Positions 1-64,000 of a stretch of DNA of 64,000 nucleotides are shown piece by piece. The DNA is from Nymphaea colorata. Lineage: Eukaryota > Streptophyta > Magnoliopsida > Nymphaeales > Nymphaeaceae. The stretch spans positions 8,379,503 through 8,443,502 of the forward strand of contig NC_045143.1 in assembly GCF_008831285.2 (NCBI RefSeq). Direction: 5' to 3'. The translations under genes were made by a program, and so were the position numbers. The number at the start of each line of letters is the position of its first letter. Positions within the stretch are counted from its first letter, which is position 1. The notes beneath the pieces were generated by a model, which did not search any database, had not been told where the DNA came from, and was given only the letters and a program-made list of their open reading frames with translations.

Positions 1-46
1 GAACTTGATCGAATATGTCAAAAACATATAAAAATATATTTCTTCA

Positions 47-229
47 CATGGGTGGAACCAGAAATTTCTGACTGAGGGGAGATTTTATGTACAAAAATTA
101 AAATTTTTAAGGCATACCAAAACGTAAATGATAAAAATTGCTAAAAAATATCAACATAAAAGCAAGAAGTTTTTTGGGGTCTATGTGGGCAATTGCCCAC
201 ATGTACCCCCACACTTGCCTCCACCCCTG
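47..229. mobile_element. hAT-type MITE, family A
   Basis: The left end CATGGGTGGAACCA and the right end TGCCTCCACCCCTG are imperfect inverted repeats of a terminus seen elsewhere in the window (consensus about CAGGGGCGGAGCCA). The flanking 8-mers TTTCTTCA (39-46) and CTTCTTCA (230-237) agree at 7 of 8 positions, as expected for a hAT target-site duplication. The 183-bp interior is AT-rich and non-coding. Compare 14747-14909 and 31018-31210. Confidence 0.7.
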
Positions 230-884
230 CTTCTTCAACATTTATTTCCCTTAATATAGGTAAGTATTTTGTGCTTAAACTTCGTCCACATTTACCCCAC
301 ACCTGCCTCAAAAACAAACACATGGAATTATATGATGAAATTAACTTCATTCGATAGCTAAGGTGGATCCTTCTTATTCCTTTCATTCTCATCTTTCGTC
401 ATTTTAAAATCAAATCACTGAAGACATGTTTAAAAGATTCTTGTTTAAATTTCCGTTCCCCTTGTCACTTTCTTCGCAGTTGAAAAAAAAGTCACCTTTT
501 AGCCCATGTTGTGAATAAAGTAATCCTTATTGAACATGATTTGTTTTGTAAGGAAATCATAATTCGAATGGAGAGCAAATTGACTTTCTAGTTTTGGCCG
601 TTTAGGGCTTCAACTAAAGCCGAGTGAAACAACACCCGGCAAAAGCACCTTTGGGTATGACTCTTGGGTAACAACCAAAAGCTGTTGATGCTACCAATAT
701 GAAAAGATAAAACTGCACCTTGTGATTTATTTATCGCGTCAAACATGACCACCATGTTTCTTGAAAGAAAAAAAAATGTTTTTACAATCAAAAGTCTCTA
801 AGAACCTTGTCACTACCTCCAACAAGGTTGGTGCAATAGTTGGGGCAGGAGTTGGTTTCGAATCCCCGTGACATCAACTGTATA
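230..884. other. Intergenic, no gene seen
   Basis: AT-rich DNA with no coding region I can support. At about 827-864 there is a tRNA-like pair of boxes (TGGTGCAATAGTTGG, then GGTTTCGAATCC) that could be the relic of a SINE head. The spacing is short and no complete tRNA fold is visible. Confidence 0.5.
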
Positions 885-1000
885 TCTATTCAGTTTATTC
901 GCTCAAATGAGTAGTTGGCCGATGGACTCACCAAATCCCTTAGAGCAGCACCATTTGAACCAATTTGACTGTGCATGATAGTACCATCAGATTGGGGGCG
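885..1000 (+). pseudogene. Copia pol C-terminal tail (fragment)
   Basis: Frame reading on + gives FIRSNE, then a stop, then LADGLTKSLRAAPFEP. This matches the end of the Copia RNase H region, where the motif (E/H)QLADGLTK is usual. A TAG sits where the conserved Gln would be. A purine-rich stretch ending GATTGGGGGCG (990-1000) lies directly before the LTR and would be the polypurine tract. Nothing of the upstream polyprotein is present, so this is only the 3' end of a dead element, of a different family from the copy at 37-40 kb. Confidence 0.75.
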
Positions 1001-1220
1001 TGTTAAGGCAATATTTGAGAATTGCCAAAAATCACCAAGGTTAGAGATAAAAGATTCTGGTGTAACTTAAGGATTTTACATTTAAAATTGAGAATTATAA
1101 AGTATTTCTTGCAAGTGTTGTAACTGGTCAAGATATGTAAAGATTCCTTTGCTCTCCATTGTAGGTTACGTCAATAGAAATATATTTTACATGGTTCACT
1201 CTTGAATCCTTATTTTAACA
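1001..1220 (+). repeat. Copia LTR (3' or solo-attached), 220 bp
   Basis: The segment starts TGTTAA and ends TTAACA, the TG...CA form with a 6-bp terminal inversion. It follows the polypurine tract and the pol tail exactly where a 3' LTR should be. No 5' partner is in the window, so no target-site duplication can be checked. Confidence 0.7.
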
Positions 1221-1490
1221 AAAGACATCCACAATAAATGGCACTCTTAGATTTTTTATCCACCTTAAAATGAAAGAAAAAGATACAAAAAGGCTATTGT
1301 TTTAAAGATTCTCATTTTCTAAGGTCACACACACACACATATATAAACAAGTACATAATTATAATATTACATTTATTTATACGAATAAAGAACAATCTTG
1401 AGGCTTGGTGTAGGCGACATATGTAGGTTCGCGAGTGAGAGGGGGCATGGCAAACGCCGGTAGAACATAAGGTCGCTGACAGCTTTTCCG

Positions 1491-1542
1491 GCAAGTTTAC
1501 CTCTCGTGATCATGAGGCAAGTTTACCTCTCGTGATCATGAG
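1491..1542. repeat. Perfect 26-bp tandem duplication
   Basis: The 26-bp unit beginning GCAAGTTTACCTCTCG and ending GATCATGAG occurs twice head to tail with no mismatch, indicating a recent local duplication. Confidence 0.9.
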
Positions 1543-2176
1543 GCGGTGGTCGAGCAGGATCTTCTGTTTGCAGTGGTATTTCCTCAGCGTGCACAGGACC
1601 ATGCGTATGATATGCCATAGTCTTTTTGTCTGCTGTCACTGGTGGCCTTTCCACTGGGATGTGCAGAGAGAGAGATTACTTAAAAAAAAAAGAGGCGGAA
1701 GAACCAGGCGAGAGATAGAGAAATTAGAGGATGTACAACTGGCTTATCCACCGATAGAAAGGGCGACGGGAACGACGGGAAGAACCAGAAAAATAGGAAA
1801 AACAACGGCCACAAAAGTTAAAGCAGATACAGACCAGACCATGAACCTGCAACAGTACCGGATGAAAACCAGAAAAGAACTGCAGCAAGCCCTGCAAAAT
1901 CTCGCACCAAAATGGAGAAGAGCCTTGCAAGCCACACCAGAGACATCTGATGGAAGTACAGTGACACCAGCTAAAACAAAGACCCATCACCCCGCGCACA
2001 TAGTCCACAGGGGAGAAAGAAACGTAGTGTGAGGAAGAAGAAGAGGTGGGTGCAGCTATTTAAAATGAATTTCTTCAGGTGGAATGGAGCTCGAGTCAAG
2101 GGTACCCTCAGGTCTCCTGGTGCTGTGCCCCACATGACGAAAACGCTTCTGGTTAATTAAAAAAAAAAAAAAAAAC
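1543..2176 (+). other. Unclassified open region ending in A-tract
   Basis: An open frame of about 166 codons (1532-2032) is rich in Lys, Arg, Thr and Gln and matches no family I recognise. No start context or homology makes it convincing, and other frames are also partly open. About 120 bp after its stop there is an A-run (2158-2176), so the stretch could be a retroposed transcript or a transposon fragment. I would not call it a gene. Confidence 0.2.
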
Positions 2177-3121
2177 TTTTTTATGAGAACAAAAAAATAC
2201 CGATAAAAGTAAAAACTAAAAAAACTTTTTTTTTAAACAATTTTTAAAATATCCCAACTCCCTAGTACAAGTGTTGCATAGAGGGCAAATATTTAACCCC
2301 ACATGCAGGTTTCTACAATTACTCTCTTTCCATTAATAAACTGAAAGTGGACAGTTTCATCTTCCAAAGCCCGTTGCTTACGGCGAAGCCAGCCCGAACT
2401 TGGCTCGAGCACGGGCTCACCATGAGCTCGAGTCAGTCTCGTTTTGCCTCATTGAATACTTTTTTGATGGCAACGCCGGCCGCACCTCCTTTGGACAAAT
2501 GCGACATTGCCTGGATGTCCTTACATATAATTGTCTACTTTATTACGAGTTCTCTCATTCGCAGATGTCTATGTCTGAACACAGATGGGCCAGTTTGAGG
2601 AAGTTGGGCTGACTGACTTGAACCACCCATCTTTACCATGTACAAATTCAATGGTAGGGGAACCAGCGAGTAATTTCCAACGTTTGCCACACGTAGATAT
2701 ATTATCGATTATATAGTTCATTAATTATTTCATAGTTTTATTTTACAATATTTTTGAATGTTTACACAACCTTTTTATATAAAGCTATTTTGTCCAAATA
2801 AATAAAATCTTTTAAAAAAATATGATGCGACGCATCCTGTTTTAAAATAAATACCATTATTGAAGAAAGCTATCGTTGGCTCTCTTTCTTTAGAAACATC
2901 AGTACAACGCCTTTAGAAAAACAACCCGACACCGTGTCACTTCACTCTTCTTCTTTTTTTTGTAGGAGGACAGTAGGGGGAGAGAGTCTGGACAAAAACA
3001 AAAGGTGTTAAAAAAATTGTTGAAAGGAGGTGGAGAGAGTATGTGGAGAGAAAAAAAAGTGTTAAAAAAAATAAAAAAAAAATTTGTTGGTTTAGGAGCA
3101 TTGACGGCATCCAGCGGCATG
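2177..3121. other. Intergenic, AT-rich, no gene seen
   Basis: Contains poly-A/T runs and a short GGCTCGAGCACGGGCTC / GAGCTCGAGTCAG segment (2400-2440) resembling the dispersed GAGCTCGAG repeats at 18.4, 21.6 and 26.3 kb. No supportable coding region. Confidence 0.5.
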
Positions 3122-3485
3122 TAAATTCGATTTGAGTGGGATATTCGTCCGATTCAATCCAAAAAAATTGGATATGAAAGAAAAAAGTATTTGATTAAGA
3201 AACCCGATCAGATTCAGATATAATAAATGGCATCCGATCAAATTCGGATTCGGATTCAGATTAAATTCACTTTTAGACAAACATCTTGTATCTAATGCTA
3301 TTAAATTTTGAAAATTGTTCAAAATTCAGATTCGGATTTGGATATGAATATAAAAAATCAAATTCGGATATGGTTTTTCTTTATTTGAATTCGAATGCGA
3401 ATTTGAATCCAAATATGTGAATATCCGAAAAAATGGATATGATTAAAGATATATCCGATTCGAATTTGATCCGTTGACATCCCTA
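3122..3485. mobile_element. hAT-like MITE, ATCCGA-rich family B
   Basis: A 364-bp element packed with GGATATCCGAAT-type submotifs. Its right end reads GTTGACATCCCTA, the reverse complement of the TAGGGATGTCAA terminus seen at 15838. The flanking 8-mers GCGGCATG (3114-3121) and GTGGCATG (3486-3493) match at 7 of 8 positions. An 8-bp target-site duplication and TA-starting termini fit the hAT superfamily. No coding capacity. Confidence 0.7.
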
Positions 3486-4361
3486 GTGGCATGTCGGGAC
3501 TGCATTTGCGTCGAGACATGTAAGGGCCATTTTGAAATACACATAAGACTTAGTTTTCGGGCAGGATCTGAAATTATCTAAACTAGATTTAACCTTAAAA
3601 GTATTGAGGAGATACCAAGAAACCAGACCATTAAATAATGCTTTTTGTGTAGCAACCCAGCCCACTAGGACTCTTAGTTTGACAGGTCCCAACTTATTTC
3701 TAGCAACTTTAATATGAAGCTTACAATTTTTAATACAGAACCAAACTTTTCAAAATGAAGCATTACATTAACATAAAAAGACTTTAAAAATCTTGAATTC
3801 AATTTCCCATTTCTGAGTTCAGTTCTCAGGGTGTAAAGTGTTTGGAGAATTTGGTCACTTGCCAGCCTTTAGTCAATCTCCAGGCGCTTACTTCGAAGTG
3901 CCTATGCTTCTATCTTGCTGCCCATGCTTCCACCTCGAGGGTTTGTTTCTTTCCTTTCATGTTTCTCACTTTTCCCTTCTTCTGTTCTGCTATTTATCCT
4001 TTTGGAATTCGAGTAAGAATCTCCCCAGTTCAAGGTGGATAACATTTCTATGCAATGTAAACGAGGGCCTGTGGTTCTTTCGAAAAATTTCATTGTCAAA
4101 AAAGCTTGTATCAATGGTTTCCTTTTTTCTGTCCTCCTTTTTTAGCTATCGATCCCTGAGTCTGGTTTTAGCTATCTTATTGTTACCTTATCTTCTCACT
4201 AAATCTTTCACTGGCTCTAACCGCACGCTGGGCTTCGGTAAAACCTGTAAGGGTGCTTATATTTTCCCAGCACTTCAGAATTTATGGTTAATCGTTGGAT
4301 TGCCCTGGTCGTGCCTCACATATGCAAACCCCGGCTAACTCTTTTGCTTCTGTCTCTCTTT

Positions 4362-4392
<31 letters not shown>

Positions 4393-5927
4393 TCTTTTCC
4401 AGTTGCTGCTGCTGTTTCCTGTCATACGTACGCAGACTCGAAGCCTCTGTTGGGGACTTGCTGAGACGACGATCAGAAGCTGCAGAGTCTTCCGCTGTTT
4501 CAACTCCAACAAAATACATCTGCTGAAGCAAGAAAAAGAAGGACACCAAATCAGGACCCAAAAATTGAAGCCGGTTGTAAATATTAGTAGTGAGATCTAC
4601 CGCCACTTTTCTATTCGTGATCCTAATTTGGTGAGAATGCTTCTTCATTGATCGAAATATATCAGCCGAATGACCTCTTCCCTCAAGGCACCCACCCAAC
4701 CATTCTTTCTTGTTTGACACTAGAGTGATGGAATCATGGAAGCATCTAAGTTAGGTTGACTAGTGGAAAGGATGGAAACATATTTACCTGTATCTTAAAC
4801 CAGGTTTCCTCGGTCATCTCCAGCATTCCTCCATTTTTAAGTGGTAAGATGCCAACAATGAGTTCATTCGCCCCTAGTTAGAGAAAATATTTTACAGTTA
4901 GAGCACTTTTGATTATCTGGATATAACCATTGCTCAAGTAAAAAAAAAATTACATATGACTGCACAGAGGCAATCAAAGCCAGGGTTAAGAAGTTGTGAA
5001 ATTCATCACTGTTGTAATGATGATTTGGCGTTGAAACTGAGGAATGAAAGTCGAAGGGAAGATATTACACTTTCTTTTAAGCTGAAAATATGCTTTTTTG
5101 GGCAAGCAAATAACAACATTTCAAGTTGAAGGATGATGAAAGGTACAATAAGAGTCTTTTCCTTTTCTTATCCTAAACTAAGCCAGCAGCTCACCTATAA
5201 AAAGTAATAAATAAATATTAGTTCACTTTATCACAAGTTCAGGTACCTATTTGTTTAGCTTATCCAAATTTGGTTTATTGGAGTCCTCCTTTACTAGGAA
5301 GACACGCTTAAGCTGTCTAGTTGGAGACGCCAAAATTTTGATTTACTTTTTATCCATGCGTTATATATATATATATATCACAATCCCTTGTGAAGATAAA
5401 CCTTCTTTCCTATAGTTGGTTAAATCTAAGCCAGTTCTAAGTTCTTGGAGTCTTGATGTAATCCAACGGTGGATCTAACCCTACCATAATTTTTTATGTT
5501 CTCAAACAAGGAATTTTTAGTCCTTACTAAGAACTCGCCATCTGAAATGTTAAAAGCTTAAATATTAGGTTCTCAAATCACTATGAATGTTAGATCTAAC
5601 GCAATCAAATACTCCTTAAATAAGTTAAGTTTGAACAAACACATTCCATGCCGATGTTAGGATTTTCATTAAGTGAACTAAAGTTCAGATTTGTTGTGCC
5701 GAATTGAGACAATGGAATTCAAATGCTTCTTAAATTAAGTTTGAACATGCATGTCACACATTTTAAGAGGCATAACATAGCTTGTCAGAAAGGCGAGCAT
5801 GTAAATGGTACAATCTATTTAATTTCCATGGATACTACTTTCTTGTACCATAAACGATAGAATCATAACACTCAAACTGAAGGTGTACCACATCCTGCTT
5901 AAGTTCCGACTATGAGCGGAGCCAAGG
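3486..5927. other. Intergenic; possible orphan exon, no firm gene
   Basis: The stretch is mostly AT-rich. At 4434-4526 (+) a frame reading LEASVGDLLRRRSEAAES runs to a TGA after a plausible acceptor (TACGTACGCAG). I cannot find the upstream exons or name the protein. Long opposite-strand frames here come from the (TTC)n tract. A (TA)n run sits near 5360. Confidence 0.4.
4359..4391. repeat. (TTC)n microsatellite
   Basis: About 11 uninterrupted TTC triplets. It explains the poly-Ser, poly-Leu and poly-Arg frames on both strands. Confidence 0.9.
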
Positions 5928-6080
5928 TAAGGTCCGCTTAGGGCTGGCCCCACCTCAATTTTTTTTTAAATTGTATATAAATTTTAAAAAAATTTACTTG
6001 TTTTATATACAAAATTTTAAAAAATGATATTTTAACTCTAATCAAAATTTTAAAACTTTAATTCGACTCTTTCCCCTAAT
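5928..6080. mobile_element. Truncated hAT MITE, family A
   Basis: Begins GAGCGGAGCCAAGG and continues into the family interior, including CCCCACCTCAATTTTT and AATTTTAAAACTTTAATTCG. It stops without the second terminus, so it is a 3'-truncated copy. It helps define the family interior used to recognise the outer element at 22414-25082. Confidence 0.6.
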
Positions 6081-7715
6081 ACCAACGTCGAAAATTGAGA
6101 AGCAGGCGTCAAAAACTGAGAATGGAGACGTTACGAGCTCACCCGAAACATGCACGTTACACGTTCAAGTTTCATTTAGCCGGCTAATGTTCAAATTTTG
6201 TTTCACCGAGTTGAGACGAGCGGGACGAGAGACAAAAGGGTTCGAGCCAGCCGTTGCTTGCGCCTTTGTTTACATTCCCGAAAAATGGCCACGGTGCATA
6301 TCTCCGTGGGCGACATTTTTGTACTGGAAACCCACAGCTAGCCGCCCCCATGGGTTTTGACCACAAAGGAAGCGAGGAGGCAACCCCCTTTCCCTCTCCC
6401 TCTCCCTCAATTCGGGAACTTCTTCACTAAGGAAATTGGTAAGGCTCTGCATTAATGGTTTCTCTTCTGTTGGTGAATTTCTCGTCATCTGTCTTCTTTC
6501 TGGTGTTACGCATTAGACGCCCCAGGTCCACCGCGAAGGCGGCAAATCCATTCATCGACTTTCCTCTTGTAGCGTAGTGGATGCTCAAATTTCATCCACT
6601 ACCGTCCAGGTGGTGAGTGTCCCAACGCAAACCGTCCAGGTGCGACTACTAGGTTTTCACTCTATCCATGATCAGCAAGAGCAGAAGCCTTCGTGTAACG
6701 TTGTTGTCTTGTTGACCTGTGGAAGTTTTTGACTGTCATTTTTGAGATTTAGCCTAGTTTCCATCGAAGCAAAAGCTCTTAGCAAGAGCTGCAGAGTTTC
6801 TGGGTTTGTTGAAATCTCGCCCCTTTAAATTATTGGGTTGTCTTGGTTCCTTTCGTTCTTATTTTGTCATTAACCCCCTTCTTTCTCTCTCTCTGTCTCT
6901 CTCCACCATATTTCCAAAGAGATTGTTGATTTCTGCACATTAGAAACTGCAAACAGAAATTTCTCTATCAAGCCGGTAGACTTGTCCTGGTTTCTGTTAA
7001 TGACGAGGTTTAATAAGAGATAAAATCCATCTGGGACGTGAAACAAAATATGCTTTTGCTCTGTTAGGAACGCCATTCAGAATCTTTTGATTTGTATTCA
7101 CAGTCCCGTTCCAATATTAGCACGAATTGGACCTTATCCTGATACTATTATCACGTGTGTGTGCATGCAGTAAATAAAATGATGCTAATTCACATTTCAT
7201 GTTTCTTGCCCGCTGTGCAAGTTAAATTACCTGTAGGTTTTCTTTTGCTTTTCTTTCTCCTTTTCTTTTTAACTATATGTGGAACCTTTGTCATGTGGAT
7301 AAATCTTCTGTAGCTTTTTCTTGCTATTTAGTAATCTGACTCGGCTTTATAAATAGATTGTGTTTTTTAGTCTAAGTCTTAACTATCATTAGACAGTGAG
7401 ATCTTGCTTTTAGGAAGGCAAACATATCCAAAAAGGTCCAGCAGATATATGATTAGGTTGATTGTCTGTCACATGCTCATTCATCAGGCTATGCAGGTTC
7501 TTATGTTCATCTAGGAATAGGATAGTATAGTTAGTTCTGAAAAGTAGTACTTTTGTAGTTCATGTCTCGCATATGTATGCTTATTTAGTATGCTACTTTT
7601 GGGTCATATCTTTTTTACAAAAATAGCTATTGTGTAGAAAATTTAAATTAAGTGCTCATATTAATTATGAAGCCTCATTTATCTTGATATTATTCCAGTT
7701 CCGACATGTTCACAA

Positions 7716-7752
<37 letters not shown>

Positions 7753-8247
7753 TATATATACTCTCCATATATATATATATATATATATATATATGGAGAC
7801 CATACTATGTTGTTGGACTAGCGCTATGGTAGTATCAAATAATCCAATCATGCAACTCTGTTTCTATCAACTTTTCTCCTTTATGTAAGAGACAAGTCAG
7901 ATCTGAATGGCTGCATGATAACTATCCCTATCATGTAAGCCAACATCAGAGGGATCAGGTTCTTTCATAGTAAAGGAGCTCTCGATGAAGCATTATTTCA
8001 GACAGTTTAATGCTAGAAATGTGATGTTACCATGAAATGTCACAACAAACCATATACATGCATGGGCAACCAGCTGTGGCCTTAAGGTCCCTTATTAAAA
8101 TCAGTCTTGAATATTTTCTTTTCAATAGATCTAGCGATGACTTTAATGTTCATCATGATATTCTTGGAAGCAGCTTATTTGTACCATTGGTTTCAGACTG
8201 AAGTAGCCTAGAGAAGGTTGTTGAATGGTTTGAGCTGTTTGAATTTC
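6081..8247 (+). other. Upstream region of the transposase-derived gene
   Basis: No protein gene seen. A CT-rich stretch at about 6385-6440 ends with a donor-like ATTG/GTAAGG (439-440), and an acceptor-like TTTCAG lies near 8195. This would suit a leader with a non-coding first exon and a long 5' UTR intron, but that is an inference from signals only. The region also holds a (CT)n/(TA)n microsatellite. Confidence 0.3.
7721..7797. repeat. (CT)n then (TA)n compound microsatellite
   Basis: A CT run is followed by two TA runs. TCTCCATATAT and ATATATGGAGA are complementary, so the second part can fold into a hairpin. Confidence 0.85.
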
Positions 8248-8731
8248 ATGGGAGATAGAAGTTGGATTTGCAAAAAGAGGTAATATTTGATTATGGTGCA
8301 CAACCATTATTGGTTTTAAAATAAGTACTAATCGTCATTTTCTTGAATAGGTCAAGTGTTGAATATGTGACCGGAGTAAAAGAATTTCTTGAATTTGCCA
8401 TTGCCAATAGTATAGTTATTAATGGGAAGATCAAATGCCCATGTCAGAAATGCAGCAACAATTTGTATCAAACTCTGAGCGATGTTGTTGATCATATGAT
8501 ATGCAATGGAATTTGTCCAAGTTATACTATATGGTATCATCATGGAGAATCTTCATCTTCAAATACAATTAATAATAACAATGAGTCGCTTGAACCAGAT
8601 GCAAAAGAGATAGACAAGTTATCAGACGATACATTGAGGACATCGACTTCAAAAGACGGATTAGGTGATCAAGGGCATGCTTCTATAGATAGTCCTAAGT
8701 TAGATTTAATTTTATAAATCCTTTTATTGTG

Positions 8732-8785
<54 letters not shown>

Positions 8786-10149
8786 TTTTCACAAATGCTG
8801 CCCTTTGTTCTTTCCTTTTGTAGTGTATAAGCGGCATCGTAAGAGACGTCGAACACCAATTTTGGAAGATGGTAACTTGCCTCAAGATAAGAGGTTCAAA
8901 GTTGCTACCAATAAACATGGTCAACCAATTGGTGACAATGCTATACAAGTGTCAAGGTACATTGGCGCCTTAGCACGTGATGGTAACTTGTTACCTATTG
9001 ACTTGTTTTGGAAACAGGTGCCTAAGTCAAACAAAAAAGAGCTATGTTCTCGTGTTAAGGTAGAGATCTTTGTTTCATCATTTCCTTTTATGTGTCATAT
9101 TTTTGTATATAATAGATTTCTTTTGTTGTCATAGGAGAAGTTTACGCTCTCAGTATTTTCAGAAAAGTGGGTGCTCCAATGTGGAATGGATGCATGGAGA
9201 CGCTGGAAGTGTAGATTAAAGAAAATATATTTTCATGGGGAGGAGCTATCAGATGATGAAAATGAAGAAGACATGTGTTGCACTATTGTTAAAGAACAGT
9301 TGGACAATATCATGAAATATTGGAACTCCGATGAGGCAAAGGTAACTACTGAAAAACTTAGACACTAGTGTAACTTAAGCTATAATCTCTACAATAACAT
9401 GTAGTTGAAATATTATAGCGTCAAAGTGAAACAAACAAAGTGAATCGTGCAAAACAACTCATTCCCAACAATACTGGTACGAAGAGTCTTGCTCGACGTC
9501 GTGAAGAGGTGGTAAGTGTTATTTGTCTTCCTTGATTTCTATGTTTACTTGAACATGTGTTTGTTTAGCTTTTTTACTTTGTTTCATTGCTATAGATTGA
9601 AAAGAGCGCTGACGGGAAGGAGCCCAGTCGAGCTATGATGTTTATCTTCAACCATAAAAATAATCCTAAGGCTCGTGAAAAAGTTGTATGTGGTCTTTCT
9701 AGTTTAGACTTTTAACTGATTTTTGTTAAAATTATCTATATTAATTTTTTTTATTACAGTTTGAAATGGAGAAACTATTGTCTGAACTACCAGAGGGTTT
9801 AAAACATGATATATCTCAAGATGATGTTTATAGCAAAGTTATGGGGCCAGAGGGTCATGGGCGAGTGCGTACCTATGGAACGGGCCTTTCTCCTAAAGAT
9901 ATTTTTGGCCCTTACTCATCACGAGCTGAGTATGCTCAAGAAGCAGTGGATGCTCAGAAAAGAGTTGCTGACATAGAGAAAAAGTACAATGGCTTGGAAG
10001 AAAGGTGCAATCACATGGAAGAAGAAAATGCCTTTTTAAAGGAAAAAACTACTCTGTTGGAGTCTACAGTAGGACAACTGATGGAGGAAGTCGAATCATT
10101 GAAGACTACATTGTCTACCATTAGCCAAGCACTCCGGATACTTAGGTAA
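8248..10149 (+). CDS. Transposase-derived protein (Transpos_assoc + Transposase_24-like), 7 exons
   Basis: Exons 8248-8279, 8351-8664, 8824-9059, 9135-9341, 9419-9511, 9596-9685 and 9760-10149 join in frame to about 453 aa. ATG 8248 gives MGDRSWI, the usual start of transposase-associated domains. CPCQKC (residues 40-45), His59 and HH74-75 form the zinc-finger-like pattern. The basic YKRHRKRRR follows from exon 3. WVLQCGMDAWRRWKCRLKK, then a spaced RRREEV and a GPEGHGRVRTYGTG segment, resemble the plant En/Spm-type C-terminal family. Residues about 384-449 look like a coiled coil. The exon 2 donor is uncertain: 8692 would also keep the frame. No TNP2-type catalytic core and no CACTA termini were seen, so it may be an accessory CACTA protein or a domesticated DNA-binding protein. 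Every splice site is intact and no internal stop was found. Function is unknown. Confidence 0.75.
8732..8782. repeat. (AT)n-(TG)19 microsatellite in intron 2
   Basis: An AT run and 19 TG units lie inside the intron between exons 2 and 3 of the transposase-derived gene. They create a spurious Val-Cys open frame. Confidence 0.9.
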
Positions 10150-12536
10150 AATGGCAATAACATAGCAGAATGTATAGTCCTCGTATAACATGTTTCTTAT
10201 TTTCTGTATACTAACGTCTGATGATCGTCAATCCTTAGCACTTCATTTTGTTTTCATGTATACTAAAAAATGTAACATTTTGCTTGTGACATGTTTCTAG
10301 TTGATCTCACTGGGAAGTTAAAATCAAATATTCTCTCATTGACTATACAAATTATTGGACCAGTTTAATTTTTCTCCTAATGTTTCACACACTTATTGTA
10401 ATATTGTGGTTGCTGTTTTTTATGGTAAAATCAAATCATGGATTCATCTACCTGAGGACTTCTCTCAGTGGAACTGATATTCAGTAATATTATTGTTTAT
10501 GGTGCCGACAACACATCAGAGAAACCTGAAAATTGACATGAGAGGATATGGGGCATGAAATGCTCCTTTTTACTTTGTGGCCAGGCATTCAATTAATAAG
10601 TAGAACACGATATGACGATGAGGGTGAACTTTACATTCTTTTTTTTTTTTCACTTTAGTGCATTCATCAGCTTAGTAAGCAATAAGCACTGTTTTTTCTG
10701 ACATGCCCTGGTTACCACCACAAGATCAGATCATGGCCTGTCAAATGTTAGATCTGTCTCATCAGGTGAGCCGTTGGTTTGGAGATGGACCTCAGGAATC
10801 ACCTTCTTCTCAACTTCACTGTTGGCATTTCTGAGCTGCAGTTCTTGGATATAAAGTGGGTTCAGGCAAGCTTTCAATTTTGTTTCTTTGACTTTTCATC
10901 CTATACATAATTTTTGTTTTAATTTCTGGACTGTGGGTATGCGACTTTGAGGTTGGCATCAAGGTGGTCTTATTGTTGTTTTTGTTGGCACAGGATAACT
11001 TAGTATAACCACAAGGTTGGTCTGGGAATTCTGAGTTGACACTGTGGGCATTTCTGCTCTCTTTTATCTTTCATATCCTATAGCGCCCTCTGTGGATGGC
11101 TGCATGCAATTACAGCTGAACCAGCATCATGGGACGTCGGTTGCTTATTCTGCCATTATTTTCTAAATGAATGCCCTTGCTCAATGCCATCCAGTTATTT
11201 ATATGATAATATTGTCTGATTGGCTCTAAAGACAATTTAACAAATTGCAATCAACAGTAAATTGTAATCACATGTTTTACCACACTGTAGTTACTATTTC
11301 GCTCTGCTATTGTAGTGATGTGATGAGGTCGGAGGTCGAGTCATTAGGTTTAGTTTGACTATGTGTGAATTGCATATCCTATAGGGACCTTTTTGCGGGC
11401 AACAGTTTCCACTCTAATGCTGACTTGAGTATGCACCAACATATCTAAATCCCAAACATAGGTTTGGCTTGGCAAATAACAATAGTGGGGCACTTTGATT
11501 AGCTTTGGCTTGAAGTCCGTCCTTTTGGGTTGCATCCTGATCAGGTGAAAAACGATATGGTTATTGGATAAATTCTCTCTAAGTTCACCTCTAACCCCCC
11601 TCTCCATCTCTTTCTTGTTCACCACGTATATGTATAGCTCAATGCTATCTCGTAACCATCCCAGCGGTTATGGTTACAAGCAATGATATAATAAAGCTTC
11701 TCATGGTCAGACTTTTTCTCACTGGACTTGAAATTCGACACTCAATAGTCCTCATGATTCCTATGCGTATGACTGTCTAGAACTTAAAAGACAAATGAGG
11801 CTATTGAAAGTATTTGACAAAGGCTTCAGCATGGCATAAGGAGCAGCAGCTTCATTATGCGCAACTGAAGTTGAAATTTGTTCTTTGTTAAAGTGAAGAT
11901 GCTATATTTATCAATCGACTGCTGCAGGTTGATAGAAGGGCCAATTTAAGATGATGATGCTCACCAAAAATCAATTTCACATCCAGGAATACTTCATGGC
12001 TAAAATAGAAACTTTCCCTAAGGTATCTAAGAGTCAAATATAGATTTTATCTTGGTAAAATATTTTCAGGTTTTTGTGGGAGAAATGCAAATTGATGAAT
12101 CAATCGGACAGTTGTTGGGCTGTCATGCTTGGCATAAGAGCTTCTGATGCGTCATCCTATAGCATGTTGTCATTTGCTTTAAATGAGTAACTAAGTTTTG
12201 ATTCAGTCGAAGATGTCCTCGATGGTGCTTTTTGGGGCCATTGAATGTTTTGAGAGTAGGCACTGAATGAAAAGAAGGACCGAAGTTTAAGGATTGACAG
12301 AGAAGCGAATTATCTCTCTAGAGGTGATATTTCTGATAGAATCAGGAACAAGAAACCATCCCAGCGGTGGGTTTCTACATAATGGAGTAATGATGCGACC
12401 GCAAGCGCTCATTTGGTTCTCGGAGTTCCTAGCATGCCAAGAGAGATTACCATCAATAGGCCAAGACGCTTGGGATTCTCTCTTGCTAGCTGTTTGCCAT
12501 CTTTGTAAATCAAATGCAGAAGCAAGTCTCTCCATC
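10150..12536. other. Downstream of the transposase-derived gene; no gene seen
   Basis: The stretch is moderately AT-rich with scattered T-runs. It could contain 3' UTR or non-coding transcript but nothing decisive is visible. Overlapping 81-82-codon frames on both strands at 12287-12539 have no recognisable motif. Confidence 0.4.
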
Positions 12537-12908
12537 TAGACTGTCATTGGATGGGTTTCAAATCAGATCATATATCTGATTTGAATACAAATGAAGAAAA
12601 GTCATATCTGAATCCGAAACCAAAATTCAATTTCACAATCGGAATATGATTGTTTACATTCATATCTGAATTCGAATTTTAAACCGAATTCGGCCAATTT
12701 TCAAAGTGTAAAAACATTGGATATAAAATATTTATTGAAAAATAAATCTAATCCGAATTTGAATGTGATAGGATATTTATGTATATCCGAATTTGATCGA
12801 ACGTGATTTCGTAAATCCGAATCCGACACAATTTCTTAATCAGCTATTAAATTTTATTCCATATCTTATTTTTTGGGAATGGTTCGGTCACATCTCCGAT
12901 TCAAATAA
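12537..12908. mobile_element. Truncated family B (ATCCGA-rich) hAT-like MITE
   Basis: Starts TAGACTGTCATTGGAT, a diverged TAGGGATGTCAA terminus, and carries the same interior as 15838-16205. The opposite terminus is missing after TCTCCGATTCAAATA, so it is incomplete. Confidence 0.6.
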
Positions 12909-14391
12909 GCTTTCACAGTCCTTGGGTCATTCCTCCCCCAAGAAAAGAAGTCCCAACTCCATGGATTGAGCTTTAGGTCTTGACGCAACTGTGAGTTTCT
13001 CTTTAACAAGTGACATTAAAGTCATGTTGTCTGTTTATCTTTGACATTTATGTAGGTTAAGATGAAAAACACGACACATCATTAAACATAAGAGAAATTA
13101 AAACACTAAGTGTAAACGTGGACGACTTTTTCTATATTAAAGAGTTACACGAGTCTACTTAAGGAGATAGCTTAACCAGAAATGACTTCATAAGAACATT
13201 TAGACGATAATAGCTGAATGAAGTGATATTTCAGAATGGCAAGTAAAATTGCATCGTTTGCATGAAGGGAGGATAAAGATGCACAACGTATTCCTCGTTT
13301 GGCACTGCTTGAATACAAAGCTCAGTAAAGGATTTTGATGGCAGAAATTGCATATGAAATTTAAAATATTGTTGTCAACCAATATAACAATATTCATAAC
13401 GATGATATTTCATGGTGAATTACTATAAATTATTTTGTTAGTCATTTAACATTGAACAATTTGGTTGCCAAAGATGTACTGATCATGGGTCATGTTATTA
13501 GTAACTTGACAAATGAGAAGAAAAAAAAGAAAAAATCTTTCCTACTTAATAAATCTTGTCAAATAAAGAACCTAGAAAAAGTATCGTAGATAGTCACATG
13601 CAAAGATCTAGTAGCTTAAATCAAAGTCTTAGTAGCTTAAGCCAAACCCCAGCATCAATGTTGTGGATGACTACTGTCATTACTAGCAAGTTACACGATA
13701 AAAGGATAGATGTATCAATATATTTTAGAAGTTAAAATAGAAGTTTAGTAATTAAGGATGTTCTCATAGTTGTGCACATTTTGACTTTAAAATAAGCTTA
13801 CATATCTCTTCGTTTTTCGTATGAGAAATAAGATTTGGAGAGGTTTCTCATAACATGCTTGTAAATGTGTTCCTGAGTGTGAGAAAAGTGTTTTGCTCTG
13901 TCATTAGGAGAGCGAATCGATCATTTTTTGTGCAAAGAAAGTGATTTCTCAAGTTAAAAATGTTTGAGAAAACACCTTGTACCCAATTTCACAAATACGG
14001 TATATTCATTGTGGCTGTGCGGTGGTTTTCACTCTTCTTCAAAATTTAAAAAGTTTTTCACATAAATGTGCTTGAAAATTTAATTAGTTAATATATTATT
14101 ATATAAATGGTGCAAGCTGTTTTATATTTTGGTCATGCCCAGTGCCTTCCACTTTGTTTAAAAAAAGGGCAAGTTTATGGACATGGCTCTCAAAGATGCA
14201 TGGACTCAGAGTCAAGTTTGGCCATCTAAAATTTGGGTTGTCAGTGGATTTTTGGAAACCAAGTTTTGACAAAACTTCATTCTTATAAAATGGCGTTCTG
14301 TCGTTCAAGCTACCTTAGCCTTGGAGATTTAACATTTCAATACCAATTACATGGGTTTCCTTTTGTTTGCTACACAAGGGGAAACCATATT
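12909..14391. other. Intergenic, no gene seen
   Basis: AT-rich sequence with short frames on both strands, none showing a family motif. Confidence 0.5.
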
Positions 14392-14464
14392 TATGCTTCA
14401 GCTTGCGCATGAGGCTCGTTTAGCCTTATGTATGCTTCACCTTGCGCATGAGGCTCGTTTAGCG
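14392..14464. repeat. Tandem duplication, 39-bp period
   Basis: TATGCTTCA(G/C)CTTGCGCATG... through CTCGTTTAGC is repeated at 14392 and 14431 with one mismatch over about 33 bp. Confidence 0.85.
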
Positions 14465-14746
14465 AATGAAACATTTTTGTAATTGTTTCATGAATCTGCG
14501 CTAAAGTTGACAGTAGATTTGTATAATAGCTTCTAGGAGGCTCCATGAATGTGCCCTGGTGCTCCATGAATCTGCTCTAGTGCTTCCCAAGCTTTGGGTT
14601 ATATTCATGAAACAGTTGTATATTATTTATTCTATTGGCCAAATGGGCCTTTAGGAACATTTGGTTATAGAAACACTAACGCAATGTTCCATGAATCCAT
14701 CTTAAAGATAAAATAGTGTTTTATGAACCCGTTTCAATCTTTCAAG

Positions 14747-14909
14747 CAGTGGCGGAGCCACATGGTGACTGGTGTGAGCATACTCTTAAAATTTCTTTAT
14801 TTTTAAATGGGCATCTTTAAACATTTATCCTTATATATAAATGGCCCACCAAATATGAATATTTTTAAAAGAATGCCTTTCCAGCCAATTTTTTTTGGCT
14901 CTGCCACTG
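14747..14909. mobile_element. Intact hAT MITE, family A, perfect TSD
   Basis: A 163-bp element. The left terminus CAGTGGCGGAGCCA and right terminus TGGCTCTGCCACTG are inverted repeats with one mismatch. The 8-mer CTTTCAAG is present exactly on both sides (14739-14746 and 14910-14917). This is the clearest evidence in the window that the GGAGCCA-ended repeats are hAT-type MITEs. Confidence 0.92.
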
Positions 14910-14917
14910 CTTTCAAG

Positions 14918-15499
14918 CTCACCCCATTAGGGCCACATCTTTTAGGTTATGTTTTTGAGTTGTCTAGTGTTTCTTTTAATTGGCTGTGATTTTATCGGAT
15001 AGAGATATAGAGATAATTAGGTTCTCATATTCTGCAAAAGTCAAGAACTAATTCCTTTTGTATAAGCAATCCATATAGAAGGAATTTTTTCTGGCCTTCT
15101 GATTTTTCTGCCCAAGGAGTGACCTTTTTCTTTCCTTTTGTGCCCATTTGCAGCCAATGAAATCCAGCAGGCCAAAATAATGGAGCCATTCACTTCTATG
15201 CGTGAACGACACTGTAAGAGGCCTTTGATGTGCAATCTAACTCATCCCCGACCTCATGTTCATTCATGGATGGTTACTTGCATGTGCAAGTTGATCTTTT
15301 AGAGGAGGCGATTCTCTCTAGTTATAATCAATAGATAAGTCAGCAAAAGACAGAAATTGCAGGACCTCTTGTTCACTTGTTACATGTCGTCTACTTATGT
15401 TTGGGCGCCTTCTTGTCTCCAATTCGATCCATGGAATGATCTGTCTTGCTCTGCTCAGATCTTTCCAATATTAAAAAATAAAACATGGCATAAAGCTAC

Positions 15500-15583
<84 letters not shown>

Positions 15584-15836
15584 CAGAGACAGCACCAAAC
15601 CTCTACTTAGATCCTTCCGATGTGGAAAACAGAGGTCGAGCCTATTCTATAGAGCTACACTTAAAGTTCGAAGTGAGCTCGAGGTTTTACGAGTGAAGCG
15701 AGCTTGAGATGGCCCAATTTGAGCTCACCTCCGCCCATGTTGAGGCCTAAATTCAATCGACTGATCTCGAACATAAGTTGGCTCCGTATTTAAGGCACTA
15801 AGGTCCCGGTTCTTGTTTGGTGTCTTATGGTTGCAA
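14918..15836. other. Intergenic with (TA)34 and a GAGCTCGAG segment
   Basis: No gene seen. A pure TA run occupies 15506-15573. At 15630-15760 a stretch with GAGCTCGAGG, GAGCGAGCTTGAG and related words resembles the dispersed GAGCTCGAG repeat. Confidence 0.5.
15506..15573. repeat. (TA)34 microsatellite
   Basis: 68 bp of uninterrupted alternating T and A. Confidence 0.95.
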
Positions 15837-15837
15837 C

Positions 15838-16205
15838 TAGGGATGTCAACTGATCAGATTAAAATCAGATATATCCTTAATCATATCTATTTTTTCAGAT
15901 ATTCATATATTCGGATTTAAATACGCATAAAGAAAAGTCATATACAAATCTGAATTTGAACATGATTTTGCCAATTTTCAAAATGTAATTGCATTAGATA
16001 CAAGATATTTGTCTAAAAATGAATTCGATTGGATATTTATATATATTCGAATTTGAATCTGGATTTGAATCCAATCGGATGCCATTTATTAAATCTGAAT
16101 CGGATTTGATTCCTTAATTGGATGTTATTTTTTTTTTATATATCTAATTTTTTCGGATCGGTTCGGTCGAACATCCGATTCAAATCAGATATATTGACAT
16201 CATTA
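15838..16205. mobile_element. Family B (ATCCGA-rich) hAT-like MITE
   Basis: A 368-bp element that starts TAGGGATGTCAA and ends TTGACATCATTA, an imperfect inverted pair. The interior is dense in GAATCGGAT-type words and lies in the opposite orientation to the copy at 3122-3485. The flanking 8-mers GTTGCAAC and GTTCTAAT agree at only 5 of 8 positions, so the duplication is weak here. Confidence 0.65.
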
Positions 16206-17253
16206 GTTCTAATGTATAAAGTTGGCAATTTTTTGAGCAGCTCAGTTCTTTCCTTGGCGCAGACCGGCAACTTGGCAAACAAGGATGGACCCAAAAAAAT
16301 GTAATATGAAAAGGGCTGACATGTTCTTGGTATATCGATTTTTTTGCCATCAACGAAACTCTGCCTCTTGCTGTTTCATTCTTTCAGCTGATCGCCTGAA
16401 CTTGCAACAGCGTCTCCAACATCAAGCAAAATCAACTTAATCACCTCGAAAGGGGACTTTGTCTAAGAAAAAGCTTAAAGGAGGCTAAAGGAAAAGTTGC
16501 AATAAGTTGTGCCATGAAACTGAAAAATGAAAAGAAAGTTGAGGATATAGGGAAAAGGCCAAGGTGGCCTTGGGTGAGTAAGCTGAAAGAGCAGGAGGGC
16601 TCCTCCCTTTGAAATTTCTTTCTTTGTGTCCCTACCACAAGCGTGACAGACAGATGTATAGCAATGTTGGTCAAGTAGGTAGGCACGTAAAAGGCATGCG
16701 ATCGGTTTACTGTAAACTGTAAAATTTAATTTTTTCATTTTTACCTATCTAGGCGTTACTTTCTTATTGACTTATTGTGGAGGCATCAAATATATGTTAT
16801 TCTGTAGCCATTATTCATATGATACAGTAGCTATTGCTGTGAAGTAATACTTCGAACACAGCTTTAGAGTTTATAAGAAAGGGAAGAAGCTTCCGCCTTA
16901 ACGCTGAGATTATTCTCCTGCTTACTCAATGCAGGTGAGGGTAATCATTTTCATTAACTTGTGAGGGAAAGCTTTTTCCAACGTAAATACAGACAAAATA
17001 GTTTCTCTACCGGAAAGCGTCTGACTTCTTTCTTGTAAAGAAGCTTTTGGTGATATTAAACTTATGCTGGCCATGAAACTTTCTCAATCATAGGTTTAAA
17101 TAATTCATAGTTCATCATTTGTACAGATAGAAAATCTGATATAGTCAGTTAAAATTTTAGAAAATGAAGTTAAATAATTTTGTGAAACAATATTTACTGA
17201 GCCCAAGAGAGCACAGAAATTAGAAACCACAGAACATGTATCCCCTTCTAGCG
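16206..17253. other. Intergenic upstream of the first SRPBCC gene
   Basis: No gene recognised. Short opposite-strand frames at 16441-16738 have no motif. Confidence 0.5.
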
Positions 17254-17301
17254 TACGTGTCGAGAGCCTTCATTAGTTCCAAGCCAAAAATGTTACGTGG
17301 C
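17254..17301 (+). promoter_or_regulatory. Pair of ABRE-like ACGT elements
   Basis: TACGTGTC (17254-17261) and TACGTGGC (17294-17301) lie 40 bp apart, 118 to 71 bp before the ATG of the SRPBCC gene. ACGTG(G/T)C is the core bound by ABA-response bZIP factors, and paired copies are typical of ABA- or stress-responsive promoters. Regulation by ABA is an inference from the motifs only. Confidence 0.45.
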
Positions 17302-17371
17302 GACCTTTCTGCCCTTTATCTCAGTCTTTCAGGAAGAAACAAGAATTGGAGACCAATTCTCTGTGGAAGCA

Positions 17372-17920
17372 ATGGCAGAAGAAGAGCAGCAGCAGGTGGA
17401 GGCGGCGAGGCACGAGGGAAAGGTGAGCGCCACCGTCCGGGGAGCGACGGCGGACCAAGTGTGGCCTCTCCTCGCCGACTTCTGCAACGTCCATCGCTGG
17501 ATTCCCGGCGTCAGTACATGCCGCCTGGAAGGTGGGGTCGCCGGAGAGCCGGGATGCGTCCGGTACTGCGTCGGCAAAGGCGAGCCCGCGGACGGAGGGG
17601 ACGTGCCGTGGGCGAGGGAGAAGCTGACGGTTATTGACCACGCTGGCCGGAAGCTGAGGTACGTGGTCTTCGAGAACAACATCGGGTGGAAGAACTACGA
17701 GGCGGCCCTGGAGGTCGTGGAGGGGGAGGAAGGTGGGGAGGGGTGCATCATCGAGTGGTGCTTCAGGATGGAGCCGGTTGCCGAAGGGAACGGGTGCGAA
17801 GTCGTACCCTTCGTGACGTCTGCTCTGGAAGGGATGGTCAAGACGATGGAGGAGTTTCTTGCCGCCGCCGCCGCCGCCGGCAGCGATGTCCAAGAGTTGG
17901 TGTGTACCGTGGTGGCCTAG
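17372..17920 (+). CDS. SRPBCC / lachrymatory-factor-synthase-like protein 1
   Basis: A 182-aa intronless protein of the polyketide cyclase-like (Bet v 1-like, START-related) fold, which binds small hydrophobic ligands in a cavity. Family hallmarks are ATADQVWPLLADFC (25-38), GEPGCVRY (58-65), WAREKL (80-85) and ENNIGWKNYEAALEV (101-115). The positions matching the published Arg71, Glu88 and Tyr114 of onion LFS are all kept: Arg64, Glu83 and Tyr109. An upstream frame extension to 17297 lacks an ATG, so 17372 is the first in-frame ATG. The C-terminal part holds an Ala run coded by GCC repeats. The coding region is GC-rich against AT-rich flanks. AATAAA lies at 18028. No signal peptide is evident, so a cytosolic site is likely. 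The ligand or substrate is unknown, and most plant homologues outside Allium are uncharacterised. Confidence 0.9.
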   Translation: MAEEEQQQVEAARHEGKVSATVRGATADQVWPLLADFCNVHRWIPGVSTCRLEGGVAGEPGCVRYCVGKGEPADGGDVPWAREKLTVIDHAGRKLRYVVFENNIGWKNYEAALEVVEGEEGGEGCIIEWCFRMEPVAEGNGCEVVPFVTSALEGMVKTMEEFLAAAAAAGSDVQELVCTVVA

Positions 17921-18375
17921 TGGTTGGTTGACTCTCTCTCATCTGTTTGTACCAAGCAGAAGCAAGCAGAGCTTACACGAAAGGAAGGAACGTTCAGGTT
18001 TTCAGTTTGCTCATTTCTGTGATTATGAATAAATTCACGGGACCCTTTTCATTTTCTATGCCGAACTCCTTGAGGGTTTGATTTTGTGGTTAAATCGTTG
18101 CTTCAGACTTGAAATTTTACTGGTTCAGCGCTAAATCTCTTTAGTTCCTAATGTTCTATTGGTTCGATTTCAATTTTTTGCCATGTCACAACCCAAGTAG
18201 TTCTGCCAAGTTTCGGTTTCATTACGTCAATCCTTTTGTTGATGAGAGCTATCTCAGGAGGTTATATCCTGCTTTTAAAAGCAGGAAGATCTTTATGTTG
18301 AGACTATTATTGGTGACTCGATTTCACAGTCTCTTTTGTTCTCTCTCCGTCGTCTCCTCTCACCCTTTCTTATCT
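17921..18375. other. 3' flank of SRPBCC gene 1
   Basis: Holds the likely polyadenylation signal AATAAA (18028-18033), about 108 bp after the stop. No other gene seen. Confidence 0.5.
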
Positions 18376-18700
18376 AAGTCAACTGCCCTGCTCGAGCTCC
18401 GCTTTAACTCTACTAGAGCCCTGAGCCCTTTATAGCAAAGTCGAGTACACAAAATCGAGTTCAAACTCGACTCATTTAACACATTGAACTTGTTTAGCGT
18501 TAAATCATGTAACTTGTAAAAATTTGTTTTTATTTTAAAAGTTAAAACTAGTGATTTGGTGAGCTGGTTTTGACAATATCATGCAGAGTATCGGTTTATG
18601 AGTCGAGTCAAGTATAAATGAATGAAACAGCACAAAGCCAGTCCAAGTCGAACCCAATTTAACTCGGCTCGTTTGTGCAGCTGTAGTTTTGGGGGTGTTG
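18376..18700. repeat. Dispersed GAGCTCGAG repeat
   Basis: Contains CTGCTCGAGCTCCG, AAACTCGACTCATTTAAC, GAGTCGAGTCAAGTATAAA and AACTCGGCTCGTTTG. The same words recur at 21608-21795 and 26250-26480, so this is a dispersed family. Ends are not defined. Confidence 0.55.
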
Positions 18701-19374
18701 GAATAAAGAGGAATATTTTGTGTTGGAAATTTTAATAGCAAACACAATTTTGCATAAATATGTTCCACAAGTGGGCATACGACAAAAATATGCCCAAATT
18801 TTCTCATATGCATGGCTACGCATCTTTTTTCACAAAAACTCGTTTTTTTTTTCTAATAGCAGCCGTTAGCGTAACTAACAGCCTCCTTTTGGGTTGGCAT
18901 TGCTCTTGGAAGAGTCGCTCAGCCCAAATCCAGAACTCATTAATACCACAAGGTCATGAATACAGACGTTAAGATATGATATATCCGATTATCGGTTTGG
19001 ATTTGAATGCATTTAGCTAAGTAAAGAAATCTAGAACAAATCACTAAGCAAATGTTTTCACTGGGAGAATGGCGCAGAATTCATCCACAATAAATGAAGT
19101 GGAAAAGCACAAAAGCAAGCTGAAAAGCATTTAATTGCCCAAAGAGGCAAAAGTAGAAAAAAAAAAACTTGCTTGTGGTTGAAAAATTTTCAATGAATTT
19201 TGGGGGTAAAAGGTGAACTAAACCCAGAACCATATCAAAGTTTTGTCTTCTTCCCTCTTCTAAATCCTTGATGTGCTCTCTGGATCTCAGGGCTAGTCCA
19301 GTACAAAAGAAAAAAACTCATATCCGAAACAGGAGGGTGCATGTTCAGGGCTTGAAACTACCAAAATGTTGCAA

Positions 19375-19565
19375 TAACGGGCGTAGATAAGTCCAGGCTC
19401 CGTGAGGTATTTTCTTTAAAAGCTTAAATTAGTGGTTAAACTTGGTAGATCTGAGTCCAATTATATATGACAATCCTATAAAGCCAGACAATTGTCTCAT
19501 AGTCAATTGAAAATTTGGTAACTATATATTTAATTCTCCATAAAAAAGAATTTATGTCTTTAGCC
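19375..19565. repeat. Degenerate MITE related to 57435-57641
   Basis: Shares CTTGG(G)TAGATCTGAGT, CAATTGAAAATTT and TAACTATAT in the same order and spacing as the copy at 57.5 kb. Termini are eroded here. Confidence 0.5.
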
Positions 19566-20538
19566 TTTGCTCCAATATGATATAAATGAGATAACCCCTT
19601 GGTAACAATTAAAGCGAGAGAGAAAGAGAGAGATGGATAAAAATGGGTCCACTTGACATCGTAATGTCACCTCTAATTTTAAGATCAACACTACTCTTCA
19701 ATGCCATCAGGATAGAACCCTTCAAAAAGCAAATTAAAAAGCAAATTAAAACATGGCTATAACATGCCACCCAACCGGACTGAATAAGAGAGAGAGAGAT
19801 TATTATGTATAGTAAAAACCTGCTGCTAAAAAAAATCTGGCCACAAGATAACTAACATGTGGCACCCCAGTGGTCCATCATACTCTGCTTTTTAAGCAAA
19901 CATTTTTAATGTTTAGCTATGGGAATATGTGACATATGGCATGCAGATTTGAATTCCCGTATATGTAATGCATATAAAAATGATTGAAAAAAAGGAAAGA
20001 GAAGTAAGTGAAAAAACCTAACTTAAAATAACAGCCATTAAAAATGATATGAAATTTCCTGCATGAATGTGTTCATGTTAAAAATAAAAAATAAAAAGAG
20101 CTTGACAAATTAATAAATTAATAATAGATAAAGGGCAGCAGAAAAGTGGCGTTCATATTTAGCAGATCCACTCAATTCTAGCCTTTTATTTAAGTGAACA
20201 AGAGGTTAGCAACCAATTGTTCGGGAAAAAAGTCCCGAAAGCTCTCCATTTGTCCTACCTCCAGGTTCATAGGTTACAACTCTTCAACTGAAAAATTACA
20301 TTATGTATAGTATCCACAAAAATCAAACTAAAGGAGACCCTTAGTTAAGCTATGCCCTTCAAGGCCAATTCTGGCCTCTTGTGGAAAAGAAATTTTTAAC
20401 CACAAGAAGTTACCATTCTCTCTCTAAATAATACATGGTTGTCGCTTTCCCAACTTTCATAATTCTCTGTCTCTGACAACTCCATTGATTTCTGTACGCT
20501 ACAAGTTAAAAGTGCTTCAATAAATTTTATACCCTCTT

Positions 20539-20541
<3 letters not shown>

Positions 20542-20581
<40 letters not shown>
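20542..20581. repeat. (TA)20 microsatellite
   Basis: A pure TA run of 40 bp. Confidence 0.95.
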
Positions 20582-20584
<3 letters not shown>

Positions 20585-20948
20585 AAGCCAACATTTCTCA
20601 TGTTCGCCAAAATAAAGCTTCATGCCCTGAGGGATAGGTTGTTTGTGAAAGTCCGATATTAAGTTGGATTTTTGTGAGTGTTATTCTTTTGAACTGTAAA
20701 CAGTACATGCAAAGCACTCCAGTTGATGAGTATATCATACCACACTCACCTTGAAGACAGAGAAAAAAACAATGCTTCACAATTTGAAAAATTTTTATGT
20801 CACCTCGGTTGTTGTTTTTTTGTGATATCATAGTTCTGGACCTTGAATGCATGAAGAAAAAACAATACTCTACATTTTAAATTTTATGTGACCTATGTTT
20901 CTTTGATACCAGCTAGACTGTGACAGCCTACCTTTCACCATAGAATAT

Positions 20949-20998
20949 ATCATGTCAATTTTTACGAGCCTAGATCATGTCAATTTTTACGAGCCTTG
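20949..20998. repeat. Tandem duplication, 25-bp period
   Basis: ATCATGTCAATTTTTACGAG plus CCT follows itself once (starts at 20949 and 20974). Confidence 0.9.
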
Positions 20999-21607
20999 AG
21001 CGTGCAGTAACAATATGTTACTATAAACCCAAAAAAATTATTTAGATTCATTAGACACAGTTTAAAAAGAGTTTCGTGAATCTAACCCACTTTTGTGAGG
21101 TTCAAAAGAAAAGGGAGAATCCTGATGCACCGTTCCTCTAAGAAAAATTCGAATTGAAAAGGTCCAAATCCCCTCATATTTGCTTGATGGGCAATACTAA
21201 GTGATAAAATTAAGCTTGTGAATTTTATCTGGAAACACATTGGGGTTTAATAACAAGCATATGCTAAGGTTTTGATCTTTTCATGAGCGCTGTCTTCCTT
21301 TTTTTTATAGAGGGGTAGCTTTGGTATTTTTAGAAAATAAATATATGTTCTTTATGCTAGTTAATTTCTGCATTTGTATATAATTTGGAAGTCAATACAA
21401 TTTCTTATATATATATATATATATATAAAATCCATGCGTACAGTAGCTTAATTATATTTGGTCGAGAGTAGAAATTTATTATGAGTGAGACATTGTTCAC
21501 CCGTGATCTGCATCAGGCCATCAAACGGATGAATTGTGTTTCCTCGATGTGGAGGAAGGTGACCTTGTGATAACCATGCAAAACATTTTCTATATATTTT
21601 TTTTCAC

Positions 21608-21795
21608 GAACTCAATCGAGTGAATTTGCACGAGCCACACTCGCCATCTCAAACTCGACTCATTTACTTCAACTTGTTTACTTCTCAAGTCAAACTAGAT
21701 TCATTTATTAGAAGAGTCGAGCTCGAGTCAAGTTTAGTCGGGTGCGTTCAAGTTGAACCCGAATTGGCTCTACTCCTTAAACATCCCCACTTGAA
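21608..21795. repeat. Dispersed GAGCTCGAG repeat
   Basis: Includes ACTCGACTCATTTA, GAGTCGAGCTCGAGTCAAGT and a CCTTAAACATCCCCAC end. The words match the copies at 18.4 and 26.3 kb. Confidence 0.55.
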
Positions 21796-22413
21796 TGCGT
21801 TTTTATACAAAGTTAATTGGATTATAACATTGTTGGAAATTTTCAAAATTAATACTTGAATATTGATGGTGATTATAAGTACGCCGACTGGACAGTGTCA
21901 AATACATATCCAAAATTGACACCTTCAATAATAAAAAATAACCTGTTGTCAATTGCACTCTAGGTTGTCATTAACTAATATTAAGTCAGGTTAATAAGAA
22001 AAATGAGGAGAGTATCCCTAATATAAATAAACTAAATGCTTATTCATTTGGATTAGGCTCTCTAACTATGCAACATAATGTTATTAATCATGTCTAATTA
22101 TATCTAAATTCGTTTGGTAAACTATGTTTTGTTAATGCTACATAGAAAGATGTGTAGAAAAACTTAAATATGTATATTTACCAAAATAGTTATACTTTTA
22201 TGTTTTTTTTTAAACGAGAAAATAGTGCATTTTAGCAAACTTAATAGTTGACCCTATAAAAATATGCTCTACCAAGGGGTAGTTATTAGTGTACTAATTG
22301 TTTTTTTGTTTATTGTTAAAAAGAAGAATATATACTCTCTAAGGGTTGAAGGTTGTCTGCATTTTTCCTGATCCCAATGTTTAAAGCTGCTTTGAAACGT
22401 AGGTAAGAACAGC
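21796..22413. other. Intergenic, AT-rich, no gene seen
   Basis: No feature recognised between the GAGCTCGAG repeat and the nested transposon. Confidence 0.5.
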
Positions 22414-22984
22414 CAGGGGCAAAGCCAGAAATTTTTCAGAGGGGAACCAAATTAAAGTTTCTAAATTTTGACACAGTTCAAAATATCATTTTTCAAAATT
22501 TTATGTAGGGCAAATAAATTTTTTTAAAATTTACATATAATTTTTTTTTTAAATTGAGGTGGAGCCAGGGCCCATGCCGTTAGGGAAGTCAATGGATAGG
22601 ATTCAGATCCGATATCCATCCAAAATGCCTTTAAAAAATCGGATATGGTAAGCAATTTAACATCCGAATAAGAAAATCGGATCGGATTCAGATTTAAGAA
22701 ATAACATCTGATCGAATTCGGATTCGGTTTTAAGTAAATATCTGATCGGATATTTAACCATCTTATCTAATCAGATACGGATTCAGATTCAGTTTTAAGT
22801 AAATATCCGATCGAAAACTTAACCATCTTAACAAGTATATCTCAATCCTGAGTTGATACCCAAATCTGAATTACACCTTGATATCCGAATCTGAACCGTG
22901 AGTTGATGTCCGAATCCGAAATCTAAATTACAATTTGAAATCCGAAATCCAAATTACAGCTTGATATCCGAATCTGAACCATGA

Positions 22985-23343
22985 GTTGGTGTCCCCATGT
23001 TTTGAAGTTGAGAATATGAATGGTTGTGCAAAAGATCTAACCAAACACACCAACTTAAAGTTATGTCATAAAAGAAATATAAATTGTATATGAAGGTATA
23101 ATCTGATTAAGATGTAATGGCTTTAAGAAGTTGCATATAATAATAGTCAAATAGTTACCATGAACATCATTTAACATAAAGTATTTAAAAATATATCATA
23201 TAAAACTAATTAATTAATAATTCATATCGTGTTTAATTAAACATTGTTGTGTAAACAAGCAAACTATTATAGTTGAAGCATCAATTATACAGTTAAGACA
23301 TCAACTAAACAAGATATCTTAAATAACATATTTATTTAATTAA
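22985..23343. repeat. Left inverted arm
   Basis: Reads GTTGGTGTCCCCA... to TATTTAATTAA and is the inverted counterpart of 24372-24706. Long exact blocks are shared, for example the stretch around AATAGTTACCATGAACATC, with small indels elsewhere. Confidence 0.85.
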
Positions 23344-24010
23344 CTCAATTAAATTAGAAAAAACCAATAATGTCTTTCTAGAAATAATAAGGGTCACTTG
23401 ATTTAATAATTCTAAATAAGTGATTAACATTAAACAATAGTTTACTCCATCAAAATATGTTATTATTTAAAAATAGACAAATCAATGTTCAATATGCACA
23501 ATTAATATGAAGAAATTATAAAATGTGATATGAATAACTTATAAAAAAAAACATAAAAATCATATGAAGAACTTGTGGAAAAGTATGAAAATCATATAAA
23601 AATATGTTTTATAATAAATAAAAATCTTAAACGCAATATGATATTCATTTTAAGTTGAAAGCATCTTCATTTGTATAATCATATAATTCATTCAAAAGTC
23701 TTAGGTATTTGAATTATAACACATAATTGACAAACTTGAAAGCTAAAACCTTTAAATTGTAGGAAAACAACAAATTGTTCGATATGTGACATTTATCAAC
23801 ATTGACATGCTTATATTATCACTTTTCCTCAATTATCAACTTTGACAAAATCAACTCCACATCCCAACTTGTGAGACAAAACTCAAAATGACATTTATAA
23901 TGAGTACAACACCTCATAAAAAAATGTTTTCAAAAAATTGGATATGTGAAAAAATAGTTTTAATTAGTTTGAATAATTAGTTCTTAGATAACACACTTAA
24001 ACTCTTTTCT

Positions 24011-24268
24011 TTAAAATTTTAAGTGAAGTCAAAATATAATTTTTTATTTTTTTTATTTTTATATATGATAAACTTACGAGTTATTTTGTTGCAAGAGACA
24101 AACTGTAGTTTTAAAATTTTAAGTGAAACAACAAAAAAAAAGTTTATTTATTTTTATATACGATAAACTTACGAGTTGTTTTGTTGCAAGAGTCAAACTA
24201 TAATTTTAAAATTTTAAGTGAAGCCAAGACATAATTTCTTAATTTTTTTATATACGATAAACTTACCA
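24011..24268. repeat. Central tandem array, about 95-100-bp unit
   Basis: TTAAAATTTTAAGTGAA starts units at 24011, 24111 and 24206, each followed by GATAAACTTAC and (in two) GAGTT(A/G)TTTTGTTGCAAGAG. The unit resembles the interior of family A MITEs such as the one at 32177, so it probably arose by tandem growth of MITE-derived sequence. Confidence 0.75.
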
Positions 24269-24371
24269 ACAACTGTTTCATATTAAATATATTTATTTGT
24301 GATTAATTTTCATATTTTTAAAAATACTCATTTTATTAAAATTTCTAGATACAAGTTTTTTTTAATATATT

Positions 24372-24706
24372 TTAATTAAATAAACATATTATTTAAGATA
24401 TCCTATTTAGTTGATGTCTTAACTATAATAATTTGCTTGTTTATACAAAAAAATTTAATTAAACACAACACGAATTATTAATTAATTAGTTTTATGTGTT
24501 ATAGTTTTAAATACTTTAAGTTAAATGATGTTCATGGTAACTATTTGACTATTATTATATGCAACTTCATAAAAGCCATTACATATTAATCAAATTATAC
24601 CGAAATATATAATTTATATTACTTTTATATCATAACTTTAAGTTGGTGCGTTTGAATATACCTTTTGCCCAACCAGGTTGCAACTTCAAAATGTGGGGAC
24701 ACCAAC
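24372..24706. repeat. Right inverted arm
   Basis: Begins TTAATTAAATAAACATATTA and ends GTGGGGACACCAAC. Reverse-complement match to 22985-23343 over nearly its whole length. Confidence 0.85.
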
Positions 24707-25082
24707 TAAAGCTCTCAAGTTCAGATTCGGATATAATTTAAAAGTTGGATTCGGATCGGATTCGGATATAACTTAAAAGTCAGATTCGGATCACATTCAA
24801 TATAACTTTAAAATGGGTTTCGGATCGGATTCAGGTATAACTTAAAATTCAGATTCAGATCAGATTCAAGTATAACTAAAAATCAGATTCGGATCGGATT
24901 CAAGTATAACTAGAAATCAGATTCAGATGTAGATTTTTAAAGTCGGATTCGGATATGGTATAAACTTCTTCTCATCCGAATGCGAATCTGAATATATGAA
25001 TATCCGAAAAATCGGATATGACAAAAGATATATCCGATCCGAATCCGTCCCTACATGCCATCCCCCCTTGGCTCTGCCCCTG

Positions 25083-25460
25083 ACTACAGTGTCGTGCATT
25101 CACTGTTTATAGTCTAGAAAAATAGTTTTCAAGGGATCAAATTAACAATCAGACTTTGAACAACCTATTAGTCCAACCAAATACGAAAAGCCTAACTATT
25201 TCAAAAGCCTAACTATTTCAATACTCAATATGAGAAGAGAATTCAAACTTGAGTATTTCTACCATATGTCACAACAAAACAGAAACTACTTGCTTTGATT
25301 GTTCTGCTATGAATGCACATTCGGGTGCAAATCCGTTGGGAAATGAGCCCCCTTCCCTTTTATTGCCAAAAAATAAAATAAAAATTACAAGACACCAACC
25401 AACCTACCCTCCATGAACGTGTATTAAAATTTAGGAAAACGAAAACAACATTCAAGAGAT

Positions 25461-25491
<31 letters not shown>

Positions 25492-25729
25492 AATTTTTTG
25501 ATAACAGAATGGTACTCTATTGTGTTATATTCCAAAAATTGAAACGGATTTAAGTACATGAAACACCAATCCATTGTCTAATGACCATTAAGAGAATACA
25601 TCCTAATCATACTCGATCAAATTGCATCCAAATCATGTTTATTAGCTCGTGTCTAATTGAAAAGACAAAAAAAATTGTGTAAAATCCAGTTAGCTAGTGA
25701 TGTACAAGTGAGGAATGGGCAATACATTA
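25083..25729. other. Intergenic with (TA)n
   Basis: No gene seen. A TA run lies at about 25463-25488. Confidence 0.5.
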
Positions 25730-26137
25730 GAGGGGCATTTGACGGCTTTCAATTTTGATTTTAGAATTAAAATTCAAGAAAAAACTTCAGCTCAAAATCA
25801 AAATTGAATAAAAATTTCAGCTTTAGTTTGTTTTTGATGGTTTGGAATTTTGATTTTAGAATTGAAAAATAATGTTTTCGATAAAATACGAATTAAAATT
25901 CTAGAATTGATGAATTAAAACCGTAGACATGTGTCCTAAAGAGAAACAAAAAAAAATTTAAAATTCTGGAATCATAATTCCATCCTTTCAGGTAGAATCA
26001 TATTTTCAAAATTTTGATTCGATAATGAGGCTATAATTCTGAAATTAAAATCTTTGTTTGATACCGCGTTCTCATTTCATAACAAAATAATGATTTTTAA
26101 CTCTAAAATTCTCTAACTCCGCTCCAATCAAACACCC
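25730..26137. mobile_element. TIR element, PIF/Harbinger-like
   Basis: The left end (GA)GGGGCATTTGACGG and right end CCAATCAAACACCC are diverged inverted repeats of the GGG-TGTTTGATT form. TTA lies on both sides (25727-25729 and 26138-26140), the target duplication expected for this superfamily, although three bases could match by chance. The interior is AT-rich with repeated AGAATTGAAAAT/AATTAAAATTC words and is non-coding. Confidence 0.5.
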
Positions 26138-26249
26138 TTAAAGGAGATCGACCACTAATTAACGGACCTGTTTCTTGATGGGTGATTCGGACGACTCCCA
26201 TTCTTCATTGCCTACAACTATATATATATATATATATATATATTCGGCT
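26138..26249. repeat. (TA)n and short spacer
   Basis: A TA run at about 26220-26243 directly precedes the next GAGCTCGAG-type repeat. Confidence 0.7.
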
Positions 26250-26480
26250 CAAGCTTGACTCGCTTAACCCACTCCCAGCTTGAGCTCAACTTCTTTTATG
26301 CTTGTCCTTTAATATATATTTTATGCACAAAATTTTTTAAAGTTAAAATTTTTATTTAAGTGATTTTATGTTTTTGAAATTATAAAAATAAATATTAGTT
26401 TTAAACAAGTCTAATCGAGGAGTGGAGTTCATTCAAATCGAGCCTGAACGCTCGGGCTTGTTGAACATTCTTAAATGGCC
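26250..26480. repeat. Dispersed GAGCTCGAG-type repeat
   Basis: Starts CGGCTCAAGCTTGACTCG and ends near CGCTCGGGCTTGTTGAACAT. Same word set as 18376-18700 and 21608-21795. Confidence 0.5.
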
Positions 26481-28119
26481 AAAATATCAAGCAATCTCCA
26501 TTGTCTTCAACCCCACCCCCATTGACCATGCTTTAGCTTTCAAGGGGCCCATGTCGATGAGGCGCGTGCACCAAAAAATTTGTGGTGGGAGACGTCATGC
26601 CCATGTGCAGCACTCAGCGTCGGTTTCAAAATGCCGTTTCTAACTTGGGTGGATTCCCGAATCCTCGCCATGAAAGACACCTGCAACCCACCGTCCATCT
26701 CTGGTAATCGACTGCAGCCATTGCTGGTTCTGGATATCTTTTTGTAATTAACTTGCTTTGAAACTTAGTTTGACATGGTCATATCGTTTCAGTAAGCCAT
26801 TGGATGGATTTTAGAGTTGTTTGGAGGTCAATTCAAAGCAAAGCATTTGAGGTTTGAATCGCGTTGTCGTTGTCACATTTTAATGAGTTATTTTTTGAGA
26901 TACAAATGGCAGCAAACGTGACATCCAAGTTACTATATTTTCACGGGAACTTTGAACCGGTCCACAATTGTAAAGGCATAAGGATATAACTTTAGAAGTG
27001 TCATGCCTGAGGCCATTTCCCTTAACCAAACATTAAAAAAAAGCTTTCCAGAGGTTTGTGTATTTGCAAATCTTGATATTGGAGCACAAACGCCCAAATG
27101 TGGGTTCATTCGATGTACTCAAGGAAGAATTAATGATATTAAAATGAATGTGCTTGTAAGAGGATCAAAACTAGTGAAGTCAACTTCATCAATTTTCTTA
27201 GATTTTAATATTTTGATTTCCAAGAGTAGTCCCCTCCTTAAAAAAAGGTGTTAATTCCTTCATCACTCTTCCCTAGGAAAACAGAAAAAAAAAAGGTCAA
27301 AACATTTATACATTTAGATCCTATGCGTGCGGATTCGGATGAACCAAGTTTAACCCACCGTTTTAAGAAGGCCGAAGCTTTCACCCAACCCATCATCTCA
27401 TAGAATATAGCGTTTCGAAACGGTAACGGGTTCACGGTCCGGTATTGTGTATGCACTCTCTCATCATAACAGCTTAAGTGTTTACTAATATGAGGTGTTT
27501 CTAAAAGAAAAGTTGACAAGGAGAGAATGTAAAACAGTGGTATTCTAAAACACATGCCCACAGAGATCAACTATTAGAAAATTATCAACTGTGACAATAG
27601 AGTTTTTAGAAGCACCAATTCAGATTGCTAATTCATTCAGCAATCTAATTTGGGTGGAACACACACTCACATGTGAATTTGATGCATCCTTCTTCATATC
27701 TTCCTGTTAAGAACATAGCGCATCTCAAAATGACAAAAGAAGTTACATGAAAGAAAATTTTGCATGTCAGGAATGTTCAAATGAAATTTTCCTTTATGCA
27801 TAACCCCCAGTAAAGAAGAGAGAAGGAAAGAGAAGATGATGATGATGAGGAGGGCATAATGATCATATTGGATATCCTTTTTCATGTGTGCACATAAACA
27901 ACTATTCATATAAGAAACTTAAACTACCGGAAAAATGTAAGATTTTTCCTTATGTAAAACTTTAAAGATCCTAATTTGTCTATCTGTTTCCCAGCAAGCA
28001 GTCGCTTCGAACAGAAGCACATTATCCCAAAATACAGAGAGAGAGAGAGAGAGAGATGACCAACGAACAGCAAGGCGGAGGAGAGCGACCGCCGGCAGCC
28101 GGCCACCATTACCAGGTCC
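26481..28119. other. Intergenic, no firm gene
   Basis: Short frames at 26422-26643, 27003-27254 and 27238-27570 (opposite strand) have no motif. A (GA)n run occupies 28034-28057, just past the stop of SRPBCC gene 2. Confidence 0.5.
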
Positions 28120-28644
28120 CTACTCCTGAGCACCGCCTGGAGTGTGGAGAAGGAACTTCTCCATCCTCTTGGCCATCTCTTCCAAAGTATGCCCCAGGTA
28201 AGCCGCCACTCCCTCCTCGCTCCCTCCTTCCACCGGCTCCATCCTGAACAACCACTCGATCCGGCACCCTCCTCCATCCTCCGTCATGCCGCCGCCCTCG
28301 ATGACCTCCATCTCCGCCTCATATTGACCCCACCCGATGTTGTTCTCCGTGATCTCGTAGCTCAGCTTCCGGCCCGCGCGGTCGATGCTCACCAACCTCT
28401 CCCTCGCCCACGCGACGCCCTCCCCCTCCGCAGATTCGATGCCCTTCCCGGCGGTGTAGCGAACGCAGCCGGGCTCTCCGGCGACTCCACCTTCCAGCCG
28501 ACAGGTGTGAACGCTGGGAAACCAGCGGTCGAGGGAGCAGAAATCGGCGACGAGGGGCCATACTTGGTCCGCCGTGGCCCCACCAATGGTGGCGCTCAAT
28601 TTGCCCTCCCACCTGACCAACTGCTGCTGCTCTTCCTCTCCCAT
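28120..28644 (-). CDS. SRPBCC / lachrymatory-factor-synthase-like protein 2
   Basis: A 174-aa intronless protein of the same fold as genes 1 and 3. Seen: ATADQVWPLVADFC (23-36), TCRLEGGVAGEPGCVRY (47-63), WARERL (79-84), ENNIGWGQYEAEMEVIEG (100-117) and a final amphipathic helix near LEEMAKRMEKFLL. The LFS-equivalent residues Arg62, Glu82 and Tyr108 are kept. It is closest to protein 1, with an identical GGVAGEPGCVRY block. The frame extends 15 codons upstream without an ATG, so the start at 28644 (MGEEEQQQ) is chosen; it also aligns with the MAEEEQQQ start of gene 1. It is transcribed against genes 1 and 3. A 94-bp TA tract lies about 220 bp upstream. The natural ligand is unknown. Confidence 0.9.
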   Translation of the reverse strand: MGEEEQQQLVRWEGKLSATIGGATADQVWPLVADFCSLDRWFPSVHTCRLEGGVAGEPGCVRYTAGKGIESAEGEGVAWARERLVSIDRAGRKLSYEITENNIGWGQYEAEMEVIEGGGMTEDGGGCRIEWLFRMEPVEGGSEEGVAAYLGHTLEEMAKRMEKFLLHTPGGAQE

Positions 28645-28862
28645 GATTTCCTCCTCTTCCTCTTCTCCTTTTCCCGTCTTCTCTTTCAATTTCTAAGAGA
28701 ATGATGAGAAACAAATGGTAGGGGGACAAAGGGGAGCGAAGATGGAGTAAGACCTGGAAGGTCAGGTCGAATCAGGTGCTGGTGACGACATGTCCATGCG
28801 CATTTGTCTAATATATAATATCCATATTAGCACACAAACCAAGGTAGTTTCGGACTTACCTA

Positions 28863-28864
<2 letters not shown>

Positions 28865-28958
<94 letters not shown>
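28865..28958. repeat. (TA)47 microsatellite, longest in window
   Basis: 94 bp of pure TA, 220-315 bp upstream of the start of SRPBCC gene 2 (minus strand). Such tracts mutate quickly and can extrude hairpins. Confidence 0.95.
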
Positions 28959-28961
<3 letters not shown>

Positions 28962-31017
28962 TTCCACTTTTCATAACACATCATGCAATTTTGATTATGC
29001 TAATGCATCAGCCATGTTTAGAAAATGTAGCCAGTCTATGGAAACGTCTTTTATGTCCTGTCACCAGAACCATGTTTCAGAAACTAGCTAGTTTTCACAA
29101 GTGAGTGTTTTTTGAACGTGTCCTCCAAAAGACAACCCTGGTTTGGTGTAAAATTAGATGTGCCTATATCTTAGACCACTTAAATTCTTGTTTAAAACCA
29201 TTTAAAACAAAATATACAGCTTTATAACATGTTTGTGGTTACTAATTTTGTATAAAGCATGTTTTGATTTAAGTTAATCCTAAAAGGTTCTTGATTTAAT
29301 GCATATTTTTTTTTATCAAACCATTCTGAATTTTTTTTTTCATAAGGTTACCTGGGAACGCTGCATTGAAAAAAAGGGGGGGCAAACTTTCTTCAAGGTT
29401 TTGTCTTTTATCTCTCACCTAACAAAGAGCTAGTTTGGATACTTTGGCATTGCCAAGTTTGAAAAGTAAGGGGGAAAAAGAGTCACAATAGGTGGGCACG
29501 TTTATTACGGGACATTAGTCAATGTATACTTAATTTCCACTTTTATCTGACTACTTCTCCATCTATATTTTACATACTCTATTTTTAAAAAATAATAAAT
29601 ATATGTGGATTAATGTATAAATTTATAAAATTAAGAAAAGGAAGATCAAATCTAGAAAACTGTTAGGGTGTGTTTGATTCCCCCGCGGACCTCGGATCCG
29701 AGGGAAACTCAAATCTGTGACAGATGAAATCTACAATTGCAAATCCACAGTTGTATCAAACTGTGGATTTCATCATCTACACTTAACATAGATTTTCAAT
29801 CCACACTTTGGTATGAAAAAGTGTGGATTTGAAATTAGAGGGGAGAAGGGGTGAGTCGGACTTGAAAATTTCAGATCTCAGATCCATGGTGATCTCAGAT
29901 CACTGGAGATCTCAGATCCGTAGTAATGAAAGAAAATCTAAGGAAGTGGACGGATTCCTCTTCCAGCTCAAGAGAAACGTTATCGAACTCATGCTTCATT
30001 CCTCTGCTATTTAATGCAAGTCTTATTAGCTTTCATGAAACATGCAAAAATCTCCTCCATTTATAGCTTCTTGCATCGACCTCATGCAAAAGATTTACTG
30101 CTACAACCCTTCGATCACACTTTTATTGTTGAAATCTCGGCTAAAACCAGTAGAATCTATAAGAAAACGAGCGGAAAACTCAGATGATTTTCACCAAATC
30201 TTCTCGGATGTGATAGAAAAATATCAGCATCTTCAATTCCATTGATATTTATAGGGATTGGGGCTGTCATATTTAAGTTTCCATTTTATTCTAGGTAAGC
30301 TGTTAGGTAGGGCCTGGGGATGTTGATCTGATCTTCACCTTTTTTTTGAAATTGAAATTATTAAATTAAATTCTTTAATTAACAGATTTTTAATATTAAT
30401 TAACTTTTATTATTATTTTTATTTTTAACAATTTGTATCTAAAGAGTTGGACGATAATATGAAAGAAGAAAAGCGTGCGCGTGTCTGCTTCTTTCCGAAC
30501 GCATTAAACCTCCTGTTGAAGCAACCGTGTCAACTTGGCGTCTTTTTCCATCTTTCATCGCTCTTCGCCTTGTCAAAGTCATTTATTTACTCTTGTGAAT
30601 ATTTTTGTTGGCTGAGATCTTTCCAAGAGATTCTAGCAATCAAGGATCGGAAAGAGTCACAAGTGTGACAAGAAAAGTTTCCCAGTGGAACCATTATTAC
30701 GAAAACTTTTGATGAAAAGCTATTTTGTCTAATTTTCCTTTCCGACATATTGTTATGAGGTCGTTTAGCATTAGGAACAACACGGTGACTGTTTCATGAA
30801 TTTACCTCAAAATTAAACTATACTCATAGAGCAGTTGTTGAAGTGTTTCTTGAATTCATGGGACACTCATACCTCATTCCTAATGCCAAACAACCCTTAT
30901 AAGTGTAGATGGACAAATTCTATGAGAAACTTTTTCCCACGCCTGATTTTGTTAGTGAAATGTTGGGTTTTAAAAAGTTTATGCTGACTGTGAGGAGATA
31001 AAGGTATGCATCTCATC
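28959..31017. other. Intergenic; contains TIR-element pieces
   Basis: At 29668 TAGGGTGTGTTTGATT starts a Harbinger-like left half, with CTCGGATCCGAGG and CACAGTTGTATCAAACTGTGG palindromes. At 30755-30899 GTTTAGCATTAGGAA and TTCCTAATGCCAAAC form an inverted pair (about 145 bp, MITE-like). No gene is supported. Confidence 0.45.
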
Positions 31018-31210
31018 GAGGACGGAACCAAAGTGAGCCCGGCATGGGCCCCCCACAAAAAAAAAATGGAATTTAAAAATTTACCTGAAAATCTTAAAAA
31101 ATTTCATTTATCCTACATAAAAATTTCGAAAAGTGATATTTTGGCTCCTGTCAAAAAATTTGAAACTATAATTCGGCCCATTTCATGAAAAATTTCTGAC
31201 GCCACCCTTG
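31018..31210. mobile_element. hAT MITE, family A, perfect TSD
   Basis: A 193-bp element. It starts GAGGACGGAACCA and ends TGACGCCACCCTTG. The 8-mer ATCTCATC is exact on both sides (31010-31017 and 31211-31218). The interior has the family signature AAACTATAATTCGGCCC. The termini are more diverged than at 14747, suggesting an older copy whose target duplication survived. Confidence 0.88.
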
Positions 31211-32176
31211 ATCTCATCTATATATTTCGGTATATGTCCTCACCTTTGATCTTGACCTACTGGCCCTCATTGGCTCCACTCCTGGGCTTGTACATTAACA
31301 TCTAACTTGGTAAGCCTGTTCTTCACTTTGTTTATTTGAATTGCCATGCACAAGATCCAAAAAAAAAAAGCGAGTAGGATTATCCATATCTGTCAAATTT
31401 GAGCCACCAAAAAGGGTGAACGCGCCTGGATACTATGAGATTTGGAGGCAAAGTCATGTAGGTTCTTTTTCACTAAGGGGCATTTGATAGTCTCAGGTCT
31501 CAAATTCAAGTTCATCTCATGTCATTGGGAATCTCAAATCCACACATATGTAGGGGGTATTTGATAACATTGGCAAAAAATCCAAAGTAAAATCTATAGT
31601 TAGTCAAACTAAGGATCCTAAGTCGGACTTAAAGACTCACCTTTAAGATTCTTTATTTTTTTTTTATGCATTGACAAAATGTCCAATTTAAGATCAGATC
31701 TTAAATACATGGTTTTCAAATCTCGAGGATCTCAAATCCAAGGCTGTCAAATGCCCCCAGAGGTCACAACCCTCCTATCCAATTTCAAAATTTGAGGTTT
31801 TGGCCACAAACCAAAGATCTCAAGCAATTGGCCTCATGTAGAATTTCTAAAGAACTCAAAAACCAAGTTGTATGTGTCATGGCACACAATTAGAGTATTT
31901 CCTGCTTTAGCAAACAATGTCGGCTAGTCTTGAGAGTAAAAGTCACTGAAACAAGCTCTTGTTCAATGTAATAAGTTGTCCCCTTCATATTTAATGCCTG
32001 CAACTGTGAAAGTAGTAATTCTAGATGCTCAGGATCTTTTTGATGATGATTGGTGAATGAATGAGTAGTTGGCATCCCCCAGATGCAAATCTTATAATAG
32101 GAGCATGTCCAGATGAAAATCTTTTTAATGAGAGATTGTCTCTTCTATGTGATTTTGTTCTCGCAGCCAGTGCAAA
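31211..32176. other. Intergenic with a TIR element
   Basis: GGGGCATTTGATAG (about 31478) and CTGTCAAATGCCCCC (to about 31758) form an inverted pair bounding about 280 bp, with a second GGGGGTATTTGATA start inside at 31553, so copies may be nested. No gene seen. Confidence 0.45.
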
Positions 32177-32360
32177 CTGGGGGCGGAGCCAAAGGTTAGG
32201 GGTCAAATTATAATTTCAAAATTTTAACAGGAGTTGAAATATAATTTTTCAATTTTTTTTTATATAAGATAAATGATTTTTTTTAAAATTTACATGTAAA
32301 TTAAAAAATATATATATATATTTTACAAGAAAATGTTTTGACTAGAGGGTAGTCTCCTTC
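32177..32360. mobile_element. Truncated hAT MITE, family A
   Basis: Begins CTGGGGGCGGAGCCAAAGG and carries GTCAAATTATAATTTCAAAA and ATATAATTTTTCAAT, then ends without a second terminus. Its interior matches the central array at 24011-24268. Confidence 0.6.
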
Positions 32361-32403
32361 AATCGCCTATTTCATCCCCTCTTCTTCCTATCTATTCCTT
32401 TTA

Positions 32404-33709
32404 GTGACATTTGGATGACACTCTGAAAAAGCAACATTTTGTGAAATTTAGTTTTTTAAGCAGTTTTGGAAACTTGGTTTATGTGTTTGACTGAGAAACT
32501 CAAAAACCTCGGGGGAGGGCGGGGCAGGTTTATCGGGCCCTGTTGAAAAAAACGTGTCTTGTTTAAAACTGAGGGGGCATTTGGATGCCACTTCAAAACT
32601 TGGCAAGTTTTGCCTTCAAAACCATTTTAACTTGGATTTGAAGGCAAGTTTTGCCTCTAAAATCACTTTAACTTGGATTTTATGTGTTTGACTGAAGAAA
32701 GCAAAAATCTTGGGGAGGGCTGGGCAGGTTTATTGGGTCTTGTCGAAAAAAAAGTGTCTTGTTTAAAATTGAGGGGGGGTTTGAATGCCACTTCAAAATT
32801 TGGATTTGAAGGCAAGTTTTGCCCCTAAAACCACTTTAACTTAGATTTGAAGGCAAGTTTTGCCTCTAAAATCACTTTAACTTGGATTTTATGTGTTTGA
32901 CTGAAGAAAGCAAAAATCTTGGGGGAGGGCTGGGCAGGTTTATCGGGTCTTGTCGAAAAAAAAGTGTCTTGTTTAAAATTGAGGGGGGTTTTGAATGCCA
33001 CTTCAAAACTTGGATTTGAAGGCAAGTTTTGCCTCTAAAACCACTTTAACTTAGATTTGAAGGCAAGTTTTGCCTCTAAAATCACTTTAACTTTGATTTT
33101 ATGTGTTTGACTGAAGAAAGCAAAAAACTTGGGGGAGGGTTGGGCAGGTTTATCGGGCCCTGTCGAAAAAAAAGTGTCTTGTTTAAGACCGAGGGGGCGT
33201 TTGAATGCCACTTCAAAACTTGGATTTGAAGGATAGTTTTGCCTCTAAAACCACTTTAACTTGGATTTGAAGGCAAGTTTTGCCTCCAAAATCACTTTAA
33301 CTTGGATTTATGTGTTTGACCGAAGAACACAAAAATCTAAGGGGAGGGCGGGGCAGGTTTATGGCGCCCTATCGAAAAAAACGTGTCTTATTTAAAACTG
33401 AGGGGAAGTTTGGATGCCACTTCAAAACTTGGATTTGAAGGCAATTTTGCCTCTAAAACCACTTGAACTTAGATTTGAGGGCAAGTTTTGCCTCAAAAAC
33501 CACTTTTTGAAAGTATTCGAATGACAAGAAAATGATGTTTCGTTAAAAAAAACCTGAAACCCACTTAGGTTTCTCACCAAAAACCTGGTTTTTACTTCGT
33601 CATCCAAACATGCAAACTAGGTTTCAAAAACTCATTAAAAACCAAGTTTTCACAAAATCTGGTTTTGTGAAAACCAAGTTTTAGAGGGTGGCATCCAAAG
33701 GCCCCCTGA
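32404..33709. repeat. ~210-bp tandem array bounded by inverted ends
   Basis: GTTTAAAA(C/T)TGAGGGG... starts units at 32561, 32761, 32971, 33181 and 33390 (periods 200-210). Each unit reads TTTG(G/A)ATGCCACTTCAAAA, then two copies of AAGGCAAGTTTTGCCTCTAAAA, then a GGGGAGGGCTGGGCAGGTTT block. The right border GTGGCATCCAAAGGCCCCC (to about 33705) is the inverse of the unit start, so the array looks like a TIR element whose left part was amplified in tandem. Non-coding. Confidence 0.8.
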
Positions 33710-34678
33710 GTTTTTGCCAAACCTAGTTTTGATGCCACTCAAATATGCTTAAAACAGAGTTCTGGTAACTCTAAAACGCATTTTTATTTTGTCATCCAAA
33801 CAGCTCTTTTAGTTTTCAAAACAATCTATCTTATTTATTGTTCTGTTTGCTTCACCCATGCCTAGCCAAGTACTTTTCTCTTATGGTTTAAAATCACAAT
33901 GGTGAAAATTATAGTTTAGGGATTGAAAACATGTTATTTTACTTATTTCCATTTTAGTGAATTAAACTTGACTTAACTTGGGCCATTCTACTGAATTAGA
34001 CTTACTCTTATATTAATTTGTTTATATTTTTACATTTTAAAAAAATGATTTGTTTGAACAAACTCAGAACTGATTCATCTGAACGGGTGAATCGGCCTGT
34101 TTGCCGATTCATTGGAGCTCCACGAAGGTATTGAAGAAAGCAATGGGTCAAAATCTGGTCCGGACAAGCCACGTGATCTGTATTCATGCCTCATTTTCGA
34201 TACGGAGACTGTACACTGGAGGAGGCTAATTATATTACAGGTCCACACATATATCCAATTTTTTATATAGTTCTGGATATATATATATATATATAATACG
34301 CCGATTTGGCGAATCGACGGAATTCAGTGATTCAGTTGTAATGTTAACAAAAGGGAAAAATATTTTCTAAAGAATAAATAATACAAAAATATGCTAATTC
34401 AATCAAAGTAAAATGTGACGGTAATGCTAATTCGATGAGCAATACAAGCTTTCTCTCAGATACAGTATGATCAAAGACATTCAAAATACGTTTGATGGAA
34501 AGAACATTGTGGTTTTAGAACACATATTCTTAAAATATATACAAACACCATGTTTAATTATATTCTGAGAAATTTGATATTTTTCTACATCACATCACCA
34601 TATTTCTTAATAAAAAGGGTTTGCAACACGTGTGATATGCATTCTAAGAACACCAAATTTATGACTCGCTCAAGTATA

Positions 34679-34727
<49 letters not shown>

Positions 34728-35722
34728 CGATCACATTCCATGGTTTTAAGTGGGCACAAATAACTTGGTTGGACGGATGGCTTATGAGGTTATTTTTACA
34801 ATAGAATTTTACTGACTTTACTAGAGATAAATTTTTTACTACACATAAAAAGAATTGTTTTTTTTTAATTATTTCTAAAGTTTTTGAATAAAAAATGGCA
34901 TCTGCACCGTTAGTTTCTTCAAGGAGAGAAAAAAGAACTCTTAGAAACATGAAAACTTTAATATTTAGGGTACTTCAAGTCATCGCTGAGATCCACTGTT
35001 AAGTAGCCCAACAAAACAAAAATTTCAGATACTCTGGAATCAGAGATCAATGGGAAGCAAACATGCCATCAGTTTATCTTTCGACCACGTTCTGTTTCCT
35101 GATCTCCATATCTGGATTGTGCACTAATGAAAGTTTAGTTGTAAATTCTATTTTCATGGGCACGACTAAATAGTTTGACTGAACCTTGTGACGGGAAAAA
35201 GAAGAGGAGCTTTGGCCTCCTCACAGTTTCTCCCCCATTGTTGGAACTTTATGTAGCAAGGATGGGACGTAGGTTAAGGATGGAAAAAAGATGCATTTAG
35301 AAAAAAAATGATACCGAAAACACTTTAACTAAGAAAATAGCTGGAGTAGAAAAACTTTTAGAAAAGCTCTAAGAAGCGTTTCTGATTCTTTGTCTGCCAA
35401 GCTCCTATCATATATTTGTTTATTTTTTTCATGTTGCGCTAATTAAAAGGAAGAGGAAGAAGAAGAAAAAAAAAACAATCCATTGTCCCAAACACCCTTA
35501 ACATTAACAGTTTGTTTGGATGGAGGGAGAGGGGAAAGAAAGGAATGAAAAAAAAAAAAACTTTTTTTGAGTTTGGATAACTAATAATGTAAAAGAAAAG
35601 AAAATGAAAATGTGTTTGGATAAAGGGAATGATGTTCATTTCCTTTCCTTTCTTATCTTATCTTTTTCCTCCTCATTCTCTTTCCTTTCCTTTCTTTTCT
35701 CCCATTCATTTTTGCAGCGACA
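33710..35722 (+). other. Intergenic upstream of SRPBCC gene 3
   Basis: No gene seen. A TA run lies at 34683-34725. A long pyrimidine tract (35640-35715) ends TTTTTGCAG at 35717, six bases before the ATG of gene 3. It may be the 3' end of a 5' UTR intron or a CT-rich leader. Confidence 0.4.
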
Positions 35723-36256
35723 ATGGCAGAGGAAATGCAGCAGCAGCAGGACATGTACGAGGGGAAGGTGAAGGCCACCATAAAAGAGGCGACGGCGGAC
35801 CAAGTGTGGCCTCTCCTCGCCGATTTCTGCGGCATCCACAGGTGGATGCCGAGCGTCGAAACACGTCTGGACGTAGGCGTCGCCGGAGAGATCGGCTGCG
35901 TCCGGCACTGCGCCACGAAGGACCTGTCACCAGTCAACGGCGAGAGCGTGGGGTGGGCAAGGGAGAGGTTGACGAGCATCGACCACGCCAGCCGGAAGCT
36001 GAGCTACGTCGTCGTGGACAACAACATCGGCTGGAGGCACTACAAGGCGGAGTGGGAGGTCGTCGACGAGGAGGATGCTGGAGGGTGCCGGGTCGAGTGG
36101 TCGTTCAGGATGGAGCCGGACGAGGAGTGGGGCGAAAAGCCGCTAGGGCCTCTCGTGGCGTCTGCTTTGGAGACGATAGCCCGGGCGATTAATGAGGAGT
36201 TCCTTGCAAGGGATGATGGTGGTCAAGGCCGGTATGCCGTAGACGAGAGGCAGTAA
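35723..36256 (+). CDS. SRPBCC / lachrymatory-factor-synthase-like protein 3
   Basis: A 177-aa intronless member of the same fold and the most diverged of the three. Seen: EATADQVWPLLADFCGIHRW (22-41), AGEIGCVRH (54-62), WARERL (78-83), NNIGWRHYKAEWEVVDEE (100-117) and WSFRMEPDE (126-134). The LFS-equivalent Arg61, Glu81 and Tyr107 are kept, while the residue after Arg is His rather than Tyr. The C-terminal tail (DDGGQGRYAVDERQ) is unlike the other two. Same strand as gene 1 and opposite to gene 2. The coding part is GC-rich. The ATG lies six bases after a TTTTTGCAG that could be a splice acceptor. Substrate unknown. Confidence 0.9.
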   Translation: MAEEMQQQQDMYEGKVKATIKEATADQVWPLLADFCGIHRWMPSVETRLDVGVAGEIGCVRHCATKDLSPVNGESVGWARERLTSIDHASRKLSYVVVDNNIGWRHYKAEWEVVDEEDAGGCRVEWSFRMEPDEEWGEKPLGPLVASALETIARAINEEFLARDDGGQGRYAVDERQ

Positions 36257-36888
36257 CGTGGCCGACTCCCTTGCCGGCCGGCAGTAGGAAGAGGGTTCTT
36301 ACATGACGTTTTTCTGTAGTTTTCTCTTCATCTGCAATTGTGGTCGGAACATGACAAAACTTCGTGTCAGATTTCAACTTTCAAGTTTTACTTTCACAGT
36401 GCATCTGCGATTAAGCGTCATCGATATTAGAGTTTATGGCATTCGACAATTCACCCTTTGTAACTCTAAGATCAGAGGTTGGTGATTTGGAAGAACAAAT
36501 TTTACGTACAGTAGAACAAGATTATGATAAAATCAAGGACGATTAGAAAGACCCAATGCAACTCATGAAGCTGCCGATTTGGTGAATTCATGCAACTCAG
36601 CTGAATCCGAAAAGAAAAAACTTCTTATACAATTTAATTAAATGATTTAAAGTTAATATATTTGAAAAACCCACAAATAACAAAAGGCAACTCTTGAAAT
36701 TGGCCACTGAATCGAATTGGTGGCAGTCGATACAAAGTCATTTTGATGATATTGATCCCAAAGTATGGGACTGTGGAAACAAAGACCTTATTAGAACATA
36801 GAGGAACAGAGAGTTTTTGGAAAGATGTTTATAGAGGTTCAGGATAAACCTACCTCCTCTTCTTTCAATCACAGTTACCTATTGAGTT
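36257..36888. other. 3' flank of SRPBCC gene 3
   Basis: No gene seen between the SRPBCC stop and the Copia LTR. Confidence 0.5.
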
Positions 36889-37149
36889 TGTTGAGTTGAG
36901 GTTCTATTATGTTTTTGTAGATGTACAAGTCTCAACAGATCTTTGATTACAATTTTAGAATACACAATTTCTTTCTTTTATAGATTTATGGATGTTAATT
37001 CCTTCCTCTTTGAATTGGACGTATCTTCTTTTACTGAGTCCATTTCCTTTGCCGGTATAGCCGTTGAGCTTTCCTTTTCTTGATTTGGTAGTTTCTTACT
37101 TCCTATCCTTTGTCATCTAGTGTCTTAACATCTCTCAGAAAACTCAACA
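36889..37149 (-). repeat. 3' LTR of the Copia element, 261 bp
   Basis: On the minus strand it starts TGTTGAGTT and ends AACTCAACA, a perfect 9-bp terminal inversion of the TG...CA type. A TATA-like CTATAAAAG lies inside. No 5' partner is visible. A later CA near 36773 would give a longer LTR but lacks the inverted end. Confidence 0.65.
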
Positions 37150-40100
37150 GTACAAGAATGACGATGAGTTTGGAACGAATGGTATGGAGGGGAGTGATGG
37201 GCAATGGTTTAGTGAGTATATCTGCTAGTTGATGTGAGGATGGAATATGTTTAAATAATAGTTGATTTTAGGCAATGCGGTCATGAACAAAGTATGTGGT
37301 TAGATGTAGATTATTCAATGGTTGTATCAGCAGTCCAAAGTTAACGGTGCTTTTAACGTAGCGCAGTATCCTTTTAACTACTGACCAATGCTTTTGAGTG
37401 AGTCTGTGCATAAACTGACAAACTTTGTTTACTGAAAATGCTAAGTCGGGTCATGTTAGTGTTAGGTATTGGAGAGCTCCAACCATCTGCTCGTATTCGG
37501 TAGGGTTGTGATATGCTACTTCGGTGCCTTGGGAGAGAGCTTTTGAGGGCAACATAGGCGATGGTGCAAGTTTGGCTTTGACCATGTTGGTTCGCTTGAG
37601 AAGGTCTAGGCAATACTGTTGTTGTGATAAAAGGAGGCCATCAGCAAAGTGACATACGTGAGTGCCAAGAAAATAGTTGAGCAGTCCAAGGCCTTTTAGA
37701 GCAAAGGCTTTGTTAAGATTTTTTATCAATGTGCCGATGTGGTGGGGAGAATTTTTGGTAACTAGTATGTTATCGACATACATTAATACATATGCCACAA
37801 AGGACACTGATAAATGAAAAGAGAGGTGTCAGTTTTGGATATAGAAAAACCATAACTTACCAAGTCTTCGCTAAGTTTTTGATACCAAGCTCGAGGAGCT
37901 TGTTTGAGACCATAAATCGTCTTTTGAAGCTTGAATACGAAATTAGGCTTTTGTTCGAAGCTGGGTGGTTGATCCATAAAAATTGTTTCATGTAACTCAC
38001 CATTTTGAAAGACATCGTGAACATCAAGTTGATGCACATCCCATTTAAAAGTATATGCAAGAGTTAAAATTGTTCTAATGGTGGTGAGTTTAACTACAGG
38101 ACTAAAGGTGTCAAAGTAGTCGACTCCCTCTTCTTACGTGTAGCCATTGGCTACATGACATGCTTTGTAGCGTTTCAGAGATCCATCCGCTTTTCTTTTG
38201 ACTTTGAATATCCATTTAAACCCTGCAATGTTTTGATTGGCTGATCGATGAACAAGGGTCCAAGTATGGTTTTCAATAAGAGCTTTATATTCATTGGTCA
38301 TTGCTTGAACCCAGTGGAGGTTGGATTTGGCTTTGGTGTAAGACATTGGTTCAAGAAGATCTAGTGGACAGTATATGTGAGGGCATTGGGTACTCTCATC
38401 CCATTCATAGAACGAGTGGTCATAGCGTGAGTGCAGGCAGGAGGGGCAATATTTGAAAGGATAGGTGGAGGCGAAGGTTCAAGAATGGGTGACGGTAGAG
38501 GTGCATCTTGAGAGAGGTGTGAGTTGGCTGGGATTAGGTGAATGATTAGTGGGCTGAATGGGTGGCAGTAGAGGTGCATCTTGAGAGAGGTTTGAGATGT
38601 TGGGATCATGTCTGAAGGTGAATGATTAGTGGGCTGGTCACTCCTTTCAACATGGTTATGACTGGAGTCTTGAGGATCTATGTTCTGTGAAGGAGGAATA
38701 TAGGATGAAGTTATGAGAATGAGTATAGAATTATGAGCTTCAGAATCTCGTTCATTCAAATTGGAATCATTTTGGAAAGGAAATTTATTTTCGTCAAAAA
38801 TCACATTGTGAGAGACAAGAATTTTGTTTGTGGTTTTGTTCAAACATAGGTATCCCTTTTGTTTGTTGCTATATCCTACATAAACATGTTCCTTTGTCTT
38901 GAAATCTAGTTTATTTTGATGGTAAGCGAAGTTTAAGAAAACATGCGCAGCCAAAATTTTTAAGGAATTTAAAATTCAGTTCAAGCCCATAGAGTTTTTC
39001 TAATAGACTATTGTGTACAGTAATATGATATGGTAACCTATTGATCAAATATACAACAGTGGCAAAGGCACAAGACCAAAATTTTTGAGGCATATGAACA
39101 TGACTTAAAAGACATAAGCCAGTTTCTACTATATGTATGTGTTTGCATTCAACGGCTCCATTTTGCTCATGCATGTGTGGGCATGAAACACGATGAGATA
39201 TCCCTGCAGCATCAAACATCGGTTTGAGAGCTGTGAACTCTCCTCTTCCATCGGATTGAAAACATTTAATTCTTCTTTCAAAAAAGTTTTCTGCCTTGCT
39301 TTTGAAATCAGAGAACATAGCCACCACATCAGATTTTTGAGTTAGGAAGTATATCCACGTGAATTTTGTGTGTGCATCAATAAAGTGGACATAATATTTG
39401 AATCTATCAAAACTTAGAACAAGTGCAGGACCCCACACATCTGAATAAATTAAATCAAGAGGCTTAGAAATAATATGAGTTGAATTAGTAAAAGGTAAAG
39501 TATGGGACTTTCCTCGTTGACAATCAATGCACACATGATTTTTAATTTGTCCATAAGAAGGCAATCCAAAACGACTAATGACTTGCTGAACCACACGATA
39601 GGCGGCATGTTCTAGACGACTATGCCATTGATCAACTGACGCTCTTTCTCCAATTAAAATGTCCTTATTGATCATGTACAGCTTATTGCGTCAGACACCA
39701 TCAAGTTTAAAATAGTAAAGGCCATTTTGACCTGGTCCTCGAAAGAGTTCACTCATTGTCTCCAGATCCTTCACAATACAAACATGAGGGTAAAATTCCG
39801 TAACAACATTATTGTCATTAGTAAATTTATGAACTGAATCAAATTTTTCGTAATACAAGGAAAATATAATATTTCTTTAAACAAGAATCTGGAATCATTC
39901 TTTGTAAAGTAGGAGAAACCATGGTTAAGAAAGTGCAAACCTGTGCCATTTCTTACTCTAACCATTTCCTTTCCTTCATAAGGAACATGCTTGGATAATG
40001 CGTTCAGATCATTTGTCGCACGATGGGAGGCCCCGAAACTGAATACCACATTGCATCATTCATTCATGCATTAAAAACATACAAAGCATGGGGAGGAGAA

Positions 40101-40610
40101 AAATTCTTACTGGTGGCAGCATTATTTAGTTGTTGTTTTCCTTTAGGTTTGGCTATGTTATAGCACATCTTGGCTAAATGGCCCGGTTTATCACAGTATT
40201 GAAAAATTACCCAATTTCTGATTTGCTTGTAATAACCCTTCATTCTCCACGGTTGTTGTTCATGGTATTAATTTTTGCTTGACTATAAGGTTCTTGTTTA
40301 AGGAATTGATGATTGGATTGGTATCAATCTTTGCTTCTTTTAGCTGAGATTCATCCGTCAACAACATACTATAGAGATCAGCTAGAAACAAAGGATCAAA
40401 TCTAGTAGCTATCGATGTCTTAAATGTGTTGTATTCTTGTGGGAGTGCTCTTAAGATATGTAAGACTAAATCATATTTGGTGTCTGAACCTGACAAGCCT
40501 TTGTTGTGAGACATGTTGATTACTTTCCTTCTTTGATACATGCTTGTGTGGCTTGAAAGAGCCAAATGGGAAATCAGAAATTATAGTGGAGTCTATCTTT
40601 GTTTTTTGTC
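37150..40610 (-). pseudogene. Copia gag-pol remnant
   Basis: Gag: LHILRALPQEYNTFKTSI, of the gag_2 (UBN2) type. Protease region: SFGASH stands where DSGASH is expected, so the catalytic Asp is lost. Integrase (39675-38911): WHSRLEHAA...CIDC finger and the D-D-E residues in YSDVWGP, QSDGRGEF and NGAVECKH are still readable. Reverse transcriptase: HWVQAMTNEYKAL, YGLKQAPRAWY and YVDNI in place of YVDDI. In-frame stops include TAA at 38134-38136 and TGA near 37449, and frameshifts lie near 38355 and 37795. RNase H is mostly deleted: the sequence jumps from the post-RT helix (LNNLHLTTY) straight to the FVHDRIA and HQLADILTKPL tail (junction about 37295-37305). Confidence 0.9.
38495..38640 (-). repeat. 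Tandem duplication in the Copia linker, 73-80-bp period
   Basis: GTAGAGGTGCATCTTGAGAG occurs at 38495 and 38568, and GTGAATGATTAGTGGGCTG at 38538 and 38618. It lies in the low-complexity Pro/Ser-rich linker between integrase and reverse transcriptase. Confidence 0.75.
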
Positions 40611-40712
40611 TTTTTGGTTCTGGTTAAAATTTTGAAACTATAGTTTAGTTTGACTAAAATTTTAAAACTATAGTTTGGCCCCAGTGACAAAAAATTGCTG
40701 CCTCCATCCTTG
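40611..40712. mobile_element. hAT MITE fragment, family A
   Basis: Contains AAATTTTAAAACTATAGTTTGGCCCC and the terminus GCTGCCTCCATCCTTG. The other end is missing and merges with the broken 5' side of the Copia element. Confidence 0.5.
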
Positions 40713-42083
40713 GGTAAGACTCTCATCTCCTTCTCGTTGCTTCCAAAGCATAGGGTTTTGGGATTGGTACCCCTAAGGGTAGCTAACTTTTTGACTACTA
40801 ATCACTAGTCACTTGTCCAGCTAGGTATGCCTAACTAGGTATGCCTAACGGTTACACATCTTTTAGTTAGGGTTCTAGGTGAGACCCGATGAGTATTTGA
40901 TCTTATTACTCGGAAGAGAGCTAAAATTCTCACCCAACCTCTTATTGTCATAGGTATTAGACATGTTTTAATGCTTTGGTGTGTCATCATAGCTGTGCTT
41001 CAACTTGCTTGTCGGTAACACACTTTTTGCAAGATAGAATGTTGATGCCTTGGGGATTCGAAAGAGAGAGTGATCACTACGTGTGCCCATCTTGTCCATT
41101 GGTTATGTTCATTTCACTCATTGTGGAAAGAAATTTTTTAGAGAAGTATTAACTCTACTAAGAACATGAGCTTTGTCTGAGATATGTTATGATCAATGAC
41201 TTTGAAAGGGAGATATTGTGTTTTTAGAATACATGTTTTCATAATAAGAACAGTATTACGTCTATTTTCTAAGAAATAAGATATTTTTCTAAATCTAGTA
41301 ATTAAATGCTGGACAAATCACACTATGTTTCTTGAAAAAGGAACATGATATTTTCAAGACGTGTTATAAATACACGTGCTCTAATTATATAATAACACAA
41401 TGTTCTTTTCAACATGGATACATACTGCGTTGTTTGAAGGGCTAGGATTGTTTGCGAGTAACTTATCCTGAAACTAAGTTATTCTTGCTATAAATTTTTC
41501 CTGAGTAAAATGAAAGTTTTTCTAGCAAATTCTATAAATATTGAAGGACTCTGAATAGCATCATAATCTTTAAATAATAGATGTCGGCCAAGCAAAATTT
41601 TAAAAACAAAAGTTGGCATTTTTTTTATCTCATTATGTGAGGAATTGAAATCAGCTAGTTGCTGAATGTTGCAGGAAGAATCTTTGCAGACTATCTCTAA
41701 AAATACCTTATAATAAAAGCATTATACCTTATGACAAAAGCATTAGTAATTGTTTATGGCCTTTTCAAGTAACAGTTTTTAAAAGCTTTTAATATCATAT
41801 TTAATTATTTAACTATCTGGCAACATTTGGTAGCCGGCTCATGATATGGGACCCTCTCTTTCTCTTTCTTACCTCTTCCAAACTAAGCAAAAACTGATCT
41901 CTTTCTCTTCAACTTCTTCCAATAGCAGACTCTCTCTCTCTCTCTCTCTCTTAGTCGTTCAGATGCCTGATGCACAAAATCTATATAGTGGGGTGAATTG
42001 GGTAAGGTCCGTTGGATCCTCATCATGTTATCGGGCCATAATATTCTTAGTCACCATCTCTTGCATTTTAAAGGTTTTTCTAT

Positions 42084-42086
<3 letters not shown>

Positions 42087-42149
<63 letters not shown>
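42087..42149. repeat. (TA)31 microsatellite
   Basis: A pure TA run of 63 bp. Confidence 0.95.
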
Positions 42150-42151
<2 letters not shown>

Positions 42152-43515
42152 TGATCGACACCTACACCAACACCGACGTAATAGCACATCGTTTATAAAG
42201 TTATAAAGTCCCCTCACGTGCTCCCCCTCTCTGGACGTGACGTCGCTTCCACGATCCATCAGCCCCCGTTGTTCACGCGGTTTGGGGTTCATTCCATGGC
42301 ACCAATTTGCCGTCCATATTGGCCGACGGCTCTATCTCCGAATATAGCCCCCGTCAGATTTGGGAGGTTGGTATATTTATCTAAAGTTTTAAGTTAGCCC
42401 TTACGAAAGTTTAAAAAAATATAAATTTGGTTCTTGTAAAAATTTAAGAAGAATATAGTTTGAAAGCCTCGGCCAGGAAATGTTCTTGGCTCCACATATG
42501 CTTAGATGTAACATTTTTTTTATTTAATAAGAAACTACAGCTAAACTTCAATTCCCATGCAAGGTCTTTGAAAATAACTTTTCTAGAAAAAAACCATTAA
42601 AATTAGCCTTTAAAGTTAAAAGAGAAACCTTGGGATGAGGCAAAAATCAAAGAGGGCACCTTTTGACTAATTCAAGTTTTTTTCTTTAAGCAAATGGGAA
42701 AGTTGTGAGTTGTTGGTAGCTTGAGTTATCCCCAAACCAAAAAATTGTGCATATGAATGTGCAATAACCAAAACATATTCATTAAAATAAACAAATAACT
42801 TTTTAAAATGGTAAAACAGGATCATGTTAAAGTATAAAATGTCTATCACTTTATAAAAATTCAAAAATACCTTCACTCCCTTTTTTAGTGCATGCTTGTT
42901 GCGTGCGCAGAAGTGTACAGGCAGCTCAATCGCTGAGTTATCTGAGTTATCCCCATGGAATCAACCAAAAGTAGTAATTATTTAGATAAAGAAACGAATT
43001 GGTTCTAACTTTTCAAAAAGAGATATGCCCATTCGTGAAACGGATTCTTTCACAAAGAGAGATAATATAAGAAAAAGGATCCACATGAACATGTTCAACT
43101 TTTGAAGCAGAAACAGAAACATGAACAAGATTGAATATTATTATAAACCGCCTTAGCGGCATCCACAATTGATATTTAAATGAAAAAAAAAAAGATTACA
43201 TTTATGGGTGCGTGTTTTTGTTATGCCACCAACAGTTGGTAGTGCATGTACGAAATTTTCAATTTATGAGAGGCTAAAAGTTAAAATGATAATTTTGGAA
43301 ATTTGCAAAAGGACGAAAGAACTTAGGGAATGATCATTAATTAAAGTCACCTAGTGTTGCTTGTCTACCACCATGACCGGCTTATTGGTCACTCCTCGAA
43401 TAAAGGAGGTGCTGCGGGATCTGGCGATGTAATATTCTCAGAGAACGCGTCATAGCCATTCAAAGTGGCTCAAGTTCAGTCTTTTGCTTCAAGCAATTCA
43501 AAAGTAGGATTTGTC

Positions 43516-43557
<42 letters not shown>

Positions 43558-43741
43558 GACCTGTTGATTTATCATAATAGACAGTTGAGTTGAGAAGTTG
43601 AGAGAAAAACAAAAACAAAAGGTATGACTGTAGAGAGATAAGGAAAAAAAGTGTAAACTATCCCGTTATATTCCATAGTTTTAAACTCAAATTCATGGGC
43701 TATATATGTTTAGATTATAGAGAACTTCTTGCACAGAAGAT

Positions 43742-43805
<64 letters not shown>
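43742..43805. repeat. (TA)32 microsatellite, one interruption
   Basis: A TA run broken by a single C at about 43768. Confidence 0.95.
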
Positions 43806-43808
<3 letters not shown>

Positions 43809-44551
43809 CACTATAATCTGAACACATCATTATGGCCAAATTGCTCAATGGAGCACCTTAAAAAAGTGTTTATATGTTCTATGAATGATTTATCAAACTG
43901 TTCCGTTGCCAAACAAACTCTCAAAGTGCAGATGGGATCGCATGTGTTCGACTCATGAGGTGCGGTGCGTGTGATTATTCACATGCTTGTAGAATATAGA
44001 AGTAATTAAACTGCTCGTAGCTCACTGGTAGGGAAAAGGTCTTCAATTGGTTCCTTACATATTGCTGAGATAGAGACCGGAAAACGAATATCCAGTTAAG
44101 CAGCATATTCCGCCTGGAGCACTGCTGGGTCATTCCAATCAGCCATCGATCATTCAATCAGCCATCGAATATTCCAATCATCTATTCAAAGCGTTATAGT
44201 TCAGCATCTATATTTTTTTTTTTCACGTCTTCTACAGTTTAGCACGTCCTGCAGCTAAGATACCTGCTCGCCTTCTTTACGGTATCCCAAATTTTTCTAA
44301 AATACCTTTAGGATGATACAGCCCCCTTAAAAATGGGGAGTTGGGGTTCATAACCCGTGGTCAGTTCCTGAAAGAGAGGGAGATCTAAGCACAATCTCAC
44401 AGGCTTCTCTGTGATTTATATATATCATTTATTTTTTAACAGACACAATCAAGTACATGAATAGAGGTCAATGGAACATTTCTTTAATGGATGATGAGTA
44501 CTAGCTGAAATTTTGTAGTTTGTACTATAACCGACAGCATCCCTGGACATG

Positions 44552-47500
44552 TCACCAGTCAAATGACCGACTTTGCAACCGATTGTTCATCCATCCAATG
44601 ATATCAGCAGCAATTTCATCCTTCTCGGGCTCGAAGAGCAGATCATGCAGAAACCCATCGTATAGCTTGATGTCCTTGACAGTAGATGCCGCCTTGTTGT
44701 ACAAATCCTTTGAAGCCAAAGGGTCTGTTACTGTATCAGCAGTCCCATGCAGAACGAAGAATGGAACTGTGATGTTCTTCATGTTCTGCTGCAGGTGAGC
44801 AGTGATCTTGAGGATCTCATGGCCTGTCCGGACCCTTATTGGGCCTGTATAAACCAGGGGATCTGAATACTTAGCTACAAGAGCGGCAGGGTCTCTTGAT
44901 ACAGGAATTCCACGTTTGTTTGCTCCCTTGAATTGATATTTTGGAAGCACCACCGAGAACAAGGGTGCCACAACCTGAAACAGTTCATAACATAAAACTA
45001 TAAACCATAATAAAGAAAGTCTCGTGGAAAAAGTATGGGATGACAGCAAGCAACAGAAAAGCTCTTCCAATCCATAACTAGTGACAGTTTTTTTTTTACG
45101 ATAGATCTAAGTAATCCGTCTAAAGAAAAATTAGTGTCAGTTGATATAGTCTTGTCCGCACAAAAGTTGGAAGTAAAGCATGGTCAGTTTACTTGTCACG
45201 AGAAAAAGGACCTACAGATCTCCTATCGTGTTAACCCATACTTGTACATCCTTGTACAAAGTAGTGTGCTATTCAAGCAACACGAACTACTAGTTTCACA
45301 GGAAAACTGACTTTGATTTGTGGAGCATCTCATACCAACATGACGCTTAGATGTAAATGCAGTAAGTATCTTGACTGTTGGACACGGTTGGTTAAGGGAA
45401 GCAAAGAACAAGTTGCAATGTCTTGTTATTTAACAGAAGGCCAACATCGCAAAAAAAATTGGCCAAAATGGGTCAGCCTTATCATTTACAACACACTTAA
45501 CCTGCACATTTCCATCAGTTTTCTCTAGGTGTAGGAGCATTCTTGAACTATAGTCAACAATCTACAAACACATTACCCCAACTATAGGATGGGCTGGCCT
45601 GACTCGCAGTGCTGGTGAAGTCAAAATAATGCCTTCTAGCATGTCTTCAACATCTGGATACGAAGCTGCCTAAATCAATAAGATCAAACAAACTTAGTAA
45701 CAAACTTTAAGCCAGCAAGGCATTTTAAAATCAAGACCCTGAATCCATCATACCTTCAATACAACAGCTCCACCAGTTGAGTGGCCAAATAAGAAACATG
45801 GCGTGCTAGGATTTTCCATCTTCACTTTCGCCAAAAAAGATTTCTGTGAAATACAATAATGCAGATTGGTAAGAAATTAAAGATTGAACATTAACTGCAG
45901 GACACCATCTGGATCGTACCTAACTCCATTTCAATTTTGCAAAAAATCATTAGGAAAATAGACCACATGGTGCTCTAACTATCTGGTATTTCAGAAATTA
46001 TTACAGCGCACATACTCACAATATCAGCGACTACATGATCAAGTGAGGGCACATATCCATGTAATCCATCACTCCCACCATGGCCTGTTACAAGCAAAGG
46101 AAAAAAGAGAAAAATCACCACATATTCCACAGCAAAACATGCAAAAAGAAAATTGGTGACATGATCACCATTGGAAATTGAAGTACTCCCAAACTAGTGA
46201 CAGTTAACATCCTAATTAGAATATAAATTGCTATAAGGAAATACCTGCTTTCTATGCTATGAATACCACAAAAGTGTCCTGAAGCGATAAGGGATCATGT
46301 AACCAACTCTTGCAAATTTAGTAACTTGAAAAAAACATAGTCTTAGAATCTTGAGATATATGTTGTGTCTCATTGTGACGAGTTAAGAATATTTTTCCTT
46401 AAGCACTTACTATTCCAGAACACCATTTTTAACAGATAGATAAATACACTAAGAAATGATGCTTTCAGCTACATACCAATCCAGTCAACAGCATAAACCC
46501 CAAAGTTACAAGATGTAAGCTGTGCAGCAAAATGTGCATATCTTCCACTGAAAAAGCATTCAACAGAAATTTTAGTACTCCTCAACCGGAGACAGGAACA
46601 AAGAGAAATCAATGCCCAAACTTTCATACTCACCCATGCTCGTTGAGACCATGGATAATAATTATAATGGCCCTGCACAAAGGGAAATGGAAAAAGAAAT
46701 AAAAAAAAGAAGAAGAAAAGGTCAACAGAAAACAAATAAGAGGCACTGACAAATCCAATCATGTTCTGCACTTCCAAATTGGAGATGGAGTAAGGAACTA
46801 AGTATGGCTGGCCATTACAAAATGGATTACAAGTGCTTCATTCTTAACTTTGTGCGAAGTATGAAGTAACCAAAGGAAAAATATTGTTACTACTTACAAT
46901 CAAGCTATGAGTAGAACTACATTGTTTCCAAGATATAACTGAACAAATGGCAATGCGTGAACAGTGTTGGTCTTAATAGAAGCAACCTATCGTCTGAATG
47001 AAGTAGAATAAGCTCCAAATAGAAGCCACTTTCAACATCCAGGAAAGCTTCAAAAAAAATGGAACTGATTAGAAAGTTGCCTTCTCCTTCACAAAGAGAG
47101 TTTAACTGGTCCACAAGTTCAGGACCCATGCCAACCTGGCAATGGTTAGCGTCTCTTAGCCCACAAAATTGGAAAACTTTAAAAACTAAAAGTAGTAAGC
47201 AAAATCACTCTCTAAATCAGCATGCTATAGACAGACTTTACCTGGTCAAGAAAGCCAACCTGACATGCTTAGCATTTTTTAGCCAACACGATTTTCAGCA
47301 CTGAAAAAGCTAACTCGTTCTAACTTTTTGAGTATTTTAGAGAAAGCCAAGTACCAAACTCAGTCTAGGAAACATGTTGGCCATTGACAAAAAAAAAAGA
47401 ATCAGACAACTACAAGTCTGCCATCACTAAACTAAAAGAAAAATTAACACTCTTCCTTGTAAAAAAAGCTTACATTTTAACAGCTTGTGAAATGAAAACT

Positions 47501-48685
47501 AACCAAAAGTTGCTCCCTTAGTTTGCGAAGTCCAAGCAGAGGAGCACCCTGCTTATGCTCCCCACTATGACTTTTAGGAATGTTCAGTTAAACAGTTCTA
47601 TTAACAATTATCATGTCAAAAAAGGATTCAAGAAATCGAGGAACGTTCAAGGGGTCGGATCCTATTTTATCAGTCCTGAACATCATTATTAAACATGCCG
47701 TAAAAATAAGCATCTTATGCTAGTGATCACTAAGTTTCTAATCGCTCTCAGTCGCTCATTCTATGCGAGTCAAGATGATGGATCATGTAATCTTCATACC
47801 AGATAATCAACCCATCCTTTCCAACTGAATAAAGGAACACATAATTCTTGTCAAGCATATCTCAAAGTTCATGAAACCGAAAAATCTACAAGAGCCAGTT
47901 GCCTTTCCAGAAGCATCCGATTCCCAAAAAAGTACTTTTAGGTACATACCTCAGTCCAAGAAGGCAAAATTATATTGATCAACAAAATTAATTAACAAAA
48001 TTGAACATACAAAAAAAAAAATCAAATATTTTATACTATGAAAGCACAAGGAGTAGATCGTGTGGGCATCTAAAAAACAGAATCCCTGATTAAAATAAAC
48101 AAGAAACAGCGTAAAAAGGACGCGCAAAACGAACACCAAACTGTATAAATGAACAATATAGAAACAAAAGCGATCGGAACGGTAAAAAACGAATAACATA
48201 ACCATGCATGAAACCCTAACCCTTCAAACTCCTGAAAAAAAAAGGTCAGAAGACAGAGCACCCTACCTCATCTCTCCGCTAGACGGCATCCACGACCTCA
48301 CAAACAGCGAATTACACCTAGCATTAACGAAGATCGACGTGCTCCACTCGCAGGTCGCCACACCCGCGTCCCCCACCACCATCTCGACGCTCTCCGCGAG
48401 AATCCGCCTCCTCAAGACCGCCTCCTCCTCCCTGAACGCCGCCTTTCTGCGCCTAGAAGACCCGCCCTGCTTCGGCGAAGCGCAAACCCGGCCATCGCGG
48501 CACTGGAATACGGACAACAACCACACGAGCCGCAGTCGAAAGAGGAAGAACAGCCACACGAAGACGCTCTGCACGAGAAAGAGAGCACGGCGAAGGGAGT
48601 GACGGGAAAAGACGGCCTGGCGGAGGTTGCGGAAGACGGGGATGATGCGGCCGCTGGCCCCGGAGGTGTACTCGACGCCCTCCAT
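44552..48685 (-). CDS. Alpha/beta hydrolase, monoacylglycerol lipase / CSE-like, 7 exons
   Basis: Exons (complement) 48267-48685, 46634-46672, 46477-46547, 46020-46084, 45754-45843, 45577-45669 and 44552-44974 join to 399 aa with matching phases and GT-AG introns. It belongs to the plant MAGL/caffeoylshikimate-esterase group, which hydrolyses ester bonds of monoacylglycerols or caffeoyl shikimate. Seen: oxyanion-type IIIIIHGLNEH (142-152), GHGGSDGLHGYVPSLD, nucleophile GHSTGG (Ser220), HGTADTVTDP (Asp339) and YDGFLHDLLFEPE (His369), so the triad is complete. The N-terminal 140 residues include a hydrophobic stretch (about 34-60, broken by Arg50 and Arg52) that could anchor it to a membrane or act as a targeting sequence. 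The classical CSE is shorter and lacks such an extension, so a MAGL-type member is likelier. Exon 1 is GC-rich and intron 1 is 1.6 kb. AATAAA follows 118 bp after the stop. Confidence 0.93.
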
Positions 48686-48832
48686 GGCACCCGCCTGCCG
48701 AAAACTTCACGCCGAGCTTCGCCTTAGAAATCAACCGGCGGCTAATCACAGAGATGAAGAAGTCAAGGAAGAAAACTCGGAGGGAGAAAACCAGCAAAAT
48801 GGAGGAAGTCTCTGAAATCGCGGGATGGCGGG

Positions 48833-48840
48833 TATTTATA
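48833..48840 (-). promoter_or_regulatory. TATA box of the hydrolase gene
   Basis: On the minus strand CTCTATAAATACC lies about 150 bp before the ATG at 48685, the usual distance for a plant gene with a leader of about 120 nt. Confidence 0.6.
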
Positions 48841-49493
48841 GAGTACCGCATTCGAACACGGTCCATGTGTGGGTTAACCAGGGTTAGGTGTGGAGCTAAC
48901 TAGGGTTAGTGAATAGCGAGCCTGTACTGCACTGGTGTAGTTGCGACGATAACACGTGGCGCAATCACAATGGATGTAGGTTACCGTCGTTTATTCCCTG
49001 GTATTTGGTCGAATACCGAAAATGTCCCCGAAACGACGCGGAAATAACTGCTACAGCTTCCAGATTTTGAGTAACTTGGCGTCCTCATTCTTCCAAGGGA
49101 ACGCGTGGGGTCAGCTTGTGAGGGCCATCGTGGTTCCGACCACGAGGGTAATGCCGTAAATTATCTGTCTGAAACTGGACAGAAGAGACCAGTTCTTTCC
49201 TCTTCTTTTTTTTTTTGGTAAGAAAAAATAGTTAAATCAAAAATGAAAATCAAATCTTACTTTATATTTTAAATGACCGTTTTAACAATAACTATGGACA
49301 TTATTAAATGCTGCGAGTATTAAATACATGATTCCCAACTTAATAACGTTTTTTTTTAGATTTTTAATTGGATATTTTAAAAGCCAATTAAACGACTGTA
49401 AAGTTGGCAATCATGTATCCATTCAGCTGCATCTGTAATGTGTGAGAAGCTTGAGCAATAGAATAGACAATAAGCTTTTAGTTTTAGATGGAA
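48841..49493. other. Hydrolase promoter region
   Basis: Upstream of the TATA box, with GGGTTAG(G/T) repeats at 48870-48910 and an ACACGTGGCGC (ACGTGGC core) at about 48952. No other gene seen. Confidence 0.4.
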
Positions 49494-49868
49494 AGGGGCT
49501 GTTTGATGCATTGGAAATATGGAGTTGAAAAGAAGTTTTCTAAAACTTATTTCATGAATTAAAAAAATAAAAACAAAATTTAGATTTCCATAACCCCTTT
49601 GTGTTTGTTGCACTTAGGTTTATGTTTTAGGAAATAAATTTCTCAGTTTCATAGAAATAAAAGATAAAGAAAGAGAATCATTGGATTAAACACTGTTAAT
49701 GGTTACTTTTTTCATTCTAGAAAATTTTTTCTATCCCAAAATCTTCGAAAAAAAGTTTTTGAAAAAAAACCCAATGATTACTTTTTTCATTCCAAATTTG
49801 ATGAGTACCAAAATTTTTTTAATATTTCTAGTGCTACAAGAAATATCTTGCCCATCAAATGGGCCCTT
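49494..49868. mobile_element. TIR element, Harbinger-like, about 375 bp
   Basis: AAGGGGCTGTTTGATGCA and GCCCATCAAATGGGCCCTT are imperfect inverted ends. The interior is AT-rich and includes GTTACTTTTTTCATTC / GATTACTTTTTTCATTCC direct repeats. The target duplication is unclear. Confidence 0.5.
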
Positions 49869-50253
49869 AAAAAATCATATTGATTATTCATCCTATAAGA
49901 TAGATAATCAAAGAAACGAAAGAGAAAAAGCTGATAGAATATTTTAGTAATTCTAGTACAAAGTAACGATTGTTTCTTAACCATTTATTTTTTAAAAAAC
50001 TAACATTCATGATGATTTCTTATGGATCTACAATTCAGGATTTTATATACCACCAATTTCGCTCTCTCTTATATATATATATATATATATAAGTTGAGAG
50101 GTCATAAAATGCGGCTCCCTTATACAGCCAAGAAATCATCTATGCATCTCAATCAAATGGCTTGACCGGTAGCTGAGCCTATTGAAAGACACACTAATTT
50201 TAAATTTCAAAATTTAAGGGACACTCTTATTAAAAAACTAAAAATTAATGAAG

Positions 50254-50303
<50 letters not shown>

Positions 50304-53300
50304 TAGATAGATAGATCGTAAGATTTACGAGCTGATGTGGGCAATTGTCCACACACCAGCTACAGCGTACTGTTGAGTAGGACTGTCATAAATCTGTAGC
50401 GAAGAAAAGGCGTGGAAGTAGGCCAACGCCAAAAGATATTGTTCCAAGTATTCATAAAGCAACGTTGGTTTCCTTTCTCAAGAATAAATAAGCTGAGTAG
50501 ATAGAAACCTGGCCCAGCTGAAGCCTTCCTCCCACTGCACTGCACCATCACTTTATATTAAAAACCATCTGCATGATTTAATCTAAACGACGTGCTTGAT
50601 CGTCCAAAAAGGGATGGCGTTGCTTTCGGTAGGATAAGAAATCTACAAGAGACGCCAAATTCAGAAGAGGGCTCGTCTTTGGCTCTTGGTTACGTGAATA
50701 CGGTTGGGAAGTTGTTCAAATTAGGTGGACTTCAATTTTCATATGTCCATCGGAAAAGCTAATTTGATGTAGAAATAATGGCTGCCACTTGTACGTGGAC
50801 CGTCGCTTTGGTCTTGGATATGACGACGTTCCTGGTTTATGAAAGTTGTCTACTTACTTCTTCCCCACGATTAAGGCTCTTGTACCGGCGGTATTAAAAT
50901 CTAAGTCTAAGGAACATGGGTATCTATAAGTTTTGGTTATATATATATATATATAAAATCAAAATAATGGTAACGCTTAAATAGACAAGTGATATAACTA
51001 AAAACATTATATGTTAATGAACAATAACAAGGAAAACTGAGTTAGAAAAAATTAAGTATAGTTTGAATTAGCTTCGACTTAAAAAGTACGTAAGTATACC
51101 TAATACTCTTAAACGCATACAATAACACGGAGATGTGAACCTTACTGAAGTACTAGTATGACTTTAATTGAAATTTGAATTAAATAGGCGATCCAATGGC
51201 TTTATCGATTCAAGTGGATTCATTACGAATACAAATGTTATTGTGCATATTTTAAAAAACCTTAGACTGTAATCTGAGCCAGTTATGTGGCCTTCCGAGA
51301 GGGGGAGAGAGTTTATGATATCTTGTTTTGAAAAACAATTTAAATTTAGATTCAATTTAAATTAAGTTCCATTCGAGTGCAAATTAACCAAAGTAGGTTC
51401 GGAGTTCCTTTTTCTTTCCCTTCTTGAACGACCAAATTCATTCTGATGGGACTCACATTATATATCATGGCAGTTGGACAGCAGACCATCATAATAGTGC
51501 TTCATGTATTGTCATCATCGCCAATCAATTTGAGGACTCAACAGGGGAATGAAATGCATGCGGTCCAAGTGCTGCCATTTGGGTGGCCCATGTCACCATC
51601 ACTTCACCTGCTTTTTTGATGGGAGGTAGCAGAGATGACAGGAACTCTTTTTGATTCTCGTGCGTGCTATTTTTATGAACTGTTAAGGGTGGAGTGTTCA
51701 TGAAGATGGCCCGTTACTTCTTTCGGTCCTAACTAAGCCTATGACCTTGGAAGCAAGGAGAATGGAGAGGGTTTAGGTAAATAAACCTCTCGCTCACCTG
51801 AAACTGCTAGCCTGCAACTGCTAAAAGCTTTTGAATATTGACTTAATTTTGTTGGTGTGGTCTAAAAACTTAGATTCGGATTCATTTATAAGTTTTCAAT
51901 GTAGCAATGGGATTACATAAATGATAGTTTAAACGAAATGCCTCTTATATTTAGGTGTCAGAAAAATTAAAGGTGTGGGTTTTTTTTAAAAAAAAAAAAA
52001 CTGAAAAATACCGAGAGCCCATTGGCAAATACCCTAAACGGACTAAATAATCCAACCTCAAATTTGGGTAGGGCCAAACTAAACCTAAGTAAAAAAAATA
52101 CATTAAACAACTAATTTTTTTTTTATTTTTTTTCCAACTAGTTCAGGGCTGGCCACGGCCTAAGCGAGCCCCCCCTGCTTACACTTCTACATTGGCTTCT
52201 TAGTATGCGAGATTTTAAATAAATCTCCAATCAATGAACTAGTGCAATTGGACAGTAAAGCAGTTCATATCTAAGGGGATTCAATGTTCCAATCCTGTGA
52301 CCATTGTCGTTTTGGTTTATTATTCCTTTAAGTTGTAAGTGATGGCAAGCATAACACTCGAGTTCAAGGGTATATCATAAGTTCATCAAAGCATTGAAAC
52401 AACCGACATTTTGAAGAAATAAGAGTATGGCCTTGGAAGTTTTAGGCCAAAGGCTATTTCTCCAAGTAAACATTAGGGAAAAAAAAAAAGATCTTGAATC
52501 TGAATTGTTTATATGGTAAGCGGTTTTGCATGAGAGCTCGAAAGAGGCAAAGTTGTTCCTTGCAAACAAATGAATTTCAAGGTAGAAATTTAATTGGCAT
52601 TTTGTTAAATGAAACATTGAATGGTAATCATCATTCCATGTTATGTTGGTCCATACAAAAGAGTCAGGCCACATGAGACCACACAAAAACATAAGGGCAC
52701 CCTGTCGAATGCCCTGGATTATGTTATTGTTTCAGATTCCTAGACAAATATGAGAAGAAATTTGCCAGTTCTTCCTTTGGACTCTATCAATCATAGTTTC
52801 TCCTTCTTTTTCATTTCTACTCTTCCATTCTTTTATTATTCTTCTCTTTTGCTTAAATCTCAAAAAGTTTAATTTCATGGTATTTGATTCTGATGCATGC
52901 AGGAAGGAAGGACCAAACTTTACCACCAACAAGGCATAGAGCTTCACGTCTAATTATGAGAATAATCTGTCAATCAATTACGACAAGTGTACTCTCCGTG
53001 ATCATCTAAGAAATGTCTAAGAAATTCAAGTTGGTTGTACGCATGACATTGAATTCATCCTCTCGTCCTTCCTATTCATTGAATTCTGTTATGACCTCTC
53101 TTTCCCTTGCTGATCTTGAATTGACATTTCTGTCCTGTTCATGAACTTGAGCCATTTGAACTTCAAATTGGGACATTTTAAAAGAAGTCGAGTCTAAATT
53201 TCCAGTTAATACATGCAAAATCGAGTTAGCTTTTGGATCCATATAATCTACAATGCAATATTGCAAAAACGTCCTCAGTTTTGTGGTCTTTTTTTTTTTT

Positions 53301-54340
53301 TGAAAAAAAAGGGGCATTCACTAAGCTCCTCATGTTTTGTTGGTCTAGTTAAATGCTGTTTTCTTTATCCACGTAAAATTTGGGCAGGCTTTTGTAAAAT
53401 TTGCATACAAGGTAAGCGAGGGAGATTCACTACTCGGCAAAATGCCGAAGCTCTCAACCAATCCCTTGTTTTCTTGGGTATAGGATCTGTTTTCAATGCT
53501 TTAGGGTAAAGATTGATGTTTTGATATTCGAAATGGAGACTAATTGTCTGTCAGCCTCCACCCGAAGCCATTGCGCTAACCCCATCGAGAACGTAAAATT
53601 TCATACAAAGGAATTCGGCTTTTGAATGTACATTTCTTGTGCAGCCCTATTATGGCGAGAAATAAAATAAGAGAAACTAATGAAAACATGATACATAAAA
53701 CTAAATAGAAAGTAGGAGATAACCAAGGAAAAGCATGATAATTTCAGTGACCCTACTTAAGGTATTGATTATTTGGCATAACGGCAAAATTAAGTTCAAG
53801 AAAATTTCCAGTTGGATATGACTACGACCACCATGTGAATCTTTCACTTCATGCGATTTAAAGTGATTGCAACTATATACCTTGTTTCACTGAAATGTTT
53901 AGATAGTTTTGAAATGTTCTGTTTTAAAGACTTGTACAATGTTATGAAGTGGCTACCAAGCGACTTTTCCCCCTCGAGACTTTCCTTAGAAACCCTAGAT
54001 TTATGATGGAAGAGCGGTCTCCTGGAGACATCAGTTAGTATTTTATTGGAGAGAAGAATCTTGTGACCACATTAGGTTAAAGGAAAAAAAAAAAAACATG
54101 GTGAAATGGGGGTGATGAGACAGATGATATCCTGGATTATCCCATTGTTGACGTGGGGAGAGTGAAGAAATTGCTAGTTTTGGAAGAAGCAAACAAGATT
54201 ACGTATACATGCTTTCCTTGGCCGGTGGGAAACACTAAAGTCTTGATGGAGGACTCTTCTTGATAAGGTGCCTTTAGAGGAGGAGATATAGAAAATTCTC
54301 GACCTGAGTAGTGGAGAGTGCAGGTGAAGAGCTTGGCAGC
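49869..54340. other. Intergenic, no gene seen
   Basis: Contains TA runs at 50070-50091 and 50938-50955, the compound microsatellite at 50254-50315, T- and A-runs around 51970-52130, and a tRNA-B-box-like GTTCCAATCC near 52290. Frames in this stretch lack family motifs. Confidence 0.5.
50254..50315. repeat. (TA)n-(GA)n-(GATA)n compound microsatellite
   Basis: TA to about 50279, then GA, then four GATA units. Confidence 0.9.
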
Positions 54341-54532
54341 CAGGGGTGGAGGCAAGGGAGAAAAGGCCCTGACCCCGCCTTAAAAAATATTTTTTTAATT
54401 TCACATGTAAATTTAAAAAAAAAATTATTTGTCTTATACAAAAATAAATTTTGAAAATGATATTTAGACCCCCGTCAAAATTTTAAAACTATAATTCAGT
54501 CTCTTTATAAAAATTTTCTGGCTCTGTCTGTG
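54341..54532. mobile_element. hAT MITE, family A
   Basis: Starts CAGGGGTGGAGGCAAGG and ends TTCTGGCTCTGTCTGTG. The interior carries TTTTAAAACTATAATTCAG. The flanking 8-mers TTGGCAGC and TCGATAGC agree at 5 of 8, so the copy is old. Confidence 0.65.
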
Positions 54533-57434
54533 TCGATAGCGATTTTGAGGATGGAGATGGAGATGGATGCAGCTTCTAATGTTTCCATTTGGATTCATCT
54601 CCTAGATTTACAGGTACAGCTTGCACTAGCAATATTTTCATAGGTCATGTAGTCAGTTTGATTGAAGGTATGTTTTGACTCACATTCCTTCAGTAAAATG
54701 TTTGGAAGAATTGGGTACAATAATAGATTGTGGATTTTACCCTTTAAATGGCAGGGTTTTTTTTCGTGTATAATGCGGCTATATTAGAAAAAATGAGAAA
54801 AAGGAAAAAATACAGCAATTTTAAAAAAAAAAACTTGAAAAAACACATTTTGACTTTTTTATTTGTTTTGGCCTTTTTAAAAAGGGCGTTTTTTAAAATT
54901 TTAAATTTCCAACTTCTTCATCACATTTAAAAAAAAAAAAATCGATTTTTTTGACTATAAATTTTTGTGACTAGTTTAATCCAACCTTAAGTGGCCTCTA
55001 GTGATATGATAAAAGAGTTTATTTTTATCTTTTAATATTCATGTCCATATAACAATATAATTTTCATGTTGGTGTCTCTCATGTACATGCGTGCCCATTT
55101 TTGACGAGGGGATGGACACGCTTAAGAATCAAGCAACTCAACACTAGAGAAGATTGAGACCTAAAGAGAGAGAAACCCGTCCTGCTCTCCCTTGCCCTTT
55201 AGGCCTACGCTCATCATCAGGCGGCAATGGCGGAGAAGAAAGCTGCTCCGTGCACACCAAACCTTGATTTCCAGCAGCATTAAAATGGTGAACAACCCAC
55301 AATCTGGGCAAACTTTACCTTCTTTTTCCATTAACGAGAGTTCTATTTGTGGAACTGTTGTGGAATGGCGAGAGGAGCATCTTGTTTTGAAGTACCAAAT
55401 CTAAGTCACCAACAAGATATTTGGTTTATTCCAGTCCCTATGTTGATTGCTATATATGAAATTTAATTTGGTGGTTTCGAAGAAGGTTCCGTAGCCATGA
55501 TATATCTGATTTATAACCTCTTCTTTGAAAAAGTATGGTCAAGATTAGTCGGCGATTGAACTCCTAACAGGTTTACGCTCATTAAGTGCAAGGTTCTTCC
55601 TTTTTTGTTGAACCTCAACTTTGAATAGTTCAGTTCCACGATCAAGCACATTATCCTGCCTCTTTCAATGACAAGAGATTTTAATATTGTTTTCTTGTTT
55701 TACTTGGTCTGATCTCCAAATTGCACTGGCAGTCATAATTCTAGAAGAGGAGTTCTAGAGACAAAATTCTAGAATAAGAATTTAAGACGGTGGCCCCAAT
55801 ACTCAATTTGTTCTCTTCAAAGAACAAACCAGAGAACAAAGAAAAGGAAAACTAAGAAGATTAGAGTCGACAATTTGTATACACTAGATCCTACTGGGTC
55901 CTTGAATTCTAATACCCTTGACGATTCCTTACTAGGGATAGTTTTCTAGCTTTACCATAGGGGAAAATGCGTCGAGGGTGATCAAAGATTTTTGCTCCAA
56001 ATAGAAAATGATAAAGAAATTAAATTACGTAAATGTAGTATTAATCTCAAAAAAAAGAAACTACGTAGCACATACGTGATTCTGAACTGATAGAATTTGT
56101 GCAATAGTATCTGTCCATAAGTTTTTTTCTTGCTTCATACTGTTTTGCTTGAAGATCATGTTGGGCAGCATAATCTCTGACAATCATAGTGTAAGGGGTG
56201 TGATATTTAGAACAACATTCTTATGGTGCATAAAATTCTATACCCACAACACAAAATACCTACTTTTAATGTGAAACCCGGTCTATTAAAAACTCATGAC
56301 ATAGCAAATTGGAACTTCTTGGCATTATCTATCGTTCTCTGGCTTCATCTTCATGACTTGACTCTTATTCTTCTAATTTCCATTGTCATGTGGCATAATA
56401 AAATGATATTAAGCGGCACGAGACGAATCATTAAGGGGCACACACTATATGAATAAATTAATTAGAGGAAACCACCAATATGATAACTAAAATTCGTGGG
56501 ACCTTGTGTGCAAATGCCCGCATACGGCTCCGGCCCTGATCATAGTAAAAAGTCCAAGTCCTGAAGCTTTATATATCCTGCTCAATTATGTTTCAGATTC
56601 ATACCTCCATCAGAGAAGCTTGTGGGGCGAGGAGGTGTAGAAATACTTTGCTGGTTTTTTTTCTCAAAAGAAATTCACGAGAAGATCTGGATTAATTATT
56701 CGATGGTTGTGGACACACGCCAATTATCAACCAAGTCTGGATTAGATGAAATAGTGAACCGTCACAACCCCGCCAAGAAAGCATTGAAGTGTTTGCTATT
56801 GATATTTGCTGAGAAACATAAGGCTGAAAGAGAAATATGGAGGTGTTATTAATTTGTGACAAAGAAAAAAAAACAGTGTTTCTTACATGAGTCAGGCTTG
56901 TGTTTAGTTGAACATGGCCTTTTTTTTCTTTCTTTTTTTTTTTTGGTTGGTGGGTTAGCCTACCCATTAAAACCAATAATAGAGTCAGAATTCTTCATGA
57001 AGCCATAAATACGTAGAGTTTTAATTGGAAAAATACATTATGTAAACCCATTCTTAAGGGGATGGAGGAGGTGTTTTTGTCTATTGTTGGTCACTATGGT
57101 AGATAGAATAAGTCGGAGGAGCCTGCGAGGTAGTGGTTTATTCTGTGGCGGATGTCAGTGGTTCAAGTCTGCTTATCTTTAGTCCAACTCATGATCTTAG
57201 CTGAAGGTGATATGATAGCACCAAATTATATTTTTTCATTCAGCAGTTCGATTTATGACTTATCATTTATGGATGTTGATAAGATGCTTCCATTTAACAG
57301 CACGTTATTATTACGTTAGATTGCTTAGCGGCAAGATTCAAACGAGGAAAGGCTTGGATGCCAAAACTTTTAACCACCCTTAAATAGCATACTGCACCCA
57401 TGAAACTAATAGAAAGAGTGATATTCTAGCACGG
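54533..57434. other. Intergenic, no firm gene
   Basis: Short frames at 55192-55404, 56223-56456 and 56622-56852 have no recognisable motif. A tRNA-like head (GCGAGGTAGTGG, then GTGGTTCAAGTCTGC) lies at about 57128-57175 and may be a SINE relic. Confidence 0.4.
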
Positions 57435-57641
57435 CAGGGCGTGGATAGGTGGGGGCTCCATGGGTCATAACCACAGAGCAGGGCTCTGAAAGTTTAAATT
57501 AATGGTTGAACTTGGGTAGATCTGAGTTTAGTTATATAGAACAGCTCCACGAGACATGAGTCGCTGCCCGTGACCAATTGAAAATTTATTAACTATATGT
57601 GTAGAGTCCCATACAAAAAAGAAATTCTGGCTCTGCCCATG
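57435..57641. mobile_element. MITE, relative of family A
   Basis: Starts CAGGGCGTGGATAGG and ends TTCTGGCTCTGCCCATG. The termini belong to the CAGGG...GGAGCCA group, but the interior (TAGATCTGAGTTTAGTTATAT, CAATTGAAAATTT) differs from family A and matches 19375-19565. Confidence 0.55.
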
Positions 57642-57775
57642 GGTCTCTGGACCAGCAACATAGTCTTGTGTTTGGGCCAGACAAAGGTTTGGCCCTTCCC
57701 CTGAATCGATTTATCAATTGATGGGGTTCAAAATAAATGTCCTACTGAATTGCTTCAAAGGACTCATATATTGAA

Positions 57776-58068
57776 AAATAATTAGACATCTGATTAAGAA
57801 AACATCGATCCAATTCAAATTTAAGAAATAACATTCGATCATATTTATATACATTCAGATTTGGTTTTAAACAAATACCGATCGAATTTGGATTTGGTTT
57901 GAAATAAATATTCAATAAATATTCTATATAACAATACCTTTAAGTTTCGAAAGCCAGGTCTTAACATTAGTGTAGTTTGGATTCACTCTGTATTTAAAAG
58001 TTGAACCCCGATCGGATTTAGATTATAAATTTAAAAGTTGGATTCAGATATGGCATAACATTTCCTTC
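57776..58068. repeat. Family B (ATCCGA-like) fragment
   Basis: Words such as CGATCGAATTTGGATTTGG and GATCGGATTTAGATT in the usual order. Termini are not identifiable. Confidence 0.5.
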
Positions 58069-60229
58069 ATTCACATCCATTTCAGCACTCTAGCAGTGTT
58101 GAGGATGAGATGGGCATGAGCAAAATCCACAAGGACAAACAACTTTTGGTACAGTTCAGATCCCCACCACCAATAGAACAAGACTAATAGTAGCCGCGGG
58201 AGCAGCCTGCCATCCTCTGGTGCTCAGTTGCTAGAGGATCAGCGAGTTGGAATTCGATTTAACAAAGTTTCTCAAGGTTTCCTCATGGCTTCATGCCATC
58301 GGTGGGAAAGCAACAGAGTGGTGAGATTTTGAGTGGCAGTTTGCGTTAGGTGAAGCCGCCTCTCTTCTTCTTACCCCAAGGTCCAAGGTTGCTATGTATC
58401 CTCCAACTTGATATCACTTATGTTACTATTTGCATTTCGGAGGAATAGCATCTATTTTGGGTGATTTAATTTGAAATATACAAAAAGTAAGAGAAGCAAC
58501 CATAAAACTTTGCTTATTGGCAAGTGATCAAGTGAATCCAACGATTTTCTAGGTTGTAGTGAGATAGGAAAGGGCTTCAGCTGGCGATTTTCTCGGCTTT
58601 AAGAGTACTGAAAGGGCTCCAGCCTCATTGATCATTAGATCAACCCCAATTGCGGCATCGAAAATTAATGAGACTGGACATCAAACATAATTGCATGCTC
58701 TTAATGTTTTCTATTTTGAAATTGACATATCGTTTGATATATAGCCCTAGTTTGCAGTTGCCACCAACTATGATGATATTCTGAAGTTGCCAATAATTTC
58801 ATGTCCACAACTACAAGAACTTACTTGGCTACGATGTGTACCTCATATTCAAGTCAATTTTAAATAAGAGAAAAGAGAAAAGAAGCCCCTTATATGGACA
58901 TAATTGAATAAGTTACTTATTTTTTATATTTAAACAAAACAAAAAAGGCCTCCCTTCTTAAGTTAAAGCTAACACGAGGTCTCGGATGAGCATGAGAAAT
59001 ACTACCATCCAATCAGAGCCAATTGGGCCACGTCAAGTGGAGTTTTACGATTGGCAAAAGTACATAAAGGGCTCTAATCTGGCCACGTGAGGTCATGCTA
59101 ACAAAGGGGAAAATAGATGATATGTGGCCCTTTTGGGTCCTCATATCAGATTGTGCATTTTGGATTGCAAATTGCAAATGAAAGCGCAAAAGGTTTGGAA
59201 AGATGTAACAAAAAATTAAAGACATGTAACTATGAACGAATTAATGGATGAATATGTGAAAGTGCGTCCATACATGTGACTCCGAAGGACAACACACATA
59301 GACCGCTCTTTCTTGTTCATTGTGGCTGTACTTGAACCAAATAAGTTGTGAACAAAAGGCACATGCTTGATAACTTTACGTATGATCTTCCTTTTTAGTC
59401 ATCACATTATACTTGAACGAAAGCAGATCCTTTTTAGCCTTCACTGCATAAAGTGAAATGCTGCGCAGTGCTTCCCCACTTGTGTCCGGTTGGTGGGTCT
59501 CTCTCATGGTAGTTGAATGAAACAGATCACTTCGAGCCTTGCTCCACTACCATGGGTGGAGAAGGAACGAGTATACTCTGTCCGACTTGCTTAAACCTTG
59601 GCTCCACGGGCGAAGAATCTAGCTAGTGATGCCAATGTCCAAATTCTAGCTTACAAAGGTTGAAGTGAATCAGTCATCATGTATTATGAATCAATGCAGG
59701 CTGATTATTCTACATAGTTAGGAGTATAATTGGCTGATTCTTGGAAGTACTCGTATTTGCTTCTGTTTTGGAGCATCTATAGTGCGCTCTAGGCCCGTAA
59801 TTAAGCATGTAAATTGATTACAAATGAATCTAATCTTACTCCAGAGCTATGGTAAGGTAGCCTTTTTTGAGATTGAAATAACTAATGAAAATGATGGATG
59901 ATGAGATGTTACATTGGTTTCTCGTGACTCTTCTCAGATTCTACTGATGGTTGGAGAAAAGAACTACATTGATCCCACATGGCCTTCCTAAACCCATCTC
60001 GTGAATCTTCGAGTGCTTTATCTTAAGATTCACATGAGATAGAGAGAGAAAGATCAAGCAACTTTTTCATGCCCACTATGTATCCACATCCAGGTTCAGG
60101 ACCATGTTCTGTGTTTCCGCCTCTTTTTCTTTTTCAAGGGAGAGAGATGAATGTGCGAGATGCATGGAGATGGGTTTTGAGTTAAAGGCAGATTCATCGA
60201 CTCTGCAACCCTTGCAGCTGTGACCTTTA
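58069..60229. other. Intergenic, no gene seen
   Basis: No motif-bearing open frame. Short (A)n and (T)n runs only. Confidence 0.5.
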
Positions 60230-60403
60230 GGATGCGTTTGATTACCACAGATCTCATATCATCCCTCTTCTCCCGGTCCAACGTTTTTTATACTATTGTG
60301 TGGACTTGAGATCTACGTTGGGAGTGGATGCTGAAATCCACAGTTTGATAAGCCATCATGGATTTCATATCCGAGAGGATTCCGTGGAGAATCAAACAAA
60401 ACC
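60230..60403. mobile_element. PIF/Harbinger-type (Tourist-like) MITE
   Basis: 174 bp. The ends GGATGCGTTTGATT and AATCAAACAAAACC are inverted repeats, and TTA sits on both sides (60227-60229 and 60404-60406), the target duplication of this superfamily. The interior has ATCTCATATC and CAAATCC-like words shared with 29.7 kb. Confidence 0.65.
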
Positions 60404-61305
60404 TTATGGATTCTGAATTTTGAGTAAGTGGACAGCTTCATCGACCATATTGCAACTTTTGCAGTTGTGACCTTTTACTAAAGAATGGCAGACGCAAAAG
60501 TAGTTTTATGAAACCTTCAAATTGTTGTCCCCGTTTTAAATAAAATTCTTAAAAGGATTACGTAATTTTATAAATAGAAACCATTATTACTTTATAAGTC
60601 GTAGGAGTGCAGTACTTATTGCCGTAAAATCATCATGAAATTAATGACTAACTTCAGTTTACGTTTTCCACGAAAGTAAAATTTTATTACTCATGATTCA
60701 TCTTGTTTCAACTATAATTAGACGTCATGGCTACTTGATCAATCGAAATGGTTAGTAATTAATTATTTCTTTGAATGTGTTTTTGCCGTGGAAAAAGCAA
60801 CTTCAAGTCAAATTCGAACCATGCATAAAGGCCTAGAATTGAAATATCAGAATCTGGAAACTGAACCAAGCAAATTAAGCATACCATCTATATATGCCAC
60901 ATCTACGATATCGAACTAATCGAAGAACGGCTCAAGATAGAATCGAAACAAAGTTGAAACAAGAAGACCTATACCGAAATGCATCCTCCAATCCTAACAA
61001 ATCGAATAAAATCGATGTACAAGATACATGCCACAGTAAATTTTTATCTGTCAAAATCCAAATTTCGGCCACAATAAGCTAGAAAAATCTAGGAAAAAAA
61101 GGAAAGTAACTATCAACTGCACGTGAAAATAGTATAGTTGGGCCACTGGGGAGGAGATCTTGCCAGGTCCCTTGTGAACAGTCTTGCTTCACCCACATGA
61201 TTAATCCCCTTTTACATCCCTCCTTTCACACTCATCCAGTTTCAGTAGTAATAAAATAGAAGTGACAAGGAAACTACTGACATCCACACTTTCACATTTG
61301 ATCAT
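60404..61305. other. Upstream of the DUF1677 gene
   Basis: No gene recognised. Confidence 0.5.
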
Positions 61306-61313
61306 TATATAAA
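61306..61313 (+). promoter_or_regulatory. TATA box of the DUF1677 gene
   Basis: TATATAAA lies 145-152 bp before the ATG at 61458 and is followed by a CT-containing leader. Confidence 0.6.
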
Positions 61314-61457
61314 TTAGGCCTCAACCTGCCCATTTTACCTGCCAAGGTAGCTAGCAGTTTGCAGTTCTCAAGATCGTTTCTCCTTTAGTTACAGTAAACC
61401 TCAAAGAGCCATAGCTTCCCGATCTTCTGCTACTTTCAATCTTCTTCTCCTCCTGTC

Positions 61458-62012
61458 ATGGCTGCCCAGACACAAGTGATGCCAAGTGGGTACCTCACAA
61501 ATGGCTTCTCCAAACCCCCTAGATTACCCATGGATACCCTCCAAAGGGCAGTCTCTGACCTATCCCTAGAACTCAAGAAGGAGAAGATTGTGGAAGCCAA
61601 GACACTCCCACCTATATCAGAGGTTGAGAAGGCTGCTTGTGAGTGCTGTGGCATGAGTGAGGACTTCACACCAGAGTACATAAGGAATGTTAAGGAGAAG
61701 TACTGTGGGAGGTGGATCTGTGGACTATGTGCTGTGGCTGTTGATGAGGAGGTAGGCAGGCTTGGAGGGCATGGCAGAGAGGAAGCTCTCAATTCCCATA
61801 TGTCAGTGTGTTCTAGGTTCAACAGAGTGGGCAGGACCAATCCTGCACTGTACCTAGCAGATGGCATGAGAGAGATCCTTAAGAAGAGTGCACGCGCAAG
61901 GACGCCGGCCGCGTCCGGCTGCATGGGTCCGAGGCGATCCGGCATTTTGCGGAGCTCCAGCTGCATTCCAGCAATCGCAAGAGAGGCAGCAAGAGCTCAT
62001 GTTTCTCACTGA
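61458..62012 (+). CDS. DUF1677 family protein
   Basis: A 184-aa single-exon protein. The plant-specific DUF1677 core is visible at about 59-145: AACECCGMSEDFTPEYI, then NVKEKYCGRWICGLCAVAV and DEEVGR. Cys61, 63, 64, 83, 88, 91 and 118 give a CxCC...C...CxxC pattern that could bind zinc, although this is not established. The N-terminal part has a leucine-rich helix (MDTLQRAVSDLSLELKK). The C-terminal tail is basic and Ser/Arg-rich and might be a nuclear signal or disordered. The length is usual for the family. ATG 61458 is the first in-frame ATG after the TATA box. The biochemical role of the family is unknown to me. Confidence 0.9.
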   Translation: MAAQTQVMPSGYLTNGFSKPPRLPMDTLQRAVSDLSLELKKEKIVEAKTLPPISEVEKAACECCGMSEDFTPEYIRNVKEKYCGRWICGLCAVAVDEEVGRLGGHGREEALNSHMSVCSRFNRVGRTNPALYLADGMREILKKSARARTPAASGCMGPRRSGILRSSSCIPAIAREAARAHVSH

Positions 62013-63341
62013 AAGCATATATAGGTGAATGTTTCTTTTCCTTTTTCATGGTGGTTGGCTATGGCAAATTAAGCACTAAGTTGCTTTTCTAGTGCTTTTT
62101 TTTCCTCCCTCCTTGTGGGAGTTTTACATGGTGAGCCACCATATGAGGAAACAAACTCTTGATTTTCACCTTGATTTGTTCCATCCCCCGTTTCTTGCGG
62201 GTTTTAATCCTTTTCTTTTCAACTCCTTGTCAATGTGTGTGGTTAATGTTGGAGCGAGTAACTTTTTGCTGATTCGTCCAACATTATGTACTAAAAGTAC
62301 CTTTGTACTTGACTGGCTGTCTCGCTTGTAATCTGATTTCCCCCAAATAATCAATGCGAAACAAGAAATGTGTTTCTTTTCATTTTGTATCAAGATAGCC
62401 TAAACAAGAGTACTTCCTTCATTTGGCTTGGAAGTAGGAGCGAAGCTAGAATTTTTTTTTTTTTTTTCATGGAGCACTAAATATGTAGTTGACGGTTTTT
62501 CTGACTCCGGTTTAGTGGGACTGACCATAATATAGCTGGACCAAGGTCCACCCAAATCCAATCGTTAAAAATAAGATTTCATAATAGGCTTCTTTATACG
62601 CCTTATGAAGACCCCACGTATCTCCACCCTTAGTCGGAAGATCTTCAACAAAGTGGTCAATGGTTCGATACCGGTGGTATTGTTTATTCGCATAATCTGG
62701 CCGTTGACATTTTCCTAGACCTAACTTGCCTGTCAAACAACAAAAACAAGAAATTTACATCAACATATAAAGTACCTTTTGAACATATGGCAAAATCGTT
62801 TTCCCTATGGATCGTCTCCAATGACGTCGATATGATCACATGGAAGAAAATTAGAGCATGCAGGAACCTTTTCCGAGACATCTTAAACTGGATGTTGTGC
62901 TTTCCGATTACTGTCAGACTCTTGTACCTAACTCCCTACTGGGAATAATATCTCACCAACGAGATTGACTGACTGGTGCCGCAAAAAACTTGCATTCCTT
63001 TCGTCTATGGTGATAGATCCTTCACTTTTTCTATACTAGTAGATCAGTAGCAAAGAAACTAGTTGCTGAATGAGCCAAAACATGAATAGTTATTAAATAA
63101 GTATGTAATTTTAATGTTATTTATATTGGCACGTTGGGGTCTTTAAGCAAACTGTAGTAGATTACATTCATGAACATGCATTGGTCCACTCAAGTTATTG
63201 CACGTGTTAATTTTGTTCATTAAATCTCACTAGCTAGTACAAGTCATCGCCAGATCAAGTCTAAGACGACAAAGAATCTATTGACATCCCAAACTTTCAG
63301 CTAATCATATTGATCACTATATCTTAATTAATTTTCTCCTC

Positions 63342-63378
<37 letters not shown>

Positions 63379-64000
63379 AAAATAAGTATATCAAAGGATT
63401 GATTCCAAGCGCTCACAAAAATAACAGCTACAACCGACCCAAAGGGGCTGGGACACAACCTAAATCTTCACTTATGTAAGCCGGAGTTATGGGTACATAA
63501 CTCAGCTCGATGACTGTTAATTAATTTTTTGGTGAGAAAAGATAGCAATGAAGAAAATAAAGAAGAATGAGAGCCATTGTACATTTTTTCAATATTATTG
63601 ATAATCTAATCACATATATACGTCCACAACGTAAAAGTATAGAATAACAATAGAAACAAGAACCATTCCGATATTGAAGGAGGAAATGGTGGATCTTGTT
63701 ATGCATGAGATTATAATCTCCACCATATCGGCCTAAAATATAATTTGCGCGCCCATTTTCCATAGGCAATTACAATTTGAATTTTTTACGTTACTCTCCT
63801 TCAAGTCCTGGATTAATGAGAACCAAGTTACTTCATAAAAGCTGGAAACCTTCTCGTCCAAGTGAGTTAGTGAACACATGCATTTGTGACCAACCTGCAT
63901 GATGGAACAACCTGGTTTTTTAGTATAGCTCATAGCCTCTGATCACATGAGAATTGATTAATTTACATGCTTCATTCTTTCATGGAACACACGATTGGCC
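62013..64000. other. 3' flank of the DUF1677 gene and intergenic
   Basis: The first 330 bp are probably 3' UTR. A TA run lies at 63345-63376. No further gene seen. Confidence 0.45.
63345..63376. repeat. (TA)16 microsatellite
   Basis: A pure TA run. Confidence 0.95.

Follow-up and report, generated by a model that had tools for sequence, protein, structure and literature searches.

A 2,473-bp non-coding element at positions 22581-25053 of the window, the 64,000-nucleotide stretch of Nymphaea colorata contig NC_045143.1 that was analysed (36.8% GC), is probably a non-autonomous hAT-type cut-and-paste transposon with a foldback architecture, related to MITEs of about 365 bp. The assignment to hAT is based on the ends, the 8-bp flanks and the subterminal hexamers; membership is probable but not proven. 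The foldback architecture and the lack of coding capacity are supported by the sequence. The original interpretation is supported in part: the sequence bears out hAT-like ends, nesting and a foldback interior, and makes the superfamily probable. The element is real and, although a slightly unusual variant, belongs to a known type; it does not represent a new system. It is probably now an inert relic.

Boundaries, host MITE and short relatives

The boundaries of the inner element were found where they had been predicted, with TAGGGA starting at 22581 and TCCCTA ending at 25053. The element is flanked by CATGCCGT on the left (22573-22580, the last 8 bases of the left part of the outer MITE) and CATGCCAT on the right (25054-25061, unstranded). 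These copies match at 7 of 8 positions, consistent with the 8-bp target-site duplication of hAT elements. With both ends fixed, the chance of a match at 7 or more of 8 positions ranges from 3.8e-4 (uniform base frequencies) to 6.0e-4 (window composition). The flanks do not fit nTnnnnAn, quoted as the target preference of Hermes (PMC10368747), but this is the preference of one animal element and was not treated as defining for hAT.

The exact terminal inverted repeat is only about 6 bp (TAGGGA), because TGTCAAC, which comes after TAGGGA in those tips of the short relatives that are better, is missing from the right end. The left tip reads TAGGGAAGTCAA, whereas the right tip is without the part after TAGGGA. 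Five matches to the left-tip pattern occur in the window when up to three mismatches are allowed, a number also reached by 4 of 100 shuffles. Since this is barely above shuffles, the tips alone are weak evidence and alignments of the end regions carry the argument. Both the short exact repeat and the fact that a single copy with arms is known count against the hAT reading.

As predicted, the element contains no useful open frame; the longest stop-free stretch in the six frames is 62 codons. No hAT domain was detected in the 10 reading frames scanned among the 29 listed for the window. MITEs are short (under about 600 bp), multicopy and non-coding. At 2,473 bp, and with a single complete copy in the window, the inner element does not fit this description.

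The inner element lies between the two parts of a hAT-like MITE of a different family, termed family A. The left part (22414-22580, plus strand) begins with CAGGGGC and the right part (25062-25082, plus strand) ends with GCCCCTG. The family-A end pattern occurs five times in the window, where 0.36 matches are expected; the outer element's own ends account for two of the five. When joined without the insert and one flank copy, the outer element aligns with four other family-A elements. These relatives, with 75-80% identity over 100-124 columns, lie at 5944-6063 (minus strand; A6), 31075-31198 (minus; A31), 54405-54526 (minus; A54) and 32204-32302 (plus; A32). The earlier suggestion that excision restores a normal family-A MITE is plausible on this alignment, but the 21 bp at its right end give a short, loose match to the relatives, and the flanks of the restored MITE match at only 5 of 8 positions. 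One of the four relatives has CATGCCG near the site: A31 carries an uninterrupted GGGCCCATGCCG near the insertion site, a few columns out of register in the alignment, and the other three lack the motif there. Insertion of the inner element within a family-A MITE is supported by the sequence.

Two other features of the window touch on family A. A short, complete-looking hAT-type element at 14747-14909 (CAGTGGCGGAGCCAC ... TTGGCTCTGCCACTG) has tips that resemble family A and perfect 8-bp flanks (CTTTCAAG/CTTTCAAG). A tandem array at 32471-33506, with about five copies of a unit of about 200-210 bp and self-matches 84-90% identical, starts close to A32.

The window also holds three dispersed single-frame Polyketide_cyc2 genes (PF10604) at 17297-17920 (plus), 28120-28689 (minus) and 35723-36256 (plus), probably a local gene family, together with Hydrolase_4 and DUF1677 genes. 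Pieces of a Copia-type retrotransposon (RVT_2 and gag_pre-integrs, with rve below its curated cut-off) lie at 37454-39675 (minus). A transposase-associated domain (PF13963) at 8343-8717 (plus) is perhaps a fragment of a CACTA element. Such contents give the window the look of plant nuclear DNA.

Four shorter elements in the window, termed family B, are related to the ends of the inner element, from which they have diverged (to about 65-79%). The element at 3122-3485 (plus) matches both ends in the right order, with 75.9% identity over 108 columns on the left and 73.9% over 134 on the right; its right end is 74-77% identical to that of the inner element. Its flanks, GCGGCATG and GTGGCATG, agree at 7 of 8 positions, and its left tip is degraded (TAAATTCG). 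The element at 15838-16205 (minus) likewise matches both ends in the right order (66.7% over 150 columns on the left, 74.0% over 100 on the right), has flanks GTTGCAAC and GTTCTAAT that agree at 5 of 8 positions, and is degraded at its far tip. One tip of each of these two elements reads TAGGGATGTCAAC, and the other two of their four outer tips are degraded. With respect to the Hermes preference, GTTGCAAC fits and GTGGCATG does not. The remaining two do not have clear ends on both sides. A degraded element at 12540-12930 (minus, boundaries approximate) has a clear left end and a weak right end (65% over 85 columns), and a partial family-B-like element at 57780-58065 (plus) has parts of both subterminal zones, no arms, and no recognisable tips at its outer ends. 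The divergence of the relatives and their degraded or missing tips also count against the hAT reading.

Subterminal zones, inverted arms and loop

Each end of the inner element consists of a terminus and a subterminal zone rich in the hexamer ATCCGA/TCGGAT. The left end (22581-22983, plus, 403 bp) has 12 hexamers and the right end (24708-25053, plus, 346 bp) has 16. The 749 bp of ends therefore hold 28 hexamers, whereas the 1,724-bp core (22984-24707) holds none. The masked rest of the window (the window minus the inner element and its four relatives) has 14 in 60,116 bp, or 0.23 per kb, and no 346-base stretch of it, sampled every 10 bases, has more than two. The relatives starting at 3122, 12540, 15838 and 57780 carry 7, 5, 5 and 1, respectively. 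The hexamers had been described as outer subrepeats running in opposite orientations. They are present in both ends, but each zone contains both orientations, arranged roughly as mirror images: intermixed close to the tip and of one orientation toward the core. The two zones alone give an inverted score of 39 against a shuffle maximum of 17.

Both zones are also tandemly repeated. The inner part of the left end has an array with a 26-bp unit (22913-22972) and the right zone has one with a 34/69-bp unit (24724-24928), so that the unit lengths of the arrays are not the same. The element thus shows a hAT character, short repeats clustered in the subterminal zones of both ends, and a foldback character, an internally tandem-repeated outer part of the arms, here the two arrays. 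The hexamer clusters resemble the subterminal transposase-binding repeats of hAT elements. Ac, with 8-bp duplications and 11-bp terminal inverted repeats, is described as having subterminal hexamers bound by its own transposase (PMC3260210), and the BED domains of Hermes are reported to bind subterminal repeats (PMC10368747). Such repeats do not prove mobility; the Ds-l3 and Ds-l4 elements tested had hexamers and did not move (PMC3260210).

The two long inverted arms that had been predicted were recovered at 22984-23343 (left, plus, 360 bp) and 24372-24707 (right, minus, 336 bp). They are identical at 298 of 335 aligned positions, with 26 gap columns. The differences comprise 19 transitions and 18 transversions (K2P 0.12), making the arms about 89% alike and 11% diverged, and identity by 60-column block is 0.82-0.97 (final one-column block left out). 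Among inverted pairs in the window with partners within 4 kb and at least 60 columns, the arms rank at the top of five (393 bits); pairs two to four are overlapping forms of one TA simple-repeat pair and the fifth is a pair of family-A elements. An illusory foldback produced by AT-richness and low complexity had to be considered, given the 21-24% GC of the core and the many weak inverted matches. However, the arms reach a local inverted score of 227, and the best of 200 dinucleotide shuffles reached 26, which rules out a chance AT-rich palindrome and leaves an illusory foldback with a negligible probability. A 30-base exact pattern had no match in viral and genome contig collections, as expected because those collections are non-plant; they may omit the source genome. 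At the start of each arm is a small inverted repeat (AGTTGGTG ... CACCAACT), which spans 72 bp in the left arm (22984-23055) and is kept in the right.

The arms enclose an AT-rich loop (23344-24371, plus) of 1,028 bp, with 21% GC and no open frame, giving the long inverted repeats around a middle domain that characterise foldback elements. The stretch inside the arms has an inverted score of 29, not above the shuffle maximum of 34. The central array noted originally was found at 24010-24266 (plus), with 2.3 copies of a 95-bp unit (TRF 24048-24266). Each unit is partly similar to the interior of family-A MITEs. In the forward orientation the array scored above all 300 shuffles for two of five family-A elements (A32, 40 against 33; A6, 32 against 29). 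For A31 it tied with the best shuffle (27), and for A54 (27 against 31) and the outer element (24 against 27) the best shuffle scored higher. With the array reversed, none of the five exceeded shuffles. The array may be family-A-derived filler, although these scores are suggestive only. A 35-base piece of the loop (23932-23966) is similar, at 72-86% over 23-36 columns, to the end region of the short family-B elements and is perhaps a captured fragment.

Origin of the foldback and potential for small RNAs

The core could instead be a separate element with long terminal inverted repeats, for example of the Mutator type, lying inside a family-B element that in turn lies inside family A. Such a three-level nest fits several features of the arm boundaries. 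The hexamers stop there, GC falls from 34% to 23-24%, the two arms resemble each other far more closely than the two subterminal zones do, and no match to the arms was found below E 0.05 in the four short relatives. Long terminal inverted repeats, typically 100 to 500 bp, are described as the distinguishing feature of MULEs (PMC3310237). However, no candidate inner target duplication was found at the boundaries (22940-23059 and 24640-24759) in a search for at least 7 of 8, 8 of 9 or 9 of 10 target bases combined with 9 of 12 inverted tip bases, a test that an older, decayed duplication would escape. Moreover, the inverted similarity does not end with the arms but continues into the subterminal repeats as one 433-column alignment (79.9%), and the outer tip of the arms, AGTTGGTGTCC, resembles a left subterminal repeat (AGTTGATGTCC). 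The similarity of arms to zones, the likeness of AGTTGGTGTCC and the lack of a second target duplication point to growth within the element rather than to a separate insertion, making the nest unlikely.

Even less likely is that the same foldback element belongs outside hAT, to the Mutator or P type, where foldbacks are more familiar. The ends of Mutator elements usually start with G, and hAT ends fit YARNG. The TAGGG termini and dense short subterminal repeats of the inner element fit hAT, and its relative at 3122-3485 also has 8-bp flanks. On the side of this alternative, long terminal inverted repeats are said to set Mutator-like elements apart from other DNA transposons (PMC3310237), and Galileo, of the P superfamily, has long, internally repetitive ones (PMC3573991). 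Mutator-like elements are also described as making 9-11 bp target duplications (PMC3310237), whereas the flanks outside the inner element are 8 bp and no duplication was found around its core.

As a hAT-type foldback, the inner element would differ from the MITEs of about 365 bp by the gain of expanded subterminal arrays, an inverted duplication of about 350 bp and an AT-rich loop, part of which may be MITE-like filler. Aberrant repair or template switching inside the element may have produced the inverted duplication. Since the arms are 89% alike and the ends are 67-77% identical to those of the two full-length relatives, the duplication probably formed, or underwent its latest homogenisation, once the element and the short relatives had separated, as far as one copy can indicate. 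A hAT transposase supplied in trans would bind the hexamer clusters inside each end, by analogy with Ac/Ds and Hermes, and would cut at the TAGGGA tips. The whole unit would then have moved as one, landing in the family-A MITE and duplicating 8 bp. A broader proposal is that a plant hAT lineage convergently evolved the foldback form, combining expanded binding-site arrays and long inverted arms, with the element belonging to a mobile, multicopy family whose arms arose or were homogenised after the split and which seeds small RNAs that silence relatives in trans; this combination is improbable, at about the level of the three-level nest.

It was also predicted that transcripts of the element could fold into long double-stranded RNA, and modelling agrees. 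The predicted folding energy of the whole element is -741 kcal/mol for the plus strand and -795 kcal/mol for the minus strand, and plus-strand shuffles (n=20) have a mean of -420 and a minimum of -448 kcal/mol. Because the fold is far more stable than shuffles, double-stranded RNA is possible if the element is transcribed. There are 288 (plus) and 308 (minus) predicted arm-arm pairs for the 360-base left arm, with perfectly matched stretches of 49 and 24 bp. Folded by itself, an arm is unexceptional (z -1.06), indicating that the stability comes from pairing between the arms.

It is a tentative and rather doubtful step from this fold to a small-RNA locus, in which read-through would produce a hairpin as substrate for Dicer-like enzymes, and related copies would be silenced in trans. 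Such a role would come in addition to the transposon identity, and its odds do not exclude those of the other readings. According to a review, MITE transcripts can form double-stranded RNA for 24-nt siRNAs, and about 486 of 634 gene-proximal inverted repeats in Arabidopsis produce 24-nt siRNAs (PMC12595863). However, the loop is 1,028 bp long, the arms have diverged by 11%, a single arm folds unremarkably and, at E up to 1e-3, the rest of the window has no match to the arm sequences. No Rfam match was found in 22300-25200 at E up to 1, and a known structured RNA was rejected on the same search. Small-RNA production from the element is a structural possibility only.

Comparison with known systems

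A hAT-ended foldback with short MITE relatives that share both ends would add another superfamily to those with this architecture. Comparison with the short MITEs would let the growth of binding-site arrays and inverted arms be read directly. The long arms are natural substrates for small RNAs and ectopic recombination. With one copy, the weight of the finding is limited. Among the matches listed from the open-licence literature, no title described a plant hAT foldback, which is not proof of absence, and a search with four end motifs gave no transposon paper by title.

Different lineages are suggested to have evolved the foldback structure independently, and the majority of cases have been placed in Mutator (PMC4079207). 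Tetris and DAIBAM of Drosophila virilis, which their authors suggested to be Mutator elements, differ from the inner element in this respect and in being found in animals. The foldback Galileo of Drosophila has been assigned to the P superfamily, and its long repetitive termini, like those here, are reported to vary in repeat number between the two ends of one copy (PMC3573991). Unlike the inner element, with its hAT-like ends and 8-bp flanks, Galileo has a P-type transposase and 7-bp duplications.

Among plant elements, MPF at Arabidopsis FLC is a non-autonomous hAT element with an 8-bp duplication and short terminal inverted repeats, and is reported to give siRNAs (PMC2289841). It differs in being 220 bp, and it is not reported there to have long inverted arms. 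The maize hAT system Ac/Ds, in particular the Ds2 and Ds-l4 classes, shares the 8-bp duplication, short terminal inverted repeats, subterminal hexamers and unrelated filler, the last described for many Ds2 elements (PMC3260210). Unlike Ac/Ds, in which the hexamer is AAACGG, the inner element uses ATCCGA and combines it with long arms and tandemly expanded subterminal zones.
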